Below, one piece after another: positions 1-64,000 of a DNA stretch of 64,000 bases. The stretch comes from Saprospiraceae bacterium (GTDB lineage Bacteria > Bacteroidota > Bacteroidia > Chitinophagales > Saprospiraceae): positions 1-64,000 of the forward strand of contig JAEUUU010000004.1 of the NCBI GenBank assembly GCA_016787345.1, written 5' to 3'. The notes under the pieces were generated by a model. The model did not search any database and had not been told where the DNA came from. It was given only the letters and a program-made list of their open reading frames with translations. How positions within the stretch are numbered: the first letter of the stretch is position 1; every line of letters starts with the position of its first letter. A program made the position numbers and the translations under genes.

Positions 1-204
1 TGATCCACGAGATCTGCCTGCCCCGGCGCTACTGACACCAGATTATTAAACTTCCCCACAGGGAACTTTCCCCCTGCTCCCGCCGTTTACCCCCACGCCC
101 CGGCAAAATAATTTTCGCCTTATCCAGTTCAAACCCTGTCAGCGGCGCCCGTGCCGCCGACCGAAGTGCAACGCCGGCGGAGCGCTTCGCGTCTATAGAT
201 ACTC

Positions 205-1623
205 ATGTCGTCTGTACCGATTCAAAAAGAAACATTCTGGCAACGCGGCTGGCGGGTGCTGAAGCAGGCCGTCAACGGCGAAGAACAGGAATTTACCTCG
301 GGCAGTATTGACCGGGCCATCGTGCTCTTGTCGATCCCGATGATCCTGGAGATGATGATGGAGTCGCTGTTTGCCGTGGTCGACGCCTTTTTCGTGGGCC
401 GCATCGGCACCGAAGCCGTGGCCACGGTAGGCGTCACGGAAACGGTGCTGACCCTGATCTACTCCATCGCCATCGGCCTGAGCGCGGCGGCCACAGCGAC
501 CGTATCGCGGCGCATCGGCGAGGGCGACCGCGAAGCGGCGGCGCGGGCCGGCGCCCAGACGATCCTGATCGCCCTGGCCTTGTCGGTCGTAATCGCCATT
601 CCCGGATACCTGTTTGCCCACGACATTCTGCGACTGATGTCGAAAGACCCCGGCGTGGCCGAACACGGCGCTTCGTTTACCCGCCTGTTGCTCACCGCCA
701 ACCTGCCCATCCTGCTGCTCTGGATGCTCAACGGTATCTTCCGGGGCGCCGGCGACGCTGCCACGGCCATGCGGGCACTCTGGATCGCCAACGCCGTGAA
801 CATCGTCCTTTGTCCGCTTTTTATATTCGGATGGGGGCCGTTTCCCGAGTTGGGCGTGCTGGGCTCAGGGGTTGCGACGACCATCGGGCGTTCGGCCGGC
901 GTGGCGTACCAGTTGTGGCAATTGTTCCGCGTGGGGCGTATCGTTCGGTTGAAATGGGCGCATTTCCGGCCGCATTTCGAGGTGTTGGGCCGGCTCGTAC
1001 GCGTGGGCGCCGGGGGCACGGGACAATACCTGATCGGCTCGTGCAGCTGGATTTTTATGATCTATATTCTGGGCCAGGAAGGCAAAGACGTACAGGCTGG
1101 CTATACCATCGCCATCCGCCTCATGATCTTCAGTCTGCTGCCTGCCTGGGGCATGGCCAATGCCGCCGCCACGCTTGTCGGGCAAAACCTCGGCGCCGGG
1201 CACCCCGAAAGGGCTGAAAAATCGGCCTGGCGGGCGGGGTATTTCAACATGATCTTTCTGGCGATCATCGGTACGATTTACCTGTTCGCCTCCCCCCTGT
1301 TTATCCGCATTTTCACCGACGTACCGGAGGCCATACACGCCGGTTCACTGGCGCTGCGCATCATGGCGGCGGGTTATGTCTTTTACGGCTATGGCATGAT
1401 CCTTTCCCAGGCCATCAACGGCGCGGGCGATACGCGCACCCCGACGCTGATCAATTTCGTCTGTTTCTGGCTGCTCGAAATGCCGCTGGCCTGGCTGCTC
1501 GCTTTGTATTTCGATTGGGGACAAGTGGGCGTTTATATCAGCATCGTGGTAGCCGAAACCGTTCTGGCAATTTTGTCGATGTGGGTGTTTCGGCGCGGCA
1601 AATGGAAACTGGCGCAGGTCTGA
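205..1623 (+). CDS. MATE family multidrug/cation efflux transporter
   Basis: A 472-residue, strongly hydrophobic protein of the size usual for MATE (NorM/DinF-like) exporters, which move drugs or metabolites out across the inner membrane using Na+ or H+ gradients. The sequence shows the two pseudo-symmetric halves typical of the family: an early segment (about residues 30-60) around IDRAIVLLSIPMILEM, and later GIFRGAGDAATAM near residue 180 matched by AINGAGDTRTPT near residue 395. About twelve hydrophobic segments can be counted. The ATG at 205 directly precedes a cytoplasmic N-terminus and is the most upstream plausible start. The substrate cannot be told from the sequence. A small lipoprotein follows 23 bp downstream on the same strand. 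Confidence 0.93.
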   Translation: MSSVPIQKETFWQRGWRVLKQAVNGEEQEFTSGSIDRAIVLLSIPMILEMMMESLFAVVDAFFVGRIGTEAVATVGVTETVLTLIYSIAIGLSAAATATVSRRIGEGDREAAARAGAQTILIALALSVVIAIPGYLFAHDILRLMSKDPGVAEHGASFTRLLLTANLPILLLWMLNGIFRGAGDAATAMRALWIANAVNIVLCPLFIFGWGPFPELGVLGSGVATTIGRSAGVAYQLWQLFRVGRIVRLKWAHFRPHFEVLGRLVRVGAGGTGQYLIGSCSWIFMIYILGQEGKDVQAGYTIAIRLMIFSLLPAWGMANAAATLVGQNLGAGHPERAEKSAWRAGYFNMIFLAIIGTIYLFASPLFIRIFTDVPEAIHAGSLALRIMAAGYVFYGYGMILSQAINGAGDTRTPTLINFVCFWLLEMPLAWLLALYFDWGQVGVYISIVVAETVLAILSMWVFRRGKWKLAQV

Positions 1624-1646
1624 ACCTTACGTTTTACTTTTGTCGC

Positions 1647-2000
1647 ATGAGACATGCCTTGCTCCTTCTGTTGCTCCTGCTTCTGGTATCCTGCGGCGAT
1701 TCGCCCGAACAACGCTACGATAAAATCGCAACCGGCTTTTGCGAATGCACGGGGCGGCTCGCGGAAATGAACCGTCAATACGCCGAACTGGCCAATGATT
1801 CCACCGGACGGGCGCTGACGGCTTTGCAAGACATGCAGGCGGAATACAACAAAGCAAAAGAATGCTCGGCGGCCATTATCAGCCAGTTCGGCAAACTGAA
1901 ACCCGAAGAGTACGACGCCGTGCAAAAAGCGCTGGCTGGAAAATGTCCGGAAATGACGGAGCAGCAGGATTTATTGCAGGAAATGCTGGGGGAACAGTAG
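1647..2000 (+). CDS. small secreted lipoprotein of unknown function
   Basis: A 117-residue protein. The chosen ATG at 1647 gives a short leucine-rich signal peptide ending in LVSCGDSP, a lipobox with the lipid-attachment Cys near residue 14; the longer open frame starting at 1515 lies inside the MATE gene and has no signal. The mature part is hydrophilic and likely helical, with four further Cys residues (CEC, KECSA, GKCPE) that could form disulfides in the periplasm. It starts 23 bp after the MATE stop, so it may share that transcript. A TAnnTTTG-like word (1635-1642) lies just before the start, without a clear -33 partner. No family was recognised. Confidence 0.75.
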   Translation: MRHALLLLLLLLLVSCGDSPEQRYDKIATGFCECTGRLAEMNRQYAELANDSTGRALTALQDMQAEYNKAKECSAAIISQFGKLKPEEYDAVQKALAGKCPEMTEQQDLLQEMLGEQ

Positions 2001-2351
2001 CGCTGCTGTAGCACGGCTGTAGCGCCGACCTCAAGGTCGGCGATGCTACGGGCAAAAGTGAACCGCGATGATCGGCCATAGATAGAAGCGCCCCCGCTTA
2101 CCTATCGATTGTGGCATTGGCTTATAATCGCGGGGCATTGCTGCCCTCAACCTCGCCGACCTGGAGGTCGGCGCTACAGCGGCGATACGGAGGGCAGAAA
2201 TTATCCGCGATGATCAGCCATAGATAGAAGCGCCCCCGCTTACCTATCGATTGTGGCATTGGCTTATAATCGCGGGGCATTGCTGCTCTCAACCTCGCCG
2301 ACCTGGAGGTCGGCGCTACAGCAGACGCTACAGCGTATATTTGCCCCCGTT
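2001..2351. repeat. repeat-rich intergenic region: 118-bp direct repeat and short palindromes
   Basis: This gap between the lipoprotein and folB holds two copies of a 118-bp sequence, 2063-2180 and 2205-2322, differing at only two positions by eye (G/A at 2072, C/T at 2144). Each copy ends with a palindrome in which CGCCGACCT and AGGTCGGCG flank two bases. A third version of the same palindrome stands alone at 2023-2042 with CA in the loop. The words GTAGC and GCTAC flank some copies and extend the dyad. No coding potential is visible. The second copy ends 29 bp before the chosen folB start, so it may lie in the folB leader. Confidence 0.85.
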
Positions 2352-2864
2352 ATGGCCTGGATTGCCCTCGAAGGAATGCGTTTTCACGCCTATCACGGCG
2401 TCTATCAAGCGGAAAAACTGCTTGGTAACGAGTATGTTATCGATTTATACGTCCGCACCGGAATTGCCAAAGCGGCAGCTGCCGATAGCGTGGAAGCAAC
2501 GATCAACTACGAAACGATTTACCGCATTTGCCGGCTGGAAATGGATCAACCCCGCCAACTGCTGGAAACAGTAGTGGCCAAGATCATCGGGCGAATGAAA
2601 CACCAGTTCGGCACCATGGAAGCGCTCCGCATCCGTGTCCGAAAACTCAACCCGCCCCTCGGCGGGCGCATCGATGCGGCATTTGTCGAAGAAATTCTGG
2701 AGTTCGTGGCAGACTGCCCGCGTTGTAAAAAGAAATTTATCAGCTACGGCGACGATTGCTGGGAACGATTCCCCAACCTTCACCCGGCTACCCGGGAAGC
2801 GCTGGCTCGGCAGTACGGGGCAAAATGTCTGTGTGACGACTGCCTGAAGTTTTATCAAGGATAG
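2352..2864 (+). CDS. folB: dihydroneopterin aldolase with C-terminal Cys-rich (CWC-like) extension
   Basis: FolB splits 7,8-dihydroneopterin into 6-hydroxymethyl-dihydropterin and glycolaldehyde in folate synthesis. Residues 1 to about 120 are a complete FolB domain: EGMRFHAYHGVYQAEK at the start, INYETIY in the middle, and VRKLNPP carrying the expected catalytic lysine. The start at 2352 opens directly on the domain; the longer frame from 2253 would translate the upstream repeat. Unusually, about 50 more residues follow with CPRCKKKF, a CW pair, and KCLCDDCL near the end. This pattern resembles the small Cys-rich CWC family (PF14375), although the Trp is followed by Glu instead of Cys. The 3' end overlaps convergent mtaB by 77 bp. 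Confidence 0.9.
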   Translation: MAWIALEGMRFHAYHGVYQAEKLLGNEYVIDLYVRTGIAKAAAADSVEATINYETIYRICRLEMDQPRQLLETVVAKIIGRMKHQFGTMEALRIRVRKLNPPLGGRIDAAFVEEILEFVADCPRCKKKFISYGDDCWERFPNLHPATREALARQYGAKCLCDDCLKFYQG

Positions 2865-4188
2865 TCGCCCTCATCACCTCGCCGTCGGCACTCAGCCGTT
2901 CGAGTTGCACCGGACCGATCGTGTTCAGCAGGCCTTCCTCAAAAGGCGCCTCAATCTTGATGTAATTGTCGGTAAAACCGCTCAACAGACCGGTATCACG
3001 GTGATGCTCGAAAAGCACAGGGCGCACCGTACCGGCATGAGCCTGATAAAATGCCCGCCGCTTGGATTCCGACAAGCCGCGAAGGGCCTGGTTGCGGCGG
3101 CGGCGCTCTTCGACCGACACGACGCCGGGCATGTCGGCAGCCGCCGTGTTGGCGCGCTCCGAGTAGGTGAATACATGCAGGTAGGAAATATCCAGCGCAC
3201 TCAGGAACTGATAGGTCTCCAGAAAATCCGCTTCCGTTTCGCCCGGAAAACCCACAATCACGTCGCAACCGATACAGGCATGGGGCATCAAACGTTTGAT
3301 CGTGGCCACTCGCTCCTGATACAATTCACGGCGATAACGCCGGCGCATGTCGCGAAGTTGCTTGTCGTTGCCCGATTGCAGCGGGACATGAAAGTGCGGC
3401 ATAAATCGGTCGCTTTCAGCCACTATTTGAATAATTTCATCGGTCAGCAAATTGGGTTCAATGCTGGATATGCGAAAGCGAGCCACCTCTTCCAACTGAT
3501 CCAATTCGCGGATAAGGTCGACAAACAGGGCTTCTTTCTTCACACGGGTTCCTTCAATCACTTCGGTCCCGTTGCCAAAGTCGCCGAGGTTGACGCCGGT
3601 GAGTACAATTTCGCGGGCGCCCATGGCCGCGATCTCCCGCGCATTGCGCAGTACATTCTCCACAGTGTCCGAACGACTGGCGCCGCGCGCCTGCGGGATC
3701 GTACAAAACGAGCATTTGTAATCGCATCCGTCCTGAACCTTGAGAAAAGAGCGCGTACGATCGCCGAAAGAAAACGAGGCGGTAAATGTGTTGACGTCGC
3801 GCACGTCGCCCGCGCGCACCAGGCCTTTTCCGGGAGCTTTGGAGAGTTCGTCGACGTATTCGAGCATGCGGAATTTTTCGCCGGCGCCCAATACCAGATC
3901 GACGCCTTCGATACCGGCAATTTCTTCGGGTTTCAGCTGGGCATAACAACCGGTGATTACCACAAAAGCCTCGGGACGCTGACGCAGCGCGCGCCGCACA
4001 ATTTTGGCGCATTCGCGGTCGGCCTGTTCGGTCACCGAGCAGGTATTGATCACATAAATATCGGCGCCGTCTTCAAATTTGACAGGCAAATAACCGCCGT
4101 CTTCAAAGAGCCGGGCGAGCGCCGAGGTCTCCGAAAAGTTCAGTTTGCAACCGAGCGTATGAAAAGCGACTGTGCGTGGTGTGGCCAT
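2788..4188 (-). CDS. mtaB: tRNA (t6A37)-C2 methylthiotransferase MtaB
   Basis: MtaB is a radical-SAM iron-sulfur enzyme that methylthiolates N6-threonylcarbamoyladenosine at tRNA position 37. The 466-residue protein has the three-part layout: an N-terminal domain with Cys14, Cys50 and Cys81 for one cluster, the radical SAM motif CDYKCSFC (Cys155, 159, 162) for the other, and a C-terminal TRAM-like part. TLGCKLN near the N-terminus and the spacing favour MtaB over MiaB or RimO. Start: the frame opens at 4209, but the ATG at 4188 (MATPRTVAFHTLGCK) gives the family-like N-terminus. The last ~25 codons overlap folB on the other strand and read as a non-conserved tail. Confidence 0.93.
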   Translation of the reverse strand: MATPRTVAFHTLGCKLNFSETSALARLFEDGGYLPVKFEDGADIYVINTCSVTEQADRECAKIVRRALRQRPEAFVVITGCYAQLKPEEIAGIEGVDLVLGAGEKFRMLEYVDELSKAPGKGLVRAGDVRDVNTFTASFSFGDRTRSFLKVQDGCDYKCSFCTIPQARGASRSDTVENVLRNAREIAAMGAREIVLTGVNLGDFGNGTEVIEGTRVKKEALFVDLIRELDQLEEVARFRISSIEPNLLTDEIIQIVAESDRFMPHFHVPLQSGNDKQLRDMRRRYRRELYQERVATIKRLMPHACIGCDVIVGFPGETEADFLETYQFLSALDISYLHVFTYSERANTAAADMPGVVSVEERRRRNQALRGLSESKRRAFYQAHAGTVRPVLFEHHRDTGLLSGFTDNYIKIEAPFEEGLLNTIGPVQLERLSADGEVMRATILDKTSGSRHTDILPRTAEPALPG

Positions 4189-4239
4189 TTTTACAAAAAA
4201 AGTCGGCAAAAATACGCCGTTTTTAGCGGCCCAAAGGGG

Positions 4240-5370
4240 TTAAAATGCAAACCCAACGTTAAAAGAAATGTATTCCGCCACGGCTTTGTGCGCCTTAAGC
4301 GAAACCCCTGCCTGGGGCCTTATGCGGGTGTGCGGGATTGCGGGGAAATAGTAGCGGGAGGTCAATTTGCTGTACCAGTTCGCCAGGGTAAATTGATTGA
4401 TCGGAGCGCCGACGTAATAACCCGCCTGCAACACAACCCCGAAATCGCCGAACAAAAACTCATCGGCCAGAAAAACGGAAAGCCGCTGGGCAGCCCGTCG
4501 CGCATCGCCGCGGTTGCTGAAATCACCCACATGCCAGGCCCAGCGGGCTACGGCCACGTTGTTTTCATATTCAGCGCCGAGGAGGGCACGGTTGACTTTG
4601 GTAATGTGAAAATGCCCGGCAGCAGTAAATATCCAGATGGGGTATTGCGGTCCGTCAAAAACGGCAAATTCCACCCGCGCCTGGGCGGCCTGGGCCTGAA
4701 AACCCCAACGCCGGTCGGGGCGGTGCGACGCCTCAGTTGTCTGAAAATCAGTGTGTTTTAAGGGTCGTACCTGCCCGGCAACCGATAAGAATGCCGAGGG
4801 CAGGTTGATCCCGAAATTGGGCAACGCGCCGCTGCCGTTGGAGAAATGGTTGAGGCTGTACCCGGCCATCACGCGCCAATAGGGGCTCGGGCGGTATTCG
4901 CCGTACAGTTTGAACTGGGTAAAATTGTTCCAGTGGGAGCCGATGGCATTTTGTCCCGGATTGTCGAAATAATCATAAGGCCGGGTAACCCAAGCCAGAC
5001 CCGTCCCGACGCGAAAATGAACCGCCCAGGCCGGCCGCCGGACAATCGGTACGGTCAGACTGGGCAGCAGGCCGTACGCCTCGCCATGCGAACCCTCGCC
5101 CAGCCGAAAATGTGAAAAGGAAAGCCCCAGGTCGGGATAACGGTGCCACACTTCCCAGGGTTGCCGGCCGAGGGTTTGCAGGCGCAAACCGAGTTCCTGC
5201 CCCCAGAGGACTTCTCCGGTACGGGTGCTGAGCTTGGGCGTATGGCGCCAGATTACGCCGCGGTAGGCAGCGGCTTCGAACGACCATTTTTGCGCTTCGA
5301 GGGTCGTACCGGCGACCAGCCAGCAGCACAGTACTGTAAAAACGGCGTTAAAACGGAAAATTTGATTCAC
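4240..5370 (-). CDS. PagL-like lipid A 3-O-deacylase / acyloxyacyl hydrolase, outer membrane
   Basis: A 376-residue secreted protein: the first ~26 residues are a signal peptide ending LEAQ. The body reads as alternating aromatic/polar beta-strands of an outer-membrane barrel. The segment YSLNHFSNGS near residue 175 carries the His-x-Ser-Asn motif that holds the catalytic His and Ser of PagL (PF09411), followed by PNFGIN. PagL removes the 3-position acyl chain from lipid A and thereby remodels LPS. The protein is much longer than Pseudomonas PagL, the excess lying after about residue 215. It follows mtaB's start by 51 bp on the same strand in reversed order, so co-transcription with mtaB is possible. 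The deacylase activity is inferred from the motif. Confidence 0.75.
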   Translation of the reverse strand: MNQIFRFNAVFTVLCCWLVAGTTLEAQKWSFEAAAYRGVIWRHTPKLSTRTGEVLWGQELGLRLQTLGRQPWEVWHRYPDLGLSFSHFRLGEGSHGEAYGLLPSLTVPIVRRPAWAVHFRVGTGLAWVTRPYDYFDNPGQNAIGSHWNNFTQFKLYGEYRPSPYWRVMAGYSLNHFSNGSGALPNFGINLPSAFLSVAGQVRPLKHTDFQTTEASHRPDRRWGFQAQAAQARVEFAVFDGPQYPIWIFTAAGHFHITKVNRALLGAEYENNVAVARWAWHVGDFSNRGDARRAAQRLSVFLADEFLFGDFGVVLQAGYYVGAPINQFTLANWYSKLTSRYYFPAIPHTRIRPQAGVSLKAHKAVAEYISFNVGFAF

Positions 5371-5557
5371 GGTGCAAGGCGTTCAAAATCGGCATTAAAT
5401 TGTCGTTTTCATTGGTTTTCAAACCGGATATTCGATCTTTTTGTTAGCGTTGTGTTATTCAATTTTGGAATTTAACTAAATTCTCCCATTCTTGTCCCAA
5501 CGACACGAGGGTCGACCCTGTCACATTCCATCATCTATCTTCTTACACTTCCACATC

Positions 5558-6115
5558 ATGCGCAAACCTGTTTATTTCGGCATTTTTCTTTGCCTGATTT
5601 TCTCCGCTCAACTCGCCCAGGCCCAGGGGGCCGCTACCGCCGGCGAAAGCCCCGCCAAATTTCGCAAAAACATTTTTGTCGAGGGTCTTGGCAATGGCCT
5701 GATTCTTTCAGCCAACTACGATATGCGTCTGAAACGCGGCGTCAACGACGGCCTTGGTTTCCGGGCCGGCATCGGCGGCGGTGGGCTGGAAGGAACCGCA
5801 TCCAACGGCGACTACATCAGCGCCAATTTTATTACGATTCCGCTGAGTATCAACTACCTGGTGGGCAAACGCCGCAGTTTTTTCGAAGCCGGGCTGGGCA
5901 TTACACCCATCTACGTCAATGCCGACCTGGCCGTGATCGACAATGAATTCTACTCTGGCAAAGGCTGGGGCGCAGCGGGTTTTGTTAACCTCGGATACCG
6001 GTTCCAGCCGCTTCGCAATGGTGTAATGTTCCGTCTCGACTGGACGCCGGCAATTACTTCGGAAGGTTTTTTTGCTGCCTTTTTCGGCGCTTCGCTAGGC
6101 TTCTCTTTCCAATAA
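5558..6115 (+). CDS. small outer-membrane beta-barrel protein
   Basis: A 185-residue protein. The ATG at 5558 gives a clean signal peptide (MRKPVYFGIFLCLIFS, cleavage after AQAQ); the longer frame from 5492 has no signal and is not favoured. After about residue 30 the sequence alternates hydrophobic and polar residues with repeated aromatic-Gly turns (FVEGLGNG, GFRAGIGGG, LGYRF) and ends in Phe-Gln, as outer-membrane barrel proteins do. It looks like one of the small porin-fold proteins (about eight strands) common in Bacteroidota; ligand and role are unknown. A strong hairpin terminator follows at 6135. Confidence 0.75.
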   Translation: MRKPVYFGIFLCLIFSAQLAQAQGAATAGESPAKFRKNIFVEGLGNGLILSANYDMRLKRGVNDGLGFRAGIGGGGLEGTASNGDYISANFITIPLSINYLVGKRRSFFEAGLGITPIYVNADLAVIDNEFYSGKGWGAAGFVNLGYRFQPLRNGVMFRLDWTPAITSEGFFAAFFGASLGFSFQ

Positions 6116-6134
6116 AAAACGCAGTGTCAAACAA

Positions 6135-6176
6135 AACGGCCCCCGTCTTGAACAAGACGGAGGCCGTTATTTTTTG
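6135..6176 (+). terminator. intrinsic terminator after the barrel gene
   Basis: A 16-bp stem (6135-6150 with 6153-6168, one mismatch) closes on a two-base AA loop and is followed by a T-rich run. It lies between convergent genes and so could stop transcription from the left; the opposite side has only a short A-run, so action on the CBS gene is less clear. Confidence 0.85.
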
Positions 6177-6196
6177 GAGGCAAAATTTGCCGCGGT

Positions 6197-6634
6197 TTAA
6201 CTGCGGCTGATGTAGTGTTCCAAAAAGTGAATATGCTCTTTTTGTTCGCGCATGATCGCCGTGACAATATCGCCGATGCTGAGCATGCCTACCACTTCCT
6301 GCTGCTGCGTCACCACCGGCAAATGGCGGATGTGCTTGTCGCTGAACAATTGCATGCAGTCGTCGATGTTCATCTCCGGCGTCACGGTGAATACATTGGC
6401 GGTCATCACCTCGGTCACCGGGGTGCTTTTCGCTTTGCGGCCCTGAATAATACCCTTGCGGGCATAGTCGCGTTCTGAAAAAATGCCCACGAGCCGGCCG
6501 CCGTCCATGACCATCACTGCGCCGATGTTTTTTTCTGCCATGAGTTCGAGTGCGTCAATCACCATGTCGTCCGGGCTGACGCTGAGTACGATGTTAAAGG
6601 GTTTTCCAGCCAACAATTGTTTTACGGTGAGCAT
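6197..6634 (-). CDS. CBS-pair domain protein
   Basis: A 145-residue cytoplasmic protein made almost entirely of two tandem CBS domains (about residues 8-65 and 75-135). Typical CBS words are visible: AEKNIGAVMVMDGGRLVGIFSERD in the first repeat region and DKHIRHLPVV with VGMLSIGD in the second. CBS pairs bind adenosine nucleotides or S-adenosylmethionine and usually regulate a partner; a stand-alone pair gives no clue to the partner. The ATG at 6634 is followed at once by the conserved TVKQLLAGK start. It is convergent with the barrel gene and has an AT-rich upstream gap. Confidence 0.9.
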   Translation of the reverse strand: MLTVKQLLAGKPFNIVLSVSPDDMVIDALELMAEKNIGAVMVMDGGRLVGIFSERDYARKGIIQGRKAKSTPVTEVMTANVFTVTPEMNIDDCMQLFSDKHIRHLPVVTQQQEVVGMLSIGDIVTAIMREQKEHIHFLEHYISRS

Positions 6635-6706
6635 CGGTAAGGATTTTTTAAAAATGAAGAATTAAAGATTGTCATTTGGCATTAATTGCACCTATTTAGC
6701 TAAGTT

Positions 6707-6749
6707 ATGGGATTTTTGATAAAATTCAAAATTTTAATCAAAACCCCAT
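6707..6749. other. AT-rich imperfect hairpin in the CBS/M14 divergent gap
   Basis: The 276-bp gap between the CBS gene and the M14 peptidase is AT-rich and shows no gene. It contains an imperfect dyad: about 20 bases starting ATGGGATTTTTGAT are mirrored by the complement ending in AACCCCAT, around a CAA loop. It could be a regulatory site or a leader hairpin; nothing in the sequence decides. Confidence 0.5.
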
Positions 6750-6910
6750 ATTCGTTTTTTAACGGAATACTTGACACGAAAGACCTTGCAATGGTTGCAA
6801 CTCGTCTAATAGGATCATTGCCCCTCAATGCTCATTACCGAGTATTCGGCAAAGCGCCTTACCATTGCAGAACAATTCGAGCCATTTCCCGGTAAAAAAC
6901 TCCTGTATTC

Positions 6911-9415
6911 ATGCGTTTGCCCGCTTCCCCCCTGTTATTCGCCTTTTTGGCCCTTCCTTTTGTCTTGTCGGCCCAGATCAAATCGCCGGATGCTTTTTTC
7001 CCGCATCAGCCCGGCGTACAATATACCCGGCACGACCAGCTCACCGATTATTTTGAGTACCTGGCCGCCAATGCAACCCAGACCATGCGGCTCGAACGCT
7101 ATGGCATGACCAATGAAGACCGCCCCTTGCAGGTGGCTTATTTCTCCGCGCCGGAAAACATTGCACGGCTCGAACAAATCCGGGTCAACAACCTGCGCCT
7201 GGCGGGGGTAGCCGATGGCACACCCGACCTGAGCAACCCGATCGCAATCGTCTGGCTGAGCATGAGCGTGCATGGCAACGAGGCCTCGGGCTCCGAATGC
7301 AGCCCCGAGCTGGCCTACCGTCTGGCCACACAAACCGATCCGCAGATTCGGGAATGGCTCAAAAACACGGTCGTGGTGCTCGATCCTTCACTCAATCCCG
7401 ATGGATACAGCCGTTATACCAACTGGTTCAGGGGCGTATCGGGCCCTGGCCCTAATGTGAACCCCGAAGCCCGTGAGCACCGCGAGCCCTGGCCCAGCGG
7501 ACGCACCAACCATTACTATTTCGACCTCAACCGCGATTGGGCCTGGGCGACCCAGGCAGAAAGCCGGCAGCGGATCATCCTCTATCAAAAATGGCTGCCG
7601 CAGGTGCATGCCGACCTGCACGAACAGTACGTCGACAACCCCTACTACTTCGCGCCGGCCGCCGAACCGATGCACGACTACATCACGCCCTGGCAACGTG
7701 ATTTCCAGACCCAGATCGGTCAGAATCACGCCCGCTACTTCGATGCCAACGGGTGGCTCTATTTTACCAAAGAGGTGTTCGACCTGTTCTACCCTTCATA
7801 TGGCGATACCTACCCGATGTTCAACGGCGCAATCGGGATGACGTACGAACAGGCCGGCAACAGCTCCGCCGGACGGGCCATTATCACCGGCATCGGCGAC
7901 ACGCTCACGCTGGCCGACCGTATGGAACACCACCTGACGACCAGTTTGTCGACCATCGAAATCGCCAGCAAAAATGCCCGCACAGTTGTCGAAAACTTCC
8001 GCAACTACTACAGCCGAAGCGCCACACAGCCGCAAGGCGCCTACGTGTCGTTTGTCATCCGGGCCGGCAACGATCCCAACAAAGTCAATGCGCTTTGCCA
8101 ACTCCTCGATCTGCACCACGTCCGCTACGGACTGGCCGGGGCAAGCAGTGGTAATTTGCGCGGCTGGGACTACGTCAGCAGCCAGGAGGCAAGCGTCACC
8201 ATACAGCCCAACGACCTGGTGATCAGCGCATACCAGCCCCATGGCACCTTTGTACAGGTGCTTTTCGAACCGGCTCCCCGCTTGTCGGATTCCCTCACCT
8301 ACGATATTACGGCCTGGGCCTTGCCCTATGCTTACGGCCTCGATGCCGTGGCGCTGAAAAGCAGGCTGGAACCCAAAAAAGCCTACGAACCCTACAAAGC
8401 GCCCGAGGTGCGGCTGGCCGCTTCGCCCTACGCCTGGTGCGTGCACCGCCGCTCTCTGGCCGAAGCGAAATTCCTGGCCGACATCCTCGACAAAGGCGTC
8501 AAAGTGCGCTATTCGATGAAACCCTTCGCGCTGGCCGACCAGCAATTCGAGGCGGGCGCACTGGTGATCAACCGCGCCGACAACCACGCTATGGCCGGCG
8601 AACTCGACGGCATCGTACTCGAAGCCGCACGCAAAAGCAACGTCAACGTGCATGCCATGTTCAGCGGATTCGCCGGAGCCGGCCGCGACCTGGGCTCTGA
8701 TAGTTACGTGCCGCTTATCAGACCCAATATCGCCCTGGTGTACGGTGACGAGGTCGACGACAATTCTTTCGGGCATGCCTGGTTTTTCTTCGATCACGAC
8801 CTGAAATACCCGGTCACGGCACTTCCGCTCGACAAACTCGGCCGCGTAAAACTCAACGATTACAACATCCTGATTTTCCCCAATGGATACTACAACCTGC
8901 CGGAAGCTACCCTGAAACAATTGCAGGACTGGGTGCGCGGCGGCGGTCGAATTATTGCCTACGAGGGCGCTGTGAAAGCTTTTGCCGACAAAGACGGCTT
9001 TGCGCTCAAAAGCAAAGCCGACCCGAAAAAAGATACCACGGAAACTAAACCCAAACCCTACCAGTCGAGAGAACGCGACGGCATCAGCGACCAACTGCCC
9101 GGCGCCATCGTAAAAACGAAGGTCGACAACACCCATCCGCTCGGCTTCGGCTTGCCGGATTATTACTTCTCGCTCAAAACCACCGCGAGCGCATTCGAGT
9201 TGCCCGACAAAGCCACTACCGTGGTCTGGCTGGGCGACAACTATACGTCTTCGGGTTTTATCGGCAGCCGGGTACGGCCGAGGCTCAACAACACGCCAAT
9301 TGTTGCCGTACAACGAATGGGTGAGGGGCAGATCGTTTATTTTGTCGACAACCCGCTTTACCGTTGTTTCTGGGAGCAGGGCAAAGTGCTGTTTTCCAAC
9401 GCTTTATTTTTCTAA
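6911..9415 (+). CDS. secreted M14 family zinc carboxypeptidase with C-terminal amidotransferase-like domain
   Basis: An 834-residue exported protein: signal peptide to about residue 22 (FVLSAQ). Residues about 40-370 form an M14 peptidase. The zinc ligands are seen as HGNE (His121, Glu124) and the DLHE His near residue 237, with the general-base Glu in MTYEQAG near residue 313. The protein therefore should cleave C-terminal residues or amide bonds of extracytoplasmic peptides. The second half lacks M14 motifs; around residues 610-680 the pattern VALVYGD...NILIFPNGYY...LQDWVRGGGRII resembles the GATase1/ThuA fold seen fused to Bacteroidota M14 proteins. Substrate is unknown. upp follows 12 bp after the stop. 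Confidence 0.9.
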   Translation: MRLPASPLLFAFLALPFVLSAQIKSPDAFFPHQPGVQYTRHDQLTDYFEYLAANATQTMRLERYGMTNEDRPLQVAYFSAPENIARLEQIRVNNLRLAGVADGTPDLSNPIAIVWLSMSVHGNEASGSECSPELAYRLATQTDPQIREWLKNTVVVLDPSLNPDGYSRYTNWFRGVSGPGPNVNPEAREHREPWPSGRTNHYYFDLNRDWAWATQAESRQRIILYQKWLPQVHADLHEQYVDNPYYFAPAAEPMHDYITPWQRDFQTQIGQNHARYFDANGWLYFTKEVFDLFYPSYGDTYPMFNGAIGMTYEQAGNSSAGRAIITGIGDTLTLADRMEHHLTTSLSTIEIASKNARTVVENFRNYYSRSATQPQGAYVSFVIRAGNDPNKVNALCQLLDLHHVRYGLAGASSGNLRGWDYVSSQEASVTIQPNDLVISAYQPHGTFVQVLFEPAPRLSDSLTYDITAWALPYAYGLDAVALKSRLEPKKAYEPYKAPEVRLAASPYAWCVHRRSLAEAKFLADILDKGVKVRYSMKPFALADQQFEAGALVINRADNHAMAGELDGIVLEAARKSNVNVHAMFSGFAGAGRDLGSDSYVPLIRPNIALVYGDEVDDNSFGHAWFFFDHDLKYPVTALPLDKLGRVKLNDYNILIFPNGYYNLPEATLKQLQDWVRGGGRIIAYEGAVKAFADKDGFALKSKADPKKDTTETKPKPYQSRERDGISDQLPGAIVKTKVDNTHPLGFGLPDYYFSLKTTASAFELPDKATTVVWLGDNYTSSGFIGSRVRPRLNNTPIVAVQRMGEGQIVYFVDNPLYRCFWEQGKVLFSNALFF

Positions 9416-9427
9416 ATTTCCTTAACC

Positions 9428-10072
9428 ATGTTTTTCAATCTCGCCGAACAGCATTCGATCGCCAACCAGTTCGTGGCCGAATTACGCAACGTGGAACTGC
9501 AAAAAGACCGGCTCCGGTTTCGTCGAAACCTGGAACGGATCGGGGAGATCATGGCCTATGAAATCTCCAAAACCCTCGAATACGAACCCTTCGAGGTGGA
9601 AACGCCGCTGGGCGTGGCCATGGTGCCGCTCCCCGCGCCTCGGATCGTGCTGGCTACCATCCTGCGGGCAGGGCTGCCTTTCCATCAGGGTATGCTGAAT
9701 TATTTCGATCAGGCCGACAATGCCTTTATTTCCGCCTACCGCCGCCACCACAAAGACGGAACGTTTGAAATCCAGCTCGACTACGTCAGTACGCCCGATC
9801 TCGATGGCTGTGTACTGATCCTCTGCGATCCCATGCTGGCTACCGGCTCCTCGATCGACGTAGCCCTGAAAGAACTAAGCCGCTTCGGCCAACCCGCTTC
9901 GATCCACATCGCAACGGTGATCGCCAGTGCCGCCGGCGTCGATGCCGTGCAGCGCCTGCACCACAACGCCCGACTCTGGGTGGGCGCCCTCGACGAGGAA
10001 CTGACCGGAAAATCCTACATCGTGCCCGGCCTGGGCGATGCCGGCGATCTGGCCTACGGAGAAAAACGTTAG
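9428..10072 (+). CDS. upp: uracil phosphoribosyltransferase
   Basis: Upp makes UMP from uracil and PRPP (pyrimidine salvage, cytoplasm). The 214-residue length fits. The PRPP-binding loop is plain at residues 131-142 (ILCDPMLATGSS), and the uracil-binding end GLGDAGDLAYGEK lies at the C-terminus; most family members have Arg where this has Leu (GDAGDR), a small deviation. The ATG at 9428 comes 12 bp after the M14 gene, so the two may be co-transcribed, although no functional link is evident. The stop codon is immediately followed by the inverted word-repeat region at 10073. Confidence 0.94.
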   Translation: MFFNLAEQHSIANQFVAELRNVELQKDRLRFRRNLERIGEIMAYEISKTLEYEPFEVETPLGVAMVPLPAPRIVLATILRAGLPFHQGMLNYFDQADNAFISAYRRHHKDGTFEIQLDYVSTPDLDGCVLILCDPMLATGSSIDVALKELSRFGQPASIHIATVIASAAGVDAVQRLHHNARLWVGALDEELTGKSYIVPGLGDAGDLAYGEKR

Positions 10073-10258
10073 CGGGTTTTGGGTTTTAGGTGTTGGATTT
10101 TGGGGAAAAGGGTTGTTTTTGCTCTCGATAACTTTTGCGGCAGCAATAAACCACCGCTCGCGCGAGGCTTTGCCTCGTGACAATACCCGAGAGCAGAAAC
10201 AACCCTTTTACCCAAAACCTAAAACCCAATACCTAAAACCCAAAATCCAACACCAACG
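10073..10258. repeat. stop-to-stop inverted word repeat (GGGTTTTAGGT type)
   Basis: The whole gap between convergent upp and the DUF3467 gene is an inverted repeat. The left arm (10076-10134) is built from variants of TTTTGGGTTTTAGG followed by an AAAGGGTTGTTTTTGCTCTCG segment; the right arm (10188-10255) carries the complements in reverse, with a few mismatches and one extra word. The ~55-base centre holds a smaller GC-rich dyad (CTCGCGCGAGG, then TGCCTCGTG). It would fold into a long hairpin in RNA from either strand and may act as a bidirectional terminator. Confidence 0.85.
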
Positions 10259-10261
10259 AAG

Positions 10262-10582
10262 TTACGCCTGCGCCGGCGGGGTGTTGAAATTCATGGGCGG
10301 AAACGGCGGCTGGTCGGGCTCTTCGATTTTTCCGAATTGCATTTCGTATTTCTGAACATTGTCGCGCAGGGCATGCAGCAGGCGCTTGGCGTGCTGCGGC
10401 GTGAGCACGATGCGGGCTTTCACTTTGGCCTTGGGCACATTGGGCATCATGCGGATAAAATCGACCACGAATTCGGCGTGCGAGTGCGAAATAATCGCCA
10501 GATTGGAATAGATACCGTCAGCCACTTCTTCCGAGATCTCGATATTGATGGCAGGCTGCTGCTGGTTCTTGTTGTCAGACAT
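10262..10582 (-). CDS. DUF3467 family protein
   Basis: A 106-residue protein matching the DUF3467 family, widespread in Bacteroidota and of unknown function. Family traits seen: NIEISEEVADGIYSNLAIISHSHAEFVVDF in the first half and the MMPNVPKAKVKARI...TPQHAKRLLHAL segment after it. It has no signal peptide or membrane segment, so it should be cytoplasmic. The start at 10582 is the only good one. It lies 86 bp downstream of the DUF1275 membrane protein on the same strand. Confidence 0.9.
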   Translation of the reverse strand: MSDNKNQQQPAINIEISEEVADGIYSNLAIISHSHAEFVVDFIRMMPNVPKAKVKARIVLTPQHAKRLLHALRDNVQKYEMQFGKIEEPDQPPFPPMNFNTPPAQA

Positions 10583-10668
10583 GAATAACTAGATTAAGAG
10601 TGAAAATTATCAGGATATTTGGAGGGACAAAATTACCGGAAAAAACAACGCGAGCCGTACTGCCTTGT

Positions 10669-11409
10669 TCAAAATCGAATCAGATCGTGCAGAATGACGA
10701 AGGCGATAATGCCCGCGGGTACGAAAAATATCTTCATCTGCAATTGTGGGAAAACCGCCACGCTAAACAGTGCGCCACCTAAAAAACTGCACATGATAAT
10801 GATGCGCAAAAACGCTTCGCGCTGCACCAGGCGCCTTTTTTCGCCCTCCGAATGAAATATCTCGGCGATATCGACCCCGAGTTCGTTGACGACCCCGGTG
10901 ATCTGACTGGCTTTGATCAGCGAAGAGGTCGTGAGGCTCACCATGGCATTTTGAATGCCGATGGCAAACAACATCATGGCGGGAAAAGTGAGGGGATGCA
11001 GGGCGCCATTCCCGTCTTTGGTATGCGATGCGCCGACGAAAACAAAAAGGCCGATCACCGTCAGCAGGGGCAGAAGGTGCAAATAGCGCTTTTTGAGCAA
11101 CTTCTCCCGCTCCACGCACCAGCCGGCAAAAAAACCGCCCAGAAAAAAAGAAAACAGCCAGAGAAACACCGACCCGGCCGTCTCGAAATGCCCTTCGTAC
11201 AAACCCTGCGCAATTTGCGGCAGCAAACCCGTGATATTGGTGACCACCACCGAAAACGTCATCAGACCCGCGTAAATGACAATGCCGGAACTGAACGGGT
11301 AAATGAATGAATACATCATTTTCACCGAAAACGACTGCCGCCGCGTCTTGTGCCGGTCGCCCGGCTCCTGCAGTTTTTGGATTAAAAGCCATTTGCGATA
11401 ATCCATCAT
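10669..11409 (-). CDS. DUF1275 (YoaK-like) membrane protein
   Basis: A 246-residue integral membrane protein with about six to seven hydrophobic segments beginning near residue 30. The order of segments with GLMTFSVVVTNITG, a long cytoplasmic loop, and FAIGIQNAMVS...ASQITGVVNELG matches DUF1275 (YoaK), a family with an unknown transport or sensing role. The N-terminal ~28 residues are charged and cytoplasmic. It runs divergently from the fumarylacetoacetase gene. Confidence 0.85.
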   Translation of the reverse strand: MMDYRKWLLIQKLQEPGDRHKTRRQSFSVKMMYSFIYPFSSGIVIYAGLMTFSVVVTNITGLLPQIAQGLYEGHFETAGSVFLWLFSFFLGGFFAGWCVEREKLLKKRYLHLLPLLTVIGLFVFVGASHTKDGNGALHPLTFPAMMLFAIGIQNAMVSLTTSSLIKASQITGVVNELGVDIAEIFHSEGEKRRLVQREAFLRIIIMCSFLGGALFSVAVFPQLQMKIFFVPAGIIAFVILHDLIRF

Positions 11410-11510
11410 GTGTTTTGAAGTCCTTTTGTTTTTTTAGCGTAATAAAAAATTAAGCGCGCTTTTGTTTCAGCATAAAACAGCCTGGCAGAATTACGACTTT
11501 TGCGGCGCCT

Positions 11511-11541
11511 CGTTTTTTCAAAAATATTCGAGCAGCCTGTA
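11511..11541. repeat. 31-bp upstream copy of an internal fahA segment
   Basis: The sequence starting CGTTTTTTCAAAAATATTCG and running to CCTGTA, just before the fahA start, is repeated inside the gene at 11711-11743. The two differ only by two extra A residues in the internal copy (33 bp). Confidence 0.85.
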
Positions 11542-11545
11542 TACC

Positions 11546-12772
11546 ATGACCAGTTGGCTTTCCATTCCCAAAGATTCTGATTTTTCCCTTCACAATCTTC
11601 CTTTCGGCATTTTTCAGCCCGCCGGCGCCCCGCCCCGCGCCGGCATGGCCATCGGCGACCATATCGTCGACCTGGCGGCGGCAGCCGATGCGGGATTGTT
11701 CGGTAAACGCCGTTTTTTCAAAAAAATATTCGAGCAGCCTGTACTAAATGATTTTATCGCTTTGGGCAAACCGGTCACCAGCCGTGTGCGCCGCAAGGTA
11801 CAGGAATGGCTCACCCGCCCCGAGCGCCCCGCAGAAGCCGATCGCCTGCTGGCCGACCGCCGCGGCGTCGCCATGCGAATGCCCCTCAGGGTGCCCAATT
11901 ACACCGATTTTTACAGCAGCATCGAACACGCCACCAACGTGGGCAAAATGTTCCGCCCCGACAATCCGCTGCTGCCCAACTGGCGCTGGCTGCCCGTGGG
12001 TTATCACGGCCGCGCGTCGTCTATCGTCGTCAGCGGCACTTCCATTCACCGCCCGATGGGTCAGATTGTGCCCAAAGGTGAAGAAACACCCGTTTACTCG
12101 GCCTCCCGCCAGCTCGATTTCGAACTGGAAGTCGCCTTTGTCATCGGAAAAGAATCGGCGCTCGGCGAACCCATCCCCGCGGCCAAAGCCGACGATTACA
12201 TTTTCGGCCTGCTGCTCTTCAACGACTGGAGCGCGCGCGACATCCAGCGCTGGGAATACGTGCCGCTGGGGCCGTTTTTGGGCAAAAATTTCGGCTCCTC
12301 GGTGTCGCCCTGGATCGTGCCGCTCGAAGCCCTGAAACCGTTCCGGGTCAAAGGCCCCAAACAAAACCCCGCGCCGCTGGAATACCTGCAAACCCGCGGC
12401 GCGCAGCATTACGACATCGAACTGGAAGTATCCATCCGGCCCGAAAACGGCCCTGAATCGGTGATTAGCCGCTCCAACTTCAAATACCTGTACTGGAGCA
12501 TGGCCCAGCAACTGGCCCACCACACCGTCAACGGCTGCAACGTGCAGGTCGGCGACCTCCTGGCTTCCGGCACCATCAGCGGCCCCGACGCAGGCAGCTA
12601 CGGCTCTTTGCTCGAACTCTCCTGGGGCGGCCAAAAACCGCTGACCCTGGCCGACGGCAGCACGCGCACGTTCCTGCTCGACGGCGATACCCTGGCTATT
12701 CGCGGCTGGGCGGCCAAAGACGGGTTGCGGGTGGGTTTCGGCGAAGTAAACGGGCAAATTTTGGGCAAATAA
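11546..12772 (+). CDS. fahA: fumarylacetoacetase
   Basis: This enzyme hydrolyses fumarylacetoacetate to fumarate and acetoacetate, the last step of tyrosine/homogentisate breakdown. The 408-residue protein matches full-length FAH: N-terminal SH3-like part, then YTDFYSSIEHATNVG with the catalytic Asp121 and His128, metal ligands in DFELEVAF, and FNDWSARDIQRWEY. The ATG at 11546 starts the conserved N-terminus (SWLSIPKDSDFSLHNLPFG); the open frame upstream is produced by a duplicated gene segment and should not be translated. No other tyrosine-catabolism gene is in the window. Confidence 0.95.
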   Translation: MTSWLSIPKDSDFSLHNLPFGIFQPAGAPPRAGMAIGDHIVDLAAAADAGLFGKRRFFKKIFEQPVLNDFIALGKPVTSRVRRKVQEWLTRPERPAEADRLLADRRGVAMRMPLRVPNYTDFYSSIEHATNVGKMFRPDNPLLPNWRWLPVGYHGRASSIVVSGTSIHRPMGQIVPKGEETPVYSASRQLDFELEVAFVIGKESALGEPIPAAKADDYIFGLLLFNDWSARDIQRWEYVPLGPFLGKNFGSSVSPWIVPLEALKPFRVKGPKQNPAPLEYLQTRGAQHYDIELEVSIRPENGPESVISRSNFKYLYWSMAQQLAHHTVNGCNVQVGDLLASGTISGPDAGSYGSLLELSWGGQKPLTLADGSTRTFLLDGDTLAIRGWAAKDGLRVGFGEVNGQILGK

Positions 12773-12876
12773 ACCCCGGGACAGCATTTTGTGATACAAG
12801 GCGATTACTTTTGTTAGCGCTTCCCTGCGCTCCCGTGTCCATTCCATCGCCTTCATTCGCTTAAATCCTGCCCGCT

Positions 12877-13986
12877 ATGCGCGTTTTTGTACTCGCCTTG
12901 TCGTTCTTCACCCTGAGTCAAACCATTGTCGCACAATCATCCTATACCGAAACAATGGGTAACGTTTCGGGTATCGTGACGATTGCCGCACACGAAGCCG
13001 CCAACAACTTCGACGTCGATCTGCTGACCTATTCCGGCAGCGGCGACGTGCGCAACAGCGCCGCCAGTAATGGCTATCCCGGCGCTTCGGGAAGCGCCAA
13101 CGTGCTATTGAACGCCCAGTTTGAAGACCTGGTCATCACCGGCCTGACGCCCAACGAGCAATGCGTGTCGACCACCCTGACCTTCGGCGTGCGCAAATCG
13201 CGCAACAATGAAAACGGCGCCGGTTTTGCTGCCGAGTACAGCACCGACGGCGGCAATTCCTGGACCTCCGCCGGCGCCATCACCCTGCCCACCGGCGCAG
13301 GCACCATCGGCTGGTATCAGCGCACCCTGAGCGGCCTGCCTGGCAATGCCAACGCCTACCGTTTCCGCAAAACCAGCTTCAACCCGGGCTCCTCCTTCCG
13401 CGTCGACGACATTATTATCCAGGGCAACGGCGCCGGCTGTTCCCTGCCCATCGAACTGGCAACTTTTGAAGTAAAAGCCAGCCCCGACCGCTCCGTCGAC
13501 ATCCACTGGGCCACCGCCAGCGAACGCAACAACGACTTCTTTACCGTCGAACATGCCACCGACCTGGCCGAATTCAGCCCCCTCGCACGTATCGAAGGCG
13601 CAGGCACCACGACCGAATGGCAGGACTATGAATTCCGGCACGACAACCCGGCGCCCGGCCGCAACTACTACCGGCTCAAACAAACCGATTTCGACGGCGC
13701 TTTTACGTACAGCTCCGTGCGCAGCGTCAACTTCCCCAAAGAAGACCAGGTACAAGTTTTCCCCTCCCCGGCCGTCGATAAATTGCAGGTGCGCCTCAAA
13801 ACCGTGCCCGCCGAACCCGTCCGCTGGGAAGTGTACGATGCCGCCGGCCGCCTCGCGCAGTTGGGTGAATGGACCAGCGAAACCACCGACTTCGAACTGG
13901 ACGTGCGCGACCTGCCGCCCGGCAACGCCCTGCTCCGGCTTACCATCGGGCGCGAGGTACTGGTAAAACAATTCAGCCGGCAGTAA
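12877..13986 (+). CDS. secreted protein with T9SS type A sorting domain
   Basis: A 369-residue exported protein with a signal peptide ending VAQ (~residue 20). Residues 22-190 look like a beta-sandwich of the kind that begins many Bacteroidota cell-surface proteins (SYTETMGNVSG... FRVDDIIIQG). LPIELATFEVKA...DIHWATASERNNDFFTVEHA...NYYRLKQTDFDG is the linker seen ahead of sorting domains. The last ~80 residues (VFPSPAVDKLQV...VYDAAGR...LDVRDLPPGNALLRL) are a type A T9SS C-terminal domain, recognised by the PorU/PorV system encoded downstream. Function is unknown. It precedes the HAD gene by 8 bp, so an operon is likely. Confidence 0.85.
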   Translation: MRVFVLALSFFTLSQTIVAQSSYTETMGNVSGIVTIAAHEAANNFDVDLLTYSGSGDVRNSAASNGYPGASGSANVLLNAQFEDLVITGLTPNEQCVSTTLTFGVRKSRNNENGAGFAAEYSTDGGNSWTSAGAITLPTGAGTIGWYQRTLSGLPGNANAYRFRKTSFNPGSSFRVDDIIIQGNGAGCSLPIELATFEVKASPDRSVDIHWATASERNNDFFTVEHATDLAEFSPLARIEGAGTTTEWQDYEFRHDNPAPGRNYYRLKQTDFDGAFTYSSVRSVNFPKEDQVQVFPSPAVDKLQVRLKTVPAEPVRWEVYDAAGRLAQLGEWTSETTDFELDVRDLPPGNALLRLTIGREVLVKQFSRQ

Positions 13987-13994
13987 ACACAACA

Positions 13995-14660
13995 ATGCTT
14001 CGACATATCCTTTTCGACAACGACGGAACCATCGTGGACTCCGAAATCATCGCCGTGCGGCTGATGCTGCGCCACCTGGGCCATCTGGGCCTGCATTTGA
14101 GCGAAAAAGAATACAGCCAGCGCTTTCCGGGACTGCTCGACCGCGACATTGTAGCCACCCTGACCCGCGAACACGGCATGTCGTTTCCACCCGATTTTCT
14201 GCACCGGCTACACGACGAACACGTGCAGGCTTTTCAACGCGAATTGCGCAGTATACCGGGCATGCACCGCCTGTTCCGTGCGCTGCGGGTACCCAAAAGT
14301 ATGGTGTCGAACGGCAGCGTGCGGCACGTCGAACGCAGCCTGCGCCGCGTACGCCTGCGCCATGCGCTCGACGGGCACATTTTTTCCGCCGAACACGTCG
14401 AGCGCCCCAAACCGCACCCCGATGTGTACCGGTTTGCACTCGACACCCTGCGCCTCAACGCCCACGAAGTGCTCGTTGTGGAAGACAGTCCCACCGGAGT
14501 AGCCGCCGCCAAAAGCGCCGGTTTGCAGGTCGTGGGCTTCCTGGGCGCCTCGCACGTGCACGACGGCCACGCCGAAAAACTGCTGGCCCACGGCGCCGAT
14601 TTCATTGCCCCCGACGCGCAAGCGCTGGGCCGGATTTTTACCGAACGCGGCGCGCTTTGA
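13995..14660 (+). CDS. HAD superfamily phosphatase (beta-phosphoglucomutase-like)
   Basis: A 221-residue cytoplasmic HAD hydrolase. All four HAD motifs are visible: FDNDGT (nucleophile Asp8, acid Asp10), MVSNGS, the Lys in ERPKPHPDVY, and VVEDSPTGVAAAKSAG. A helical cap lies between motifs I and II, as in subclass I beta-phosphoglucomutase/phosphoglycolate phosphatase relatives. The first acidic residue pair is D-N-D where many have D-x-D, so it is consistent with phosphatase activity. The start at 13995 opens directly on motif I, eight bases after the T9SS cargo gene. The substrate cannot be deduced. Confidence 0.9.
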   Translation: MLRHILFDNDGTIVDSEIIAVRLMLRHLGHLGLHLSEKEYSQRFPGLLDRDIVATLTREHGMSFPPDFLHRLHDEHVQAFQRELRSIPGMHRLFRALRVPKSMVSNGSVRHVERSLRRVRLRHALDGHIFSAEHVERPKPHPDVYRFALDTLRLNAHEVLVVEDSPTGVAAAKSAGLQVVGFLGASHVHDGHAEKLLAHGADFIAPDAQALGRIFTERGAL

Positions 14661-14721
14661 ATTTGCATGGATTGAACCTGTGGGCTTGCCGCTTGTTTGG
14701 CGAAGGAAACTTTTACCCGAA

Positions 14722-15897
14722 ATGAAACGATACAGCCTTCTTTTACTCTTTTGGGGGAGCTTTTGCGCCCCCGCATGGAGCCAATTTTCCATTGGCCACA
14801 AAACACTCGTATTCAACGACCCCGCGCGCAACAACCGCGCCGTTCAAACGGAAATTTACTACCCGGCCGCGGCCGAGGGCGACGACCAGCCTATCGCCGC
14901 CGGTTCGTTTCCGGTCGTGGCGTTCGGGCATGGTTTCGTGATGAGTACGAGCGCCTACGCCAATGTCTGGTCGGCGCTTGTACCACAGGGGTATATCGTG
15001 TGCCTGCCCACCACGGAGGGCAGTTTTGCCCCCAGTCATGAAAATTTTGGCCAAGACCTGGCTTTTCTGGTCGGTGCCATGCAGGAAGCAGGCAACACCG
15101 CCGGCAGCTTTTGGGAAAACCGCGTGAGCCCGCGCGTTGCACTCATGGGACATTCGATGGGCGGCGGCGCGGCTTTGCTCGGTACGCCATTGCAGTCGGC
15201 CGTGACCGTCACGGCTGTATTCGCCCCCGCCGAAACCACCCCCAGCGCCGTTGCTGCCTGTGTGCAAATCGAAAAACCCGTGCTGATTTTCACCGGCTCG
15301 CAGGATTGCATCACGCCAACCACCAACCACGCCGCCCCGATGTACGCGGCACTGGATGCGGCCTGCAAGGTGCACGTAGACCTGGACGGCGGCAACCATT
15401 GCTATTTCGCCGATTTCAATTTCAATTGCAATTTCGGGGAGGCGACGACGGGTTGCCAGCCCGGTATCAGCCGCGAACAGCAGCACGAGCGTGTGCTGGC
15501 AGTGCTGTTGCCCTGGTTTGATTTTTACTTGAAAGAAGAAACCGGCGAGTGGGCTGTTTTTCAAAATGCCCTGACCGCCACGCCCGGGCTTGCCGTCGCG
15601 CAAACCAATTGCACAGCGCCTTTGAGCAGCCATGCCGCGCCGGCCAGTCCCGATCTGAGGCTGTCGCCCAACCCGGCGAACGCAGATTTGTACGTCCGTT
15701 TTGATCAAAACATTCCCGATGCCGCGCCGATGTTTACGGCTGTCGATTCGGCGGGCCGCGCGACCCGTTTGACTGCTCAGGCCGCGGATGCCGGCGCCTG
15801 GCGACTGGACGTATCCGGTTTGCCGGCCGGCGCGTATCGTTTGCAGGTGCAAGGGAAGGAGCGGGTGTGGAGCGCCGGGTTTGTCAAGGCCAGGTGA
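14722..15897 (+). CDS. secreted alpha/beta hydrolase (chlorophyllase/cutinase-like fold) with T9SS sorting-like tail
   Basis: A 391-residue exported hydrolase. The ATG at 14722 gives a signal peptide cut near WSQ (residue 21). The catalytic triad can be read as Ser145 in GHSMGGGA, Asp195 in TGSQDCITP and His226 in GGNHCYF. GHSMGGG and the gap between triad residues resemble cutinase-type polyesterases and chlorophyllase-like esterases; some Bacteroidota polyesterases (the PET27/PET30 group) also carry a Por tail. The final ~80 residues (LRLSPNPANADLYVRF... WRLDVSGLPAGAYRLQV) match a type A T9SS sorting domain. The enzyme is therefore probably displayed at or released from the cell surface. 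Substrate specificity is not shown. Confidence 0.8.
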   Translation: MKRYSLLLLFWGSFCAPAWSQFSIGHKTLVFNDPARNNRAVQTEIYYPAAAEGDDQPIAAGSFPVVAFGHGFVMSTSAYANVWSALVPQGYIVCLPTTEGSFAPSHENFGQDLAFLVGAMQEAGNTAGSFWENRVSPRVALMGHSMGGGAALLGTPLQSAVTVTAVFAPAETTPSAVAACVQIEKPVLIFTGSQDCITPTTNHAAPMYAALDAACKVHVDLDGGNHCYFADFNFNCNFGEATTGCQPGISREQQHERVLAVLLPWFDFYLKEETGEWAVFQNALTATPGLAVAQTNCTAPLSSHAAPASPDLRLSPNPANADLYVRFDQNIPDAAPMFTAVDSAGRATRLTAQAADAGAWRLDVSGLPAGAYRLQVQGKERVWSAGFVKAR

Positions 15898-16352
15898 GTT
15901 TTGTGCGTTCATGGTATTTCACGCAGAGGGATGAGTGGTTCACGCAAAGGGCGCAAAGAGGCAAAGCGCGCAAAGGGGGATTTTTTATTGCACGCAGAGA
16001 CGCAGAGGCGCAGAGTTTTTGATTGAGGGTTATCATCTCTTTCCTCGTATGATTTGCTCCTTTGCATCCCGATGCCTCACTGCATGCAATAACAAGTCTC
16101 AGCCCTTCTTTGCGCGCTTTGCTCCTTGGCGCCCTTCGCGTGAAACTCAAATCCCTCTGCGTCTCTGCGTGCAATAAAACTTTGCGTGCCTTGCTCCTTT
16201 GCGCTCCCTGCGTGCAACAAAACCCCGCCGCGAAGCGGCACTCAAATTCCCCCATTTGCTCACTCCTGACAAAACCATGACGCCGGGGTAGCAACCTGAA
16301 GCGGCCTTTCGGCGTTCTGATAATAGTTTTCATTTGGTTTTTTGGGGTTTAT

Positions 16353-16390
16353 GCCGTCGGAGGCGAAAGCATTCCGGCGGCAATTTTTTT
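16353..16390 (+). terminator. terminator-like hairpin, + strand
   Basis: A nine-base stem (GCCGTCGGA with TCCGGCGGC, one G-T pair) around an 11-base loop is followed by AATTTTTTT. It lies ~450 bp after the hydrolase stop and could end that transcript or a separate small one. Confidence 0.55.
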
Positions 16391-16433
16391 ATCTACATAA
16401 ACCTCATAAACCCCCATATCAACCCTTATAAAC

Positions 16434-16474
16434 CTCAAAAAAATGGGCCGCCTCGATACCGGGGCGGCCCATTT
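16434..16474 (-). terminator. intrinsic terminator of porV
   Basis: A 12-bp perfect stem (AAATGGGCCGCC with its complement at 16463-16474) with an A-run on its left edge, which becomes the U-tract in RNA copied from the minus strand. It lies 28 bp after the porV stop. Confidence 0.85.
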
Positions 16475-16501
16475 GTCAATGAGGCGTAACTTGAAGATTG
16501 T

Positions 16502-17746
16502 TTATTCTTCTCCGTCAAACGCTTCGAAGTCGAACAGCAGCGAGAAGCGCAGCGTGTTGTCGAGCGGGTTGCGTTGGTTGGTGGTGGGCACCAGGTAGGA
16601 GAAATTGAGTCCGAAAACGTTGTATTTCACGCCGAGGCCCACGCTGAAATAGCGGCGGTTGCCTTTCGACTGCGTTTCGTAGAAATAGCCCATGCGCACG
16701 GCAAACTGGTCGTCGTACCAGTATTCGGCGCCGGCGCCCACGGTGATTTCTTTCAGTTCTTCGTTGAATCCGCCCGGAGCGTCGCCGAAGGACTGGAATA
16801 CGCCGCGGATCGAGGAGAGTTGTTTATAGTCGGGGATACCGTCGTTGTCTTCGTCGATGGCCGGGGTGGGCGTGGGCACCAGCAGTTTGTTGAAATCGCT
16901 GGTAAAGGTGAGGGTATTGAAATCGTCGAGGTTGAATTTCCAGGCGAAGCCCAGGCCGAGGTTGGTCGGGATATAGTCGCGGTTCACCGAGTTGGTGTAC
17001 GTGATTTTGGAACCCAGGTTGGTCACCGCACCGCCGATGGTCAGTTCGCTGGGCGTGCGGGCCGACTTGATTTCAGTTTTATAGGTAAAGGAGAGGTCGG
17101 CAGCGCCGGCCACGCCGGGTTTGATCTCGGTGCGCTGACCGTCGGAGCTCACCGTCTGGCCGCTGGCCAGGTTGGAGTAGATGAACTTGGCGCCGATAGC
17201 GGCGGAGAAATTTTCGGTCAGTTTACGGGAGTAGGCGCCCGTGATTTCGAATTCGTTGGGGCGACCCTGGCCGAGGGAGGTGCCGTTTTCGTCGGTAAAT
17301 TCGATATCGCCCAACGAGAAATAGCGCAGGCCCAGGCCGACAGTCTGGAATTCGTCGAGTTGCACGTAGCCCGAGAGGTAAGCCAGGTACACGTCCTGCA
17401 GGCCCAGATTGCGCATCCAGGGGGTATAGGTAGCGGAGATGGAGACTTTTTTATCGGCAAAGGCCAGTTTGGACTGGTTGTAGTGCATACCGTTGGGATC
17501 GGCGGAGGTGGCGATACCCACATCGCCCATACCGCCGCCGCGGGCGTCGGGCGTGATACGCAGGAAAGGTACGGCCGAGGTTACGGCGTTGGCGCAGTCG
17601 TCACCAGTGGGAAAACGCTGCCCGGTGACAGGATCGTAGCTATACCCCTTGCCGTCGATGCATTTGTGCTGAATCTGGGCGGAGAGCGCCGTGGCGGCCA
17701 GCATACCCAGGGCAACCAGCATCAACTGTACATCCATTTTTTTCAT
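16502..17746 (-). CDS. porV: type IX secretion system outer-membrane protein PorV (LptO)
   Basis: PorV is an outer-membrane barrel of the T9SS that receives cargo from the SprA translocon and takes part in the attachment complex with PorU. The 414-residue protein has a signal peptide (cleavage near LSAQ, residue 24) and the diagnostic start of the mature part, SAVPFLRITPDARGGGMGDVGIATSADPNGMHYN. The rest alternates barrel strands and loops, including an acidic insert AIDEDNDGIPDY and the end RFSLLFDFEAF. It lies downstream of porU on the same strand across a 342-bp gap, as these two neighbour each other in other Bacteroidota. Confidence 0.95.
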   Translation of the reverse strand: MKKMDVQLMLVALGMLAATALSAQIQHKCIDGKGYSYDPVTGQRFPTGDDCANAVTSAVPFLRITPDARGGGMGDVGIATSADPNGMHYNQSKLAFADKKVSISATYTPWMRNLGLQDVYLAYLSGYVQLDEFQTVGLGLRYFSLGDIEFTDENGTSLGQGRPNEFEITGAYSRKLTENFSAAIGAKFIYSNLASGQTVSSDGQRTEIKPGVAGAADLSFTYKTEIKSARTPSELTIGGAVTNLGSKITYTNSVNRDYIPTNLGLGFAWKFNLDDFNTLTFTSDFNKLLVPTPTPAIDEDNDGIPDYKQLSSIRGVFQSFGDAPGGFNEELKEITVGAGAEYWYDDQFAVRMGYFYETQSKGNRRYFSVGLGVKYNVFGLNFSYLVPTTNQRNPLDNTLRFSLLFDFEAFDGEE

Positions 17747-18088
17747 GATCGGATTCCAAAAATTTAGTGGCTAAAATTCGGTTTTGTTTTTCGCAAGCGC
17801 GAGTCGTACCGCAAAAAGTGTGCAAAAGTACGCTCCCGACGCTGTTTTTTAGTTTGGCACTGTCAGGTAACCTCGGCTTTGACAATTTTTTGCGGGAAAG
17901 GGTTGTCTGGGATGGGGAAAAAAATTCGGGGGAGGCACCATCGATCGGCAGCAGATGAATGTGCTAATGGCAACACCATCTGCAATATATCGAAGACAAA
18001 TGATAAACAGTCGGTCTCTCCCAAAAAGTCCACAACCGCCCATTAGCACATTAACTAATTAGCACATTCCCACATTAGCACATTAACC
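17747..18088. repeat. porU-porV gap with TTAGCACATT word repeat
   Basis: No gene is visible in this 342-bp gap. Next to porU's stop the word ATTAGCACATT occurs three times (18041-18085), and its complement AATGTGCTAATGG stands at 17958-17970, giving a 13-bp perfect inverted pair with 18040-18052. A TACTTTTG word on the minus strand (17830-17823) resembles a Bacteroidota -7 element for porV, but no well-spaced -33 element was found. Confidence 0.7.
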
Positions 18089-21000
18089 CTATTTCAAAAT
18101 CACCAGCTTTTCAAAATCGCTCTCGGCCGTCACCGCGTTGCCGGCGACGTCGGTGCCGCGCACTTTGACGCGGTACACGTACACGCCGCGGGCCAGTTGG
18201 TCGCCGTATTCGTCTTTGCCGTCCCACTGGATGTCGGTGACGCGGTAGCCGTCGGCCGGGGCGCTGTGCAGGATGGTTTTGACGAGGCGGCCCGAGACGG
18301 AGAAAATACTGATCTGCACGTCGAGGATCTGGCCGGCGAGGTTGTGCTCGAACTGGAAATAGGTGTTGGTCGTGAACGGGTTGGGGTAGTTCAGCACGTG
18401 ATCGAGGGCGGCTTTGCCGTCTTCGGCCACCACAAACTCGGTCACGCCTTCGCCGGGGTTGTTGGCGATGTCCCAGCCTTTGGCTTTGAGGGTGTGGCGG
18501 CCCGCGGCGAGGTTGCGCAGCGGATACAGCGCCTGGCCGCGGCGGAAATCATTGAGTTCGCTTTCGTAAAAGTCGTTGAGAATGATGGTTTCCTGCACGT
18601 TGTCGTCGAGCACCACGGTGAGGTCGTGGCCCAGACTGGTACCGCTCACGTTCATGCCGTAGTCGTCGGCGCATTTGACGAGCACTTTGGGGTTGGCGTC
18701 GGTGATGCCGCCCGTGACGAAGGCGTCGGTATTGAGGAACACCTGAATGATGGGCGGGGTATCGTCCTTGATCTGGTTGGCATTGCCGCCGATCACAAAT
18801 TTTTCATCGGCGCCGGCAGCGTCGAGCGGGGTGCCGTTTTCGGCGTAGTAGCTGATTTTGCCAAAACCGTAGGGGTAGTTGATGTCTTTGGGCACGATAA
18901 AATTGACCTTGAAATGCCCGTTGCTCACGGTGGCGCTGCCCTTGAAAATGACGTTGCGCTGCACGGAAAAATTGAACAAGGGGCTGTCCGTATCCTGCGC
19001 GAGGGTTTGCAGGGTCTGGGCTTTGTCGAAGATGGTGACGAATACCTTGCCGTTGAAATTGCTCAACAGGTTGCCGAGCGTATCGGTTACCGAGCCTTTG
19101 AGTTCGACGGGCATCAGAGCGCGCAGGGTGTCGGGGTTGGCGGTGTCGTACACTTTGCCGTTGATGGAATCGGTAGACACGCGGTATTCGGGCAGGGCGA
19201 GAAACATGGCCGGGTCGCCGAGCAGGGTAAAGCGGCGCGCATTGTCTTCGTTGCCGCCCGAGAGGGTGTTTTTACCGTCTTTGAGGATGTCGCCGATGGC
19301 GCGGTATTTTCCGTTAACTTTTTGAAAAATAACGCTTTGCACACCGTCGGTCAGTTTGTTGTTGCCGTCGATGAACACCGGGCGCACGGTCGTGAACAGG
19401 CCGATGGCGCCGCTTTTGACTTTCAGCAGGGCCTGTTCGCCGCCGCTGAGCGTGGTGTAATCGTCGTAGCCGCCGAAGGTGCAGGTCGCGGTGATGATCA
19501 GCGGATAGCGGTTGGGATTGTCCCAGCCGGCAATGTCGTTGTTGTCGACCACGCGTTCCTGCGCCCAGCCTCGGGGGCCGCCGTGGCCGATGTACTGGGT
19601 GATGAGCGCGCCTTTGAAAATATTGGAGTTGATGGCTGCCTTGGCGTCGGGGAAGCGCTGGCCGCCCGAGGTGGCAATTTGCTGGTAGGCGTCGAAGTAC
19701 ACTTTTTCGAGGTTGAAAAAACGCTCCGTATCGCCGGCGGCAGTGGCCAGTTTGTCGGCCTGCTTCACGTGGGCGTTGCCATCCTGGTCGTCGGCCAGGT
19801 AAAGCAGGCGCAGGTGCCAGTCGCCGAGGTTGCTCGGGTTCTGGTCGTAGTCGACGATCTTGTCGACGATGGCCTGGGCTTCATCGGGCGACTCCGGCGT
19901 GACACGTCCCACGGCGATGTCGAGGGCGCCGTCGAGGGCGCCGCCTTCACCGGGGCTGAGCAGGGCGAAATAGTCGTCGGAAGGGTGGGAATAAATGGGG
20001 TGGAATGATTCGGCTGTTTCAAAAACCGGGATAAAATCCAGGTTATCCTCGCTGCCGCTGTTGTTTTTCGGGTCGAAGGAACCGTCGCCGAAAAGCAGGA
20101 GGTAGTCGAATTTGTTGGGGCCGCGTTCGAGCAGCATGCGGGCGAAGTCGCGGATGGCGGTGGGGTCTTTGGCGCCGGAGGAGAACTCGTTGTACAACTG
20201 ATTCACGTCCACCAGTTCCACGTCGAGGCCACTGTACGTGCGGCGGTGTTCGGCCAGTTGTTGGGCGGCCGACTGGAAATCGGCGTGGTAAATGATGGCC
20301 ATGTGTACGTCGCCGATGCCGTGCAGGTTCTGGTTGGCGATTTTGCCCACTTTGGCCTCGGGTTTGGGCAGGCTGCTGTTGTCGTAAAAAGCATAGAAAT
20401 TTTTCAATACGCCGAGGGTTGTCGCCCCGAATTCGAGGGCGCCGCCCGACACGCTGGTTTGTTGGCGGGTCGGACTGAGCGGCGAGCTGACATCCCAGAT
20501 TTGCGGGGCGCTGCCGCTGAATTCGAGCCGGAACGTCGCGGCGTCCTGCGTCAGCGTCTGCAAATCGCGGAAGCTCATGGCGTTGCCGGTCATAATCAGT
20601 TTACGGCGGGCATTAACTTCGATAAAATCGAGCCAGCCCTCGCTGGTTTCGGAGACGTTGGGAAAATCGATTTTCAGGTTGACCAAATCGCCATCGGGGT
20701 TGAAACTGCCGCTCATGGCGCCGCCCGAGGCAAAAGCCGCGTCGTTGTTGCTGATGGTGACGGCGTTGAGGTTTCTGGAAAAAGTCGTGCCGTCGGCGAT
20801 CAGGCGCACCAGCGTCTGGGTTCCGCAGCGGGCGGCAAAATCGGCGCGGACGCGGGCCGCGGAGCCTGGCACTAGGTTGGGGAAGTTGAGGGAATAATCG
20901 CGCTGACGGGTTTGGTAAAAGTAATCGCCAAACCAGCGTTTGCCCGAGCCCTGGGCCGAAGTGGAGAAATCGAGCAGGTTGACCTTGTCTTCCTCGATCC

Positions 21001-21940
21001 GGCCGATGTCGTCGAAAGAAGTCGTCACGTAAGCCGCCGGCTGACTGGCCTGTTCGCTGATGCGAAGGCCCTGGGCATCGCCGATTTTGAGGAAATACCA
21101 GGCATGGCGGTCGTACAGGTGCTGGCGAATGGTGAGTTCGGGGTCGGTGGCGCCCGGGCGGTAGATCATGGGGTAAGGCCCCGTGGCGTAGAACAGGATG
21201 TAATCGCCGGCGTCGAATTTGCCGTCCTGTTCGCCCGAAATAAAGATGGCGTTTTCCATCAGATCGTCGGTGCGCACGTCGTCGGTGCGTTCGGGCAGCA
21301 TAAATCCGCCGTTGCCGAAGATGCGGATACGGCGCGGGTCGATGTTATCGAGGTTGCTGATGCCCAGTTCGTTTTTGAGGTAGTTGTAATCGAGCCGGTA
21401 CACGCCCGAATTGGCCACGCCGAACTTCCAGATCTCGCCGTCGCTCAGCACGGAGAGGGTAGTGAAGGGCCCGGTGCGTTCGGCGGCCGAGGGCGGTGCG
21501 GGTGTGGCCCGCACGGTGATGCTGAACGACACGGCGCGTTCGTATCCGTTGCCGTTGCGGCGCAGGGGCAGGAACTTGATCCGGCCGAAAAAGCGGTCGC
21601 GCTCCTGCTCCACACTGGCGCTGACGATCAGGTCGTTGCCCAGGGCTGCATCGTCGGCCGAAGGTTTTTTGGCTATTGGCTCCCATTGCACGGAATTGAT
21701 CTCCACGGCCAGCGTGGAACGGCCGCCGAGAGCAAAACGCTCGGAAAACAGCGGCAGGGCCGGCGCGGCGTCGCCCCGGCTGCATCCCTCGAAACTCCAG
21801 AGCTCGACGGGGCTGCCGTCGGAAGTGTACACGATCTGCGGCGCGGCCGACCAGTTGAGCGTACGCTGGAAGGTAAAGGTGTTTTGCGCCGTGGCGGCAG
21901 CGGCAAAAAGGGCAAACAGAAGGAGGAGCCGAATTTTCAT
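18089..21940 (-). CDS. porU: type IX secretion system sortase PorU
   Basis: PorU is the gingipain-related (C25) surface protease that removes T9SS sorting domains and joins cargo to anionic LPS. The 1283-residue length fits. The ATG at 21940 gives the signal peptide MKIRLLLLFALFAAAATAQ; upstream codons in the longer frame are not credible. The C25 domain shows the catalytic dyad in YIGHGGPRG (His786) and TATCTFGG (Cys820), spaced as in Porphyromonas PorU. The C-terminus is itself a sorting-type domain (LNYPNPFTTNTYFQF... GRLVKT), expected for PorU, which keeps it. porV follows on the same strand. A divergent DUF1761 gene lies upstream. Confidence 0.95.
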   Translation of the reverse strand: MKIRLLLLFALFAAAATAQNTFTFQRTLNWSAAPQIVYTSDGSPVELWSFEGCSRGDAAPALPLFSERFALGGRSTLAVEINSVQWEPIAKKPSADDAALGNDLIVSASVEQERDRFFGRIKFLPLRRNGNGYERAVSFSITVRATPAPPSAAERTGPFTTLSVLSDGEIWKFGVANSGVYRLDYNYLKNELGISNLDNIDPRRIRIFGNGGFMLPERTDDVRTDDLMENAIFISGEQDGKFDAGDYILFYATGPYPMIYRPGATDPELTIRQHLYDRHAWYFLKIGDAQGLRISEQASQPAAYVTTSFDDIGRIEEDKVNLLDFSTSAQGSGKRWFGDYFYQTRQRDYSLNFPNLVPGSAARVRADFAARCGTQTLVRLIADGTTFSRNLNAVTISNNDAAFASGGAMSGSFNPDGDLVNLKIDFPNVSETSEGWLDFIEVNARRKLIMTGNAMSFRDLQTLTQDAATFRLEFSGSAPQIWDVSSPLSPTRQQTSVSGGALEFGATTLGVLKNFYAFYDNSSLPKPEAKVGKIANQNLHGIGDVHMAIIYHADFQSAAQQLAEHRRTYSGLDVELVDVNQLYNEFSSGAKDPTAIRDFARMLLERGPNKFDYLLLFGDGSFDPKNNSGSEDNLDFIPVFETAESFHPIYSHPSDDYFALLSPGEGGALDGALDIAVGRVTPESPDEAQAIVDKIVDYDQNPSNLGDWHLRLLYLADDQDGNAHVKQADKLATAAGDTERFFNLEKVYFDAYQQIATSGGQRFPDAKAAINSNIFKGALITQYIGHGGPRGWAQERVVDNNDIAGWDNPNRYPLIITATCTFGGYDDYTTLSGGEQALLKVKSGAIGLFTTVRPVFIDGNNKLTDGVQSVIFQKVNGKYRAIGDILKDGKNTLSGGNEDNARRFTLLGDPAMFLALPEYRVSTDSINGKVYDTANPDTLRALMPVELKGSVTDTLGNLLSNFNGKVFVTIFDKAQTLQTLAQDTDSPLFNFSVQRNVIFKGSATVSNGHFKVNFIVPKDINYPYGFGKISYYAENGTPLDAAGADEKFVIGGNANQIKDDTPPIIQVFLNTDAFVTGGITDANPKVLVKCADDYGMNVSGTSLGHDLTVVLDDNVQETIILNDFYESELNDFRRGQALYPLRNLAAGRHTLKAKGWDIANNPGEGVTEFVVAEDGKAALDHVLNYPNPFTTNTYFQFEHNLAGQILDVQISIFSVSGRLVKTILHSAPADGYRVTDIQWDGKDEYGDQLARGVYVYRVKVRGTDVAGNAVTAESDFEKLVILK

Positions 21941-22093
21941 GGTCGAAACAATTAGGTGACAAAGGTCGGGGAGTTGGCGCGAATGCACGGGCATGGGTTG
22001 CCTTGACCGGGCGGTTTTGCCAATCGGCGACGGATTACCCATCCAACAAAGCCCCCCGGAGATGGTTCGCGGCGGTGTGTCTCCGGCGGTATG

Positions 22094-22124
22094 ATTGCCC
22101 GGTATTGCTGGCTTACCGGGCAAT
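22094..22124. other. perfect hairpin with T-rich run in porU/DUF1761 divergent gap
   Basis: A ten-base perfect stem (ATTGCCCGGT with ACCGGGCAAT) around an 11-base loop, followed on the plus strand by TCTTTTATTTTTTT after six bases. No gene ends here, so it is either the end of a small transcript or a leader structure of porU. Confidence 0.6.
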
Positions 22125-22233
22125 GAAAGTCTTTTATTTTTTTAATAATTTTTGTTTTAAATTTTTCGATATAAAAACTATTGTTTTATGTTTGTTTGAT
22201 TTTTCACCAATTTTTAAACGAAAACACCCTGTT

Positions 22234-22668
22234 ATGGAAAGAAAAACAAACTGGATCGCTATTGTTGTGGCCGCGGTGGCAGCCATGGTTATCGGCTTTT
22301 TGTGGTATGGCCCCCTGTTCAGCAAACCCTGGATGGCCGCCTACGGCTTCACGATGGACGAGGCCAACCAGAAACTTTTCAAAGACGGCGTCGAGCTGCC
22401 CATGGACATGACGCCCATGATCTTCAACACGCTCGCGATGTTCGTTTTTGCCTTTTTGATGAACTGGCTGACCGGCCGTGCCGGCGCCAATACCTGGGCG
22501 GAAGGCGCCAAAATCGGGGCAATCGTGGGCATTTTTGTCGGCGCGACGCGTTGTCTGGGCCTCCTCTTTGCAGCCGAACCCGGTAGCCTGTTGCCCATCG
22601 AAGGCTTGTACCCCGTCGTGCAATTGAGCGTAATGGGCGCGATTTTGGGCGGCTGGAAGAAGAAGTAG
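22234..22668 (+). CDS. DUF1761 membrane protein
   Basis: A 144-residue protein with four hydrophobic segments (about residues 6-28, 60-80, 90-110 and 122-140), the layout of DUF1761. Family-like words are WIAIVVAAVAAMVIGFLWYGPLFSKPWM near the start and GAILGGWKK at the end. Function in the family is unknown. The start at 22234 is chosen because it opens on the first membrane segment with no charged extension. Its upstream region is very AT-rich with a TATGTTTG word (22187-22194) that fits a -7 element; a correctly spaced -33 partner was not seen. A terminator follows at 22680. Confidence 0.85.
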   Translation: MERKTNWIAIVVAAVAAMVIGFLWYGPLFSKPWMAAYGFTMDEANQKLFKDGVELPMDMTPMIFNTLAMFVFAFLMNWLTGRAGANTWAEGAKIGAIVGIFVGATRCLGLLFAAEPGSLLPIEGLYPVVQLSVMGAILGGWKKK

Positions 22669-22679
22669 AAAAATTGAGT

Positions 22680-22720
22680 TTTGGGGCGGCTAACAGTCGC
22701 CCCAAACGGTCTGTTTTTTT
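22680..22720 (+). terminator. intrinsic terminator of the DUF1761 gene
   Basis: Nine-base stem TTTGGGGCG/CGCCCCAAA (22680-22688 with 22698-22706), then a nine-T run at 22712-22720. Confidence 0.85.
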
Positions 22721-22730
22721 ATGCAATTCA

Positions 22731-22886
22731 GGCCGTCTCACAAGTCGGGTCGACCCAAAATCGTAAAAATATTATGTCACGCAAAGTCGCAAAGCGCGCA
22801 AAGAATTTGCGCCTTGGCGGCCTTTGCGGCTTTGCGTGTAACTTTATTCGCAAAGGCTCCTGGGTACTCAGACTTATGAGACAGCC
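22731..22886. mobile_element. MITE-like element, copy 1 (156 bp)
   Basis: Bounded by imperfect 15-bp terminal inverted repeats, GGCCGTCTCACAAGT (22731-22745) and ACTTATGAGACAGCC (22872-22886). The inside is a second, longer dyad of ACGCAAAG/CGCAAAG words and their complements. It carries no gene. It resembles the elements at 55266 and 62418, and the 62418 copy is also exactly 156 bp. It ends three bases from the stop codon of the neighbouring ATPase gene. Confidence 0.75.
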
Positions 22887-22889
22887 TCT

Positions 22890-24047
22890 TCAAATCTCCG
22901 CCACATGGCGCCACCCCAATATCGTCGCCTGAGTCCGGGGTTGTCGTTCTTCGCCTCCATACAGCACGAAAGAACGTAAATTGGGCAATGCGCTTTGTCG
23001 CTGGAAAAAGTCCAGATTTTTGAAAAATTCGGGTTTAATCGTTCGTCCGGCTTTGATCTCCACAAGTTTCAACAAACCTTCTTCTTCCAGAAGACAATCG
23101 ATTTCATGACCGGTTTTGTCACGCCAGTAATACAGGTTAGGCCGGATGCCGCGATGATAACGTTGCTTCATCAACTCTGTCACGAACCAGTTCTCTACGA
23201 GCGCGCCCTTTTGGTAATACTGATTCAATTGTTCGGCAGATTGGATACCTAATAAGTAGCAGGCCAGGCCCGTATCATAAAAAAACAAGCGTGGCGCCTT
23301 GACTACCCGTTTTTGAAAATTTCGGTAGTAGGGTTGCTGAAGGAATACTGCGAAACTGGTTTCCAGCAAAGAAACCCAGCGTTTTACGGTAGGGACGCTC
23401 ACATCGAGTTCATTGGCAATAGCGCTCATATTGAACTGCTGGCCACTAAGTCCTGCGCATACCTTCATAAAAGACTGGAAAAGACGCAAATCACCAATGG
23501 CAATCAATTGTCGTACATCTCGTTCAAGGTAAGTTTGCAAATAGGAGGAATAAAACAGGGAAGGCGGAGTGCCAAGGTCATACAACCCTGGATACGCGCC
23601 CCGGACAAGCTGGCTTTCCAGATCGCCTTCCGCAAGCCCGACCGCGTCAATTTCCGAAAATGAAAATGGCAGCAGTACGAACACGCCTACTCGCCCAGCC
23701 AGGCTTTGGGTAATTTTTTCGGAAAGCAAAAAGTGTTGAGAACCCGTGAGCAGGTACAATCCGGGTTGACGCAGTTCATCCACATGCAATTGAATGTATG
23801 AAAATAGTTCGGGAACGTATTGCGCTTCATCAATGATGAGACGCGGACCATATACTGCCAGAAATTGACGAGGATCGTCGTGCGCAAAGTGTCGCAACTC
23901 GGGGTCTTCCAGGGAAACGTACCGATACTCCGGAAAAATAGCGCGAATAAGGGTGGTTTTGCCAGACTGGCGCGGTCCGGTGAGGGACAAGACTGGAAAA
24001 AATCGGGCAGCTTCACGCAAGTGATTTTCCAATAAACGAGGGATCAT
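22890..24047 (-). CDS. AAA ATPase with C-terminal DUF4143 nuclease-like domain
   Basis: A 385-residue protein of the widespread AAA_14 + DUF4143 type. The P-loop GPRQSGKTT (Lys30) and Walker B LIIDEAQ lie in the first third, with a sensor-like LLTGSQHF. A central winged-helix-like part (MSAIANELDVSVPTVKRWVSLLE) is followed by DUF4143, where YYWRDKTGHEIDCLLE...LVEIKAG matches the PD-(D/E)XK-type core. The biological role of these scattered ATPases is unresolved. The ATG at 24047 begins the conserved MIPRLLENHL. Its base composition is a little more AT-rich than its neighbours, and a MITE-like element sits at its 3' end, both hinting at acquisition. Confidence 0.88.
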   Translation of the reverse strand: MIPRLLENHLREAARFFPVLSLTGPRQSGKTTLIRAIFPEYRYVSLEDPELRHFAHDDPRQFLAVYGPRLIIDEAQYVPELFSYIQLHVDELRQPGLYLLTGSQHFLLSEKITQSLAGRVGVFVLLPFSFSEIDAVGLAEGDLESQLVRGAYPGLYDLGTPPSLFYSSYLQTYLERDVRQLIAIGDLRLFQSFMKVCAGLSGQQFNMSAIANELDVSVPTVKRWVSLLETSFAVFLQQPYYRNFQKRVVKAPRLFFYDTGLACYLLGIQSAEQLNQYYQKGALVENWFVTELMKQRYHRGIRPNLYYWRDKTGHEIDCLLEEEGLLKLVEIKAGRTIKPEFFKNLDFFQRQSALPNLRSFVLYGGEERQPRTQATILGWRHVAEI

Positions 24048-24183
24048 TCGTAAAATTTGGACAAATTTAATATTGAATATTAAATTTGGAAAAAGAAATG
24101 AAAAAAATCTTCCCTGCTCATTTTCCCGCTCCCCCGCCATTTCCCTTACATTTCGCCCCGAAACAGCCTTTGCCAAATTTTAC

Positions 24184-25125
24184 ATGACATCCGATCGTAT
24201 CCTGCTAACCGGCGCCGGCGGCCAGATCGGCGCCGTATTGACCGAAGCCCTGCGCGAAACCTACGGCGCCGACCATGTCGTCGCCACCGATCTGAAAGCC
24301 CTCGGTCCGCAATCCGGCCCCACCGAAATCCTCAACGCACTCGATGCGCCCGCGCTCGACGAACTCGTGCGGAAATACCGCATCACCCAGATCTACCACC
24401 TCGCCGCCATCCTGAGCGCCACGGGTGAAAAAGACCCGATGTGGGCCTGGAACATCAACATGACCAGCCTTTTCAACGTGCTGGAAGTTGCCCGGCAGCG
24501 GGAGGTCGCCAAAGTCTATTTCCCCTCCTCCATCGCCGTATTCGGCCGCGAAGCACACCGCAACAACACCCCGCAATTCGAAGTGCTCATCCCCGAAACC
24601 GTGTACGGCATCAGCAAAGTGGCCGGTGAAAACTGGGCCAACTACTACTTCCGCCGCTACGGCCTTGACGTGCGCTCCATGCGCTACCCCGGCATCATCG
24701 GCTACCAGAGCATGCCCGGCGGCGGCACCACCGACTATGCCGTCGACATTTACCACTACGCCGTTCAGCACAAACCCTACGAGTGTTTCCTGCGGGCCGA
24801 TACCCGCCTGCCCATGTTGTACATGCCCGATACGATCAAGGCCACGCTCCAGCTCATGGAAGCGCCCTCCGACTGCCTGACCGTGCGCACCAGCTACAAC
24901 CTGGCCGGCATGAGCTTTACCCCCGAAGAAATCGCCGCCAGCATCCAAAAAGAGATGCCCGGTTTTCAAATCAGTTACAAACCCGACTTTCGCCAGGCCA
25001 TCGCCGATTCATGGCCGGCCACGATCGACGACTCCGCCGCCCGCCGCGACTGGGGCTGGCAACCCGAATACGACCTTGATGCCATGACCAGGGATATGCT
25101 GTATCATCTAAAACTTAAATATTGA
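24184..25125 (+). CDS. SDR-type L-threonine 3-dehydrogenase (NAD-dependent epimerase family)
   Basis: A 313-residue Rossmann protein of the extended SDR family. ILLTGAGGQIG is the NAD-binding loop, and the catalytic Tyr and Lys are in VYGISKVAGE, with SSIAVFG supplying the Ser. The overall sequence (YHLAAILSATGEKDP, RYPGIIGYQSMPGGGTTDYAVDIY, MPDTIKATLQLM) fits the SDR threonine 3-dehydrogenases, which oxidise L-threonine to 2-amino-3-ketobutyrate, rather than UDP-sugar epimerases. The ATG at 24184 opens on the Rossmann strand; earlier codons are in an AT-rich leader. Its stop codon TGA is part of the first unit of the downstream word repeat. Confidence 0.88.
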   Translation: MTSDRILLTGAGGQIGAVLTEALRETYGADHVVATDLKALGPQSGPTEILNALDAPALDELVRKYRITQIYHLAAILSATGEKDPMWAWNINMTSLFNVLEVARQREVAKVYFPSSIAVFGREAHRNNTPQFEVLIPETVYGISKVAGENWANYYFRRYGLDVRSMRYPGIIGYQSMPGGGTTDYAVDIYHYAVQHKPYECFLRADTRLPMLYMPDTIKATLQLMEAPSDCLTVRTSYNLAGMSFTPEEIAASIQKEMPGFQISYKPDFRQAIADSWPATIDDSAARRDWGWQPEYDLDAMTRDMLYHLKLKY

Positions 25126-25287
25126 TTCGATTGATTCGATTGGTTCGATTGGTTCGATTAACCCTCCCCCAACCCCTCCGAGGAGGGGAGCGGATGGTGG
25201 TGTTGATTGACGATGGCAAATTATCCCCACGATCCGGACTAATCGAAACAATCGAAGCAATCGTATCAATCGAAACAATCGAACAAC
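25122..25287. repeat. TTGATTCGA/TCGAAACAA mirrored word arrays with embedded palindromic element
   Basis: Between the threonine dehydrogenase and the permease, four tandem nine-base units (TTGATTCGA twice, TTGGTTCGA twice; 25122-25157) are mirrored by five units of the complement type (TCGAAACAA, TCGAAGCAA, TCGTATCAA, TCGAAACAA, TCGAACAAC; 25243-25287). In the middle, 25162-25195 holds CCCCTCCGAGGAGGGG followed by AGCGGAT, closely like one half of the palindrome inside thrA. The left array starts within the upstream stop codon and the right one ends four bases before the next ATG. Confidence 0.88.
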
Positions 25288-25291
25288 CGCT

Positions 25292-26608
25292 ATGTCAAAC
25301 GCCCGCAACCCTTACCTGATCCCCTTTATCCTGGTGTGCAGCCTGTTTTTTCTGTGGGGAATACCCAACAGCATGAACGGCTCGCTGATCCGCCACTTCC
25401 AGTTTGCCCTCGACCTGAAACGCTGGCAGGCCGGCATTGTCGACTCCGCTTTTTATTTCGGCTATTTCGTCATGGCTATTCCGGCCGGCATGTTCATGCG
25501 GCGGTATGGGTATAAAGCCGGCATTCTGACGGGTTTGCTGCTGTTTGCGGTGGGCGCCCTGTTGTTCGTGCCGGCCGGCAACATCCGGGTGTACGCTTTT
25601 TTCCTGTTCGCACTGTTTACCATTGCGTCGGGACTGGCCTTCCTCGAAACGGCGGCCAACCTGTACGTCACGGTGCTCGGCGACCCGAAAAAAGCGGAAT
25701 GGCGCATCAATTTTGCCCAGACGTTCAACGGCATTGCCATCATCATCGGACCGATCATCGGGGCGCGGTTTATTTTCTCCGACCTCGACACCAAACAATT
25801 GCTGGCCACCAAAACGGAGGCCGAACTGGCCATTTACCGCGCCCAGGAAGCCCAGTCGGTACAAATGCCCTACCTGACCATCGGCCTGATCCTGCTGGCC
25901 GTGGCGCTGGTGTTCTGGCTGACCAAAATGCCCGAAGTCGGCCGGGAAGAAGAACAGGCCGCCCACGAAAAAGTCACCGTCGGCGGTTTGCTGAGCAAAT
26001 ACCGCCACCTGTCGCTGGGCGTGCTGGCGCAATTTGCCAACGTAGGCGCCCAGGCGACGTTGTGGGGCTATTTTGCCGACTTCAAACTCGATTTTTCGCC
26101 CAATGAACACGTGGGCCTGACGGTCGCTTATGCCAACACGCTGTTTGGCGTCGACCCGAACGTGACACCCGAAAAGATCGCCAATTACCACGCCTCTTTT
26201 GCCATGATCCTCTTCCTGCTGGGCCGCATCGCGGGCACTTCGCTGATGAGCGTGACGGAACCCCGCAAAGTAATGTCGTGGTATTCCGTTGCCGCCGTCG
26301 GGCTCGTGCTGGCCGCGTTTTTCCTGGGCGGACTGGCGGGCGTGGCCTGTATCATGCTCACTTATTTCTGCCAGAGCATCATGTTCCCCACCATTTTTGC
26401 CCTTTCGACCAAAGGGCTGTCGGCAGCCGAAAGCAAACTGGCGTCGTCGCTGGTCATCATGGCCATCGTAGGGGGCGCGGTATTGCCGCCGGTAGCGGGC
26501 TTGCTCTCCCAGTCGGGCGGCATGAAAATGGCGCTGCTGGTGCCGCTGGTATGCTTCGTCTACGTGGTTTGGTACGTGATGAAAGGCTGGAAACCGGCGC
26601 AGGCATAA
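25292..26608 (+). CDS. sugar permease, FHS (FucP/glucose-galactose) family MFS
   Basis: A 438-residue transporter with 12 predicted membrane segments. SLFFLWGIPNSMNGSLIRHFQ at the start, FYFGYFVMAIPAGMFMRRYGYK between helices 2 and 3, and FLETAANLYVTVLG in helix 4 are hallmarks of the FHS family, which imports fucose, glucose or galactose with H+. The ATG at 25292 directly follows the word repeat. It may be co-transcribed with the threonine dehydrogenase across the repeat, but no functional link between the two is evident. A second member of the family lies at 57167. Confidence 0.92.
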   Translation: MSNARNPYLIPFILVCSLFFLWGIPNSMNGSLIRHFQFALDLKRWQAGIVDSAFYFGYFVMAIPAGMFMRRYGYKAGILTGLLLFAVGALLFVPAGNIRVYAFFLFALFTIASGLAFLETAANLYVTVLGDPKKAEWRINFAQTFNGIAIIIGPIIGARFIFSDLDTKQLLATKTEAELAIYRAQEAQSVQMPYLTIGLILLAVALVFWLTKMPEVGREEEQAAHEKVTVGGLLSKYRHLSLGVLAQFANVGAQATLWGYFADFKLDFSPNEHVGLTVAYANTLFGVDPNVTPEKIANYHASFAMILFLLGRIAGTSLMSVTEPRKVMSWYSVAAVGLVLAAFFLGGLAGVACIMLTYFCQSIMFPTIFALSTKGLSAAESKLASSLVIMAIVGGAVLPPVAGLLSQSGGMKMALLVPLVCFVYVVWYVMKGWKPAQA

Positions 26609-26654
26609 GCCGTGTTTTTCGTGTAAAAAAGCCTTCGAAAACGTTATTTTATGC

Positions 26655-26689
26655 AAAGGGCGCAACGGATCGGTTCCGTTGCGCCCTTT
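26655..26689. terminator. hairpin between convergent permease and AraC genes
   Basis: A 15-bp perfect stem (AAAGGGCGCAACGGA and its complement) with a five-base loop. Only a four-T run follows on the plus strand, so it is a likely but not strong bidirectional terminator. Confidence 0.75.
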
Positions 26690-26707
26690 TATCACCGCTT
26701 CACCAAT

Positions 26708-27628
26708 TCACCCCTTATTCACTCTTCTTCGGTAGCCCAGAGGTGTTTCGCCGGTTGCTTTTTTGAAAAATTTGCCAAAATGCGAGGGGTTGGCAAAATG
26801 TAGTTTGTCGCTGATCGCGGCCACGTCTTCTTCGGAATATTGCAGCATTTTGCGCGCCTCTTCCAGGATACGCCGGGCGATGATGCCGCTGGCATTTTTA
26901 CCGGTGCTGTCTTTGACCGAGTCGTTTAGGTGGCCGGGCGTGAGGTCCATCAGACGGGCAAAATCGGTTACGCTGTGGCAGCTGTGAAAGTGCAGTTCAA
27001 CCAGGCGGCGGAACTCGTTGGCGATTTCCAGTGCACGGGAGGGCTTTTCGCTCGGGACAACCGGCCGGTCGCTGGCCGCGTGGCATTTGTACAAAAACAC
27101 CGTCAATAAATGTTGTAAAACGGCCCTGCGGTATTTGTCGAAGGGGTTCTGTGCATCGGCGAGCATGATTTCGCCGAGGCGAAACAATTCATCGAAAACG
27201 CCGGGGTTTAAAGGCTGTACGGGGTTTTCTCCTTGTTGAAAAAAGGACAACAGCCGGTCGGCTTCTTCTCCGGAAGCAGGCAAAAAGCCTGCTGTAAAAT
27301 AGAACGTAAAACCGCGGCCGCATGCTTCGCGAAGCGGTGAAAACACCTGCGCGGGCGCCACAAAAATCACGGCCGGGCCGCGTTCCTCCGTCGCATCCAC
27401 CGGGAAACGTTGGAGCAGGGTGATCTCGTAAAACTGCTTACTGAACGGCAACAAAGCCTGTACGCCGCGATAATCGCTGAACGGGTACCGGGGCAGCAAC
27501 GCAAAATCCTGCTCCGCCGGAACATCGCCCTGTTGGCTGGCGCGAAGCCATTCGGCGATGGAAGAGAATGCGTTTGCAGCTGGGGTAAAATTTTTCACTA
27601 CACTGTTTTTTGTCAAATGACAAGGCAA
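26708..27628 (-). CDS. AraC family transcriptional regulator
   Basis: A 306-residue regulator with the AraC double helix-turn-helix in the last ~100 residues. The first HTH is in SVTDFARLMDLTPGHLNDSVKDSTGKNAS and the second region EDVAAISDKLHFANPSHFGKFFKKATGETPLGYRR matches the family signature well. The N-terminal ~190 residues are a ligand-binding-type domain rich in beta-strand (SDYRGVQALLPFSKQFYEITLL) like those sensing sugars or small effectors. The start at 27628 fits. It is convergent with the sugar permease and divergent from a beta-propeller gene. Its targets are unknown. Confidence 0.92.
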   Translation of the reverse strand: MPCHLTKNSVVKNFTPAANAFSSIAEWLRASQQGDVPAEQDFALLPRYPFSDYRGVQALLPFSKQFYEITLLQRFPVDATEERGPAVIFVAPAQVFSPLREACGRGFTFYFTAGFLPASGEEADRLLSFFQQGENPVQPLNPGVFDELFRLGEIMLADAQNPFDKYRRAVLQHLLTVFLYKCHAASDRPVVPSEKPSRALEIANEFRRLVELHFHSCHSVTDFARLMDLTPGHLNDSVKDSTGKNASGIIARRILEEARKMLQYSEEDVAAISDKLHFANPSHFGKFFKKATGETPLGYRRRVNKG

Positions 27629-27718
27629 AGGTCAGGCCATTTTGGACAAAAAACGCGGGGAAAAACGTTGATGCACTGTCGAAGCCTTATTTTCCGGCTT
27701 AAAATCAATACGTACGGG

Positions 27719-28609
27719 ATGAAAACTACCTTTTTGGCCTGCTGCTTTTTGGGCGCCGCGGCCCTGTCGGCCCAACAATTACCACATACCGACCTTTTGC
27801 TTTTTTCCCTTGTGAAAAACACCGACGGCAACTGGTCGGTTGTCGCGCCGAAGTTTTTGAGCGCCAACAACCCGAGGGGTTACAACAACCAGCCCTGTTT
27901 TTTCCCTTCGGGTGAAATTTACCTCACGGTACAGGAAGCAGCGGATACTTCCCAAACCGACATTTTTGCCCTCGATGCGGTGCTGAAAACACGCACACAG
28001 GTGACCGCCACGGCAGAATCGGAATTTTCGCCGACGCCCATGCCCGGCGGGCGGCAGTTTTCGGTGGTGCGGGTGGAGCCCGACAATCGTCAGCGGCTCT
28101 GGGCGATCCCCATCGACCGCGCCGATGCCGGCCGGCCGGTTTTTCCCGATATCGACAATGTGGGCTACCACTGCTGGCTGCGCGACACGTTGTGCGCCTT
28201 GTATTTGGTGGGCAAGGGCCCCGCCGATCCCGACCGGCTGGTATTGGCTGGTACGCGCGGAAAAAAGCCGCTCTGGATCGCTTCAGGCATCGGGCGGTGT
28301 CTGCTCAAAACCCCCGACGACAAACTGGCTTTTGTCCAAAAAGCTACTGAACAAACCTGGCTGCTCAAAACCTACGACCTGCGCACCCAGCACGCCGACG
28401 TGGTGGTTAAAACCCTGCCCGGCAGTGAGGATTTTGCGATTCTGCCCGACGGCACCTACCTCGCCGGCAGCGGAGCGAAGTTGTACCAATACAAACCGGG
28501 GGTGCAAACGGACTGGAAAGAAATCGCCAACTTGAGTAAATACGGGGTAAAAAACATCACCCGGCTGGCCTATGGCAAAGATAACCGGCTGGCGATCGTG
28601 GTGCAGTGA
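27719..28609 (+). CDS. secreted TolB-like beta-propeller protein
   Basis: A 296-residue protein. The ATG at 27719 gives a signal peptide (MKTTFLACCFLGAAALSAQ). The mature part has repeated patterns such as YNNQPCFFPSGEIYLT, ESEFSPTPMPGGRQFSVVRVEPDNRQRLW and LPDGTYLAGSGAKLYQY, which are the blades of a WD40-like/TolB-type propeller (PD40). Such proteins bind partners in the periplasm or at the surface. Role and partner are unknown. It is convergent with uppS, separated by three bases. Confidence 0.75.
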   Translation: MKTTFLACCFLGAAALSAQQLPHTDLLLFSLVKNTDGNWSVVAPKFLSANNPRGYNNQPCFFPSGEIYLTVQEAADTSQTDIFALDAVLKTRTQVTATAESEFSPTPMPGGRQFSVVRVEPDNRQRLWAIPIDRADAGRPVFPDIDNVGYHCWLRDTLCALYLVGKGPADPDRLVLAGTRGKKPLWIASGIGRCLLKTPDDKLAFVQKATEQTWLLKTYDLRTQHADVVVKTLPGSEDFAILPDGTYLAGSGAKLYQYKPGVQTDWKEIANLSKYGVKNITRLAYGKDNRLAIVVQ

Positions 28610-28612
28610 AAT

Positions 28613-29359
28613 TTAGCGGGCCAGTTGTTCGCTGATCATCCCGAAGCGGCGTTCGCGGCGCTGGTAGCTGAGAATAGCCTCGAACAATTCTTTTTTGCCG
28701 AAATCGGGCCAAAAAACGGGCGTGAAATACAGTTCGGCGTAAGCGATCTGCCAGAGCAGGAAATTGGAAATGCGGGTTTCGCCGCTGGTGCGGATGAGGA
28801 GTTCGGGATCGGGAATGCCGCGGGTGCTGAGCGCGTTTTCAAACACGGTTTCATCGATGTCCTGCGGGAGCAAGCCGCCGGCGGCAGCTTGTTCGGCCAG
28901 GATACGGGCGGCGCGCAGAATTTCCCATTTGGCCGAATAGTTGAGCGCCAGCACGAGTGTAAGGCGGGTGTTGTTTTTGGTTTGCTCCATGCCTTCCAGC
29001 AGGGTGCGGTAGCTTTCGGCCGGCAGCGCTTCCAGATCGCCGATGGCCATGAGGCGCACGCCGTTTTTGTTGAGTTCGCGTATTTCGCCGCGAATGGTTT
29101 CTACCAGAAGGCCCATCAGGGCGGTTACTTCGGCGGGCGGGCGGCTCCAGTTTTCGGTACTGAACGCGTAAAGTGTGAGGTATTTGACGCCGATTTCGCC
29201 GGCGGCTTCGGTTACTTCCCGCACACTTTTTACGCCGCTGCGGTGCCCGAGTACACGAGGCATGCCTTTTTGTTTGGCCCATCGGCCGTTGCCGTCCATG
29301 ATGATGGCGATGTGTTGCGGAACTTTATCGGGGATGATTTGCGATTTCAGGTCGGTCAT
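28613..29359 (-). CDS. uppS: isoprenyl transferase (undecaprenyl diphosphate synthase)
   Basis: Makes undecaprenyl diphosphate, the lipid carrier for peptidoglycan and O-antigen, from farnesyl and isopentenyl diphosphate. The 248 residues carry the cis-prenyltransferase signatures: IAIIMDGNGRWAKQKG (catalytic Asp), HRSGVKSVREV, LTLYAFSTENWSRP and, at the end, LLIRTSGETRISNFLLWQ with AYAELYF. The ATG at 29359 precedes the conserved start. On the minus strand a TACTTTTG word (29418-29411) is a plausible -7 site. Many Bacteroidota have bamA next to uppS; here its downstream neighbour is instead a convergent propeller gene. Confidence 0.95.
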   Translation of the reverse strand: MTDLKSQIIPDKVPQHIAIIMDGNGRWAKQKGMPRVLGHRSGVKSVREVTEAAGEIGVKYLTLYAFSTENWSRPPAEVTALMGLLVETIRGEIRELNKNGVRLMAIGDLEALPAESYRTLLEGMEQTKNNTRLTLVLALNYSAKWEILRAARILAEQAAAGGLLPQDIDETVFENALSTRGIPDPELLIRTSGETRISNFLLWQIAYAELYFTPVFWPDFGKKELFEAILSYQRRERRFGMISEQLAR

Positions 29360-29513
29360 GGCCTCGGTGTTTGCTTGAATGCCTTTGGCGGCTCATTTTG
29401 ACAAAGCCGACAAAAGTACGGCTTAAATGCGGTGCATTTTTTCCCAAATTACAAGCAGGAATTACAAAAAATAACCCACTTTCGCCGGGAACAACCGAAT
29501 CATTGTTTACGCC

Positions 29514-30713
29514 ATGCACAAAGACGTACGCCACCGCTTCAACGCCGCTTTTACGCCTGAAAAATACGAGGCTTTTTTACATACCGTCAACACAGCCTAC
29601 GGAGAGCCGGTTACCTTTCGGGTGTGTGAAACACCGGTTTTTGTCCCCAGAGATTTAAAAAACAAGTTGCTGCAGGGCGTCAACGACATCTGTTCGGTGA
29701 TTACCCGCCCCGATTTTCGCGAAAAAAGCGCAGCCGCCATTCCACCGCATGTTCAGGTGCCCAACGAAGCCGATCACACGGTTTTCCTGCAACTCGATTT
29801 TGGTATTTGCCGCGACGCGGAGGGCAATCTGACTCCGCAATTGATCGAAATGCAAGGCTTCCCTTCTTTGTATTTTTTTCAGCACCTGCTGGCCGAGGCG
29901 TACCGCAAGCACTTCGACATTCCCGCCGATTTTCACCACCTCTTCGGCGGAATCGATGAAAATGGCTATGTCGAGTTGCTCCGGGAAGTGATTGTGGGCA
30001 ACAGCCGGCCCGAAAACGTCATCCTGCTGGAAATCGAACCGGAAAAACAAAACACCCGCATCGATTTTTGGGGCAGTGAAAAACACCTGGGGATCAAAAC
30101 GCTGTGTCTGAGCAAATTGCGCCGCGAGGGCCGCGACCTGTATTACATCGACGAAGCCGGGCGCCGCATCGGGGTGGAGCGCATCTACAACCGGATCATC
30201 TTCGACGAGCTGGAAAAACGCGCCGACCTGCCCCGCGAATGGGATATGTTCAGCGAGGTAAATGCCGAATGGGTGGGGCACCCCAACTGGTTTTTCCGCA
30301 TTTCCAAACATACCCTGCCTTTCCTGCAGTCGGACTTCGTGCCCCAAACCCTTTTTGTCAACGAACTGAAAAGTATCCCCGACGACCTAGAAAACTGGGT
30401 GCTGAAACCGCTGTTTTCCTTCTCCGGACAGGGCGTGATGGTCAACATCACAAGACAGGATGTTGAAAATGTCGACGACCCGTCCAACTTTATCCTCCAG
30501 CGCAAAGTGCACTACATCCCCGGCATCGAAACGCCCAACCCCGAGGAGCCCTCCAAATGCGAAATCCGCATGATGCTGCTCTGGGACAAAGACTGGCCGG
30601 CGCCGCGCCTGGTCAACAACCTGATCCGGATCAGCAAAGGCGAAATGGTGGGCGTGCGCTACAACAAAGGCAAGGACTGGGTCGGGGCCAGTGTTGGATT
30701 TTTTGAGCCGTAA
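29514..30713 (+). CDS. conserved protein, ATP-grasp-like
   Basis: A 399-residue cytoplasmic protein that I do not recognise as a named enzyme. The C-terminal part reads like an ATP-grasp ligase: NWVLKPLFSFSGQGVMVNI resembles the ATP-binding strand-loop, and DPSNFILQRKVHYIPGI, CEIRMMLLWD and LVNNLIRISKGEMVGVRYNKGKDW fit the metal/nucleotide-binding strands that follow. The first third contains a conserved-looking FLQLDFGICRDAEG and IEMQGFPSLY. The ligated substrates cannot be inferred. It ends 3 bp before rsmE, so the two are almost certainly one transcript. Confidence 0.6.
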   Translation: MHKDVRHRFNAAFTPEKYEAFLHTVNTAYGEPVTFRVCETPVFVPRDLKNKLLQGVNDICSVITRPDFREKSAAAIPPHVQVPNEADHTVFLQLDFGICRDAEGNLTPQLIEMQGFPSLYFFQHLLAEAYRKHFDIPADFHHLFGGIDENGYVELLREVIVGNSRPENVILLEIEPEKQNTRIDFWGSEKHLGIKTLCLSKLRREGRDLYYIDEAGRRIGVERIYNRIIFDELEKRADLPREWDMFSEVNAEWVGHPNWFFRISKHTLPFLQSDFVPQTLFVNELKSIPDDLENWVLKPLFSFSGQGVMVNITRQDVENVDDPSNFILQRKVHYIPGIETPNPEEPSKCEIRMMLLWDKDWPAPRLVNNLIRISKGEMVGVRYNKGKDWVGASVGFFEP

Positions 30714-30716
30714 ACC

Positions 30717-31415
30717 ATGCTTTTTTACTCCACCCGTATCGAAAACGGCCTCGCCTTCCTCGACGAAGAAGAAAGCCGCCACCTGCTCACCGTACTGCGC
30801 CGCCAGCCCGGCGACCGGCTCGAACTGACCGACGGCCAGGGATTTTTTTATACCGCCGAACTCGCCGAAGCCGGTAAAAAAAGCGCTGTCGCCCGCATCA
30901 TCGATACCCGCCCTGCCCTGCCGGAGCGCCCTGCCCGCCTTCACGTCGGCATCGCGCCCACCAAACAGATGGAGCGCCTGGAGTGGTTTCTGGAAAAGGC
31001 CACGGAAATCGGCGTCGACGAGATCACCCTGCTGCTCTGCAAACGCTCGGAACGCAATACCGCGCGGCTCGACCGCCTGGAAAAGATCCTGATATCCGCC
31101 ATGAAACAATCGCTCCGCGCCAGGCTGCCCCGCCTGAACGCCCCGACACCGATAAAAAAAGTACTGGAGAATGCCCACGAGGCCCAAAAGCGCATCGCAT
31201 GGTGCGCGCCGGAGCCATTGCCACATTTGAAAAATACACTCGACGCCAGACTGGATACCCTGATCCTGATCGGTCCGGAAGGCGACTTTACCCCGGAAGA
31301 AGTGACACTGGCGCTGGAAAAAGGCTTTGCCGGGGTAAGCCTCGGCGAAGCGAGATTGCGCACGGAAACAGCGGGATTGCTCGCCGTGGCAACAGCCAAT
31401 CTGGGACTGGTTTGA
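30717..31415 (+). CDS. rsmE: 16S rRNA (uracil-1498-N3)-methyltransferase
   Basis: RsmE methylates U1498 of 16S rRNA with SAM. The 232-residue SPOUT-fold protein has an N-terminal PUA-like part (LTDGQGFFYTAEL) and the knot region with LIGPEGDFTPEEV and VSLGEARLRTETAGLLAV, both diagnostic. KQMERLEWFLEKATEIGVDEI lies in the middle. The start at 30717 is three bases after the ATP-grasp-like gene. The gene is convergent with xerD, one base pair apart from its stop. Confidence 0.95.
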   Translation: MLFYSTRIENGLAFLDEEESRHLLTVLRRQPGDRLELTDGQGFFYTAELAEAGKKSAVARIIDTRPALPERPARLHVGIAPTKQMERLEWFLEKATEIGVDEITLLLCKRSERNTARLDRLEKILISAMKQSLRARLPRLNAPTPIKKVLENAHEAQKRIAWCAPEPLPHLKNTLDARLDTLILIGPEGDFTPEEVTLALEKGFAGVSLGEARLRTETAGLLAVATANLGLV

Positions 31416-31417
31416 CA

Positions 31418-32335
31418 TTACTGTTCCCGAAATTTCAACCTCGGATGGTACAGGTAGATCGTCTCTTTGAGGTATTCCGTATCGATATGCGTGTAAATTT
31501 CGGTCGTCGTAATGCTCTCGTGCCCGAGCATGTCCTGCACGGCTTTCAGGTCGGCGCCTCCCTCCACGAGGTGGGTGGCGAAAGAATGACGGAAAGTGTG
31601 CGGACTGATATTTTTCCGGATGCCGGCGATTTCAGCAAGTTCCTTGATGATGAGAAAAACCATGACGCGCGTCAGCTGGCGGCCGTTGCGGTTGAGGAAA
31701 ACGAAATTTTCGTGGCCGGGCCGGATGTTGTCCTGCCGGTTACGCACGTGTTCGACGTATTGCCGGATGTATTTCACCGCCGATTCGCCGATAGGAACAA
31801 TGCGTTCCTTGTCGTTTTTCCCGACAACTTTGACAAAACCGATGTCGAAGTACAGGTTGGTCAATCGCAGGTTGACCAGTTCGCTCACGCGCAGGCCGCA
31901 GGCGTAGAGGGTTTCGACGATAGCACGGTTGCGCACACCCTGGGGCGCTGAAAGGTCGATTGCGGCGAGCATTTGCTGGATTTCGTAGGTGCTCAGCACT
32001 TCTGGAATCTTGCGGCGGAGGCGCGGACTTTCCAGGAGTTCGGTGGGATCTTCGTCGAGCAAATCTTCCACGAGCAGGTATTTGTAAAAAGCGCGCAACC
32101 CGGAGATCAGCCGGGCTTGCGAAGCGGCTTCCAGGCCGAGGCTGTTGACCCACAGGATAAACTGTTCGAGGTGCTCGCGGCGCACTTGCAGGGGCGAAAG
32201 TTCGTGCCCGTGCAGGTCGAGGTATCGGGCAAACTTTTGCACGTCGTCGTCATAAGCTGCCAGCGTATTGGCGCTGAGCGAACGCTCGAGGGCGAGGTAG
32301 GCGCGGAAATTTTGGATGGCGGCGGGCCAGGTCAT
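31418..32335 (-). CDS. xerD: tyrosine recombinase XerC/XerD-type
   Basis: A 305-residue site-specific recombinase of the size and order of XerD, which resolves chromosome dimers at dif with FtsK. The SAM-like N-terminal core-binding domain covers residues 5-95. Catalytic residues are Arg149 (ACGLRVSEL), a Lys in VGKNDKERIV, His246 and Arg249 (HTFRHSFATH), His272 (LGHESI) and Tyr281 (TEIYTH). It is a housekeeping type; no integrase-like tail, phage gene or attachment site is nearby. The XerD versus XerC assignment is from overall pattern. Confidence 0.9.
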   Translation of the reverse strand: MTWPAAIQNFRAYLALERSLSANTLAAYDDDVQKFARYLDLHGHELSPLQVRREHLEQFILWVNSLGLEAASQARLISGLRAFYKYLLVEDLLDEDPTELLESPRLRRKIPEVLSTYEIQQMLAAIDLSAPQGVRNRAIVETLYACGLRVSELVNLRLTNLYFDIGFVKVVGKNDKERIVPIGESAVKYIRQYVEHVRNRQDNIRPGHENFVFLNRNGRQLTRVMVFLIIKELAEIAGIRKNISPHTFRHSFATHLVEGGADLKAVQDMLGHESITTTEIYTHIDTEYLKETIYLYHPRLKFREQ

Positions 32336-32352
32336 GTGGCGAAGATACTACA

Positions 32353-33180
32353 TCACAACCCCTGCTGCTCGTGTCGCGGCCGGATCAATTCCTTGTACTG
32401 GCAATCGTGATAACGCCGCACTTCCATGCCCGCCGGCAGCCCCGGCCAGTCGACGTAGAAACTGTTGTAGGGCAGTTCGCCGGAAAAGTCCTCCACGGTA
32501 ATCTCGAAAAAATGCAGCATCCGGTTGGCTGGCGTGGTATTGTCGAGCCACTCCATATTGACGAAGCGCCGCACCAGTCCAGTCCGGGCGTCCTGATAAA
32601 AAGCGAGATGTTGCACAGTTGCCGTGCTGGTATCCGGTTTCCATTCGGCAGCCACAGTGTGGCAAGGGTTGCGGCCGATCAGGGTGTCGGCCAGTGTGCA
32701 GTACGGCGGTGTGCCCAGAAATTTGTCGGGACCCAAAAAACGCCTGACCTGGCCGTCGTGCAGAAACAGCGGTACGAAGAAGAAATTTTGCAGGCCGCGA
32801 AATACGTACTCTTTGCCGAGTGCGCGGGTGTCGTAGAGCATGGCCAGGGTGTCGCCCCTGAACTCGCATTTTTCCGTTCCGTCGAATACGATCCGTTGCT
32901 GGTGCACGGTTCCGCCGGCATGTCCTTCGATGCTGATGTCGAACCGCATACCCTGCGTTTCATTGGCTTGCGGGAAGCGGTAAAAAGCGCAGGTGGCGTA
33001 ATAGCGACTGGTATCGTTCTGTCCGCGATAATGTTCTTTAATCGTGAGCCGGAAAGAGCCATAAGGCAGGGCATCGGCCTTGTCGCGCATTTGACGCAAA
33101 AGGGGATGAGTGGTTTGGGCCGGCAAAGTGGCGGCGATGCAAACAAGTGCAAAAGCAATGGCGAACAGTTTATTCTTCAT
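32353..33180 (-). CDS. secreted protein, possible LolA/outer-membrane lipoprotein-sorting-like fold
   Basis: A 275-residue exported protein. The start at 33180 gives the signal MKNKLFAIAFALVCIAATLPAQ. The body is rich in beta-strands with DISIEGHAGGTVHQQRIVFDGTEKCEFRGDTLAMLYDTRALGKE, and could be an open-barrel domain like LolA/DUF2092 proteins that carry lipids or lipoproteins, but key motifs are not clear. Two Cys pairs could be oxidised. It sits 17 bp after the xerD start on the same strand, i.e. upstream of xerD, and divergently to the sensor kinase at 33304, so it may belong to its response. Function is unknown. Confidence 0.6.
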   Translation of the reverse strand: MKNKLFAIAFALVCIAATLPAQTTHPLLRQMRDKADALPYGSFRLTIKEHYRGQNDTSRYYATCAFYRFPQANETQGMRFDISIEGHAGGTVHQQRIVFDGTEKCEFRGDTLAMLYDTRALGKEYVFRGLQNFFFVPLFLHDGQVRRFLGPDKFLGTPPYCTLADTLIGRNPCHTVAAEWKPDTSTATVQHLAFYQDARTGLVRRFVNMEWLDNTTPANRMLHFFEITVEDFSGELPYNSFYVDWPGLPAGMEVRRYHDCQYKELIRPRHEQQGL

Positions 33181-33303
33181 TTGCCCCATGATGTGATTTT
33201 GAACAAAAATAATCCGTTTTTGCGTTAAACCGAGGTTAAACAAAGTATGCGCCTGCGGGCTTGTACCTACTTTTGACGCTTTCTTAAAAAATCAAACCCA
33301 CTC

Positions 33304-34779
33304 ATGAACGCCCGCCGTATTCGCCTGATCATTGGTCTGATGTCCCTGGCATTGATCGGGATCATCAGTCTCCAGATTTACTGGATCGGCTGGAGTATCC
33401 GGCTCAACGAAGAACAGTTTGATAAAAACGTTTTTGCGGCGCTCAACCGCGTGGCCGACAAACTTCATTTTTACGAAGAAGTTGCCGTGCTGGAAGCCCT
33501 CGACAGCACTTACAGCCAGTCCAACGAAGCGAACCGCAACATTCGCCGCGCGGCGCGTTTCCTCGAAAACGGCTATGCCACACGCCGTATCGCCGCCGAT
33601 TCGGTGCCGGTGGAAGCAAAGGAAAAACCGGGCTTTGAAGACGTGGTTTCCCGCTGGGAATACATGAAAGTGAGTCAACTGGTCGATTCCAAACCCCTGG
33701 CCGAACGCATTCCGCTCGATCTGCTCGCACAATCGCTGCGCGAAGAACTCACCAGCCGGGGTATCAATTCGCCATATCAGTCGGGCGTATATTCCAAGGC
33801 GCGCAGCAGTTTTGTGGTGATGAACGATTATTACGTGGTGGTCGACAACAGCCCCCAGATCACCCACGGCGGTGCGGCATCGCTCTACAATTCGCCTTAC
33901 CGGGTGGCCTTGTTTCAGCAGGCGCTGGAATCACCGGGCTATCTCTCCATTTATTTCCCCAACCGCACCACCCTGGTGCTCGAGCCGGTGCTAAAAACCC
34001 TGGTGTTGTCGATCGTATTCACCAGTATCGTTCTGTTTTGTTTTTGGTACACGATTCAGGTCATTTTCCGGCAGAAAAAACTGTCGGAGATGAAGAACGA
34101 CTTCATCAACAACATGACCCACGAATTCAAAACCCCGATTGCAACTATTTCGCTGGCGGCCGACAGCATCGGCAGCCCTTCGGTCGTCAGCAACCCGGAC
34201 AAGATCAAGCGCTTCGTCGACATCATCCGGCAGGAAAACCGCCGCATGAACAGTCAGGTCGAAAGGGTGCTGCAAATGGCGCTGATTGATAAAAAAGACT
34301 TCCAACTCACTCTGGCCGACGTCAATTTGCACGAACTCATCCAGCAGGCAGTCGACAATTTCAGTCTTCAGGTGGAAAAAAGGGATGGCCGTATTTCAAC
34401 CGACCTGCGCGCCGACCGACCTGTTGTGGAGGGCGACGCTACCCATATCATGAGCATCATCCACAACTTGCTCGACAATGCCAACAAATATAGTCCGGAA
34501 AAACCCGAAATCGCCGTGCGCACCCGCACGACGCCCATAGGCGTGGAAATCACCGTGCAGGACCATGGTATCGGGATCGGCGCTGCCGCCCGGAAACATA
34601 TTTTCGACAAATTTTACCGCGTCCATACCGGCAACCTGCATGATGTAAAAGGCTTCGGCCTCGGGTTGAGCTATGTCAAAGCCATTATGACGGCCCACAA
34701 AGGCCTGATCGACGTCAAGAGCGAACCGGGCAAGGGCAGCAGTTTTATCCTGACTTTCCCGTGGCGGGCAGGAGCCTGA
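33304..34779 (+). CDS. two-component sensor histidine kinase
   Basis: A 491-residue membrane kinase. Membrane segment 1 is at about residues 7-29, then a ~210-residue periplasmic sensor region without a recognisable domain, then segment 2 at about 235-258. The HisKA motif is NNMTHEFKTPIAT with phospho-accepting His273. The ATPase part shows LLDNANKYSPEKP (N box), VQDHGIGIG (G1), FDKFYRV (F) and GFGLGLSYV (G2). There is no HAMP domain visible. No response regulator is adjacent, but one of the type usually paired with this kind of kinase lies at 51029. Downstream is an inverted word repeat. Confidence 0.93.
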   Translation: MNARRIRLIIGLMSLALIGIISLQIYWIGWSIRLNEEQFDKNVFAALNRVADKLHFYEEVAVLEALDSTYSQSNEANRNIRRAARFLENGYATRRIAADSVPVEAKEKPGFEDVVSRWEYMKVSQLVDSKPLAERIPLDLLAQSLREELTSRGINSPYQSGVYSKARSSFVVMNDYYVVVDNSPQITHGGAASLYNSPYRVALFQQALESPGYLSIYFPNRTTLVLEPVLKTLVLSIVFTSIVLFCFWYTIQVIFRQKKLSEMKNDFINNMTHEFKTPIATISLAADSIGSPSVVSNPDKIKRFVDIIRQENRRMNSQVERVLQMALIDKKDFQLTLADVNLHELIQQAVDNFSLQVEKRDGRISTDLRADRPVVEGDATHIMSIIHNLLDNANKYSPEKPEIAVRTRTTPIGVEITVQDHGIGIGAAARKHIFDKFYRVHTGNLHDVKGFGLGLSYVKAIMTAHKGLIDVKSEPGKGSSFILTFPWRAGA

Positions 34780-34781
34780 AA

Positions 34782-34899
34782 CTTCGATTTACGATTTGCG
34801 ATTTATTTGATTTACGATTTGCGATTGGATTTTTGAAGGTGGAATTTTGATTGATTCAACCTCAAAATCGTCAATCCAATCGCAAATCGTAAATCGAAG
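34782..34899. repeat. mirrored CGATTTACGATTTGCG word repeat between convergent genes
   Basis: Filling the gap between the kinase and MoxR stops: two left copies (34782-34803 and 34809-34831) and one right copy (34873-34899) of the complement. The pairing 34809-34831 with 34873-34895 is 23 bp and perfect, and the leftmost copy also pairs perfectly over 22 bp with the right arm. The outer ends come within two or three bases of both stop codons. A bidirectional terminator is possible. Confidence 0.88.
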
Positions 34900-34900
34900 C

Positions 34901-35866
<966 letters not shown>

Positions 35867-36053
35867 GTCTTGAGATTATGCTTGTGTAGCTTTGTATGGA
35901 AAATTTTTGGCGAAAACGCGGATAAAACGGCTACTGGCCGCTATTGTTTTTCAACGAAGGGGCAAATGTAGTGAAACGGGGCTTGCCGCGCCGAAAAATC
36001 GGCGAAGCGGTCGCCCGGCGACTTTATTCACCAGATCGAAGGTGTGTTTCGGC

Positions 36054-37484
36054 TCAGAGACCGTATTTGTCGAGCAAATAGACCAATGCCGTCATACTGG
36101 CGGCCCCGAGTTCGAGTTCGCGTTTATTGACCGTGTCGAATACGTCGGCAGCAGTGTGGTGCACGTCGAAGTAGCGTTGTGAGTCGGGCGAATAGCCGCT
36201 GAGCAATCCTTTCATACCTTTCAGGGGCCCGATATCGGCGCCGCTGCCGCCCCGGGTGATGCTCAGGCCATAGGGTTCGAGCAGGGGTTCGTAGGTTTCC
36301 ACTTTTTCAAAAAAACGCCCAAAGACGGCATCATCGCCGTCGAAGGAAAAACCGCGAGGAGTGAAGCCGCCGGCGTCGCTTTCGATGGCGCAGAGGTGGA
36401 ATTCGTTTTTGCGTTTGGCTTCTTTTGCGTACTCGGTACCGCCCCGCAGGCCGTTTTCCTCATTCATAAACAGTACGCAACGAATCGTGTGCCGGGGTTG
36501 GTAGCCGAGCCGGCGCAGGTTGCGCAACACGTCCATGCTTTGCACACAACCGGCGCCATCATCGTGCGCGCCATGACCGACGTCCCAGCTGTCGAGGTGG
36601 CCGCCGACCAGAATGATATCGCCGGGCTTTTCCCAGCCGCGTATCTCGCCGATGACGTTGTACGACTGCACATCGGGCAGGGTTTGGCAGTTCATTTTCA
36701 TAAAAATCTGCACAGGCTTGCCTTTTTCGAGCAAAGCGGAGAGGCGTTCGGCATCGTTGGTGCTGATGGCAGCGGCCGGAATAAGGGTAAAGGCCGAATC
36801 GTAGCGCAGGGTGCCGGTGTGCGGATAATCGTCGAGCCGGAGGCCCATCGAACGCACCAGCACGCCGACGGCGCCGTATTTCGCGGCGCGGGATGCGCCA
36901 TATACCCGCTGGTCGACGGCGCCCCCGTACGCTTCAAAGGTGCGGATGCGGGTGGGGTCCATGGGCCGGTTGTAAAAAACGATTTTGCCGCGAAGATTTC
37001 GTTCGCCCAGTTGGTCGAGGGCTTCCCAACTGTTTACCTCCACTACTTCTGCCTGCAGGCCCTTGGCGGGTGTGCTGACTGATCCGCCGAGTGCCAGGGC
37101 GTGCAGACTGAAATTGTCGGCTTTGTTGGCGGCGCCGGCAACGCGCACCTGTTCGGCTTCTCCGCGCACCCAACGGGGCACCATGACCGGCTGAAGCCAG
37201 ACGGAGTCGAGGCCCAGGGTATCGAGCATGGCCTCCGTCCAGATTACGGCTTTTTCGGCGCCAGTGCTGCCACTCAGCCGGTGCCCGATTTGAAGCGAAA
37301 GGTACTCGAGCCAGGGATAGCAACGGCCGTCGGTGAGTGATTGGTTGTAAATTTTACGGATGTAGGCGGCGTCGGCGTCCCGTTCAGCATTTTGTGCAGT
37401 GAGCGGGGCAATGAGTGTAGGGGCTACAATAAGTGCAAAAACAATCAATAGTTTGAATGTCAATTTTGACCAAAAATTTTCCAT
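36054..37484 (-). CDS. secreted M28 family metallopeptidase (carboxypeptidase Q-like)
   Basis: A 476-residue exported peptidase with signal peptide ending APLTAQ (residue ~30). Protease-associated-like part in the middle, then the M28 metal site: VGGHLDSWDVGHGAHDDGAGC (His and bridging Asp), MNEENGLRGG (Glu pair, catalytic Glu first), ESDAGG (Asp) and HHTAADVFDTVN (His). This is the complete two-zinc set of the plasma glutamate carboxypeptidase/aminopeptidase group. It should trim peptides outside the inner membrane. The ATG at 37484 is preferred over 37496 by position of the signal. It lies upstream of MoxR on the same strand across a 187-bp gap. Confidence 0.92.
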   Translation of the reverse strand: MENFWSKLTFKLLIVFALIVAPTLIAPLTAQNAERDADAAYIRKIYNQSLTDGRCYPWLEYLSLQIGHRLSGSTGAEKAVIWTEAMLDTLGLDSVWLQPVMVPRWVRGEAEQVRVAGAANKADNFSLHALALGGSVSTPAKGLQAEVVEVNSWEALDQLGERNLRGKIVFYNRPMDPTRIRTFEAYGGAVDQRVYGASRAAKYGAVGVLVRSMGLRLDDYPHTGTLRYDSAFTLIPAAAISTNDAERLSALLEKGKPVQIFMKMNCQTLPDVQSYNVIGEIRGWEKPGDIILVGGHLDSWDVGHGAHDDGAGCVQSMDVLRNLRRLGYQPRHTIRCVLFMNEENGLRGGTEYAKEAKRKNEFHLCAIESDAGGFTPRGFSFDGDDAVFGRFFEKVETYEPLLEPYGLSITRGGSGADIGPLKGMKGLLSGYSPDSQRYFDVHHTAADVFDTVNKRELELGAASMTALVYLLDKYGL

Positions 37485-38005
37485 TTTCAAAAGCAAATAA
37501 AATTATGTTTTATGCGAAGAGACAGAAAAGCGTAATTGAACTGAATGGCGATTTTAAAGTTTTTTTGTTAAGCCTCACCCCTCCTGTGCAGATTTTCATT
37601 TTTGCAGAGCGGAAAAACCTTGTTTGAAATTTTTTTTTAAAAATTCCTGCTTTTGTTCTTGTATATAATACACAAAGACCACTAATTTTGTGTCATCAAT
37701 TTTTGAAATCGTTTCAACGAAAGAATAATTTGGTTTTATTTGGTTAGGGCTGAGGTAGTGCTGTGGTGGCACTGCCTCATTTTTTTTCTGCTTCCGGGTA
37801 GTATCGATCAAACCCTGCGCCCGTTCTCTTGTTAAAAAGCAACTTGCCCCCGGCTTATTTGAACGGCGTAAAACTATCCAAAAGATTTTCCCTTCCAATG
37901 CCGGTTTTGCACCCAAACCCCTTTTTGTCGTAATTACACGAACCTTCGCGTAAAATCGCCTTACCTTCGCCACCTCATTTTCCACGAAGTAATTTTTTGA
38001 ACGAT
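37485..38005. other. AT-rich divergent intergenic region between M28 and glgP genes
   Basis: This 521-bp gap is clearly AT-richer than its neighbours. It holds a terminator-like hairpin (listed separately) pointing toward glgP with no gene before it, and a weak open frame on the minus strand that is not believed. A promoter-like TATATAAT-rich stretch (37662-37675) precedes the hairpin, so a small RNA of roughly 100 nt between about 37680 and 37787 is possible. Confidence 0.5.
37752..37787 (+). terminator. orphan terminator hairpin before glgP
   Basis: Ten-base stem GAGGTAGTGC with GCACTGCCTC (one G-T pair), seven-base loop, A then eight Ts. It points along the plus strand, where no gene precedes it. 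Confidence 0.75.
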
Positions 38006-40564
38006 ATGCTCGGTAATCTGACCGAAAACGGCGCAAAACTCAAGCGCATTTTCATCGAACCCAAACTGCCCGCCGGCCTCGCCCCCCTGAACGAACTGGC
38101 CCACAACCTCTGGTGGTCGTGGCAGCACGACGCCATCGATCTGTTCAAAAGCATCGATGCGCAAAAATTTGAACACCTCAACTTTAACCCCGTTGCCCTG
38201 CTCGATGAACTGAGCGTGGAAAGGGCCCAGGCTTTGCTCGACGATGCCGGTTTTATGGCGCGCCTCGGCAAAGTATACGGCGACTTCAAGCAATATACAG
38301 AAAAGGCCCCGGCCCCGGCCGGCCCGCAAATCGCCTATTTCTGCATGGAATACGGTCTGCATCAAAGCCTCCGGCTTTATTCGGGCGGACTGGGTGTGCT
38401 GGCCGGCGATTACCTCAAGGAGGCCAGCGATTGCAACACCAACCTGGTATCTGTCGGCCTTTTGTACCGCTACGGGTATTTCCAGCAGGCTATTTCGCTG
38501 CGCGGCGAACAAATCCATCAGCTGGATGCCGCTAAATTCACCCAATTGCCCCTGCGCCCCGTGCGCGATCAGCGGGGCGAATGGGTAAAAATCCACGTCA
38601 ATCTGGCCGGACGCACCGTCTGGATCAAAGTCTGGTTGCTCTCGGTGGGCCGAATCCATCTTTACCTGCTCGATACCGATATCGACGATAACCGCTGGGA
38701 AGACCGCTCCATCACACACCAACTGTACGGCGGCGACAACGAAAACCGCCTGCGCCAGGAACTTGTGCTGGGCATCGGCGGCCTGCGAGCGCTCAAAGCG
38801 CTGGGGCTTAACCCCGACCTGTACCACCTCAATGAAGGCCATGCGGCTTTTCTCGGACTGGAACGCCTTCAAAATTATGTAAAAGACAAAAAGTTGTCGT
38901 TTGAAGAGGCGCTTGAAGTCGTCCGCTCCACCCAACTTTTCACGACGCATACGCCTGTCCCGGCCGGCCACGACGCGTTTTCGGAAGCGTTGCTGCGCGA
39001 CTACATCTTTGAATATACCTATGGCCTCAACATCAGCTGGGAGCAGCTCATCGGTATCGGCCGCCTCGTAGCCGCCGACCCCAACGAACTGTTCTCGGTG
39101 AGCCACCTGGCCATCCGAACCTCGCAGGAAGTGAACGGTGTAAGCCGCCTGCACGGCGAAGTGAGCCAGAAAATGTTCAACGACCTTTACCCGGATTACA
39201 ACTACGCCGAAACCCACATCGGCTACGTCACCAACAGCGTACACTTCCCCACCTGGGTAGCCCGGGAATGGCTGGAACTGTATGAAAAATCGTTTGGCAA
39301 AGACTTCCTGTCAAACCAGACCGACCACAGCCGCTGGGAAAAAATCCACCAAGTGCCGTCCGACAAGATTATGGACTTGCGCCGGCTGCTGAAAAAACGC
39401 CTGCTCGACTGGGTGCGCAAAACCCTGCAGGAAGATTTTGCCCGACGGGGCGAAAACCCGAGCGCCACCTTCGAGATCGTCAACGGACTGAACGACGACG
39501 CCCTGGTCATCGGTTTCGCCCGGCGCTTTGCCACGTACAAACGCGCTACACTGCTGTTTTCCAACGAAAAACGCCTGGCTGAAATCGTCAACAACGCCGA
39601 CCGGCCAGTTATCTTCCTGTTTGCCGGCAAGGCGCACCCGGCCGACAAAGGCGGGCAGGAATTTATCCGACTGATCTACAACACCACCAAAAATCCACTT
39701 TTCAAAGGCAAGGTGATTTTCCTGGAAAACTATTCCATGGAAATGGCCAAACTGCTGGTGCAAGGCGTCGATATCTGGCTGAACAACCCGACCCGGCCCA
39801 AAGAAGCCTCCGGCACCTCGGGCATGAAAGCCGTGATGAACGGCGTGATGAACTTCTCGGTGCTCGACGGTTGGTGGGTGGAGGGCTACAAACCCGGCGC
39901 CGGCTGGGCACTGCCCGAACACGATACCTATTCCGATCCGGCGCTGCAAAACGAACTCGACGCCGAGACCATCTACAATATCCTGGAAAACGACATCGTA
40001 CCGACTTATTACGAGCGCGACGAGAAAGGCGTTTCGGAGCGCTGGGTAAGCCACGTCCGCAATACCATTGCCAAAATCGCACCCGAGTTTGTGATGAAAC
40101 GTATGCTCGACGACTATCAGGAGCGTTTTTACAGCAAACTCTGGGCCCGCAGCCAAAAACTAAAAAAGAACCACTACGAGCCGGTTCGCGAGCTGGTGGA
40201 GTGGAAAAATTACCTGCGCCAGGGCTGGGAAGCCATAGAACTCAAAGAACTCAAAGCACCCGATACCTACAACCATTCCATGCACCTGGGCGACAAATTC
40301 GAGGCGGAAGTAACGCTCGAATTGTACGGTCTGGCGCCCGAAGACATCGGCGTGGAAGTCGTGTTTTTCCGCCGTGTGACGGAAAAACAACTGGAACTGA
40401 TTTCCGTCCACGAAATGACGCTCGAGCACGGCAAATCAAAGCCGCGTTATGCCTGCCACATCGCTTTAGGCACGGCAGGCGTATTTGAATACGGCTTCCG
40501 CATCTTCCCCAAACATCCGCTGCTGGCCCACCGACAGGATTTTGGACTGGTGCGCTGGTTATAG
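38006..40564 (+). CDS. glgP: alpha-glucan (glycogen/starch) phosphorylase
   Basis: GT35 phosphorylase that releases glucose-1-phosphate from the ends of alpha-1,4-glucans using phosphate and PLP. The 852-residue protein is the short bacterial/archaeal-type (TIGR02094). Recognised regions: LAHNLWWSWQHDA at the start, YFCMEYGLHQSLRLYSGGLGVLAGDYLKEASD, LNEGHAAF, TTHTPVPAGHDAF, and the PLP segment EASGTSGMKAVMNGVMNF, with DGWWVEGY after it. The ATG at 38006 is used; a TTG three codons earlier is also open. Single gene, presumably its own transcript; the upstream gap is AT-rich. Confidence 0.94.
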   Translation: MLGNLTENGAKLKRIFIEPKLPAGLAPLNELAHNLWWSWQHDAIDLFKSIDAQKFEHLNFNPVALLDELSVERAQALLDDAGFMARLGKVYGDFKQYTEKAPAPAGPQIAYFCMEYGLHQSLRLYSGGLGVLAGDYLKEASDCNTNLVSVGLLYRYGYFQQAISLRGEQIHQLDAAKFTQLPLRPVRDQRGEWVKIHVNLAGRTVWIKVWLLSVGRIHLYLLDTDIDDNRWEDRSITHQLYGGDNENRLRQELVLGIGGLRALKALGLNPDLYHLNEGHAAFLGLERLQNYVKDKKLSFEEALEVVRSTQLFTTHTPVPAGHDAFSEALLRDYIFEYTYGLNISWEQLIGIGRLVAADPNELFSVSHLAIRTSQEVNGVSRLHGEVSQKMFNDLYPDYNYAETHIGYVTNSVHFPTWVAREWLELYEKSFGKDFLSNQTDHSRWEKIHQVPSDKIMDLRRLLKKRLLDWVRKTLQEDFARRGENPSATFEIVNGLNDDALVIGFARRFATYKRATLLFSNEKRLAEIVNNADRPVIFLFAGKAHPADKGGQEFIRLIYNTTKNPLFKGKVIFLENYSMEMAKLLVQGVDIWLNNPTRPKEASGTSGMKAVMNGVMNFSVLDGWWVEGYKPGAGWALPEHDTYSDPALQNELDAETIYNILENDIVPTYYERDEKGVSERWVSHVRNTIAKIAPEFVMKRMLDDYQERFYSKLWARSQKLKKNHYEPVRELVEWKNYLRQGWEAIELKELKAPDTYNHSMHLGDKFEAEVTLELYGLAPEDIGVEVVFFRRVTEKQLELISVHEMTLEHGKSKPRYACHIALGTAGVFEYGFRIFPKHPLLAHRQDFGLVRWL

Positions 40565-40595
40565 CCCTGGCGCATTATACATCGGTGAGTATTGC

Positions 40596-40641
40596 CACGC
40601 GGAGCACAAAAAGGAACAAGATTCCTTCGCGGCTCCGCGTG
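40596..40641. repeat. hairpin of ATTGcCACGCGGAGC type
   Basis: A ten-base perfect stem CACGCGGAGC/GCTCCGCGTG with ATTG and CAAT outside it and an AAGGAA/TTCCTT inner dyad. The flanking ATTGCACGC-type word resembles the inverted repeat at 15983, so it belongs to the same repeat class in the gap after glgP. Confidence 0.7.
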
Positions 40642-40706
40642 CAATAATAGAATGCCGCGCCGCGGCTCGCTCAACTTTGCGCGCTTCGCGGTTTTGTAGG
40701 CGCATC

Positions 40707-41357
40707 CTATTGGTCCAAAATCGCAAAAAACTCACTCAAAATCATGGCCGTCGCCCCCCAAAGCACGTGCCCTTCGACGTCGAAGTACGGTACTTCGCGG
40801 ATGGTTAGCCCCTGGGCGATGCTGATGTCGGTCATTTTCCGGTTGAGCGGGTCGTTCAATTGCCGGATCGGAGGGGTCAGAATATTTTCCACTTCACCCG
40901 GCTGGGGTTGAAATTCGGGCCGGCCCAGCAGGACCCCGACAAAGGGGTGTACCAAAAAATTACTCACCGGAATATACAAATCGGTGAGCCGGCCGATCAG
41001 TTCTACTTCCAGGGGCGACACGCCGATTTCTTCATGGGCTTCGCGCAAGGCAGCGGCAGCCAGGTCGTCGCCGTCGCTTTCTTCCCATCGGCCTCCGGGA
41101 AAACTAATCTGTCCGCTGTGCCGGTCGCGCGGGTTGGTCGTGCGTTGGATCAAAACCGTGCGCCAATCATCGTGCTCGTGCCGGCGATGCAGCAAATGCA
41201 GGACGCAAGCCACCCGCGCGTCCAGCGGAGGAATCGGGGTATCGTCAAGTTCCTGCAGGCGTCGCATACTGGCCATCCGGTATTGAGCGGCGCGCCCCGG
41301 TAAAGGACCGGCCAGTTTTTCCCGCAGTTGCAGAATAAATGGGTCAGTGTTTGTCAT
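40707..41357 (-). CDS. Nudix hydrolase, CoA pyrophosphatase-like
   Basis: A 216-residue cytoplasmic Nudix enzyme. The Nudix box reads GRWEESDGDDLAAAALREAHEEIGV, with the REAHEEIG catalytic Glu pair. Immediately before it, LIQRTTNPRDRHSGQISFPGG matches the NuCoA signature of NudL/YeaB proteins, which split CoA and derivatives to phosphopantetheine and 3',5'-ADP; this Nudix box has its usual insertion after the first Glu. The ATG at 41357 (MTNTDPFILQL) is preferred to the frame start at 41429. Convergent with glgP. Confidence 0.88.
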   Translation of the reverse strand: MTNTDPFILQLREKLAGPLPGRAAQYRMASMRRLQELDDTPIPPLDARVACVLHLLHRRHEHDDWRTVLIQRTTNPRDRHSGQISFPGGRWEESDGDDLAAAALREAHEEIGVSPLEVELIGRLTDLYIPVSNFLVHPFVGVLLGRPEFQPQPGEVENILTPPIRQLNDPLNRKMTDISIAQGLTIREVPYFDVEGHVLWGATAMILSEFFAILDQ

Positions 41358-41508
41358 CGTTGCTATGTAAACGTCGAAAACGGGTTTTGTTCGCCATTGC
41401 CAAAATGAAAATTTTTCCCCGGCTCGCAAACCTAATTTTTACGATTATCCAATGTTTTGCTTGTTTATTTAAACAATATGTAATAATTTTAATTTTTTAA
41501 TAAAAAAT

Positions 41509-41541
41509 TTGCAATAAATAAGCGCATACCTTTACCTTTGT
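41509..41541 (+). promoter_or_regulatory. canonical Bacteroidota promoter for the tRNA-like RNA
   Basis: TTTG at 41509-41512, a 21-base spacer, and TACCTTTG at 41534-41541 match the -33 TTTG and -7 TAnnTTTG consensus. The surrounding DNA is very AT-rich. Transcription should begin near 41548 and run through the RNA at 41629. Confidence 0.8.
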
Positions 41542-41628
41542 CACATCACAAAGCGCGAGAGCGGGTGAAAAAAGGAAAAAAGTTTCCTGCTCAGGACTCC
41601 GCTTCGCTCCGCCGCTTTGGATCTATAC

Positions 41629-41744
41629 TGTGAGGTGATGAAATTGGCAGCCATGCCCTCCTGTCTCGGGGGTGGGGAGCACAAAACAAAGACCGGGTAA
41701 CCGGCCCTAATTGCCCCTTGGAGGTTCGACTCCTCCCTTCACAG
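41629..41744 (+). ncRNA. class II tRNA-like RNA with GUC anticodon position and very long variable arm
   Basis: The region folds by hand into a cloverleaf. Acceptor: TGTGAGG (41629-41635) with CTTCACA (41737-41743), including one G-T pair, discriminator G at 41744. D arm: ATG/CAT around AAATTGGCAGC, resembling tRNA-Leu. Anticodon arm: CCCTC/GGGGG around CTGTCTC, placing GTC at 34-36 with U33 before it. T arm: GGAGG TTCGACT CCTCC (41720-41736), fully canonical. The variable region is 47 nt, held by GGGG/CCCC with an inner CCGG-GTAA-CCGG hairpin; class II tRNAs normally have about 11-24 nt there. No 3' CCA is encoded (CCT). Position 37 is U, which is abnormal. It may be a non-translating or degraded tRNA, not a normal one. 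Confidence 0.7.
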
Positions 41745-41755
41745 CCTGAAACTTC

Positions 41756-41800
41756 CCGGGGTTGTCGCGCCTTTAGCGTGGCAGCCCCGGCTTCATTTTT
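41756..41800 (+). terminator. terminator of the tRNA-like RNA
   Basis: A 14-bp stem allowing G-T pairs (41756-41769 with 41777-41790), loop CCTTTAG, then CTTCATTTTT. It lies 12 bases after the tRNA-like fold and before thrA. Confidence 0.8.
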
Positions 41801-41895
41801 GGCATTTTCGATCAAAAAAGCAGGCCAATAAGGTTCCGGGTTGTTTAGCGACAGCAGACCTTTGCACTCCATTTTTTCACCAGAAGCCATCATTC

Positions 41896-44454
41896 ATGAA
41901 GGTTCTCAAATTCGGCGGCACCTCGGTCGGAACACCCGACACGATTAAAAGCCTGATCGACATCCTGAAAACATACTACCGCCGCGGCGACAAATTTGCG
42001 GTGGTATTTTCCGCATTTTCAAAAGTCACCGACACCCTGATCGAGATGGCGCGCCGCGCTGCACAAGGCGATCAAACCTATATTGACCTGCTCGATCAGG
42101 TGCGCACCCGTCATTTTGAGACCGCAAAAAACCTGCTCCGGCCAGAGTTGTACGAAGCAGTCGCTGCACCCATGGCCGAAAAATTTACCGACCTGGCCAA
42201 TGTGCTGCAAGGTATTTTTCTGCTGCGCGAGGTATCGCCCCGCTCCCTCGATTTTGTCGTGAGTTTCGGCGAGCGCAATTCGGCTTTCATCATCGCCCAT
42301 GCCATGCAACAGGCGGGTATCCCCACGCAATACCTCGATGCGCGGAAGCTCGTCCGGACGGATGCGCAGTTCGGCAACGCCAAGGTCGATGCCGAGGAAA
42401 CCAACCGGCTCATCACCGAATATTTTGCCCATCACCCTCAGGTACAGGCCGTTACGGGTTTTATCGGCAGCACAGCCGATGGCCTCACTACGACGCTGGG
42501 GCGCGGCGGCTCCGACTATACCGCGGCCCTGCTGGGCGCCGCACTGGATGCCGAAGTGATCGAAATCTGGACCGACGTGGATGGTGTGCTGACCGCCGAT
42601 CCGCGCAGGGTCAAAAAAGCATTTACGTTGCCGACCATGACTTACCGTGAAGCCATGGAAATGAGTCATTTCGGCGCCAAGGTTATTTACCCGCCCACTA
42701 TACAGCCGGCTTTGGCCAAAAACATCCCGTTGGCCATAAAAAATACGTTCAAACCCGATTTTCCCGGCACCTGGATCAGTCGGAAAAGCGACGATGCCGG
42801 GCATCCGGTAAAGGGCATTTCCAGCATCAACCAGATTTGCCTGCTCACGGTACAGGGTAGCGGCCTGTTTGGGGTGCCGGGTATTGCCGCCAGGTTGTTC
42901 GGCGCACTGGCGCAGGCGGGGGTCAATATTGTGCTGATTACACAGGGATCAAGCGAGACGAGCATCACGTTCGCCGTGTCGCCCAACCAGGCCAGCCTGG
43001 CTAAAATGGCTGTGGAAAAAGAATTTTCCTACGAATTGCGCACCGGCCTGGTGGATACGCTTAAAATTGAAGGCGACCTGGCGGTAGTGGCGGTTGTAGG
43101 TGAAAACATGCGTTATCGCCCCGGCATTGCAGGCCGCTTGTTTCAGGCGCTCGGCAAAAACGGGATCAATATCGTGGCCATCGCACAGGGTTCGAGCGAG
43201 TTGAATATTTCGATCGTCGTGGCGGCTGCCGACGAGACCAAAGCCCTCAATGCCATCCACGAGGCATTTTTCCTTTCTGATACCAAAACTCTCCATCTTT
43301 TTATCGTCGGCGTGGGCCTGATCGGCGGTACGCTGCTCGAACAAATCCGTGCGCAGGCAGCGTACCTGCTTGAGAACCGCAAACTGGAAATCAAGATCGT
43401 AGGACTGGCCAATAGCCGGAAAATGCTGTTTGCAGAAGAAGGGATTGCACTGGAACAATGGCAAGTGCAGCTCGCCGCATCGGAGCAGCCTTTCTCTATC
43501 GCACGGTTTGCTGAAACCATGCAAACCCTCAATTTGCCCAATACAATCTTTGTAGATAATACCGCCTCCGCCGAAGTAGCCGGTTTTTACGAACAAATAC
43601 TGGGCGCCAGCATTTCTATCAGCACGCCCAACAAACAAGCCGCCTCATCACCCTATCTGCAGTACGAGCGGCTCAAACAACTGGCTGCCCAGCGCGGCGT
43701 GCTTTGGCGTTACGAAACCAATGTCGGCGCAGGGCTGCCGATCATCACCACTTTGAACGACCTGATTCACTCGGGCGACCGTATCCTGAAAATAGAAGGG
43801 GTGCTTTCGGGGACTTTGTCTTACATATTCAACGCGTTTGGCCTCGCCCCCAGCCCTTCTCCAAAGGAGAGGGGAGCGGATAGTCCAGCAGGAGCCACTC
43901 CCCTCTCCTTTGGAGAAGGGTTGGGGGTGAGGCCCGAGGGGTCAGGCGCGAGACGCTTCTCCGACATCGTTCGCGAAGCACAATCGAGGGGCCTGACCGA
44001 GCCTGACCCGCGCGACGACCTCAGCGGGGCCGACGTTCGTCGGAAATTGCTCATTTTGGCACGGGAGACTGGTCTGGCGCTCGAATCAACCGATATTGAA
44101 CTTGAACAAATCCTGCCGGCCGACTGCATGACGGCGCCGGACGTCGCGGCTTTTTTCGACACCTTGCAGCGGCACGACGGACACTTTGAACAAATGCGAA
44201 TGAACGCAGCGGCAGAGGGCAAGGTGCTGCGTTTTGTAGCCTGCCTGTCGGAGGGCCGGGCGCAGATCGGCTTGCAGGCCGTCGATCAGCGCCACCCGTT
44301 CTATTTCCTCGACGGCTCCGACAACATGGTGGTTTTTACGACCGAACGCTACCGCGAAAGGCCGCTGGTGATCCGCGGTCCCGGCGCCGGCGCCGAGGTG
44401 ACGGCTGCCGGCGTGTTTGCCGAAGTAATCGGCATAGGAAGTTACCTGGGCTGA
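41896..44454 (+). CDS. thrA: bifunctional aspartate kinase / homoserine dehydrogenase
   Basis: First and third steps of threonine/methionine synthesis in one protein (852 residues): N-terminal aspartokinase (VLKFGGTSVG; TTLGRGGSDYTAALLG; IWTDVDGVLTADPR), paired ACT domains (about 310-470), then homoserine dehydrogenase (FIVGVGLIGGTLL; STPNKQA; RYETNVGAGLPII; SYIFNAF; GLTEPDPRDDLSG). ACT domains usually give threonine feedback. The protein is about 30 residues longer than E. coli ThrA because of a 93-bp palindromic insertion within residues 649-680 (see separate entry). Two transcription units are suggested: the upstream tRNA-like RNA ends in a terminator at 41800. The stop codon touches the stop of the convergent carbonic anhydrase gene. 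Confidence 0.95.
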   Translation: MKVLKFGGTSVGTPDTIKSLIDILKTYYRRGDKFAVVFSAFSKVTDTLIEMARRAAQGDQTYIDLLDQVRTRHFETAKNLLRPELYEAVAAPMAEKFTDLANVLQGIFLLREVSPRSLDFVVSFGERNSAFIIAHAMQQAGIPTQYLDARKLVRTDAQFGNAKVDAEETNRLITEYFAHHPQVQAVTGFIGSTADGLTTTLGRGGSDYTAALLGAALDAEVIEIWTDVDGVLTADPRRVKKAFTLPTMTYREAMEMSHFGAKVIYPPTIQPALAKNIPLAIKNTFKPDFPGTWISRKSDDAGHPVKGISSINQICLLTVQGSGLFGVPGIAARLFGALAQAGVNIVLITQGSSETSITFAVSPNQASLAKMAVEKEFSYELRTGLVDTLKIEGDLAVVAVVGENMRYRPGIAGRLFQALGKNGINIVAIAQGSSELNISIVVAAADETKALNAIHEAFFLSDTKTLHLFIVGVGLIGGTLLEQIRAQAAYLLENRKLEIKIVGLANSRKMLFAEEGIALEQWQVQLAASEQPFSIARFAETMQTLNLPNTIFVDNTASAEVAGFYEQILGASISISTPNKQAASSPYLQYERLKQLAAQRGVLWRYETNVGAGLPIITTLNDLIHSGDRILKIEGVLSGTLSYIFNAFGLAPSPSPKERGADSPAGATPLSFGEGLGVRPEGSGARRFSDIVREAQSRGLTEPDPRDDLSGADVRRKLLILARETGLALESTDIELEQILPADCMTAPDVAAFFDTLQRHDGHFEQMRMNAAAEGKVLRFVACLSEGRAQIGLQAVDQRHPFYFLDGSDNMVVFTTERYRERPLVIRGPGAGAEVTAAGVFAEVIGIGSYLG
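43841..43933. repeat. in-frame palindromic element inside thrA
   Basis: Two 36-base arms, 43841-43876 and 43898-43933, match as inverted repeats at 34 of 36 positions around a 21-base loop; each arm also holds its own small dyad (TCTCCAAAGGAGA). The total of 93 bases is 31 codons, so the reading frame survives. It encodes SPSPKERG on one arm and PLSFGEGLGV on the other. Its half-palindrome recurs at 25162-25195. Confidence 0.93.
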
Positions 44455-45222
44455 TTATTGGTGAAAATGCCGAATCACACGGCCGTTCAGCTGTTGCAGT
44501 GGCCGGTTGTTGCGTCCCTGTTTGTTGACAAATGCACCGATTTGATTGGCCGATGCCTCCACAGGGTTTTCCAGAACGATCCAGGTGACATTTTCGGTGC
44601 AAGGCGGCGTACTGAGCGAGCCGGTATAAGTGTGGTAACTCAGGTTGGCAGGCAAGAAAGCGCCGGGATTGATGAATGCCGGGTCGTGATATTCCTGGCC
44701 GGAAGAGGGGAGTTGGGGTACGATCTGCGTTAGAAACGGATTGATCGCGCCTTCTCTGACGAACATGCTGACAACAGCCAACTGGCCGCTCTGTGGCGCT
44801 TTGTAATCAAAATGCACCTCGACCGGGTATGAAAACCCGTCGACGGTATGCTCACCGGGCGTATGGAAATGGAATTGCTCCAATTGATACGTGACGCCGT
44901 TGAAGGTCAGTTCTGAGCCGGGGTCCATTGTGAAAGCAACTGTGAGGCCGTTGTTCAACGCGTGAATTTCCGAATCTGCACTCCGTATGGCCAATGGTTC
45001 GAGGCTGTTGTCGTCAACCGCTCCTTCAATATTGACCGGAGACTGGGCTTCTCCGCCGCAGTCGCCGTAGTTCTGGCAGATGTCTTTCCAAAAACCGGGG
45101 CCATCGGTACCCCGGTACCCCCATACGGCGCCGGTGCAATCGGGCAGGAGTTTTTCGTTGTCGCGGCAGGAGATGCTGAGCAGCAAAGTGCTGACCAAAG
45201 CGAGGGTAAAAACTTTACGCAT
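44455..45222 (-). CDS. alpha-class carbonic anhydrase, lipoprotein
   Basis: Interconverts CO2 and bicarbonate outside the inner membrane. The ATG at 45222 gives a signal ending LLSISC, a lipobox with Cys19, so the enzyme should be anchored in the outer membrane. The 255 residues contain the alpha-CA core: QSPVNI, the zinc ligands in FHFHTPGEH (His118, His120) and the YPVEVHF His137, and LSTPPCTENVTW, which carries the Thr/Cys segment of the family. Cys55 and the TPPC Cys may pair. The fold is complete; no catalytic His/Thr loss is evident. Downstream gene thrA is convergent with zero gap. Confidence 0.93.
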   Translation of the reverse strand: MRKVFTLALVSTLLLSISCRDNEKLLPDCTGAVWGYRGTDGPGFWKDICQNYGDCGGEAQSPVNIEGAVDDNSLEPLAIRSADSEIHALNNGLTVAFTMDPGSELTFNGVTYQLEQFHFHTPGEHTVDGFSYPVEVHFDYKAPQSGQLAVVSMFVREGAINPFLTQIVPQLPSSGQEYHDPAFINPGAFLPANLSYHTYTGSLSTPPCTENVTWIVLENPVEASANQIGAFVNKQGRNNRPLQQLNGRVIRHFHQ

Positions 45223-45391
45223 ATTGTTTTTCAAATTGATTGGTAAAAAGTCGGCAGGCTGCCCCTTTGCAGCCCGTGTAACTACACTGCATTTATCATG
45301 CCCAATTGGATATACAGGTGTAGAAAAGCCATCAACCCGCACCGGGCGATGCCGGGCGGGCTGCTAAGTCAACAAGGTGTTGAGGTGGAGG

Positions 45392-46132
45392 CTACAGTTC
45401 TATTACTTTTCTTTTCAGCTCGAAGTGTTTGCCGAGATACACTTTCCTCACCATTTCATCGGCCGCCAGTTCTTCCGCAGTGCCGGCTTTCAAAATGCTG
45501 CCTTCGAACATCAGGTAGGCGCGATCGGTGATGCTCAGGGTTTCCTGTACGTTGTGGTCGGTGATCAGGATACCGATATTTTTGGTTTTGAGCCGTGCAA
45601 CGATATACTGAATGTCTTCCACGGCGATCGGGTCGATGCCGGCGAAGGGCTCGTCGAGCAGGATAAACTTGGGGTCGGAAGCCAGGGCGCGGGCGATTTC
45701 CGTTCGCCGTCGTTCGCCGCCCGAAAGGGTATCGCCGTTGCTTTTGCGCACCTTGTGCAGGTTAAACTCGTCGATCAGGGCCTCCAGTTTTTCCAGCTGT
45801 TCGGCGGCGGGGAGTTTGGTCATTTCGAGCACAGCCTTGATGTTGTCTTCCACCGACAATTTGCGAAACACGCTGGGCTCCTGCGGCAAATAACCGATCC
45901 CCAGCTGCGCGCGCCGGTACATGGGTAGTTCGGTAATTTCCTGGTCTTCGAGATAGACGTTACCGGCTGTGGGGCGGATGAAGCCGACGGTCATGTAAAA
46001 CGAGGTGGTTTTCCCCGCGCCGTTCGGCCCCAGCAGCCCCACTATCTCGCCCTGCTGAACCTCATAAGAGACATCTCGGACGACCGTCCGTTTGCCGTAT
46101 GTTTTGACCAGATGTTCTGCGCGTAGTACCAT
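45392..46132 (-). CDS. lptB: LPS export ABC transporter ATP-binding protein LptB
   Basis: LptB powers the LptFG complex that lifts LPS from the inner membrane to the Lpt bridge. The 246-residue ATPase has Walker [11 protein letters not shown]-loop FIRPTAG...[24 protein letters not shown], signature [15 protein letters not shown], Walker [17 protein letters not shown] and H-loop [12 protein letters not shown]. The [14 protein letters not shown] segment and short size are diagnostic for LptB. Start at 46132 is chosen over 46153 as [13 protein letters not shown] is the usual N-terminus. The lptFG genes are not in the window. Confidence 0.95.
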
Positions 46133-46235
46133 AATTCTTGTTTGTTGGAGCAATTTTCAGCAGATGGCGGAGATATGCCTTCACAAAACGCCTCAAATTG
46201 CTTTTTGCTGCATGGAGCGACAAAAATAAGCCCGT

Positions 46236-46685
46236 TTATGCGCCCAGCAGTTTTTTTACGGCTTCCGAAATAGCGCGCCCTTCGGCTTTCCCGGCCAATT
46301 GTTTAGAGGCCGCGCCCATCACCTTGCCCATGTCTTTGGGACCGCTGGCGCCGGTTTCTTCCACGATTTTTTGCAGAATGGCTTCCAGTTCGGCGCCTTC
46401 CAGCATGGCGGGCAGGTAACGGCGGATCACTTCAATTTCTTCTCGTTCTTTTTCCGCCAGCTCGGGACGGTTGTTTTTGACGTAAACATCGAGCGATTCC
46501 TGGCGGGTTTTGACCAGTTTTTGCAACATGGCTACCTCGCGGGCTTCGTCGATGGCCTGGCCCGAGCCGTCGGTTTTAGCCAGCAAAATGGCGCTTTTAA
46601 TGGCGCGGATACCCCGCAAACTCACCTCGTCTTTTGCTTTCATGGCGACAACGAGGTCTTTGTTGATCTTTTCTTCGAGTGTCAT
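46236..46685 (-). CDS. GatB/YqeY domain protein
   Basis: A 149-residue cytoplasmic protein that is entirely a YqeY domain, related to the C-terminal tRNA-binding domain of GatB. Typical words are LRGIRAIKSAILLAK, REEIEVIRRYLPAML and GPKDMGKVMGAASKQLAGKAEGR. A single-domain YqeY may act on aminoacyl-tRNA or in RNA binding, but its function is unproven. It lies about 100 bp upstream of lptB on the same strand. Confidence 0.93.
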   Translation of the reverse strand: MTLEEKINKDLVVAMKAKDEVSLRGIRAIKSAILLAKTDGSGQAIDEAREVAMLQKLVKTRQESLDVYVKNNRPELAEKEREEIEVIRRYLPAMLEGAELEAILQKIVEETGASGPKDMGKVMGAASKQLAGKAEGRAISEAVKKLLGA

Positions 46686-46752
46686 TTCTATAATAATTCG
46701 ATGGTATCAATTTGTGTAAAAAAGTTCTGCCGACTGCGCCTCATAAAGCAGC

Positions 46753-48186
46753 TTACGCGGCATCCTGTTTCCACCCGAACAATCCTTTTGATTTGATCAT
46801 GGTGGCTACGGGTTCGGGCACCTGGTGTTCCCAACCGCTCTCTCCGCGCCGAATCATGCCAATCACTTCTTTGTGGAGAATGGACAACACATCCGGCGTA
46901 AAAGAAGCGACATCGACAATCTGGCGGTTTTCGAGCAAATGGGAATAGAGGTGTCTGATTTCTCCCGGCAGATGTAAACTTTTCGTGGTCAGCAAAGCAC
47001 CGTCGGGCTCGCGTGCCGGGTACACATAGTAACGAACATTGCGCGGAAAGAGTTCGCCGAATGCGCCGAGCAGGTTGTCCGGGTTGTCGCGGATGGTTTC
47101 TTCCAGGATTGTGCGCAGTTTGCGTACTCCCATGGCCAGACCGATGCGCGGGGGCTTGTAGTCGGCGAAGTAATTGAGGAGTTTTTTATACGGAATGCAA
47201 TCCGAGATGATCACCGTCTGGCCCAGTGCACAAAGTATATCGGCCCGGTCGAGGAAGTCGCGCGTGTCAAGCACACCGTCGCTGCGCAGGTTGTCGAGGG
47301 TGATTTCAGTCAAAAAAAACGTTTTTGCCGGATCGACGTCCGGTTCGGCGCGAAACTGTTCGTAGGCCTGCCGGATCATATCCTGTTGTACCAGGGTAGG
47401 GGGGCGATAACTGCCCCGGGCGATGAGCAGCGACTTGCGGTACAGAAATTCGCCGGCGTGAAGGCTGGTACCGTCGGGGCCAAAAACAGCCACGTGACTA
47501 AGGCCATATTGCACCAGCCAAAGGCACACCAGGCGATTGTCGACACCGGCAAAATCAGGGCCGCTCAGGCGTGCCATATCGATCGCCACGCGGCCATGGA
47601 GGTTGTCGAGCAACGATTGCAGTAAAATTTCAGGCTGCCGGGCATACCTGAAGCATCCATAAATAAGATTGACCCCCAGAATACCCACGGCTTGTTGCTG
47701 CAAGCGGTTGTCCTGATCGAGCAGCCTGACGTGCAAGACCAGTTCGTTGGGCGCCCGGTCGGGTGCAAGCTGAAAACGCAGGCCCAGCCAGCCGTCGCCT
47801 TTTATGGTGCGCTGATAATTGATTGCAGAAACCGTATCGGCAAAGGCGAAGAAGTTTTGGCCCGGGCGCACGGTACGCAGTCGGTCTTCCATGAGCCGGT
47901 ACTCGTGGTCCAGCATTTTATACAGGCGGGATTCGCACACGTAGCGGCCTTTGCCCTGCGATTCGGGACCATATATTTCATCGGAAACGATCTTGTCGTA
48001 GGCGCTCATGGTTTTGGCGATCGTGCCGGCAGCGGCGCCCACCTGAAAAAAATGCCGCGCGACTTCCTGCCCCGCCCCGATCTCGGCGAAAGCGCCGTAA
48101 ATCCGGTCATCCAGATTGATTTCCAGGGCTTTTTGTTCCGTTTCTAAGATACTGCGTGTCACGTCGGGGAATGTATTTGAGGGCAC
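46753..48186 (-). CDS. conserved Bacteroidota protein of unknown function
   Basis: A 477-residue cytoplasmic protein. Its N-terminal stretch with ALEINLDDRIYGAFAEIGAGQEVARHFFQVG and AGTIAKTMSAYDK is strongly conserved in a family that databases often label, doubtfully, as a nicotinate-nucleotide adenylyltransferase or TonB receptor. I see no HIGH-type nucleotidyltransferase motif, signal or membrane segment. Possible DNA/RNA or metabolic roles cannot be judged. It is upstream of yqeY on the same strand across 67 bp, and downstream of a nitroreductase across 19 bp; possibly one transcription unit. Confidence 0.7.
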   Translation of the reverse strand: MPSNTFPDVTRSILETEQKALEINLDDRIYGAFAEIGAGQEVARHFFQVGAAAGTIAKTMSAYDKIVSDEIYGPESQGKGRYVCESRLYKMLDHEYRLMEDRLRTVRPGQNFFAFADTVSAINYQRTIKGDGWLGLRFQLAPDRAPNELVLHVRLLDQDNRLQQQAVGILGVNLIYGCFRYARQPEILLQSLLDNLHGRVAIDMARLSGPDFAGVDNRLVCLWLVQYGLSHVAVFGPDGTSLHAGEFLYRKSLLIARGSYRPPTLVQQDMIRQAYEQFRAEPDVDPAKTFFLTEITLDNLRSDGVLDTRDFLDRADILCALGQTVIISDCIPYKKLLNYFADYKPPRIGLAMGVRKLRTILEETIRDNPDNLLGAFGELFPRNVRYYVYPAREPDGALLTTKSLHLPGEIRHLYSHLLENRQIVDVASFTPDVLSILHKEVIGMIRRGESGWEHQVPEPVATMIKSKGLFGWKQDAA

Positions 48187-48205
48187 AAAATACGACGCCG
48201 CGGGT

Positions 48206-48772
48206 TCACCGCCAGCGGGTTTTCTCAGCCACAGGCCGGCGCTTGCCGGGCAATTCCGGCATTTCGTGCCAACCCAGATAAAACAAACCCAGACAGCGCT
48301 GGCCTTCGGTCAGGCCGAGAAAAGAACTGGCCTCCAGGGCGCCTTTGGGTGTGCTCCAGTAGCAGCCCAGGCCCAGTTCGGTGCAGGTAAGCCACATGTT
48401 TTGCACCGCCATGGCAACGGCAGCAATCTCCTCAAATTCGGGCACCGCAGCGGCAGGGTCGCGTTGCATACAAATAGCAATTACGGCGCCGGCCCGAAGC
48501 GGGTTTTCACCGGCTTTTTGCATTTTTTCTGCTGAAAATTGCTCTTCAGGCGTGGTCTGGCGATAATAATCAGCCAGATACTGCCCGAGCTGTTGGCGGC
48601 TTTCCCCGGAATGAAACACCACAAAACGCCAGGGCTCCGTGAGGCGGTGCGTAGGCGCCCAATTGGCATTCTCCAGCAATAACTCGATAACAGAGGTTTC
48701 AATTGGTCGTTCGGACAAATAGCTTTTCGGGAAAATGGAACGGCGGCGGCGGATGAGGTCGGATATGGACAT
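48206..48772 (-). CDS. nitroreductase family protein
   Basis: A 188-residue FMN-dependent nitroreductase-fold protein. The N-terminal RRRRSIFPKSYLSERPI is the FMN phosphate-binding Arg cluster, and ENANWAPTHRLTEPWRFVV, ALAVQNMWLTCTELGLGCYW and LGLFYLGW complete the family pattern. It probably reduces nitro compounds, quinones or an unknown metabolite with NAD(P)H; the substrate is not evident. Its 5' flank is the tandem eight-base repeat at 48788, whose length may vary and so affect expression. Confidence 0.92.
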   Translation of the reverse strand: MSISDLIRRRRSIFPKSYLSERPIETSVIELLLENANWAPTHRLTEPWRFVVFHSGESRQQLGQYLADYYRQTTPEEQFSAEKMQKAGENPLRAGAVIAICMQRDPAAAVPEFEEIAAVAMAVQNMWLTCTELGLGCYWSTPKGALEASSFLGLTEGQRCLGLFYLGWHEMPELPGKRRPVAEKTRWR

Positions 48773-48787
48773 GGAAACGAATTTTAT

Positions 48788-48967
48788 GGTGAACTGGTGA
48801 ATTGGTGAATTGGTGAATTGGTGAATTGGTGAATTGGTGAATTGGTTATAAAAGGGGAGTGGATACTCTCAGTGTTGGTTATAGTGAGTTAATAAATCCC
48901 TGAAATGAGAGAAAGTACAACCCTTTTCTAACCAATTCACCAAATAACCGATTCATCAATTCATCAA
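48788..48967. repeat. tandem GGTGAATT units with distal inverted copies
   Basis: Seven near-perfect eight-base units (GGTGAACT then GGTGAATT six times) at 48788-48843, 16 bp upstream of the nitroreductase start. The complement-type words AACCAATTCACCAAAT, CGATTCATCAATTCATC lie at 48930-48967, next to the plug gene stop at 48981. It is the same left/right mirrored arrangement seen in other gaps here. Confidence 0.88.
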
Positions 48968-48980
48968 CTTTTATCTTTTA

Positions 48981-50246
48981 TTATTTCTGCCCGCTTACGA
49001 TCGTCACCGAACTCATCAGCCGGTCGTATCGGTCGCCAAAAGGCCGGTAATAGACCAGAATAATGTAGTCATTCCGTGTTTCGTACCAGTTTCCTTCAAA
49101 TTCCGACTCATCTATTTTGCCGCTTTTGCGATCAACGACTACGTATTCGTAGTTGTAATAGCCTTGTTTCAACAGGGGTTCGACCACATAAGCCTTTGCT
49201 TCGGGCAGGTATTCCATTTTAAATTCCGGGCGCAGCCGCCAGTCGCTCAATTCGCCAAATACGTACACGTCGGCGTCGTCGAGGGCTTGGTTTTGCGTGA
49301 GGGAAAACAGCACGCGGGCATAGTCGCACTCGTCGAGCGTCTGGTTTTGCTGGCGATTGTCGATGGCATAGCGGCCGTTCAGATCGGCGCGAAACAGGTA
49401 GGAAGCTGTGCCCCGGCTCTGGTCGGTGTATAGCGTAACCTCGTAGTAATCGTCTTTTTCGCTGATCCTTTTTACACTTTCTCCTCTCGAATCAAAAGCG
49501 CGCATATCGAAAAAGCGCCATTCGCGGCCTGCCGGAAAAACGACGCGATCCTGAAAGTCATACACCAGTTTGGTTTCGCGCTGGGCAAAAGGCGGCAGGG
49601 GGCCGATGATGTTATCCCAGCGGAAATTTTGCATCACGTAGGCTTTGACGTCCTGTTGCGGGTTTTGAATGCGAAAATTGCGGTAGTTGATCGTGAAATC
49701 AATTTCGTGGTGTGTGTTGAATTTGTCCACCTTGGCCGGGCGTACAAATTGCGCATCGATGCCCCAGAGCGACTCCACGACCAGAAAACGCCGTGTCAGC
49801 ACCAGTCGGCGGTCGTCATCGTTGTCGTAAATTTTCAGCAGGTAATTGCCCGATTTGGTCCAGCGCATATTCGCATTAGGCAGGCGCAGGGTATAGCGCA
49901 CATAGGGCGTCAGGGTGTTGAGCGAATTTTGAAATTCGAGGATACGGTCTTCGTTATACCCATCGATGTACTCGTTATCGACCAGGTCGGAGGGTTGCCA
50001 GTCGCTCGTACAATGCTGGATAGTATACAAATAATCCTTGATTTCGCCCCCAAGGTGGTCGAATTCCAGCACCAGAGCGCCGTTGGAGGGCCGGAGGTCC
50101 AGCATGGGATTGGTTTGTGTTGCACCTGCCAGGTGGAACTGTACGGTGGCGATATCTTCGTCGTAGATGTAATTTTCGTAGCGAATACCTTCGTCCTGGG
50201 CCATTAAGGCAAAGGGCAGAAGTGCAAAAAGGAGCAAAAAGCGCAT
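48981..50246 (-). CDS. type IX secretion plug-domain protein (DUF5103)
   Basis: A 421-residue secreted protein with signal peptide MRFLLLFALLPFALMAQ; the start at 50246 is preferred to 50294 for that reason. It matches DUF5103, which is now described as the plug protein of the T9SS: in Flavobacterium it seals the periplasmic end of the SprA channel when PorV is not bound. The immunoglobulin-like N-terminal part (YENYIYDEDIATVQFHLAGATQ...LVLEFDHLGGEIKDYLYTIQHC) is characteristic, with more sandwich domains after residue 250. The translocon gene sprA is not in the window. Function here is by family. Confidence 0.85.
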   Translation of the reverse strand: MRFLLLFALLPFALMAQDEGIRYENYIYDEDIATVQFHLAGATQTNPMLDLRPSNGALVLEFDHLGGEIKDYLYTIQHCTSDWQPSDLVDNEYIDGYNEDRILEFQNSLNTLTPYVRYTLRLPNANMRWTKSGNYLLKIYDNDDDRRLVLTRRFLVVESLWGIDAQFVRPAKVDKFNTHHEIDFTINYRNFRIQNPQQDVKAYVMQNFRWDNIIGPLPPFAQRETKLVYDFQDRVVFPAGREWRFFDMRAFDSRGESVKRISEKDDYYEVTLYTDQSRGTASYLFRADLNGRYAIDNRQQNQTLDECDYARVLFSLTQNQALDDADVYVFGELSDWRLRPEFKMEYLPEAKAYVVEPLLKQGYYNYEYVVVDRKSGKIDESEFEGNWYETRNDYIILVYYRPFGDRYDRLMSSVTIVSGQK

Positions 50247-50354
50247 ATTTTTCAAGGGTAAAAAAGACAGCAAGAACGCGTTATGCCGTAACAAAATTGC
50301 CTGCAGAGGGCTTCGGCGCGGCGCGAAGCCCCCCCGTTTTTATCATGCCCAACG

Positions 50355-51032
50355 CTACAATTGCCAGCTCGCCGGTATGGGCGCCGACAACTCCAGCGTT
50401 TCACCGCTTTTAGGGTGCCGGACGGTCAGTCGGGCGGCGTGCAATTTGATTTCGTGTTCCTGCCAGGCGGGTCCGCCATACAAGGTATCGCCGACGATCG
50501 GGCAGCCGAGTTGGGCCAATTGGGCGCGTATCTGATGAAAACGTCCGGTTGCCGGGCGAATTTCCAGCAAGGCGCCGGGGCCGATATTTTGGACGACCGT
50601 ATAGCTCAATTCGGCGTATTGCCGGCCTTTTTTTTCATTTTTAAACAAAGTTGCCTTGCGCTGCACCGGATCTTTGGCCAGCCAGTCTTTTAAAATCCCG
50701 CTGTCGGCCGGCGGGCGCTTTGCCACGACCGCCATGTAGATTTTTTCAACGGCCCGGGACTCGAATTGTTCCATCAGATCCAGCAGGGCTGTTTTGGTTT
50801 TTGCCAACAGCAATACTCCGCTCACCGGGCGATCGAGCCGATGCGCTACTTTGAGGTAAGGCGTTACTTTCAGGCGGGAAGAGGTCGATTTTTCATTCAA
50901 TACCCGTGTCAGGTAAAACAAAGCCTCGCGTTCGGCCGAAGGGTGGCGTTGTTCGCCGTTTTCGGCGGAAAGGCCGGCGGGTTTGTTGATCGCCAGCAGG
51001 TAATAATCTTCAAAAAGGATGTCCATGTTCAA
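50355..51032 (-). CDS. RluA family rRNA/tRNA pseudouridine synthase
   Basis: A 225-residue pseudouridine synthase catalytic domain without an S4 domain, like RluA/TruC-type enzymes. The catalytic Asp67 is in AHRLDRPVSG, followed by LLLAKTKTA, EKIYMAVV, PATGRFHQIRAQLAQLGCPIVGDTLYGG, all characteristic. Start at 51032 overlaps the regulator gene's end by four bases (ATGA), so the two are translationally linked. Its uridine target is not predictable. Confidence 0.92.
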   Translation of the reverse strand: MNMDILFEDYYLLAINKPAGLSAENGEQRHPSAEREALFYLTRVLNEKSTSSRLKVTPYLKVAHRLDRPVSGVLLLAKTKTALLDLMEQFESRAVEKIYMAVVAKRPPADSGILKDWLAKDPVQRKATLFKNEKKGRQYAELSYTVVQNIGPGALLEIRPATGRFHQIRAQLAQLGCPIVGDTLYGGPAWQEHEIKLHAARLTVRHPKSGETLELSAPIPASWQL

Positions 51033-51727
51033 GTTACAAAATGATACCCCACGCCTTTAATGGTAATGATCTCGATGGCGGGGTCTTCTCGCAGGTAGTG
51101 TCGTAATTTGGTGATGTACACGTCCAGGTTGCGGGAGTTAAAAATATTGTCGTCGCCCCAGAGCTGTAAAAGGATGTCTTTGCGGGCCACTGTAAAGTTG
51201 CGGTGTTCGAGCAGGATTTTGAGCAGGTCGGCTTCCCGGGCGCTAAGTTTCCGCACTTCGTCGCCGAAGCGCAGTTCGTATTTCAGTGGGAAAAAACGGT
51301 ATTGGCCGATCGGGACAGCCTCGTTCGCTTGCATCGGGGCAGGGGTTACACTTTTACCCTGGGTAAGCGCCAGCAGATTGTGAAGGCGCGCGATGAGTTC
51401 TTCGAGGCTGAACGGTTTGCGCAGATAGTCGTTGCCGCCGGCAGCAAATCCTTTCAGCACATCGTCGGTTTGGGCTTTGGCTGTGAGGAAAATAATGGGG
51501 ATCGCCGGTTGCCGGCGGCGAATATCCTGTGCCAGGGAAAAACCGTCGCGGTTTGGGAGCATGACGTCGAGTACGCAGATATCGGGCCGAAACCGCTCAA
51601 AAGCTGCCATGACCTCGGCGCCGTCGGCGATCATTATGACCTCGAAACCGCGGCTCTCCAGACTTTCCTTGACGATTTTGCCCAGAAAAGGTTCGTCTTC
51701 GACGTAGAGGAGGCGGGTTGTTTCCAT
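51029..51727 (-). CDS. OmpR-family response regulator (RprY-like)
   Basis: A 232-residue two-domain regulator: receiver domain with phospho-Asp54 (CVLDVMLPNRDG), acidic pair VEDEP and Lys in FLTAKAQ, then an OmpR-type winged helix from about residue 130 (LRFGDEVRKLSAREADLLKILLEHRN... YITKLRHYLREDPAIEIITIKGVGYHF). No kinase is beside it; the kinase at 33304 is a plausible partner because this pair type is common in the phylum. Start at 51727 is immediately downstream of a TACCTTTG word. It overlaps the RluA-type synthase gene. Confidence 0.93.
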   Translation of the reverse strand: METTRLLYVEDEPFLGKIVKESLESRGFEVIMIADGAEVMAAFERFRPDICVLDVMLPNRDGFSLAQDIRRRQPAIPIIFLTAKAQTDDVLKGFAAGGNDYLRKPFSLEELIARLHNLLALTQGKSVTPAPMQANEAVPIGQYRFFPLKYELRFGDEVRKLSAREADLLKILLEHRNFTVARKDILLQLWGDDNIFNSRNLDVYITKLRHYLREDPAIEIITIKGVGYHFVT

Positions 51728-51825
51728 AACCGCGCAAAGGTAGGGCGATTGAATGATTGATTCGATTGGCGCGACATAGGACTATTGCACGCCGTCAAAA
51801 GCACGGTTTGTTTGCTCAATCAGGG

Positions 51826-51871
51826 CAATAAAAAATCCCGCCCTTCTTCCCGGGGAAGAAAGGCGGGATTT
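51826..51871 (-). terminator. intrinsic terminator of the ECF sigma gene
   Basis: A long, near-perfect GC/AT stem around 51833-51871 is preceded on the plus strand by AATAAAAAA, giving a U-run in minus-strand RNA. It lies 25 bp past the sigma stop. Confidence 0.88.
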
Positions 51872-51895
51872 GGAGCACACAGCCGCGGCCACTGC

Positions 51896-52471
51896 TTATT
51901 GCAGCACCACATCGCGTTCCGCCATCATTTTGCGGATGTTGATGAGGGCGTAGCGCATACGGCCCAGGGCGGTGTTGATGCTGACGCGGGTCAGCGAAGC
52001 GATTTCTTTGAAACTCATATCGGCATAGTGGCGCAGGATGACCACTTCGCGTTGTTCGGGCGGCAGGGAATCCACCAGCCGACGGATGCGATCGTGGGTT
52101 TCGCTGCGCATGATCTGGGTTTCGGGCCCGTCGTCGCTCAGGCGAAGCACCTCGAAGATGTCGAATTCTTCGGTCGGATTGATGTGGGCGCGGCGTTTGT
52201 TGCGGCGGTGGTAGTCGACGCACATGTTGTAGGCAATGCGCATGGCCCACTGCACGAATTTGCCTTCGTGGTTGTATTTGCCCCTACGGAGCGTATCGAT
52301 AATTTTGATGAAAACCTCCTGAAAGATATCCTCTGCCAGGGCCTGGTCCTTCACAAAGAGATAAATGGAGGTGTAGATTTTGGACTTGTACCGTTTGAGG
52401 AGAAGTTCAAAGGCTTGTTCATCACCGTCAACGTAACGGGCGATCAGTTCTTGATCGTTAAGCAGGGACAT
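51896..52471 (-). CDS. RNA polymerase sigma factor, ECF family
   Basis: A 191-residue extracytoplasmic-function sigma factor. Region 2 is residues ~15-85 with DEQAFELLLKRYKSKIYTSIYLFVKDQALAEDIFQEVFIKI; region 4 is ~125-180 with LPPEQREVVILRHYADMSFKEIASLTRVSINTALGRMRYAL. ATG at 52471 is chosen; further upstream Met codons are also in frame. No anti-sigma factor is next to it; the neighbour downstream is a response regulator gene 170 bp away. Its own promoter appears canonical (see the regulatory entry), consistent with a housekeeping promoter. Confidence 0.92.
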   Translation of the reverse strand: MSLLNDQELIARYVDGDEQAFELLLKRYKSKIYTSIYLFVKDQALAEDIFQEVFIKIIDTLRRGKYNHEGKFVQWAMRIAYNMCVDYHRRNKRRAHINPTEEFDIFEVLRLSDDGPETQIMRSETHDRIRRLVDSLPPEQREVVILRHYADMSFKEIASLTRVSINTALGRMRYALINIRKMMAERDVVLQ

Positions 52472-52604
52472 AACTTGCATGAGCAACAGATTTGCTGTTT
52501 TACCAGTTAAATTGATTCAGAATTTAAGTGGTGTACAAGTTATGACCGATAAGCAAACTTAATTTTGAGCGATGAACAGTAAGGAGAGTGCCGTTTGGCT
52601 AGGT

Positions 52605-52635
52605 CAAATGTAGGCGCTTATTGTGTTTGTGCAAA
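52605..52635 (-). promoter_or_regulatory. promoter of the ECF sigma gene
   Basis: On the minus strand, TTTG (52635-52632), a 19-base spacer and TACATTTG (52612-52605) match the Bacteroidota consensus. The transcript would start near 52598, giving a leader of about 125 nt. Confidence 0.7.
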
Positions 52636-52856
52636 AAAAATTTTCTGCTTTAACATTTTTTAACGCCTTGACAGGCAACCTGGGGCAAACATCCAGATAA
52701 TTCGCGGCATTGCGCTATCTTTGCCGAATCTTTTGCGAAAAAAATTTTCCGTACCAACTTTTGCCCGCGCTGTACGTCGCCAACAACCCCAATTTGAATA
52801 CCCGGTCCTGATTGCAAGGGCCAACCCGCAAAAGAAGCGACGATACAATTTCGCTC
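52636..52856. other. remainder of sigma/CNNM divergent gap
   Basis: The 385-bp gap (52472-52856) contains the sigma promoter above. On the plus strand a TATCTTTG word (52716-52723) is a candidate -7 element for the CNNM gene, without a good -33 partner. No gene or strong repeat is visible. Confidence 0.5.
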
Positions 52857-54161
52857 ATGGAAATTGCCATAATACTCATCCTGATCGTCCTGCACGGTTT
52901 TCTCGTGCTGGGTGAAATCGCCTTGATTACCGCGAAACGTTCCCGCCTGGAAAGTGAAAAACAAAAAGGCAACCGCAACGCTGCCATCGCGGTAGGACTT
53001 CTCGACAATATCGACAACTACCTCTCTGCCATGCAGATCGGGATTACCTTGATCAGTATCGTAGAAGGCGCCTACGGCGGTGTCGCCATCGGCCGGTACC
53101 TCACCCCTGTCTTCGAACATATCCCGGCGCTGGCGCTCTATGCCGAGCAAATATCCATCTCGGTCGTCGTCACCCTCATCACCTACCTCTCGCTCATCAT
53201 CGGCGAACTGGCGCCCAAGTACATCGCCATTCAGCACGCCGAATCGCTGGCGCTTCGCTTTTCGCCGGTGATGGATCTGATCACCCGATTTACCGGACCT
53301 ATTTCGGCGTTTCTAAGCTGGTCGACCAAGATATTCATGCGCATGTTGTTTATCAAACCCAACGAACAGCAGAATATCTCGGAGGAAGAAATCAAACTAA
53401 TGGTCAAAATGGCCAACCAGCAGGGCGTACTCGAAACCAAAGAGAGCGAATACATCCAGAACATCCTGCGCTTCGCCGACCGCGACGCCTACACGGTCAT
53501 GACGCACCGCAACGATCTGGAATGGCTCGACATCAACGCCACGGCCGAAGAAAACGACCGCATCCTGCTCGAAAGCGGGTTTACCAAGTTTCTGGTCTGC
53601 GAAGACTCCATCGACAATATCCTGGGTCTGGTCAAACTCCGCGACTATATCGAACAGCGCAACCGGCCCGGGTTCAGCCTGCGCGATATTCTGAGCCAGC
53701 CGCTTTACGTGCCCGAAGGCATGAACGCAATCCGCATTCTCGAACGCTTCCGCAAGGAGCGCAACTATTTCGCCGTGGTGGTCGACGAATACGGCTCTAT
53801 TCAAGGCATTATCACGCTGCACGACCTCACTGAAAACATCTTCGGCGCTCTGCCCGACCTCGACGATGCCGAAGAACCCTCCATCATCACCCGCGAAGAC
53901 GGCAGCTGGCTGGTAGAAGGTCTGATCCCGATCGACGAACTGAAAGAAACGGTGTCGCTCAAAGAATTCGACGACGACGATGCCGACTACTCCACCCTGG
54001 CAGGTTTTATCCTCTTCAAACTCAGCGAAATACCCAAGGCCGGCGATTATTTCGATGCCGAAGGGTATCGTTTTGAAATCGTTGATATGGATAAGAGCAA
54101 GATTGACAAGGTGCTGGTTCTGAAACTGGAAAATAACGAGGCCGCGCGTCATGAGCACTGA
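52857..54161 (+). CDS. CNNM/CorC family membrane protein (hemolysin-family)
   Basis: A 434-residue protein with the four-part CNNM layout: three or four transmembrane segments (about 1-150, DUF21), a CBS pair (about 195-320: VMTHRNDLEWLDI and KLRDYIEQRNRPGFSLRDIL then NYFAVVVDEYGSIQGIITLHDL), and a C-terminal CorC/HlyC domain (SWLVEGLIPIDELKETV...AGFILFKLSEIPKAGD). Such proteins affect Mg2+/Co2+ efflux or metal resistance; gliding-motility GldE is a relative, but GldE-specific evidence is lacking. The ATG at 52857 starts the first membrane segment; an upstream ATG at 52812 is less favoured. Confidence 0.9.
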   Translation: MEIAIILILIVLHGFLVLGEIALITAKRSRLESEKQKGNRNAAIAVGLLDNIDNYLSAMQIGITLISIVEGAYGGVAIGRYLTPVFEHIPALALYAEQISISVVVTLITYLSLIIGELAPKYIAIQHAESLALRFSPVMDLITRFTGPISAFLSWSTKIFMRMLFIKPNEQQNISEEEIKLMVKMANQQGVLETKESEYIQNILRFADRDAYTVMTHRNDLEWLDINATAEENDRILLESGFTKFLVCEDSIDNILGLVKLRDYIEQRNRPGFSLRDILSQPLYVPEGMNAIRILERFRKERNYFAVVVDEYGSIQGIITLHDLTENIFGALPDLDDAEEPSIITREDGSWLVEGLIPIDELKETVSLKEFDDDDADYSTLAGFILFKLSEIPKAGDYFDAEGYRFEIVDMDKSKIDKVLVLKLENNEAARHEH

Positions 54162-54209
54162 ACGGCGGCCTCGCAGATGGCTATAAGGGAAGGTGGTTAA
54201 ATAGAGGGG

Positions 54210-55004
54210 TTATTTGATCATCCAACCGATATTAAATCCAATCGTACCGGCCAGCCCGGACTCCCCGGACGAATAAATGGAGCGGCGGCTGTTGCCCGAG
54301 CCATATCCGATACCGGCCGACAGGTCGAGAACAAACGCGTCGTCGAAAACCCATTGTTTGCCGATGTTCAGCAAAAGCCCGACAGAAGTATCGTCAACCA
54401 GCTTGCGGCCGGTGCCGTTCGGATAGTCAAAAACCATTTCCTCGTACCGCATGTGGCCCAGAAAAACCTCGGGCTTGACGTAGGCCCCCTGCAACAGGTG
54501 GCTGCGTTTCATGTCGTTGGTGTAGAAGCTGGGTTTTTTGTAAAATTTATAGGCAAATGACCCGATGAAGCCCCGCGCATGGTCGTCGAACTGGCGACCC
54601 AGTCCCACTATACTGGCCTTCGCCTCCCAACTGCGACCCGGCCGTACGCTTTGCTCATAGAGTATGTTGGTGTAACCCAGCAAAGGCCCCAGAAAGGACA
54701 CTTTTACGTTTTTATCGCGCTGCCCGGCAAAAAGCTCGCTTGCGTCCATTCGGGTCGTGCCGTAAAACTCGGTATGACCGTCCTGAAAAACGATTTTTAC
54801 AATACTCTCTTTTTCAACAACATAAATGGGGCCGTTTGGCTGATCGAAAAGCCGGTATTTTATTTCCCCCACGCCCAGCTCGACAACGCTCGCCTGGACG
54901 ATTTCGCCGCTTTTTTTGTGAATCACATCCTGTGCCGACAGGCCGAAACCCGTCAGACAGAAAAGCGTCAGCAGACCGATTATTCTGATAAATGCGATTT
55001 TCAT
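54210..55004 (-). CDS. outer-membrane beta-barrel protein
   Basis: A 264-residue protein: signal peptide MKIAFIRIIGLLTLFCLTGFGLSAQ, then DVIHKKSGEIVQASVVELGVGEIKYRLFDQPNGPIYVVEKESIVKIVFQDG, a ~75-residue periplasmic-like domain of a type seen in Bacteroidota, then a barrel region from about residue 95 that ends with Gly-aromatic strands. The C-terminal NIGWMIK is typical for barrel ends. A TACCTTTG -7-like word on the minus strand (55048-55041) lies 37 bp upstream. It is convergent with the CNNM gene. Function unknown. Confidence 0.7.
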   Translation of the reverse strand: MKIAFIRIIGLLTLFCLTGFGLSAQDVIHKKSGEIVQASVVELGVGEIKYRLFDQPNGPIYVVEKESIVKIVFQDGHTEFYGTTRMDASELFAGQRDKNVKVSFLGPLLGYTNILYEQSVRPGRSWEAKASIVGLGRQFDDHARGFIGSFAYKFYKKPSFYTNDMKRSHLLQGAYVKPEVFLGHMRYEEMVFDYPNGTGRKLVDDTSVGLLLNIGKQWVFDDAFVLDLSAGIGYGSGNSRRSIYSSGESGLAGTIGFNIGWMIK

Positions 55005-55461
55005 GGCTGTTCAATTTTTGTGAAAAAATCATGGACAAGGCAAAGGTAGAGGGGGTGTCCGCGGCCGCGGAACTGATTTGCGACACTCCTTACATTGATT
55101 TTTATTCCATATCAGGAATTTCGAAAAAACCTTTGCCTGTTTGACAGCCTGATTGCGATGCAGGTAGGTTAAAAAGATGTTGCGAAATTGTTTTTATCTG
55201 GTTAAACGAGGAAAATGAGCCTTTATCGCGGGTTTCACTACCTCAAATAAAACTGTACGCAGGGGGTCTGCCTCACAATTCAGGCCGACCCCATCATATC
55301 ACACAAAGCCGCCAAGCGCACAAAGAATTTGCGACTTGGCGGCTTTGCGTGTAACTTTATTCGTCAGGATTACCGGGTAATCAGACTTGTGAAACAGCCT
55401 CCTTTGCGTGAGATAAAAACCTTTTGTGGCGCGGCGTGAAAACCGTCGTACGCGCCTTATT
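55005..55461. other. intergenic region holding a MITE-like element
   Basis: This 457-bp gap has no coding potential that I trust. It contains the MITE-like copy at 55266-55398 (separate entry); the rest, 55060-55260, is AT-rich without clear repeats. Confidence 0.7.
55266..55398. mobile_element. MITE-like element, copy 2 (133 bp)
   Basis: Right terminus ACTTGTGAAACAGCC (55384-55398) matches the other copies closely; the left terminus GTCTGCCTCACAATT (55266-55280) is more diverged (11 of 15 as inverted repeat). The interior shares the stretch AAAGAATTTGCG and GGCGGCTTTGCGTGTAACTT with copy 1. Confidence 0.7.
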
Positions 55462-56085
55462 TCATCGTACCGGAGCCTCCTGCACATTTACCCGCCGGCT
55501 GCCGAAGCCGCCGAAGCGAAGGGTAAGGCTGTAAATGGGCGCATTCAGGTCGTTTTTCCCATAAGTACTCCAGCCTTCAAAACCTTCCACCCAGCGGTAA
55601 CCCACCGTGCCGCTGATGCGAAACCAGCGTGCCACGTTGAGTTCGAGGCCGGCTTCGGGTACGGCAACGAACACCGCGTCGGGCCAGTCGTTGTGGTCGT
55701 CAAAATCCCAGTCGTCGTGAAAGTCGGTCACGCCCGTGGCGCCGCCGCCAATTTTAAGGGAAGCGGAAAGGTGTACGAGCTTATGGGTCGGCACGGTGTA
55801 TCCCAGCCAAAGACCGCCGTAGCCGAGCGCCAGGTGTTCGTTGTCGGTATAGATGGGACCGAAGGTTTCTCCCATGCCGAACAGACCGGCATAGAACTGA
55901 TTGAATACCACGCCGCCACCGCCGCCGGCGCCAAAGCCGGTCTGTCCGTCGGTATTGCTGAGGGAAAAAATCGGTCCGCCGAAGCCGCCCGTTACGCGGG
56001 CGTTGTTGAAGAGGGTTTCCTGTTGTTGAGCAATGAGTGGCGCAGAAAAAAGAAAGAAGGCGAAAAATAGCAGTTTTGTGTTCAT
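55462..56085 (-). CDS. small outer-membrane barrel protein
   Basis: A 207-residue secreted protein; the ATG at 56085 starts a signal peptide (MNTKLLFFAFFLFSAPLIAQ). The mature part is rich in Gly, with FGGPIFSLSNTDG...GGGGGVVFNQFYAGLFGMG and repeated strand patterns ending LTLRFGGFGSRR. It is a small barrel or beta-rich envelope protein not otherwise recognised. Frames extending to 56148 lack a signal and are not used. It may be co-transcribed with the nucleotidyltransferase upstream (85 bp gap). Confidence 0.65.
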   Translation of the reverse strand: MNTKLLFFAFFLFSAPLIAQQQETLFNNARVTGGFGGPIFSLSNTDGQTGFGAGGGGGVVFNQFYAGLFGMGETFGPIYTDNEHLALGYGGLWLGYTVPTHKLVHLSASLKIGGGATGVTDFHDDWDFDDHNDWPDAVFVAVPEAGLELNVARWFRISGTVGYRWVEGFEGWSTYGKNDLNAPIYSLTLRFGGFGSRRVNVQEAPVR

Positions 56086-56170
56086 GAGCATTGTGTTTAG
56101 GTTGTCATTTACCCTGAGACACACGAATGCCGTTTTACCCTGACACAAGGGAAAAGCTTTTTTTCAAAAT

Positions 56171-57070
56171 TTACCATAACGGCTTTTTGTACACGCCTTG
56201 TCGGGTCAATTCGGCCAGTGCAGCCTGCACCGTGTCTTTGTCGCCCGGGTAGGTGACGCCATACCAGGCGCTTTCGCTTGAAAGGGTTTTGACCTTGGCT
56301 TTTCCGCTGTGGATCATGGCGCTGACCACGCTGGGGATGTAGAATTCGGCTTTGGGCTGCTCGGCATTGCGGTCGACAAATTCGCGGAACTGGCGGTCGA
56401 TTTCTTCCAGGATAGCGGGATGGAAGCCCCAGAAGTTCATAGACACGAGGGTTTCATCGGGCAAGGCGAGCCGGCTCCCGTCGTCGAACGTATGAAAGAT
56501 GCCCTCGGCAAAACGCTCAATTTTGGTGCGTTCGGTGACTTCCGAGAGGTAACCGTCGGGGCTCACCACACACACGCCGCGCGAAACGGAGCCGTTTTCG
56601 GACAAGGTATTGGCCAGGCGGTAGGCGACCAGAGCGTATTCGGAGGCGCTGCAGTCATTTTTCAGAAAATCGGCCAGGGTCTGAAAAGCTTCGGCGCCAT
56701 AAAAATCGTCGGCATTGATGGCGGCGAAGGGTTCGGTGAGGTATTGGCGGGCGGAAAGAATGGCGTGACCGGTGCCCCAGGGTTTGACGCGTTGCGGCCT
56801 GACGGCCAGCCAGTCAAGCGCCGTGTCCATTTCCTGAAAAGCATATTCGACAGGGATATGCGGTTCGATGCGGCTGCCCACTCTCTCTCGGAATTCGGTT
56901 TCGATATCGCGGCGGATAACAAAGACGATTTTGCCGAAGCCTGCGCGCAGGGCGTCGAAGGCCGAATATTCGATGATGGCTTCGCCGCCAGGGCCCATGC
57001 CGTCGACTTGTTTGAGGCCGCCGTAGCGGGAGCCGATACCGGCTGCGAGAATCAGAAGTGTGGGTTGCAT
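56171..57070 (-). CDS. sugar nucleotidyltransferase family protein
   Basis: A 299-residue Rossmann-like nucleotidyltransferase of the type that activates sugar-1-phosphates or phosphocholine. The nucleotide-binding N-terminus is MQPTLLILAAGIGSRYGGLKQ, the characteristic LAAGxGSR-K-Q pattern; INADDFYG near residue 110 provides the metal-binding Asp. Specific sugar cannot be assigned. ATG at 57070 opens on the motif; longer starts to 57103 are not credible. It is divergent from a sugar permease 97 bp away, which makes a sugar use role likely but not proven. Confidence 0.88.
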   Translation of the reverse strand: MQPTLLILAAGIGSRYGGLKQVDGMGPGGEAIIEYSAFDALRAGFGKIVFVIRRDIETEFRERVGSRIEPHIPVEYAFQEMDTALDWLAVRPQRVKPWGTGHAILSARQYLTEPFAAINADDFYGAEAFQTLADFLKNDCSASEYALVAYRLANTLSENGSVSRGVCVVSPDGYLSEVTERTKIERFAEGIFHTFDDGSRLALPDETLVSMNFWGFHPAILEEIDRQFREFVDRNAEQPKAEFYIPSVVSAMIHSGKAKVKTLSSESAWYGVTYPGDKDTVQAALAELTRQGVYKKPLW

Positions 57071-57166
57071 ATTAGTTTCAGAACGAAAGTCTACTTTTAC
57101 CACCGCTGAATACCTGTGAGGGTCAGCGATTTACCTAAACCATATTAACAAAAGGACGGCAAAAGT

Positions 57167-58453
57167 ATGCAGAATCTCGACGCCCCCACCGTGTCACCCC
57201 GTGCAAATTACCTGTACCAAATCGTCATCATCGGCGCGCTGTTTTTCATTTTCGGGTTTGTGACCTGGCTCAACGGCACCCTGATTCCGTTTTTGCAGCT
57301 GGCCTGCGAACTGAGTATCAGTCAGGCCTTTTTTGTCACGTTCGCTTTTTACATCAGCTATTTTTTCCTGGCTATTCCTTCATCTCAGATACTGAAAAAG
57401 ACGGGCTTCAAAAATGGCATGGCACTCGGTCTGCTGGTGATGGCCGTGGGTTGCCTGGTGTTCATTCCGGCCGCGGAGATGCGCGCCTTCCCGATGTTCC
57501 TGACCGGTTTGTTCATTCAGGGCATGGGGTTGTCGTTGTTGCAAACGGCTTCCAACCCCTATATCAGTATCATCGGCCCGATCGAGAGCGCGGCGCAGCG
57601 CATCAGCATCATGGGTATTTGCAATAAAATTGCCGGTATGCTCAGCCCCTTGATCCTGAGCAGTATCGTGCTTAAAAATGCCACCGAAATAGAAAAGCAG
57701 GTGAAAGCGGCAACCGATATGGCTCAGCGCAGCGGCTTGCTCGACGAACTGGCGGGCCGTGTGGTGATGCCGTACGTGGTGATGGCGGTTGTGCTGGGCG
57801 CTCTGGCTTTTATGATCCGGCAGTCATCGTTGCCCGAGATCGATACCGCTGCTGAAAAACAATCGGGCGACGGCGGCAATTCGTTGTCGGCCGGGCGCAC
57901 CAGCGTATGGCAATTTCCGCACTTGGTATTGGGCGCACTGGCGATCTTCTTCTATGTGGGCGCCGAGGTGATGTCGGGCGACGGCATTGGCATTTACGGC
58001 CGCGCACTGGGTTTCGAACTGGACCAGACGAAGTATTTTACTTCGTTTACCCTGGGCGCGATGTTGCTGGGTTATTTGCTCAATATCATCCTGATTCCCA
58101 AATTCATTTCCCAGCAGAACTACCTGAAATACTCGGCCATGCTGGGTATTGTGCTGACGCTTTTAACCTTTTTCACCACAGGTTCCACAGCAGTCACCTG
58201 CATTGCATTGCTCGGCCTGGCCAATGCCATCATGTGGCCGGCTATTTTTCCGCTGGCGATCAACGGTTTGGGCCGTTTTACCCAGATTGGTTCGGCTCTG
58301 TTGGTGATGGGTATTGCCGGCGGGGCTGTGATGCCGCAGTTGTATGGTTTGCTGGAAAAACCGGTGGGGCATCAGGCTGCGTTCCAGATCGTCATGTTGC
58401 CCTGCTATCTGTATATTTTGTACTACGCGGTGTGGGGGTATAAGCCCCGATAA
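57167..58453 (+). CDS. sugar permease, FHS family MFS
   Basis: A 428-residue, 12-segment transporter similar to the one at 25292. FFIFGFVTWLNGTLIPFLQLACELS at helix 1, FYISYFFLAIPSSQILKKTGFKNGM between helices 2 and 3, and LLQTASNPYISIIG in helix 4 are FHS hallmarks, closest in feel to the glucose/galactose group. It imports a hexose with H+, by family. It is divergent from the nucleotidyltransferase and convergent with the DUF4286 gene. Confidence 0.93.
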   Translation: MQNLDAPTVSPRANYLYQIVIIGALFFIFGFVTWLNGTLIPFLQLACELSISQAFFVTFAFYISYFFLAIPSSQILKKTGFKNGMALGLLVMAVGCLVFIPAAEMRAFPMFLTGLFIQGMGLSLLQTASNPYISIIGPIESAAQRISIMGICNKIAGMLSPLILSSIVLKNATEIEKQVKAATDMAQRSGLLDELAGRVVMPYVVMAVVLGALAFMIRQSSLPEIDTAAEKQSGDGGNSLSAGRTSVWQFPHLVLGALAIFFYVGAEVMSGDGIGIYGRALGFELDQTKYFTSFTLGAMLLGYLLNIILIPKFISQQNYLKYSAMLGIVLTLLTFFTTGSTAVTCIALLGLANAIMWPAIFPLAINGLGRFTQIGSALLVMGIAGGAVMPQLYGLLEKPVGHQAAFQIVMLPCYLYILYYAVWGYKPR

Positions 58454-58466
58454 GGTCAGGCCGGCC

Positions 58467-58781
58467 TTACGACTCGTGCGCTATCACCTCCATCACGGTG
58501 CGGAAGGCTGCGTATTTGCCGGTGTATCGGTTGCTGTGCTGCCGTTGTAATTCGGGGGCAAATTCGGTCATATACCGCCGAAGGGTATCCATATCCTCGA
58601 CGAGATATTGAACCGTATAAATTTCCGCATCGGGGTGTTCGTGGTCGAGCAGGCGGTTGAGGCGGTAGGAATGGAAAAGCCCGGTGGCCATCACGTCGGG
58701 GATGTGTGTGTGACGCATCCACTGGAGCCAGTCTTCATGCGTGTCGATATCGATCGTAACGGTGACGTTGTAGAGGAGCAT
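58467..58781 (-). CDS. DUF4286 family protein
   Basis: A 104-residue cytoplasmic protein of the small alpha/beta DUF4286 family, common in Bacteroidota. VTIDIDTHEDWLQWMRHTHIPDVMATGLF and QYLVEDMDTLRRYMTEFAPELQ match it. It resembles ferredoxin-like ABM/dabb folds, so a dimeric role is possible. Convergent with the permease, 13 bp apart. Confidence 0.88.
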   Translation of the reverse strand: MLLYNVTVTIDIDTHEDWLQWMRHTHIPDVMATGLFHSYRLNRLLDHEHPDAEIYTVQYLVEDMDTLRRYMTEFAPELQRQHSNRYTGKYAAFRTVMEVIAHES

Positions 58782-58904
58782 TGCAGCGATGAAATGTTAT
58801 GAACGGGCAAATTTGACCATTTTTGAACAGCGGAAAGGAAAATAAGTTAATCTTGTATCCGTTCGGAACCCGGTTTGTCTGCTCCCAACTTCACACGAAT
58901 AAAC

Positions 58905-61655
58905 ATGAAATCTGTTCTCTACACCCTTCTTGCCCTCGCGCTGACGGTCATTTTGCCGCAAGCCGCTCATGCCACGCACAACCGCGCGGGAGAAATCCAC
59001 GTCCGGCAAATCGGCACTTTGACCGTCGAAGCCACCATCATTACCTGGACGAAGGCGAGCAGCACCAACGCCGACCGCGATACCCTGACCATTTGCTGGG
59101 GCGACGGTACCTGCGAAACCGTCTGGCGGGCCAATGGCGGCGGAGAGGGCCAGGTGCTGCCCAATGATATTAAATACAACATCTACGTTGCCACCCATAC
59201 CTACGCTGGCCGGGCGACCTATAAAATTTCCATGACCGACCCCAACCGGATCGTCGGCATCATCAACGTCAATCCGCCGGCATCGGAGAATATCCCGTTT
59301 CATATCGAGACCACCTATACGTTTCTCGACGCGGGTTTTAAAGGCACCAACACCACGCCTTATCTGTTACAGCCGCCCATCGACAACGCCTGCGTGGGCA
59401 AACCCTTCAAACACAATCCGAATGCTTATGACCCCGACGGCGACAGTTTGTCGTACCAACTGATTGTTCCGCTGCAAGCCCTGAGTTCTCCGGTGCCCAA
59501 TTATTCCTACCCCAGTCAACACCCTCCGGGTCCCAATAATTTTTTCCAGATCAACAGCGTAACAGGAGATGTTTTATGGCTTACGCCCCAGCAACCCGGA
59601 GAGTACAACGTGGCTTTTATCATTGTCTCCTGGCGTAAAGGGCAGCCCATCGACACCACCATACGCGACATGCAGATCTTTGTGGATGTGTGCGACAACA
59701 ATCCGCCAGATGTGCAGACGGCCGACAAGTACTGTGTGGTGGCAGGAACGCAGCTCAGTTTCACCGTCACTGCAACCGACCCCGATTCCGGCAATCTGGT
59801 CAGGCTGACAGCCCTGGGCGGTCCGTTTTCCACGCCTTACAGTCCGGCTACCTTCACTGCGCCAGCCGGCTGGGCCGTGCCCCCGGTACTGGCAACTTTC
59901 AAATGGAATACGACCTGCGAACACATTTCCAATCAGACCTATACCGTTGTATTCAAAGCCAATGACACCACGGGGGTCAATAACGTACCTTCGCTGAGCG
60001 ACCTGCAAACCGTGTCGATCAAAGTCGTAGGCCCCCCGCCCGAAGGCGTGCAAGCCAGCGCCCAACTGGGCGCCGTGGAAATCACATGGGACAAACCATA
60101 TAGTTGCGAAGATGCGGAAGAGGAATATTTCTACGGATTTTCCGTCTGGCGGCGCGAAGGCAGCAACCCCTTCCCCATCGATACCTGTATGCCCGGACTG
60201 GCGGGAAAAGGGTACACCGAACTGACCTTCATCACCCGGGAAGAACTCAACGGGCGGTATTATTTTAAAGATACCAATGTGGAACGCGGACGCACCTATT
60301 GCTACCGGGTACTGGCCAAATTTGCCAAAAGAACCGCGCTGGGTTATGTGTACAACCTGGTAGAAAGCCTGCCTTCCGAAGAAGTTTGCGTGCAACTGCC
60401 GCGCGACCTGCCGCTCATCACCAATGTTTCTGTACTCGATACCGATCCGGCCAACGGACGGATGGAAATCCGTTGGTCGAAACCCGTGGCTCCCGACCTC
60501 GATACCGTGCTCAACCACGGCCCTTACCGCTACCAGGTGTTGCGCGCGCCCGACTTTTCGGGCGGCACGCTGGAAGAAGTGCCCGGCGCCTCCTTTGTGG
60601 CGCAAAATTTCTGGCAAGCCAATGATACCGTCTTCATCGACAATGGTTTGAATACCGCCGGACAACCTTATCGCTATCGCATCGCATTTTATGTGCGCGG
60701 CGAAGACACCCCCTTGGGATACACCAATATTGCCTCTTCCCCATTCCTCAGTATCGCCTCCTCCGACAATACCAATACCCTGAGCTGGCGCGCCGACGTA
60801 CCCTGGAACAACTATGAATACGCTATTTACCGCCTCAACAACAACACGGGCGTTTTCGACTCCATCGGCAGATCGGCTGTGCCAAGTTATGCAGATACCA
60901 AATTGCAAAACGGCGCCGAATACTGTTATTACGTGCGCACCCAGGGCACATACAGCATTGGCGGGGTAGCCGATCCCCTGTTCAACCTTTCGCAGCGGAA
61001 CTGCGGCACCCCGATCGACACCATGCCGCCCTGTGCGCCCGCACTGGAAGTGGACAACCTTTGCACCACCGGAGAAGCGACGCTGCCCGACCCACCCTAC
61101 GAAAACTTCCTCAACTGGACGAACCCCAACCTGAGTTGCCCGAACACCGACGACGTCGTTCGGTACCATCTCTGGTACGCACCCGGCCCGGATGAGCCGC
61201 TGGCTTTGCTGGAAACTTTTGAAGGAGCAGGCAGTACGGCCTACACGCATTTGCTCGATCTCGGGCTGGCGGGTTGCTACGCCGTTTCGGCGGTCGATTC
61301 ATTCAGTAATGAAAGCACCCGCAGTGCCGTCTTGTGCGTCGATAATTGCCCCGAATATGTACTTCCCAATGCTTTTACGCCCAATGAAGACGGCGCCAAC
61401 GACCGCTTCCGGCCATTTCCGGGCTGGCGATTTGTAGAGCGGGTCGACATGCAGATATTCAACCGCTGGGGCAACCTGGTGTTTTCTACCACTGATCCGG
61501 ACATCAACTGGGACGGCCGCAACGAATCCGGTCAGGAACTGGCAGAAGGCACCTATTTCTATGTTTGTCAGGTATATGAGCAACGCGTGGAAGGCGTGGT
61601 TCGGCGCCCGGAGGTGCTGAGCGGGTATATCGAGTTGATCAGGGGCGGGCGTTAA
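58905..61655 (+). CDS. large surface protein with T9SS type B (gliding-motility) sorting domain
   Basis: A 916-residue secreted protein. The ATG at 58905 starts MKSVLYTLLALALTVILPQAAHA, a signal peptide. After it, HNRAGEIHVRQIGTLTVEATI and domains with FDVCDNNPP-like turns (about 30-380) look like adhesion domains of the CHU/gliding group. From about 380 to 800, fibronectin-III-like repeats can be seen. The end (LPNAFTPNEDGANDRF... IFNRWGNLVFST... GTYFYVCQV) is a complete type B CTD, typical of large gliding or adhesion proteins. Nine of the Cys residues in the second half may pair. It ends in a four-base overlap with a convergent DUF6089 gene. Confidence 0.9.
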   Translation: MKSVLYTLLALALTVILPQAAHATHNRAGEIHVRQIGTLTVEATIITWTKASSTNADRDTLTICWGDGTCETVWRANGGGEGQVLPNDIKYNIYVATHTYAGRATYKISMTDPNRIVGIINVNPPASENIPFHIETTYTFLDAGFKGTNTTPYLLQPPIDNACVGKPFKHNPNAYDPDGDSLSYQLIVPLQALSSPVPNYSYPSQHPPGPNNFFQINSVTGDVLWLTPQQPGEYNVAFIIVSWRKGQPIDTTIRDMQIFVDVCDNNPPDVQTADKYCVVAGTQLSFTVTATDPDSGNLVRLTALGGPFSTPYSPATFTAPAGWAVPPVLATFKWNTTCEHISNQTYTVVFKANDTTGVNNVPSLSDLQTVSIKVVGPPPEGVQASAQLGAVEITWDKPYSCEDAEEEYFYGFSVWRREGSNPFPIDTCMPGLAGKGYTELTFITREELNGRYYFKDTNVERGRTYCYRVLAKFAKRTALGYVYNLVESLPSEEVCVQLPRDLPLITNVSVLDTDPANGRMEIRWSKPVAPDLDTVLNHGPYRYQVLRAPDFSGGTLEEVPGASFVAQNFWQANDTVFIDNGLNTAGQPYRYRIAFYVRGEDTPLGYTNIASSPFLSIASSDNTNTLSWRADVPWNNYEYAIYRLNNNTGVFDSIGRSAVPSYADTKLQNGAEYCYYVRTQGTYSIGGVADPLFNLSQRNCGTPIDTMPPCAPALEVDNLCTTGEATLPDPPYENFLNWTNPNLSCPNTDDVVRYHLWYAPGPDEPLALLETFEGAGSTAYTHLLDLGLAGCYAVSAVDSFSNESTRSAVLCVDNCPEYVLPNAFTPNEDGANDRFRPFPGWRFVERVDMQIFNRWGNLVFSTTDPDINWDGRNESGQELAEGTYFYVCQVYEQRVEGVVRRPEVLSGYIELIRGGR

Positions 61656-62383
61656 TACCCGCACTGCCCCGGATTGCCGCTCAAAATATAGGCGATGGTG
61701 AAGCCGGCGAAATAATACCAGTCGGCTTTGTCGGGATTGCCGTTGCGTTTGATGCCGTCGAGGTCGTCGGAAAAGACGGGGCGCCAGCCCAGCTCGGCGC
61801 CCAGAATGATGCGGTCGTAAATGTCCATTTCGATGCCGGCGCCCACCGGCGTACTGAAAAAGTGGTTGCGAAGGCCAGCTTCCGGAAGGGGTGATTTGAG
61901 GTAAAAATCGCGCAGGTCTTCCGGCCCGTAGTACTCCGTTTTGGCATCGGTGACGGCGCCGCCCACGCCGGCAAAGAGGTAGGGCGTAAGGTGGAAGTTG
62001 TTGACTCCGCCGCCATTGAGGCGCTCGGGCGTATTGAAGTGGTATTCGGCAACCACACCGTATTCAAAAATTGATGTGGCAAATTTCAAACTGCGCCGCA
62101 CCCGTTTGATGTTGGAAGAATTATTGTCGTTGCCCGTGACGTAGCCGGAGTAGACCTGTCCTTTCACAGCAAAAGCGGGAGAAAAGTGGTACCGCACAAA
62201 AGCCCCAAAGCCCGGCCGCGTCTCCGACATTTCCACATGTGATTCGGCCAGGTCGCCGGAGTAATTGGTCAGGCCGAACAAAAAACCCAACTCGGCATAA
62301 TGTTCCGCAGCGCCGCGGCGGTATTGAGCGGAAAGCGGAGCGCTCAGGCCCAGCAACAACAGGAGGAACAGGACTTTGTACAT
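61652..62383 (-). CDS. DUF6089 family outer-membrane protein
   Basis: A 243-residue secreted protein, signal peptide to LSAQ (residue 20). The mature start YRRGAAEHYAELGFLFGLTNYSGDLAE and FGAFVRYHFSPAFAVKGQVYSG match DUF6089, barrel-forming proteins of Bacteroidota. The barrel appears complete, ending with aromatic strands and GNPGQCGY. Function unknown. Convergent with the type B surface gene, with four bases shared. Confidence 0.82.
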   Translation of the reverse strand: MYKVLFLLLLLGLSAPLSAQYRRGAAEHYAELGFLFGLTNYSGDLAESHVEMSETRPGFGAFVRYHFSPAFAVKGQVYSGYVTGNDNNSSNIKRVRRSLKFATSIFEYGVVAEYHFNTPERLNGGGVNNFHLTPYLFAGVGGAVTDAKTEYYGPEDLRDFYLKSPLPEAGLRNHFFSTPVGAGIEMDIYDRIILGAELGWRPVFSDDLDGIKRNGNPDKADWYYFAGFTIAYILSGNPGQCGY

Positions 62384-62417
62384 GACAAGAAGGCGGTCGT
62401 CGTTTTGAATAAAAAGA

Positions 62418-62573
62418 GGCTGTCTTACAAGTATTTCAGATTGGCAAGCCTTGGAACAAAACCTTACGCAGAGACGCAGCGGCGGCAGAGAAGGGTGTTT
62501 CTCTGTGCGGATGTGTCTTTGCGTGAAATTATATCTTGAACCGCGGTAAATCCAGACGACTTATAAGACAGCC
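62418..62573. mobile_element. MITE-like element, copy 3 (156 bp)
   Basis: Terminal inverted repeats GGCTGTCTTACAAGT (62418-62432) and ACTTATAAGACAGCC (62559-62573) match at 14 of 15 positions. The interior keeps the ACGCAGAG, CGCAGCGG and CTTTGCGTGAAATT words in mirrored order. It has the same length as copy 1 and no coding sequence. Confidence 0.8.
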
Positions 62574-62637
62574 ACAGGCAATAACTTAGTGTTAACGGGG
62601 TGCAAATTCCGGAAATTAACGGAAGTGAAATTGAAAT

Positions 62638-62670
62638 ATTGCCGCCCCCCGGCTTAACCTTTTACCTTTG
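62638..62670 (+). promoter_or_regulatory. probable tatC promoter
   Basis: ATTG (62638-62641; consensus TTTG), 21-base spacer, TACCTTTG (62663-62670). It would start transcription some 25 bases before the tatC ATG. Confidence 0.5.
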
Positions 62671-62702
62671 CGCGGTCTAATAGCCAAAACTGCCCTCAAC
62701 TC

Positions 62703-63572
62703 ATGCCGCTTGATCAACCACAGGAACACGAACGTATTGAGCGCGGCGAAATGTCCTTTTTCGACCATGTCGCCGAACTGCGCAAGCATATTTTGCGAAG
62801 CATGGCCGCTATTGCCGTGATCGCGGCGGTCTGTTTCGTCAACAAGGAGTTTGTGTTCAACACCCTGATCTTCGGGCCGCGCAACCCGGATTTCTGGACG
62901 TACCGGGCCATTTGCTGGTTTTCCCACTCGGTTGGCGCCGGCGACAGCATGTGTGTGCAGCCGACCAATTTTAACCTGATTACACGCCAGTTGGGCGAAG
63001 TGCTGATGCAGCACCTGTATATCTCTTTCTGGATCGGGGTAATCGGCGCTTTTCCCTATATCTTCTGGGAGTTCTGGCGATTCATCAGTCCGGGGCTGTA
63101 CGAGGCCGAACGCAAGGCGGTGCGCGGCGTAGTGTTGGTTTGTTCCCTGCTTTTTTTCGTGGGCGTCATGTTCGGATACTACGTGATTGCGCCGTTTTCG
63201 ATCAATTTTCTCGCCGGATACACCGTGGAAGGCCTCGAAGTTGCGCCGACGCTCGACTCTTACGTGACCTACATGACCATGTTTACCATCCCGACCGGGC
63301 TGGTTTTCGAGATGCCGGTGGTGGCGTATTTTTTGGCAAAAGTGGGTTTGATCGGCAAACAGTTTATGCGCAACTACCGTCGGCACGCGATCGTGGTCAT
63401 CCTGATCGTAGCGGCCGTCATCACGCCGCCGGATGTCGTATCACAAACCCTGGTGGCCATTCCGCTGTACGCATTGTACGAGATCAGCATCATCGTCGTG
63501 GCGCGGGTGCAGGCCCGGCGCGAGCAGCAGCTGAATTCCAACAACACGCGCGATCTCGAACCTGCCGAATAA
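62703..63572 (+). CDS. tatC: Sec-independent protein translocase TatC
   Basis: TatC is the membrane receptor for twin-arginine signal peptides. The 289-residue protein has six hydrophobic segments and the family words: MSFFDHVAELRKHILRS at the start, YISFWIGVIGAFPYIFWEFWRFISPGLYEAERK between helices 2 and 3, FGYYVIAPFSINFLAGY, and TPPDVVSQTLVAIPLYALYEISI. It has a longer periplasmic loop after helix 1 (about residues 55-95). ATG at 62703 is chosen. No tatA is adjacent in the window. The downstream gene is convergent. Confidence 0.95.
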   Translation: MPLDQPQEHERIERGEMSFFDHVAELRKHILRSMAAIAVIAAVCFVNKEFVFNTLIFGPRNPDFWTYRAICWFSHSVGAGDSMCVQPTNFNLITRQLGEVLMQHLYISFWIGVIGAFPYIFWEFWRFISPGLYEAERKAVRGVVLVCSLLFFVGVMFGYYVIAPFSINFLAGYTVEGLEVAPTLDSYVTYMTMFTIPTGLVFEMPVVAYFLAKVGLIGKQFMRNYRRHAIVVILIVAAVITPPDVVSQTLVAIPLYALYEISIIVVARVQARREQQLNSNNTRDLEPAE

Positions 63573-63590
63573 GGTAGTTTATCTGCCGGT

Positions 63591-64000
63591 TCAGTGTTCT
63601 TTTTGATGCTCGGCAGCATAGGCAGCCGCGCCGATGATACCCGCGTTGTTGAGCAGGCGGGCCGGAACCACCCGAGCCTGGGTGGTCAACTGGTGTTTGT
63701 ATTGTTCAAAAAACTTGCTTTCGCCGCCGCCCAGGATAAAAAGGTCGGGCGAAAAGATGCGCTCCAGGTGGTGCAGGTATTCGTTGAAACGGTCGGCCCA
63801 TTCGGAGCGGCTGATTTTGAGCCGTTCACGGGCGCCGGAAGAGCAGTAGACTTCGGCGACACGGTTGTTTTTAAAAATCAGGTGCCCCAGTTCGGTGCCG
63901 GGCAACATATGGCCTTTGTAAAACATGGCCGATCCGATACCTGTACCGATAGTGAGCAGGATGACGAGGCCTTTTTCGTCTTTACCCATGCCGAAACGCA
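63591..64000 (-). CDS. ROK family kinase, polyphosphate glucokinase-like (5' end outside the window)
   Basis: Only the C-terminal ~136 residues are present; the gene continues past the window edge. GLVILLTIGTGIGSAMFYKGHMLPGTELGHL is the ROK signature with the conserved GTGIG; the ELGHLI His/Glu and RLLNNAGIIGAAAYA at the end fit bacterial polyphosphate/ATP glucokinases. A normal ROK zinc-Cys cluster is not seen in this part, as expected for that group. Enzyme: glucose + polyphosphate or ATP to glucose-6-phosphate, by family only. Confidence 0.85.
   Translation of the reverse strand, partial: RFGMGKDEKGLVILLTIGTGIGSAMFYKGHMLPGTELGHLIFKNNRVAEVYCSSGARERLKISRSEWADRFNEYLHHLERIFSPDLFILGGGESKFFEQYKHQLTTQARVVPARLLNNAGIIGAAAYAAEHQKEH

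What the first reader, a model, noticed from the sequence alone, without database searches (positions are those of the whole stretch)
41629..41744. 116-nt class II tRNA-like RNA with GUC at the anticodon position and its own promoter and terminator
Every arm of a cloverleaf pairs, including a perfect T arm with TTCGACT, but the variable region is 47 nt, twice that of normal class II tRNAs. The anticodon position reads GUC (Asp), whereas the D arm resembles tRNA-Leu and the discriminator G plus long arm resemble tRNA-Ser. U at position 37 is abnormal and CCA is not encoded. A consensus promoter (41509-41541) and a strong terminator (41756-41800) isolate it just before thrA. If charged by SerRS it would misread Asp codons, so a non-ribosomal or regulatory role, or an orphan tRNA, is more plausible.
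Basis: partly seen in the sequence, partly recalled or inferred. Interest (0 to 1): 0.85.

Follow-up and report, generated by a model that had tools for sequence, protein, structure and literature searches.

The report
Widespread tRNA-like RNA, probably non-decoding
This is a new family of tRNA-shaped RNAs, shared by many bacteria of the phylum Bacteroidota and by phages, whose anticodon loop copies that of the aspartate tRNA except for a change that should spoil decoding, so it probably does something other than ordinary protein synthesis.

Summary
The 116-nt element belongs to an uncatalogued RNA family. ARAGORN and Rfam 15 do not call it. A covariance model built here finds clear members in 31 of 296 phylum genomes and in 91 of 148 of its order. 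78 viral contigs carry full copies; 39 of these 78 lie within 500 nt of ordinary tRNA genes. Cloverleaf and structured variable arm (39-124 nt; one armless relative) are backed by covariation, elbow contacts by conservation. In 66 distinct model-found copies position 37 is never a purine and position 33 is not U in 15, yet 65 keep all five strong AspRS determinants. All 11 ordinary tRNA-Asp seen have the loop [CU]UGUCAC, so the main family loop differs only at 37. Best reading: an AspRS-charged, non-decoding tRNA-like RNA with its own promoter and terminator, often divergent from an AsnC-type regulator. Charging and function are inferred. thrA adjacency looks incidental; SerRS charging fits poorly.

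The parts
41509..41540 (+). Bacteroidota-type promoter TTG (41509-41511) ... TACCTTTG (41533-41540)
   Evidence: sequence; the TTG-N17-23-TANNTTTG pattern lies upstream of 49/127 host loci, shuffled mean 1.7; consensus recalled
41629..41744 (+). tRNA-like RNA, mature body as predicted
   Evidence: covariance model R1, 116.9 bits, E 1.3e-27; conserved in relatives over this stretch
41629..41635 (+). acceptor stem 5' side (U1 G2 U3 ...), pairs with 41737-41743; G73 at 41744
   Evidence: 99.7-100% of cells paired, 5 and 4 of 7 pairs with double changes
41638..41654 (+). D arm: stem 41638-41640 / 41652-41654, G18G19 in the loop
   Evidence: double changes at 2 of 3 pairs; U8-A14 42/42, A15-U48 41/42, G18-U55 and G19-C56 42/42
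41656..41672 (+). anticodon arm; loop 41661-41667 = C32 U33 G34 U35 C36 U37 C38
   Evidence: loop statistics in 66 distinct model-found copies; control tRNAs
41673..41719 (+). 47-nt variable region: V stem 41674-41677/41714-41717, covarying 3-bp helix 41682-41684/41711-41713, internal loop AACAAA/CUAA (41685-41690/41707-41710), apical CCGG-GUAA-CCGG hairpin 41693-41704
   Evidence: alignment and pair counts; placement of the helices in the window copy read from the alignment row of the near-identical L001 copy
41720..41736 (+). T arm GGAGG-TTCGACT-CCTCC
   Evidence: sequence; pair counts
41756..41800 (+). intrinsic terminator
   Evidence: scan; terminator-like sites downstream of 104/131 host loci
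40707..41429 (-). NUDIX hydrolase gene, divergent neighbour here (in many other lineages an AsnC-like regulator stands in this place)
   Evidence: Pfam PF00293
41896..44454 (+). thrA-type aspartokinase-homoserine dehydrogenase, downstream neighbour; judged incidental
   Evidence: Pfam PF00696, PF00742, ACT domains

Best explanation
Shown: a conserved family of tRNA-like RNAs in Bacteroidota and in phages, with an intact tRNA elbow, mostly with a large structured variable arm, an anticodon loop [C/U]N-GUC-Y-C, and promoter- and terminator-like signals of their own. Inferred: the RNA is trimmed and given CCA like a tRNA and charged with aspartate by the ordinary AspRS, because the five strong AspRS determinants are kept while features that ribosomal decoding relies on (U33, purine 37) are relaxed or excluded. 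The result would be an Asp-RNA kept out of normal elongation, serving as an aspartate donor or as a charge-state (aspartate/asparagine supply) signal, with the variable-arm domain as docking site for a partner not yet known. Its frequent divergent pairing with an AsnC-type regulator would tie its transcription to amino-acid supply. Phages carry a copy, often with their tRNA sets, presumably to keep its function supplied during infection.
For: Covariation: 97.3% of cells paired, 22/34 pairs with double changes, score 0.523 against 0.184 shuffled, 0/500; similar on the 66 model-found copies. Tertiary contacts 41-42 of 42. Loop in 66 model-found copies: 33 U51 C8 A6 G1; 34 G65 C1; 35 U66; 36 C66; 37 U62 C4; 38 C66; G73 66/66. 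Control of 334 ordinary tRNAs: U33 329, purine 37 329; all 11 tRNA-Asp loops [CU]UGUCAC. AspRS strong determinants G73, G34, U35, C36, C38; G2-C71 also contributes and is kept (passages of PMC9976931). AsnC-like gene divergent at 70 of 113 named loci and 4 of 21 loci of relatives, and at 30 of 52 model-found loci including both f66 genomes outside the class; Pfam PF01037 in the 3 proteins scanned, best NCBIfam model AsnC but below its cut-off. Exactly one AspRS hit over the family cut-off in each of 56 genomes, so the ordinary AspRS would have to do it.
Against: No charging, expression or binding data. Bacterial AspRS also uses G1-C72; here U1 and A72 stand in 218 of 221 each, and G10 (a tRNA-Asp feature, recalled) is A or U in most copies (A-U 35, U-A 5, G-C 1, other 1 of 42). 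A class II synthetase faces the variable loop (recalled), so a large arm might clash. Position 34 is C in L290 and A in the armless relative L350 of the same family. The model was seeded with pattern-selected copies, which favours GUC loops. No conserved partner enzyme was found; downstream genes differ between lineages. Viral copies have no AsnC gene beside them (0 of 78); nor do the window's own family f1 (0 of 12) and f18 (0 of 5) (families).
Confidence: 0.45

Rival explanations
1. An uncharged regulatory RNA: the tRNA fold gives stability and processing, while the anticodon loop (GUCYC) or the variable arm binds an mRNA or a protein.
For: Non-decoding loop; structured arm of variable length with a conserved internal loop (both motifs in 173 of 221 distinct copies); a pseudo-tRNA of B. 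[quoted passage not shown]
Against: G73 66/66 and C38 66/66 and a complete acceptor end are not needed for a base-pairing loop; the variable arm is missing in L350 while the acceptor end, G73 and UCUC of the loop stay.
Confidence: 0.25
2. A serylated missense tRNA like allo-tRNAs: SerRS charges it through the long arm and G73, and it inserts Ser at Asp codons.
For: Class II shape and G73; SerRS recognises long arm and G73, and GUC is among the common anticodons of 8/4 allo-tRNAs (passages of PMC7609411).
Against: Two-nucleotide spacer between V stem and T stem in 196 of 221 distinct copies, one-nucleotide spacer possible in 13; this genome's three tRNA-Leu have two, its four tRNA-Ser one (read by eye); 7/5 acceptor branch, not 8/4 or 9/3; U33 and purine 37 not kept; anticodon nearly fixed although SerRS ignores it.
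Confidence: 0.1
3. A genuine but unusual Asp decoder used in special contexts (frameshifting, stress, phage infection).
For: GUC anticodon; found inside phage tRNA arrays (39 of 78 within 500 nt of a tRNA).
Against: Y37 in 66 of 66 and non-U33 in 15 of 66 copies against 5 of 334 each in ordinary tRNAs; the window's genome and eight viral loci with a full copy have an ordinary tRNA-Asp as well.
Confidence: 0.1
4. A decoy or sentinel in phage-host conflict, for example for nucleases that cut Asp-type anticodon loops.
For: Carried by hosts and phages; several tandem copies in some genomes (five in G451), often with different arms.
Against: Ancient, orderly distribution and recurrent position next to an AsnC-type regulator. 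No defence-gene search was run, so nothing speaks directly for or against.
Confidence: 0.08

Closest known systems
Bacillus cereus tRNA-Other (pseudo-tRNA with Trp anticodon)
   Same: tRNA-like RNA that does not work in translation, with an anticodon
   Different: found in the B. [quoted passage not shown] no giant variable arm is mentioned in the passages seen
allo-tRNAs and selC-like tRNA-Cys
   Same: class II shape, unexpected anticodons; G73 in allo-tRNAs (as SerRS identity)
   Different: allo-tRNAs have an 8/4 or 9/3 acceptor branch, changeable anticodons, mostly Ser charging, and are reported from Clostridia, Proteobacteria and Acidobacteria (PMC7609411 passages)
bacterial tRNA-Asp
   Same: loop [CU]UGUC-x-C, G73, G2-C71
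   Different: A37, G1-C72, short variable loop, different D arm
tRNA-Leu (class II)
   Same: D-arm type and two-nucleotide spacer at the base of the variable arm; best-scoring ordinary tRNAs of the own genome under model R1 (46.1, 41.3, 39.7 bits; best tRNA-Ser 35.8)
   Different: A73, about 83 nt, leucine anticodons
tmRNA and non-proteinogenic tRNA-Gly of staphylococci (both recalled)
   Same: charged tRNA-like RNAs used outside normal decoding
   Different: tmRNA has no anticodon arm and codes a tag; the staphylococcal RNAs keep a normal length and serve cell-wall synthesis

Membership tests
ordinary elongator tRNA | recognised by ARAGORN / Rfam RF00005 | tested here: not met
   window copy: 0 genes, no Rfam match; homologues in 5 loci also missed by Rfam while 7 ordinary tRNAs in L166 are found; ARAGORN gives no call within 500 nt in 134 host loci. 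Exception: the armless relative L350 is called tRNA-Asp
ordinary elongator tRNA | U33 and purine 37 | tested here: not met
   33 U in 51/66, 37 purine in 0/66; control 329/334 for each. The window copy itself has U33 and U37
tRNA fold (cloverleaf and elbow) | covarying arms, 8-14, 15-48, 18-55, 19-56, 54-58 contacts | tested here: met
AspRS substrate | G73, G34, U35, C36, C38 | tested here: met
   all five in 65 of 66 model-found copies and in the window copy; identity set from passages of PMC9976931
AspRS substrate | G1-C72 (further contribution) | tested here: not met
   U1-A72
AspRS substrate | aspartylation | not testable with these tools
   needs an enzyme assay
tRNA-Ser / allo-tRNA | Ser-type base of variable arm; 8/4 or 9/3 branch for allo-tRNA | tested here: not met
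   two-nucleotide spacer 196/221, one-nucleotide 13/221; 7/5 branch
tRNA-Leu | A73 (recalled; seen in the own genome's tRNA-Leu) | tested here: not met
   G73 220/221, 66/66
cis-acting leader of thrA (T-box or attenuator) | fixed downstream gene, no separate transcript end | tested here: not met
   terminator-like sites at 104/131 loci; other genes downstream in the 16 loci of other genomes whose downstream gene was translated
any Rfam 15 family | match to a model | tested here: not met

The most novel reading that the evidence does not exclude
A widespread aminoacyl-RNA cofactor of Bacteroidota: an RNA charged with aspartate and kept out of the ribosome by a pyrimidine at position 37, whose variable arm has become a separate docking or (in phage copies, through a palindrome that keeps its place but changes in sequence) dimerisation domain, used for a non-ribosomal aspartate transfer or for sensing aspartate/asparagine supply together with an AsnC-type regulator, and taken along by phages.
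Probability: 0.3. Interest if true: 0.95.

Novelty: new variant of a known kind. Interest (0 to 1): 0.85.

Why it matters
A conserved, stand-alone tRNA-shaped RNA that ARAGORN and Rfam miss, present in many Bacteroidota and in phage tRNA arrays, would be a new non-coding RNA family. If it is charged with Asp but barred from decoding, it points to an unknown use of aspartyl-RNA in a major bacterial phylum, and gives a direct test of whether phages carry tRNA-like genes for purposes other than codon supply.

Tried and rejected
Rejected: chance cloverleaf (conservation and covariation). thrA attenuator or T-box (own terminator, other neighbours elsewhere). SerRS missense tRNA as first choice. A dedicated AspRS paralogue: one hit over the family cut-off per genome in 56 of 56; the other hits are under the cut-off and partial. 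Boundary or integration relic: copies are complete, in phages often among tRNA genes. Led nowhere: GenBank phage collection, no match to the one phage copy tried; Rfam at E<=10, only unrelated families; folding energy, z -0.51; the 104-motif paper PMC2864571 holds none of the four words tried, tRNA-like and cloverleaf among them. Literature: ten searches listed no paper that by title or start of abstract describes this RNA; I opened passages of PMC9976931, PMC7609411, PMC3399842 and PMC2864571 only. The library lacks most subscription papers and preprints, and the original allo-tRNA paper was not held. Weak: a boxA-like GTTCTT[TA] in the leader, 20 of 131 host loci against 1.4 in shuffles, 0 of 51 viral. 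A word count in 74 intergenic regions beside AsnC genes gave AT-rich words and promoter-like words and no clear operator. Palindrome test over the whole variable region: host copies 99 of 165 at >=6 nt (shuffled 110.8, no excess) and 58 against 40.6 at >=8; viral 44 of 54 against 37.0 at >=6 (within the shuffle range, maximum 45) and 24 against 14.0 at >=8, so the dimer idea rests mainly on place and sequence change in the phage copies.

Corrections and limits: I paired column 15 with column 48, which is position 44, not 48; the right test is (A15-U48 41 of 42). Of 301 loop matches examined, 49 were dropped because no full cloverleaf was found by my test (some are cut by a contig end); counts on 221 distinct copies come from the kept 252 and are conditioned on the loop pattern, and a few of these (5 of 7 acceptor pairs in four viral loci) may have a misplaced 5' end. 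The 66-copy set is not pattern-selected, but comes from a model seeded with such copies and only from the 52 loci that the two genome searches handed out as best. The tool's tally of 280 of 296 genomes is mostly ordinary tRNAs at weak scores; 31 is my count above 84 bits, and the match list was cut at about 54 bits. The 334 control tRNAs are distinct in the first line of sequence printed (50 nt) and were found by ARAGORN, which may itself prefer U33. In one search I gave 27 of the 30 own tRNA loci (L333, L345 and L346 overlap L331).

Full report
1. The observation. ARAGORN finds no tRNA or tmRNA in the 64 kb window, Rfam 15 has no match at gathering scores, and at E<=10 around the element only three unrelated families. 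The single sequence does not fold better than its shuffles (z -0.51), so energy is no evidence. Conservation is: BLAST of 41600-41800 hits 22 of 60 genomes (own included); apart from the own copy and one identical copy, the alignments lie within a few bases of the predicted RNA, often in two pieces either side of the variable arm.

2. Extent of the family. The same pattern matched 116 stretches of viral contigs. Of 301 loop matches examined (one mismatch allowed in the core), 252 have acceptor and T stems with at least 10 of 12 pairs: 174 in genome loci, 78 in viral loci. These are 221 distinct sequences; the variable region runs from 39 to 124 nt. A covariance model (R1) from 42 sequences gives a gap in scores: 84 bits and more for clear members, under 66 bits for the next matches, which are 76-87 nt long and look like ordinary tRNAs (not checked one by one; in the own genome they are tRNA-Leu and tRNA-Ser). 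Clear members are in 31 of 296 phylum genomes: f1 6/6, f20 8/10, f27 7/7, f22 5/7, f29 2/2, f28 1/2 and f66 2/2 (outside the class), and in none of the other families drawn, such as the large f24 (counted by hand). In the order, 91 of 148 genomes have a match at E<=1e-13. The second f28 genome holds a 76-nt relative without the variable arm, with loop CUAUCUC and G73, which ARAGORN calls tRNA-Asp.

3. Structure. Pair counts on the 42-sequence alignment: 97.3% of cells paired (shuffled 80.2), 22 of 34 pairs with changes on both sides, covariation 0.523 (shuffled 0.184, 0 of 500); RNAalifold, which misplaces the D arm, has 20 of 34. On the 66 distinct copies found by the model: 97.2%, 23 of 34, 0.500 against 0.190 (this alignment was fitted to the model). 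Tertiary signs of a tRNA elbow: U8-A14 42/42, A15-U48 41/42, G18-U55 and G19-C56 42/42, U54-A58 42/42. The variable arm has a four-pair stem, a covarying three-pair helix, an asymmetric internal loop (RAYAAA against CYAA; both motifs in 173 of 221) and a covarying outer helix; many long copies add an apical GGGUUGACCAC-type element. The window copy ends in a CCGG-GUAA-CCGG hairpin.

4. The anticodon loop. In the 66 model-found copies: position 33 U51 C8 A6 G1; 34 G65 C1; 35 U66; 36 C66; 37 U62 C4; 38 C66; discriminator G66. The anticodon stem changes by pairs (CCGUC/GACGG, CCCGC/GCGGG); seven copies have a mismatch in it (CCUCC/GGUGG). A control of 334 ordinary tRNAs from viral loci and the window's genome has U33 in 329 and a purine at 37 in 329; all 11 ordinary tRNA-Asp have the loop [CU]UGUCAC. 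The main family loop is therefore the tRNA-Asp loop with A37 replaced by a pyrimidine. The window's genome has an ordinary tRNA-Asp of its own.

5. What could charge it. The identity review (passages of PMC9976931) gives G73, G34, U35, C36 and C38 as strong aspartate determinants, with G1-C72 and G2-C71 contributing. The family keeps the first five and G2-C71 but has U1-A72. LeuRS wants A73 (recalled); here G73. SerRS uses the long arm and G73 (PMC7609411 passages), but the spacer between V stem and T stem fits two nucleotides in 196 of 221 copies and one in 13; this genome's three tRNA-Leu have two, its four tRNA-Ser one (read by eye). The best ordinary matches to the model in this genome are tRNA-Leu (46.1, 41.3, 39.7 bits), then tRNA-Ser (35.8 and less). 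So the body is Leu-like, and end and loop are Asp-like. Each of 56 genomes, with or without the RNA, has one AspRS hit over the family cut-off.

6. Transcription and neighbours. A Bacteroidota-type promoter pattern lies upstream of 49 of 127 host loci (shuffled 1.7) and a terminator-like site downstream of 104 of 131 (shuffled 8.05). In 70 of 113 named loci and 4 of 21 loci of relatives the divergent neighbour is an AsnC/Lrp-type regulator (some loci are cut by their ends; Pfam and NCBIfam on three); likewise in 30 of 52 model-found loci, including both f66 genomes, which suggests an old arrangement. It is absent in the window's family f1 (0 of 12) and in f18 (0 of 5) (families). In the window its place is taken by a NUDIX gene. 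Downstream genes are shared within lineages but differ between them, so thrA is probably incidental. Host loci hold one, two or three copies in the fetched stretches (98, 32 and 4 of 134), often with different arms; one genome has five in a row (G451).

7. Phages. 46 of 78 viral loci with a full copy also hold an ordinary tRNA, 39 within 500 nt; none of 134 host loci does within 500 nt. Viral loci with up to 22 tRNA calls occur, several with an ordinary tRNA-Asp. Of ten neighbouring phage proteins scanned, two are terminases, beside the copies in L186 and L207. After the GACCAC element, 40 of 51 viral copies have a self-complementary stretch of at least 6 nt whose sequence differs between copies (GCGCGC, GCATGC, GTGCAC, GCTAGC, GCCGGCCGGC ...). 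Palindromes that keep their place while their letters change suggest loop-loop dimers, but the copies are related, no tree-aware control was made, and the whole-arm counts are only mildly raised.

8. Mechanism and doubt. Shown: family, fold, loop rules, transcription signals, distribution. Inferred: processing, aspartylation, exclusion from decoding, use as Asp donor or supply signal, control by the AsnC-like protein. The strongest rival is an uncharged regulatory RNA. The conserved complete acceptor end, and the loss of the arm but not of G73 and UCUC in one lineage, make me prefer a charged RNA.

9. Novelty. No Rfam 15 family matches; ten paper searches in the held open-access library showed no description of it (listed under tried and rejected). 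Non-decoding tRNA-like RNAs are a known kind; this is a separate, much more widespread variant with an unusual variable-arm domain.

Noticed in passing
L158, L166, L226 and other viral loci, variable arm: A 6-12 nt palindrome at a kept place with changing sequence in phage copies (40 of 51 within 22 nt of GACCAC), reminiscent of kissing-loop dimer sites such as the HIV-1 DIS (recalled).
   Followed up: partly
L350:1339-1414: A 76-nt member without variable arm and with loop CUAUCUC, called tRNA-Asp (ATC) by ARAGORN; automatic annotation may hide armless relatives among tRNA-Asp genes.
   Followed up: partly
leaders of host loci, e.g. L019, L021, L045: boxA-like GTTCTTT shortly before the RNA in 20 of 131 host loci (shuffled 1.4), as in rRNA leaders (recalled).
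   Followed up: partly
L218:1840: A viral contig carries a tmRNA call together with 19 tRNA calls and the tRNA-like RNA.
   Followed up: no
L207:12808-12883: ARAGORN calls a tRNA with a four-base anticodon (agtc) in the same viral contig as a tRNA-like copy.
   Followed up: no
G000:C190:74910-76658: The AspRS gene lies on the same contig as the RNA, about 33 kb away and beyond the window; probably coincidence.
   Followed up: no
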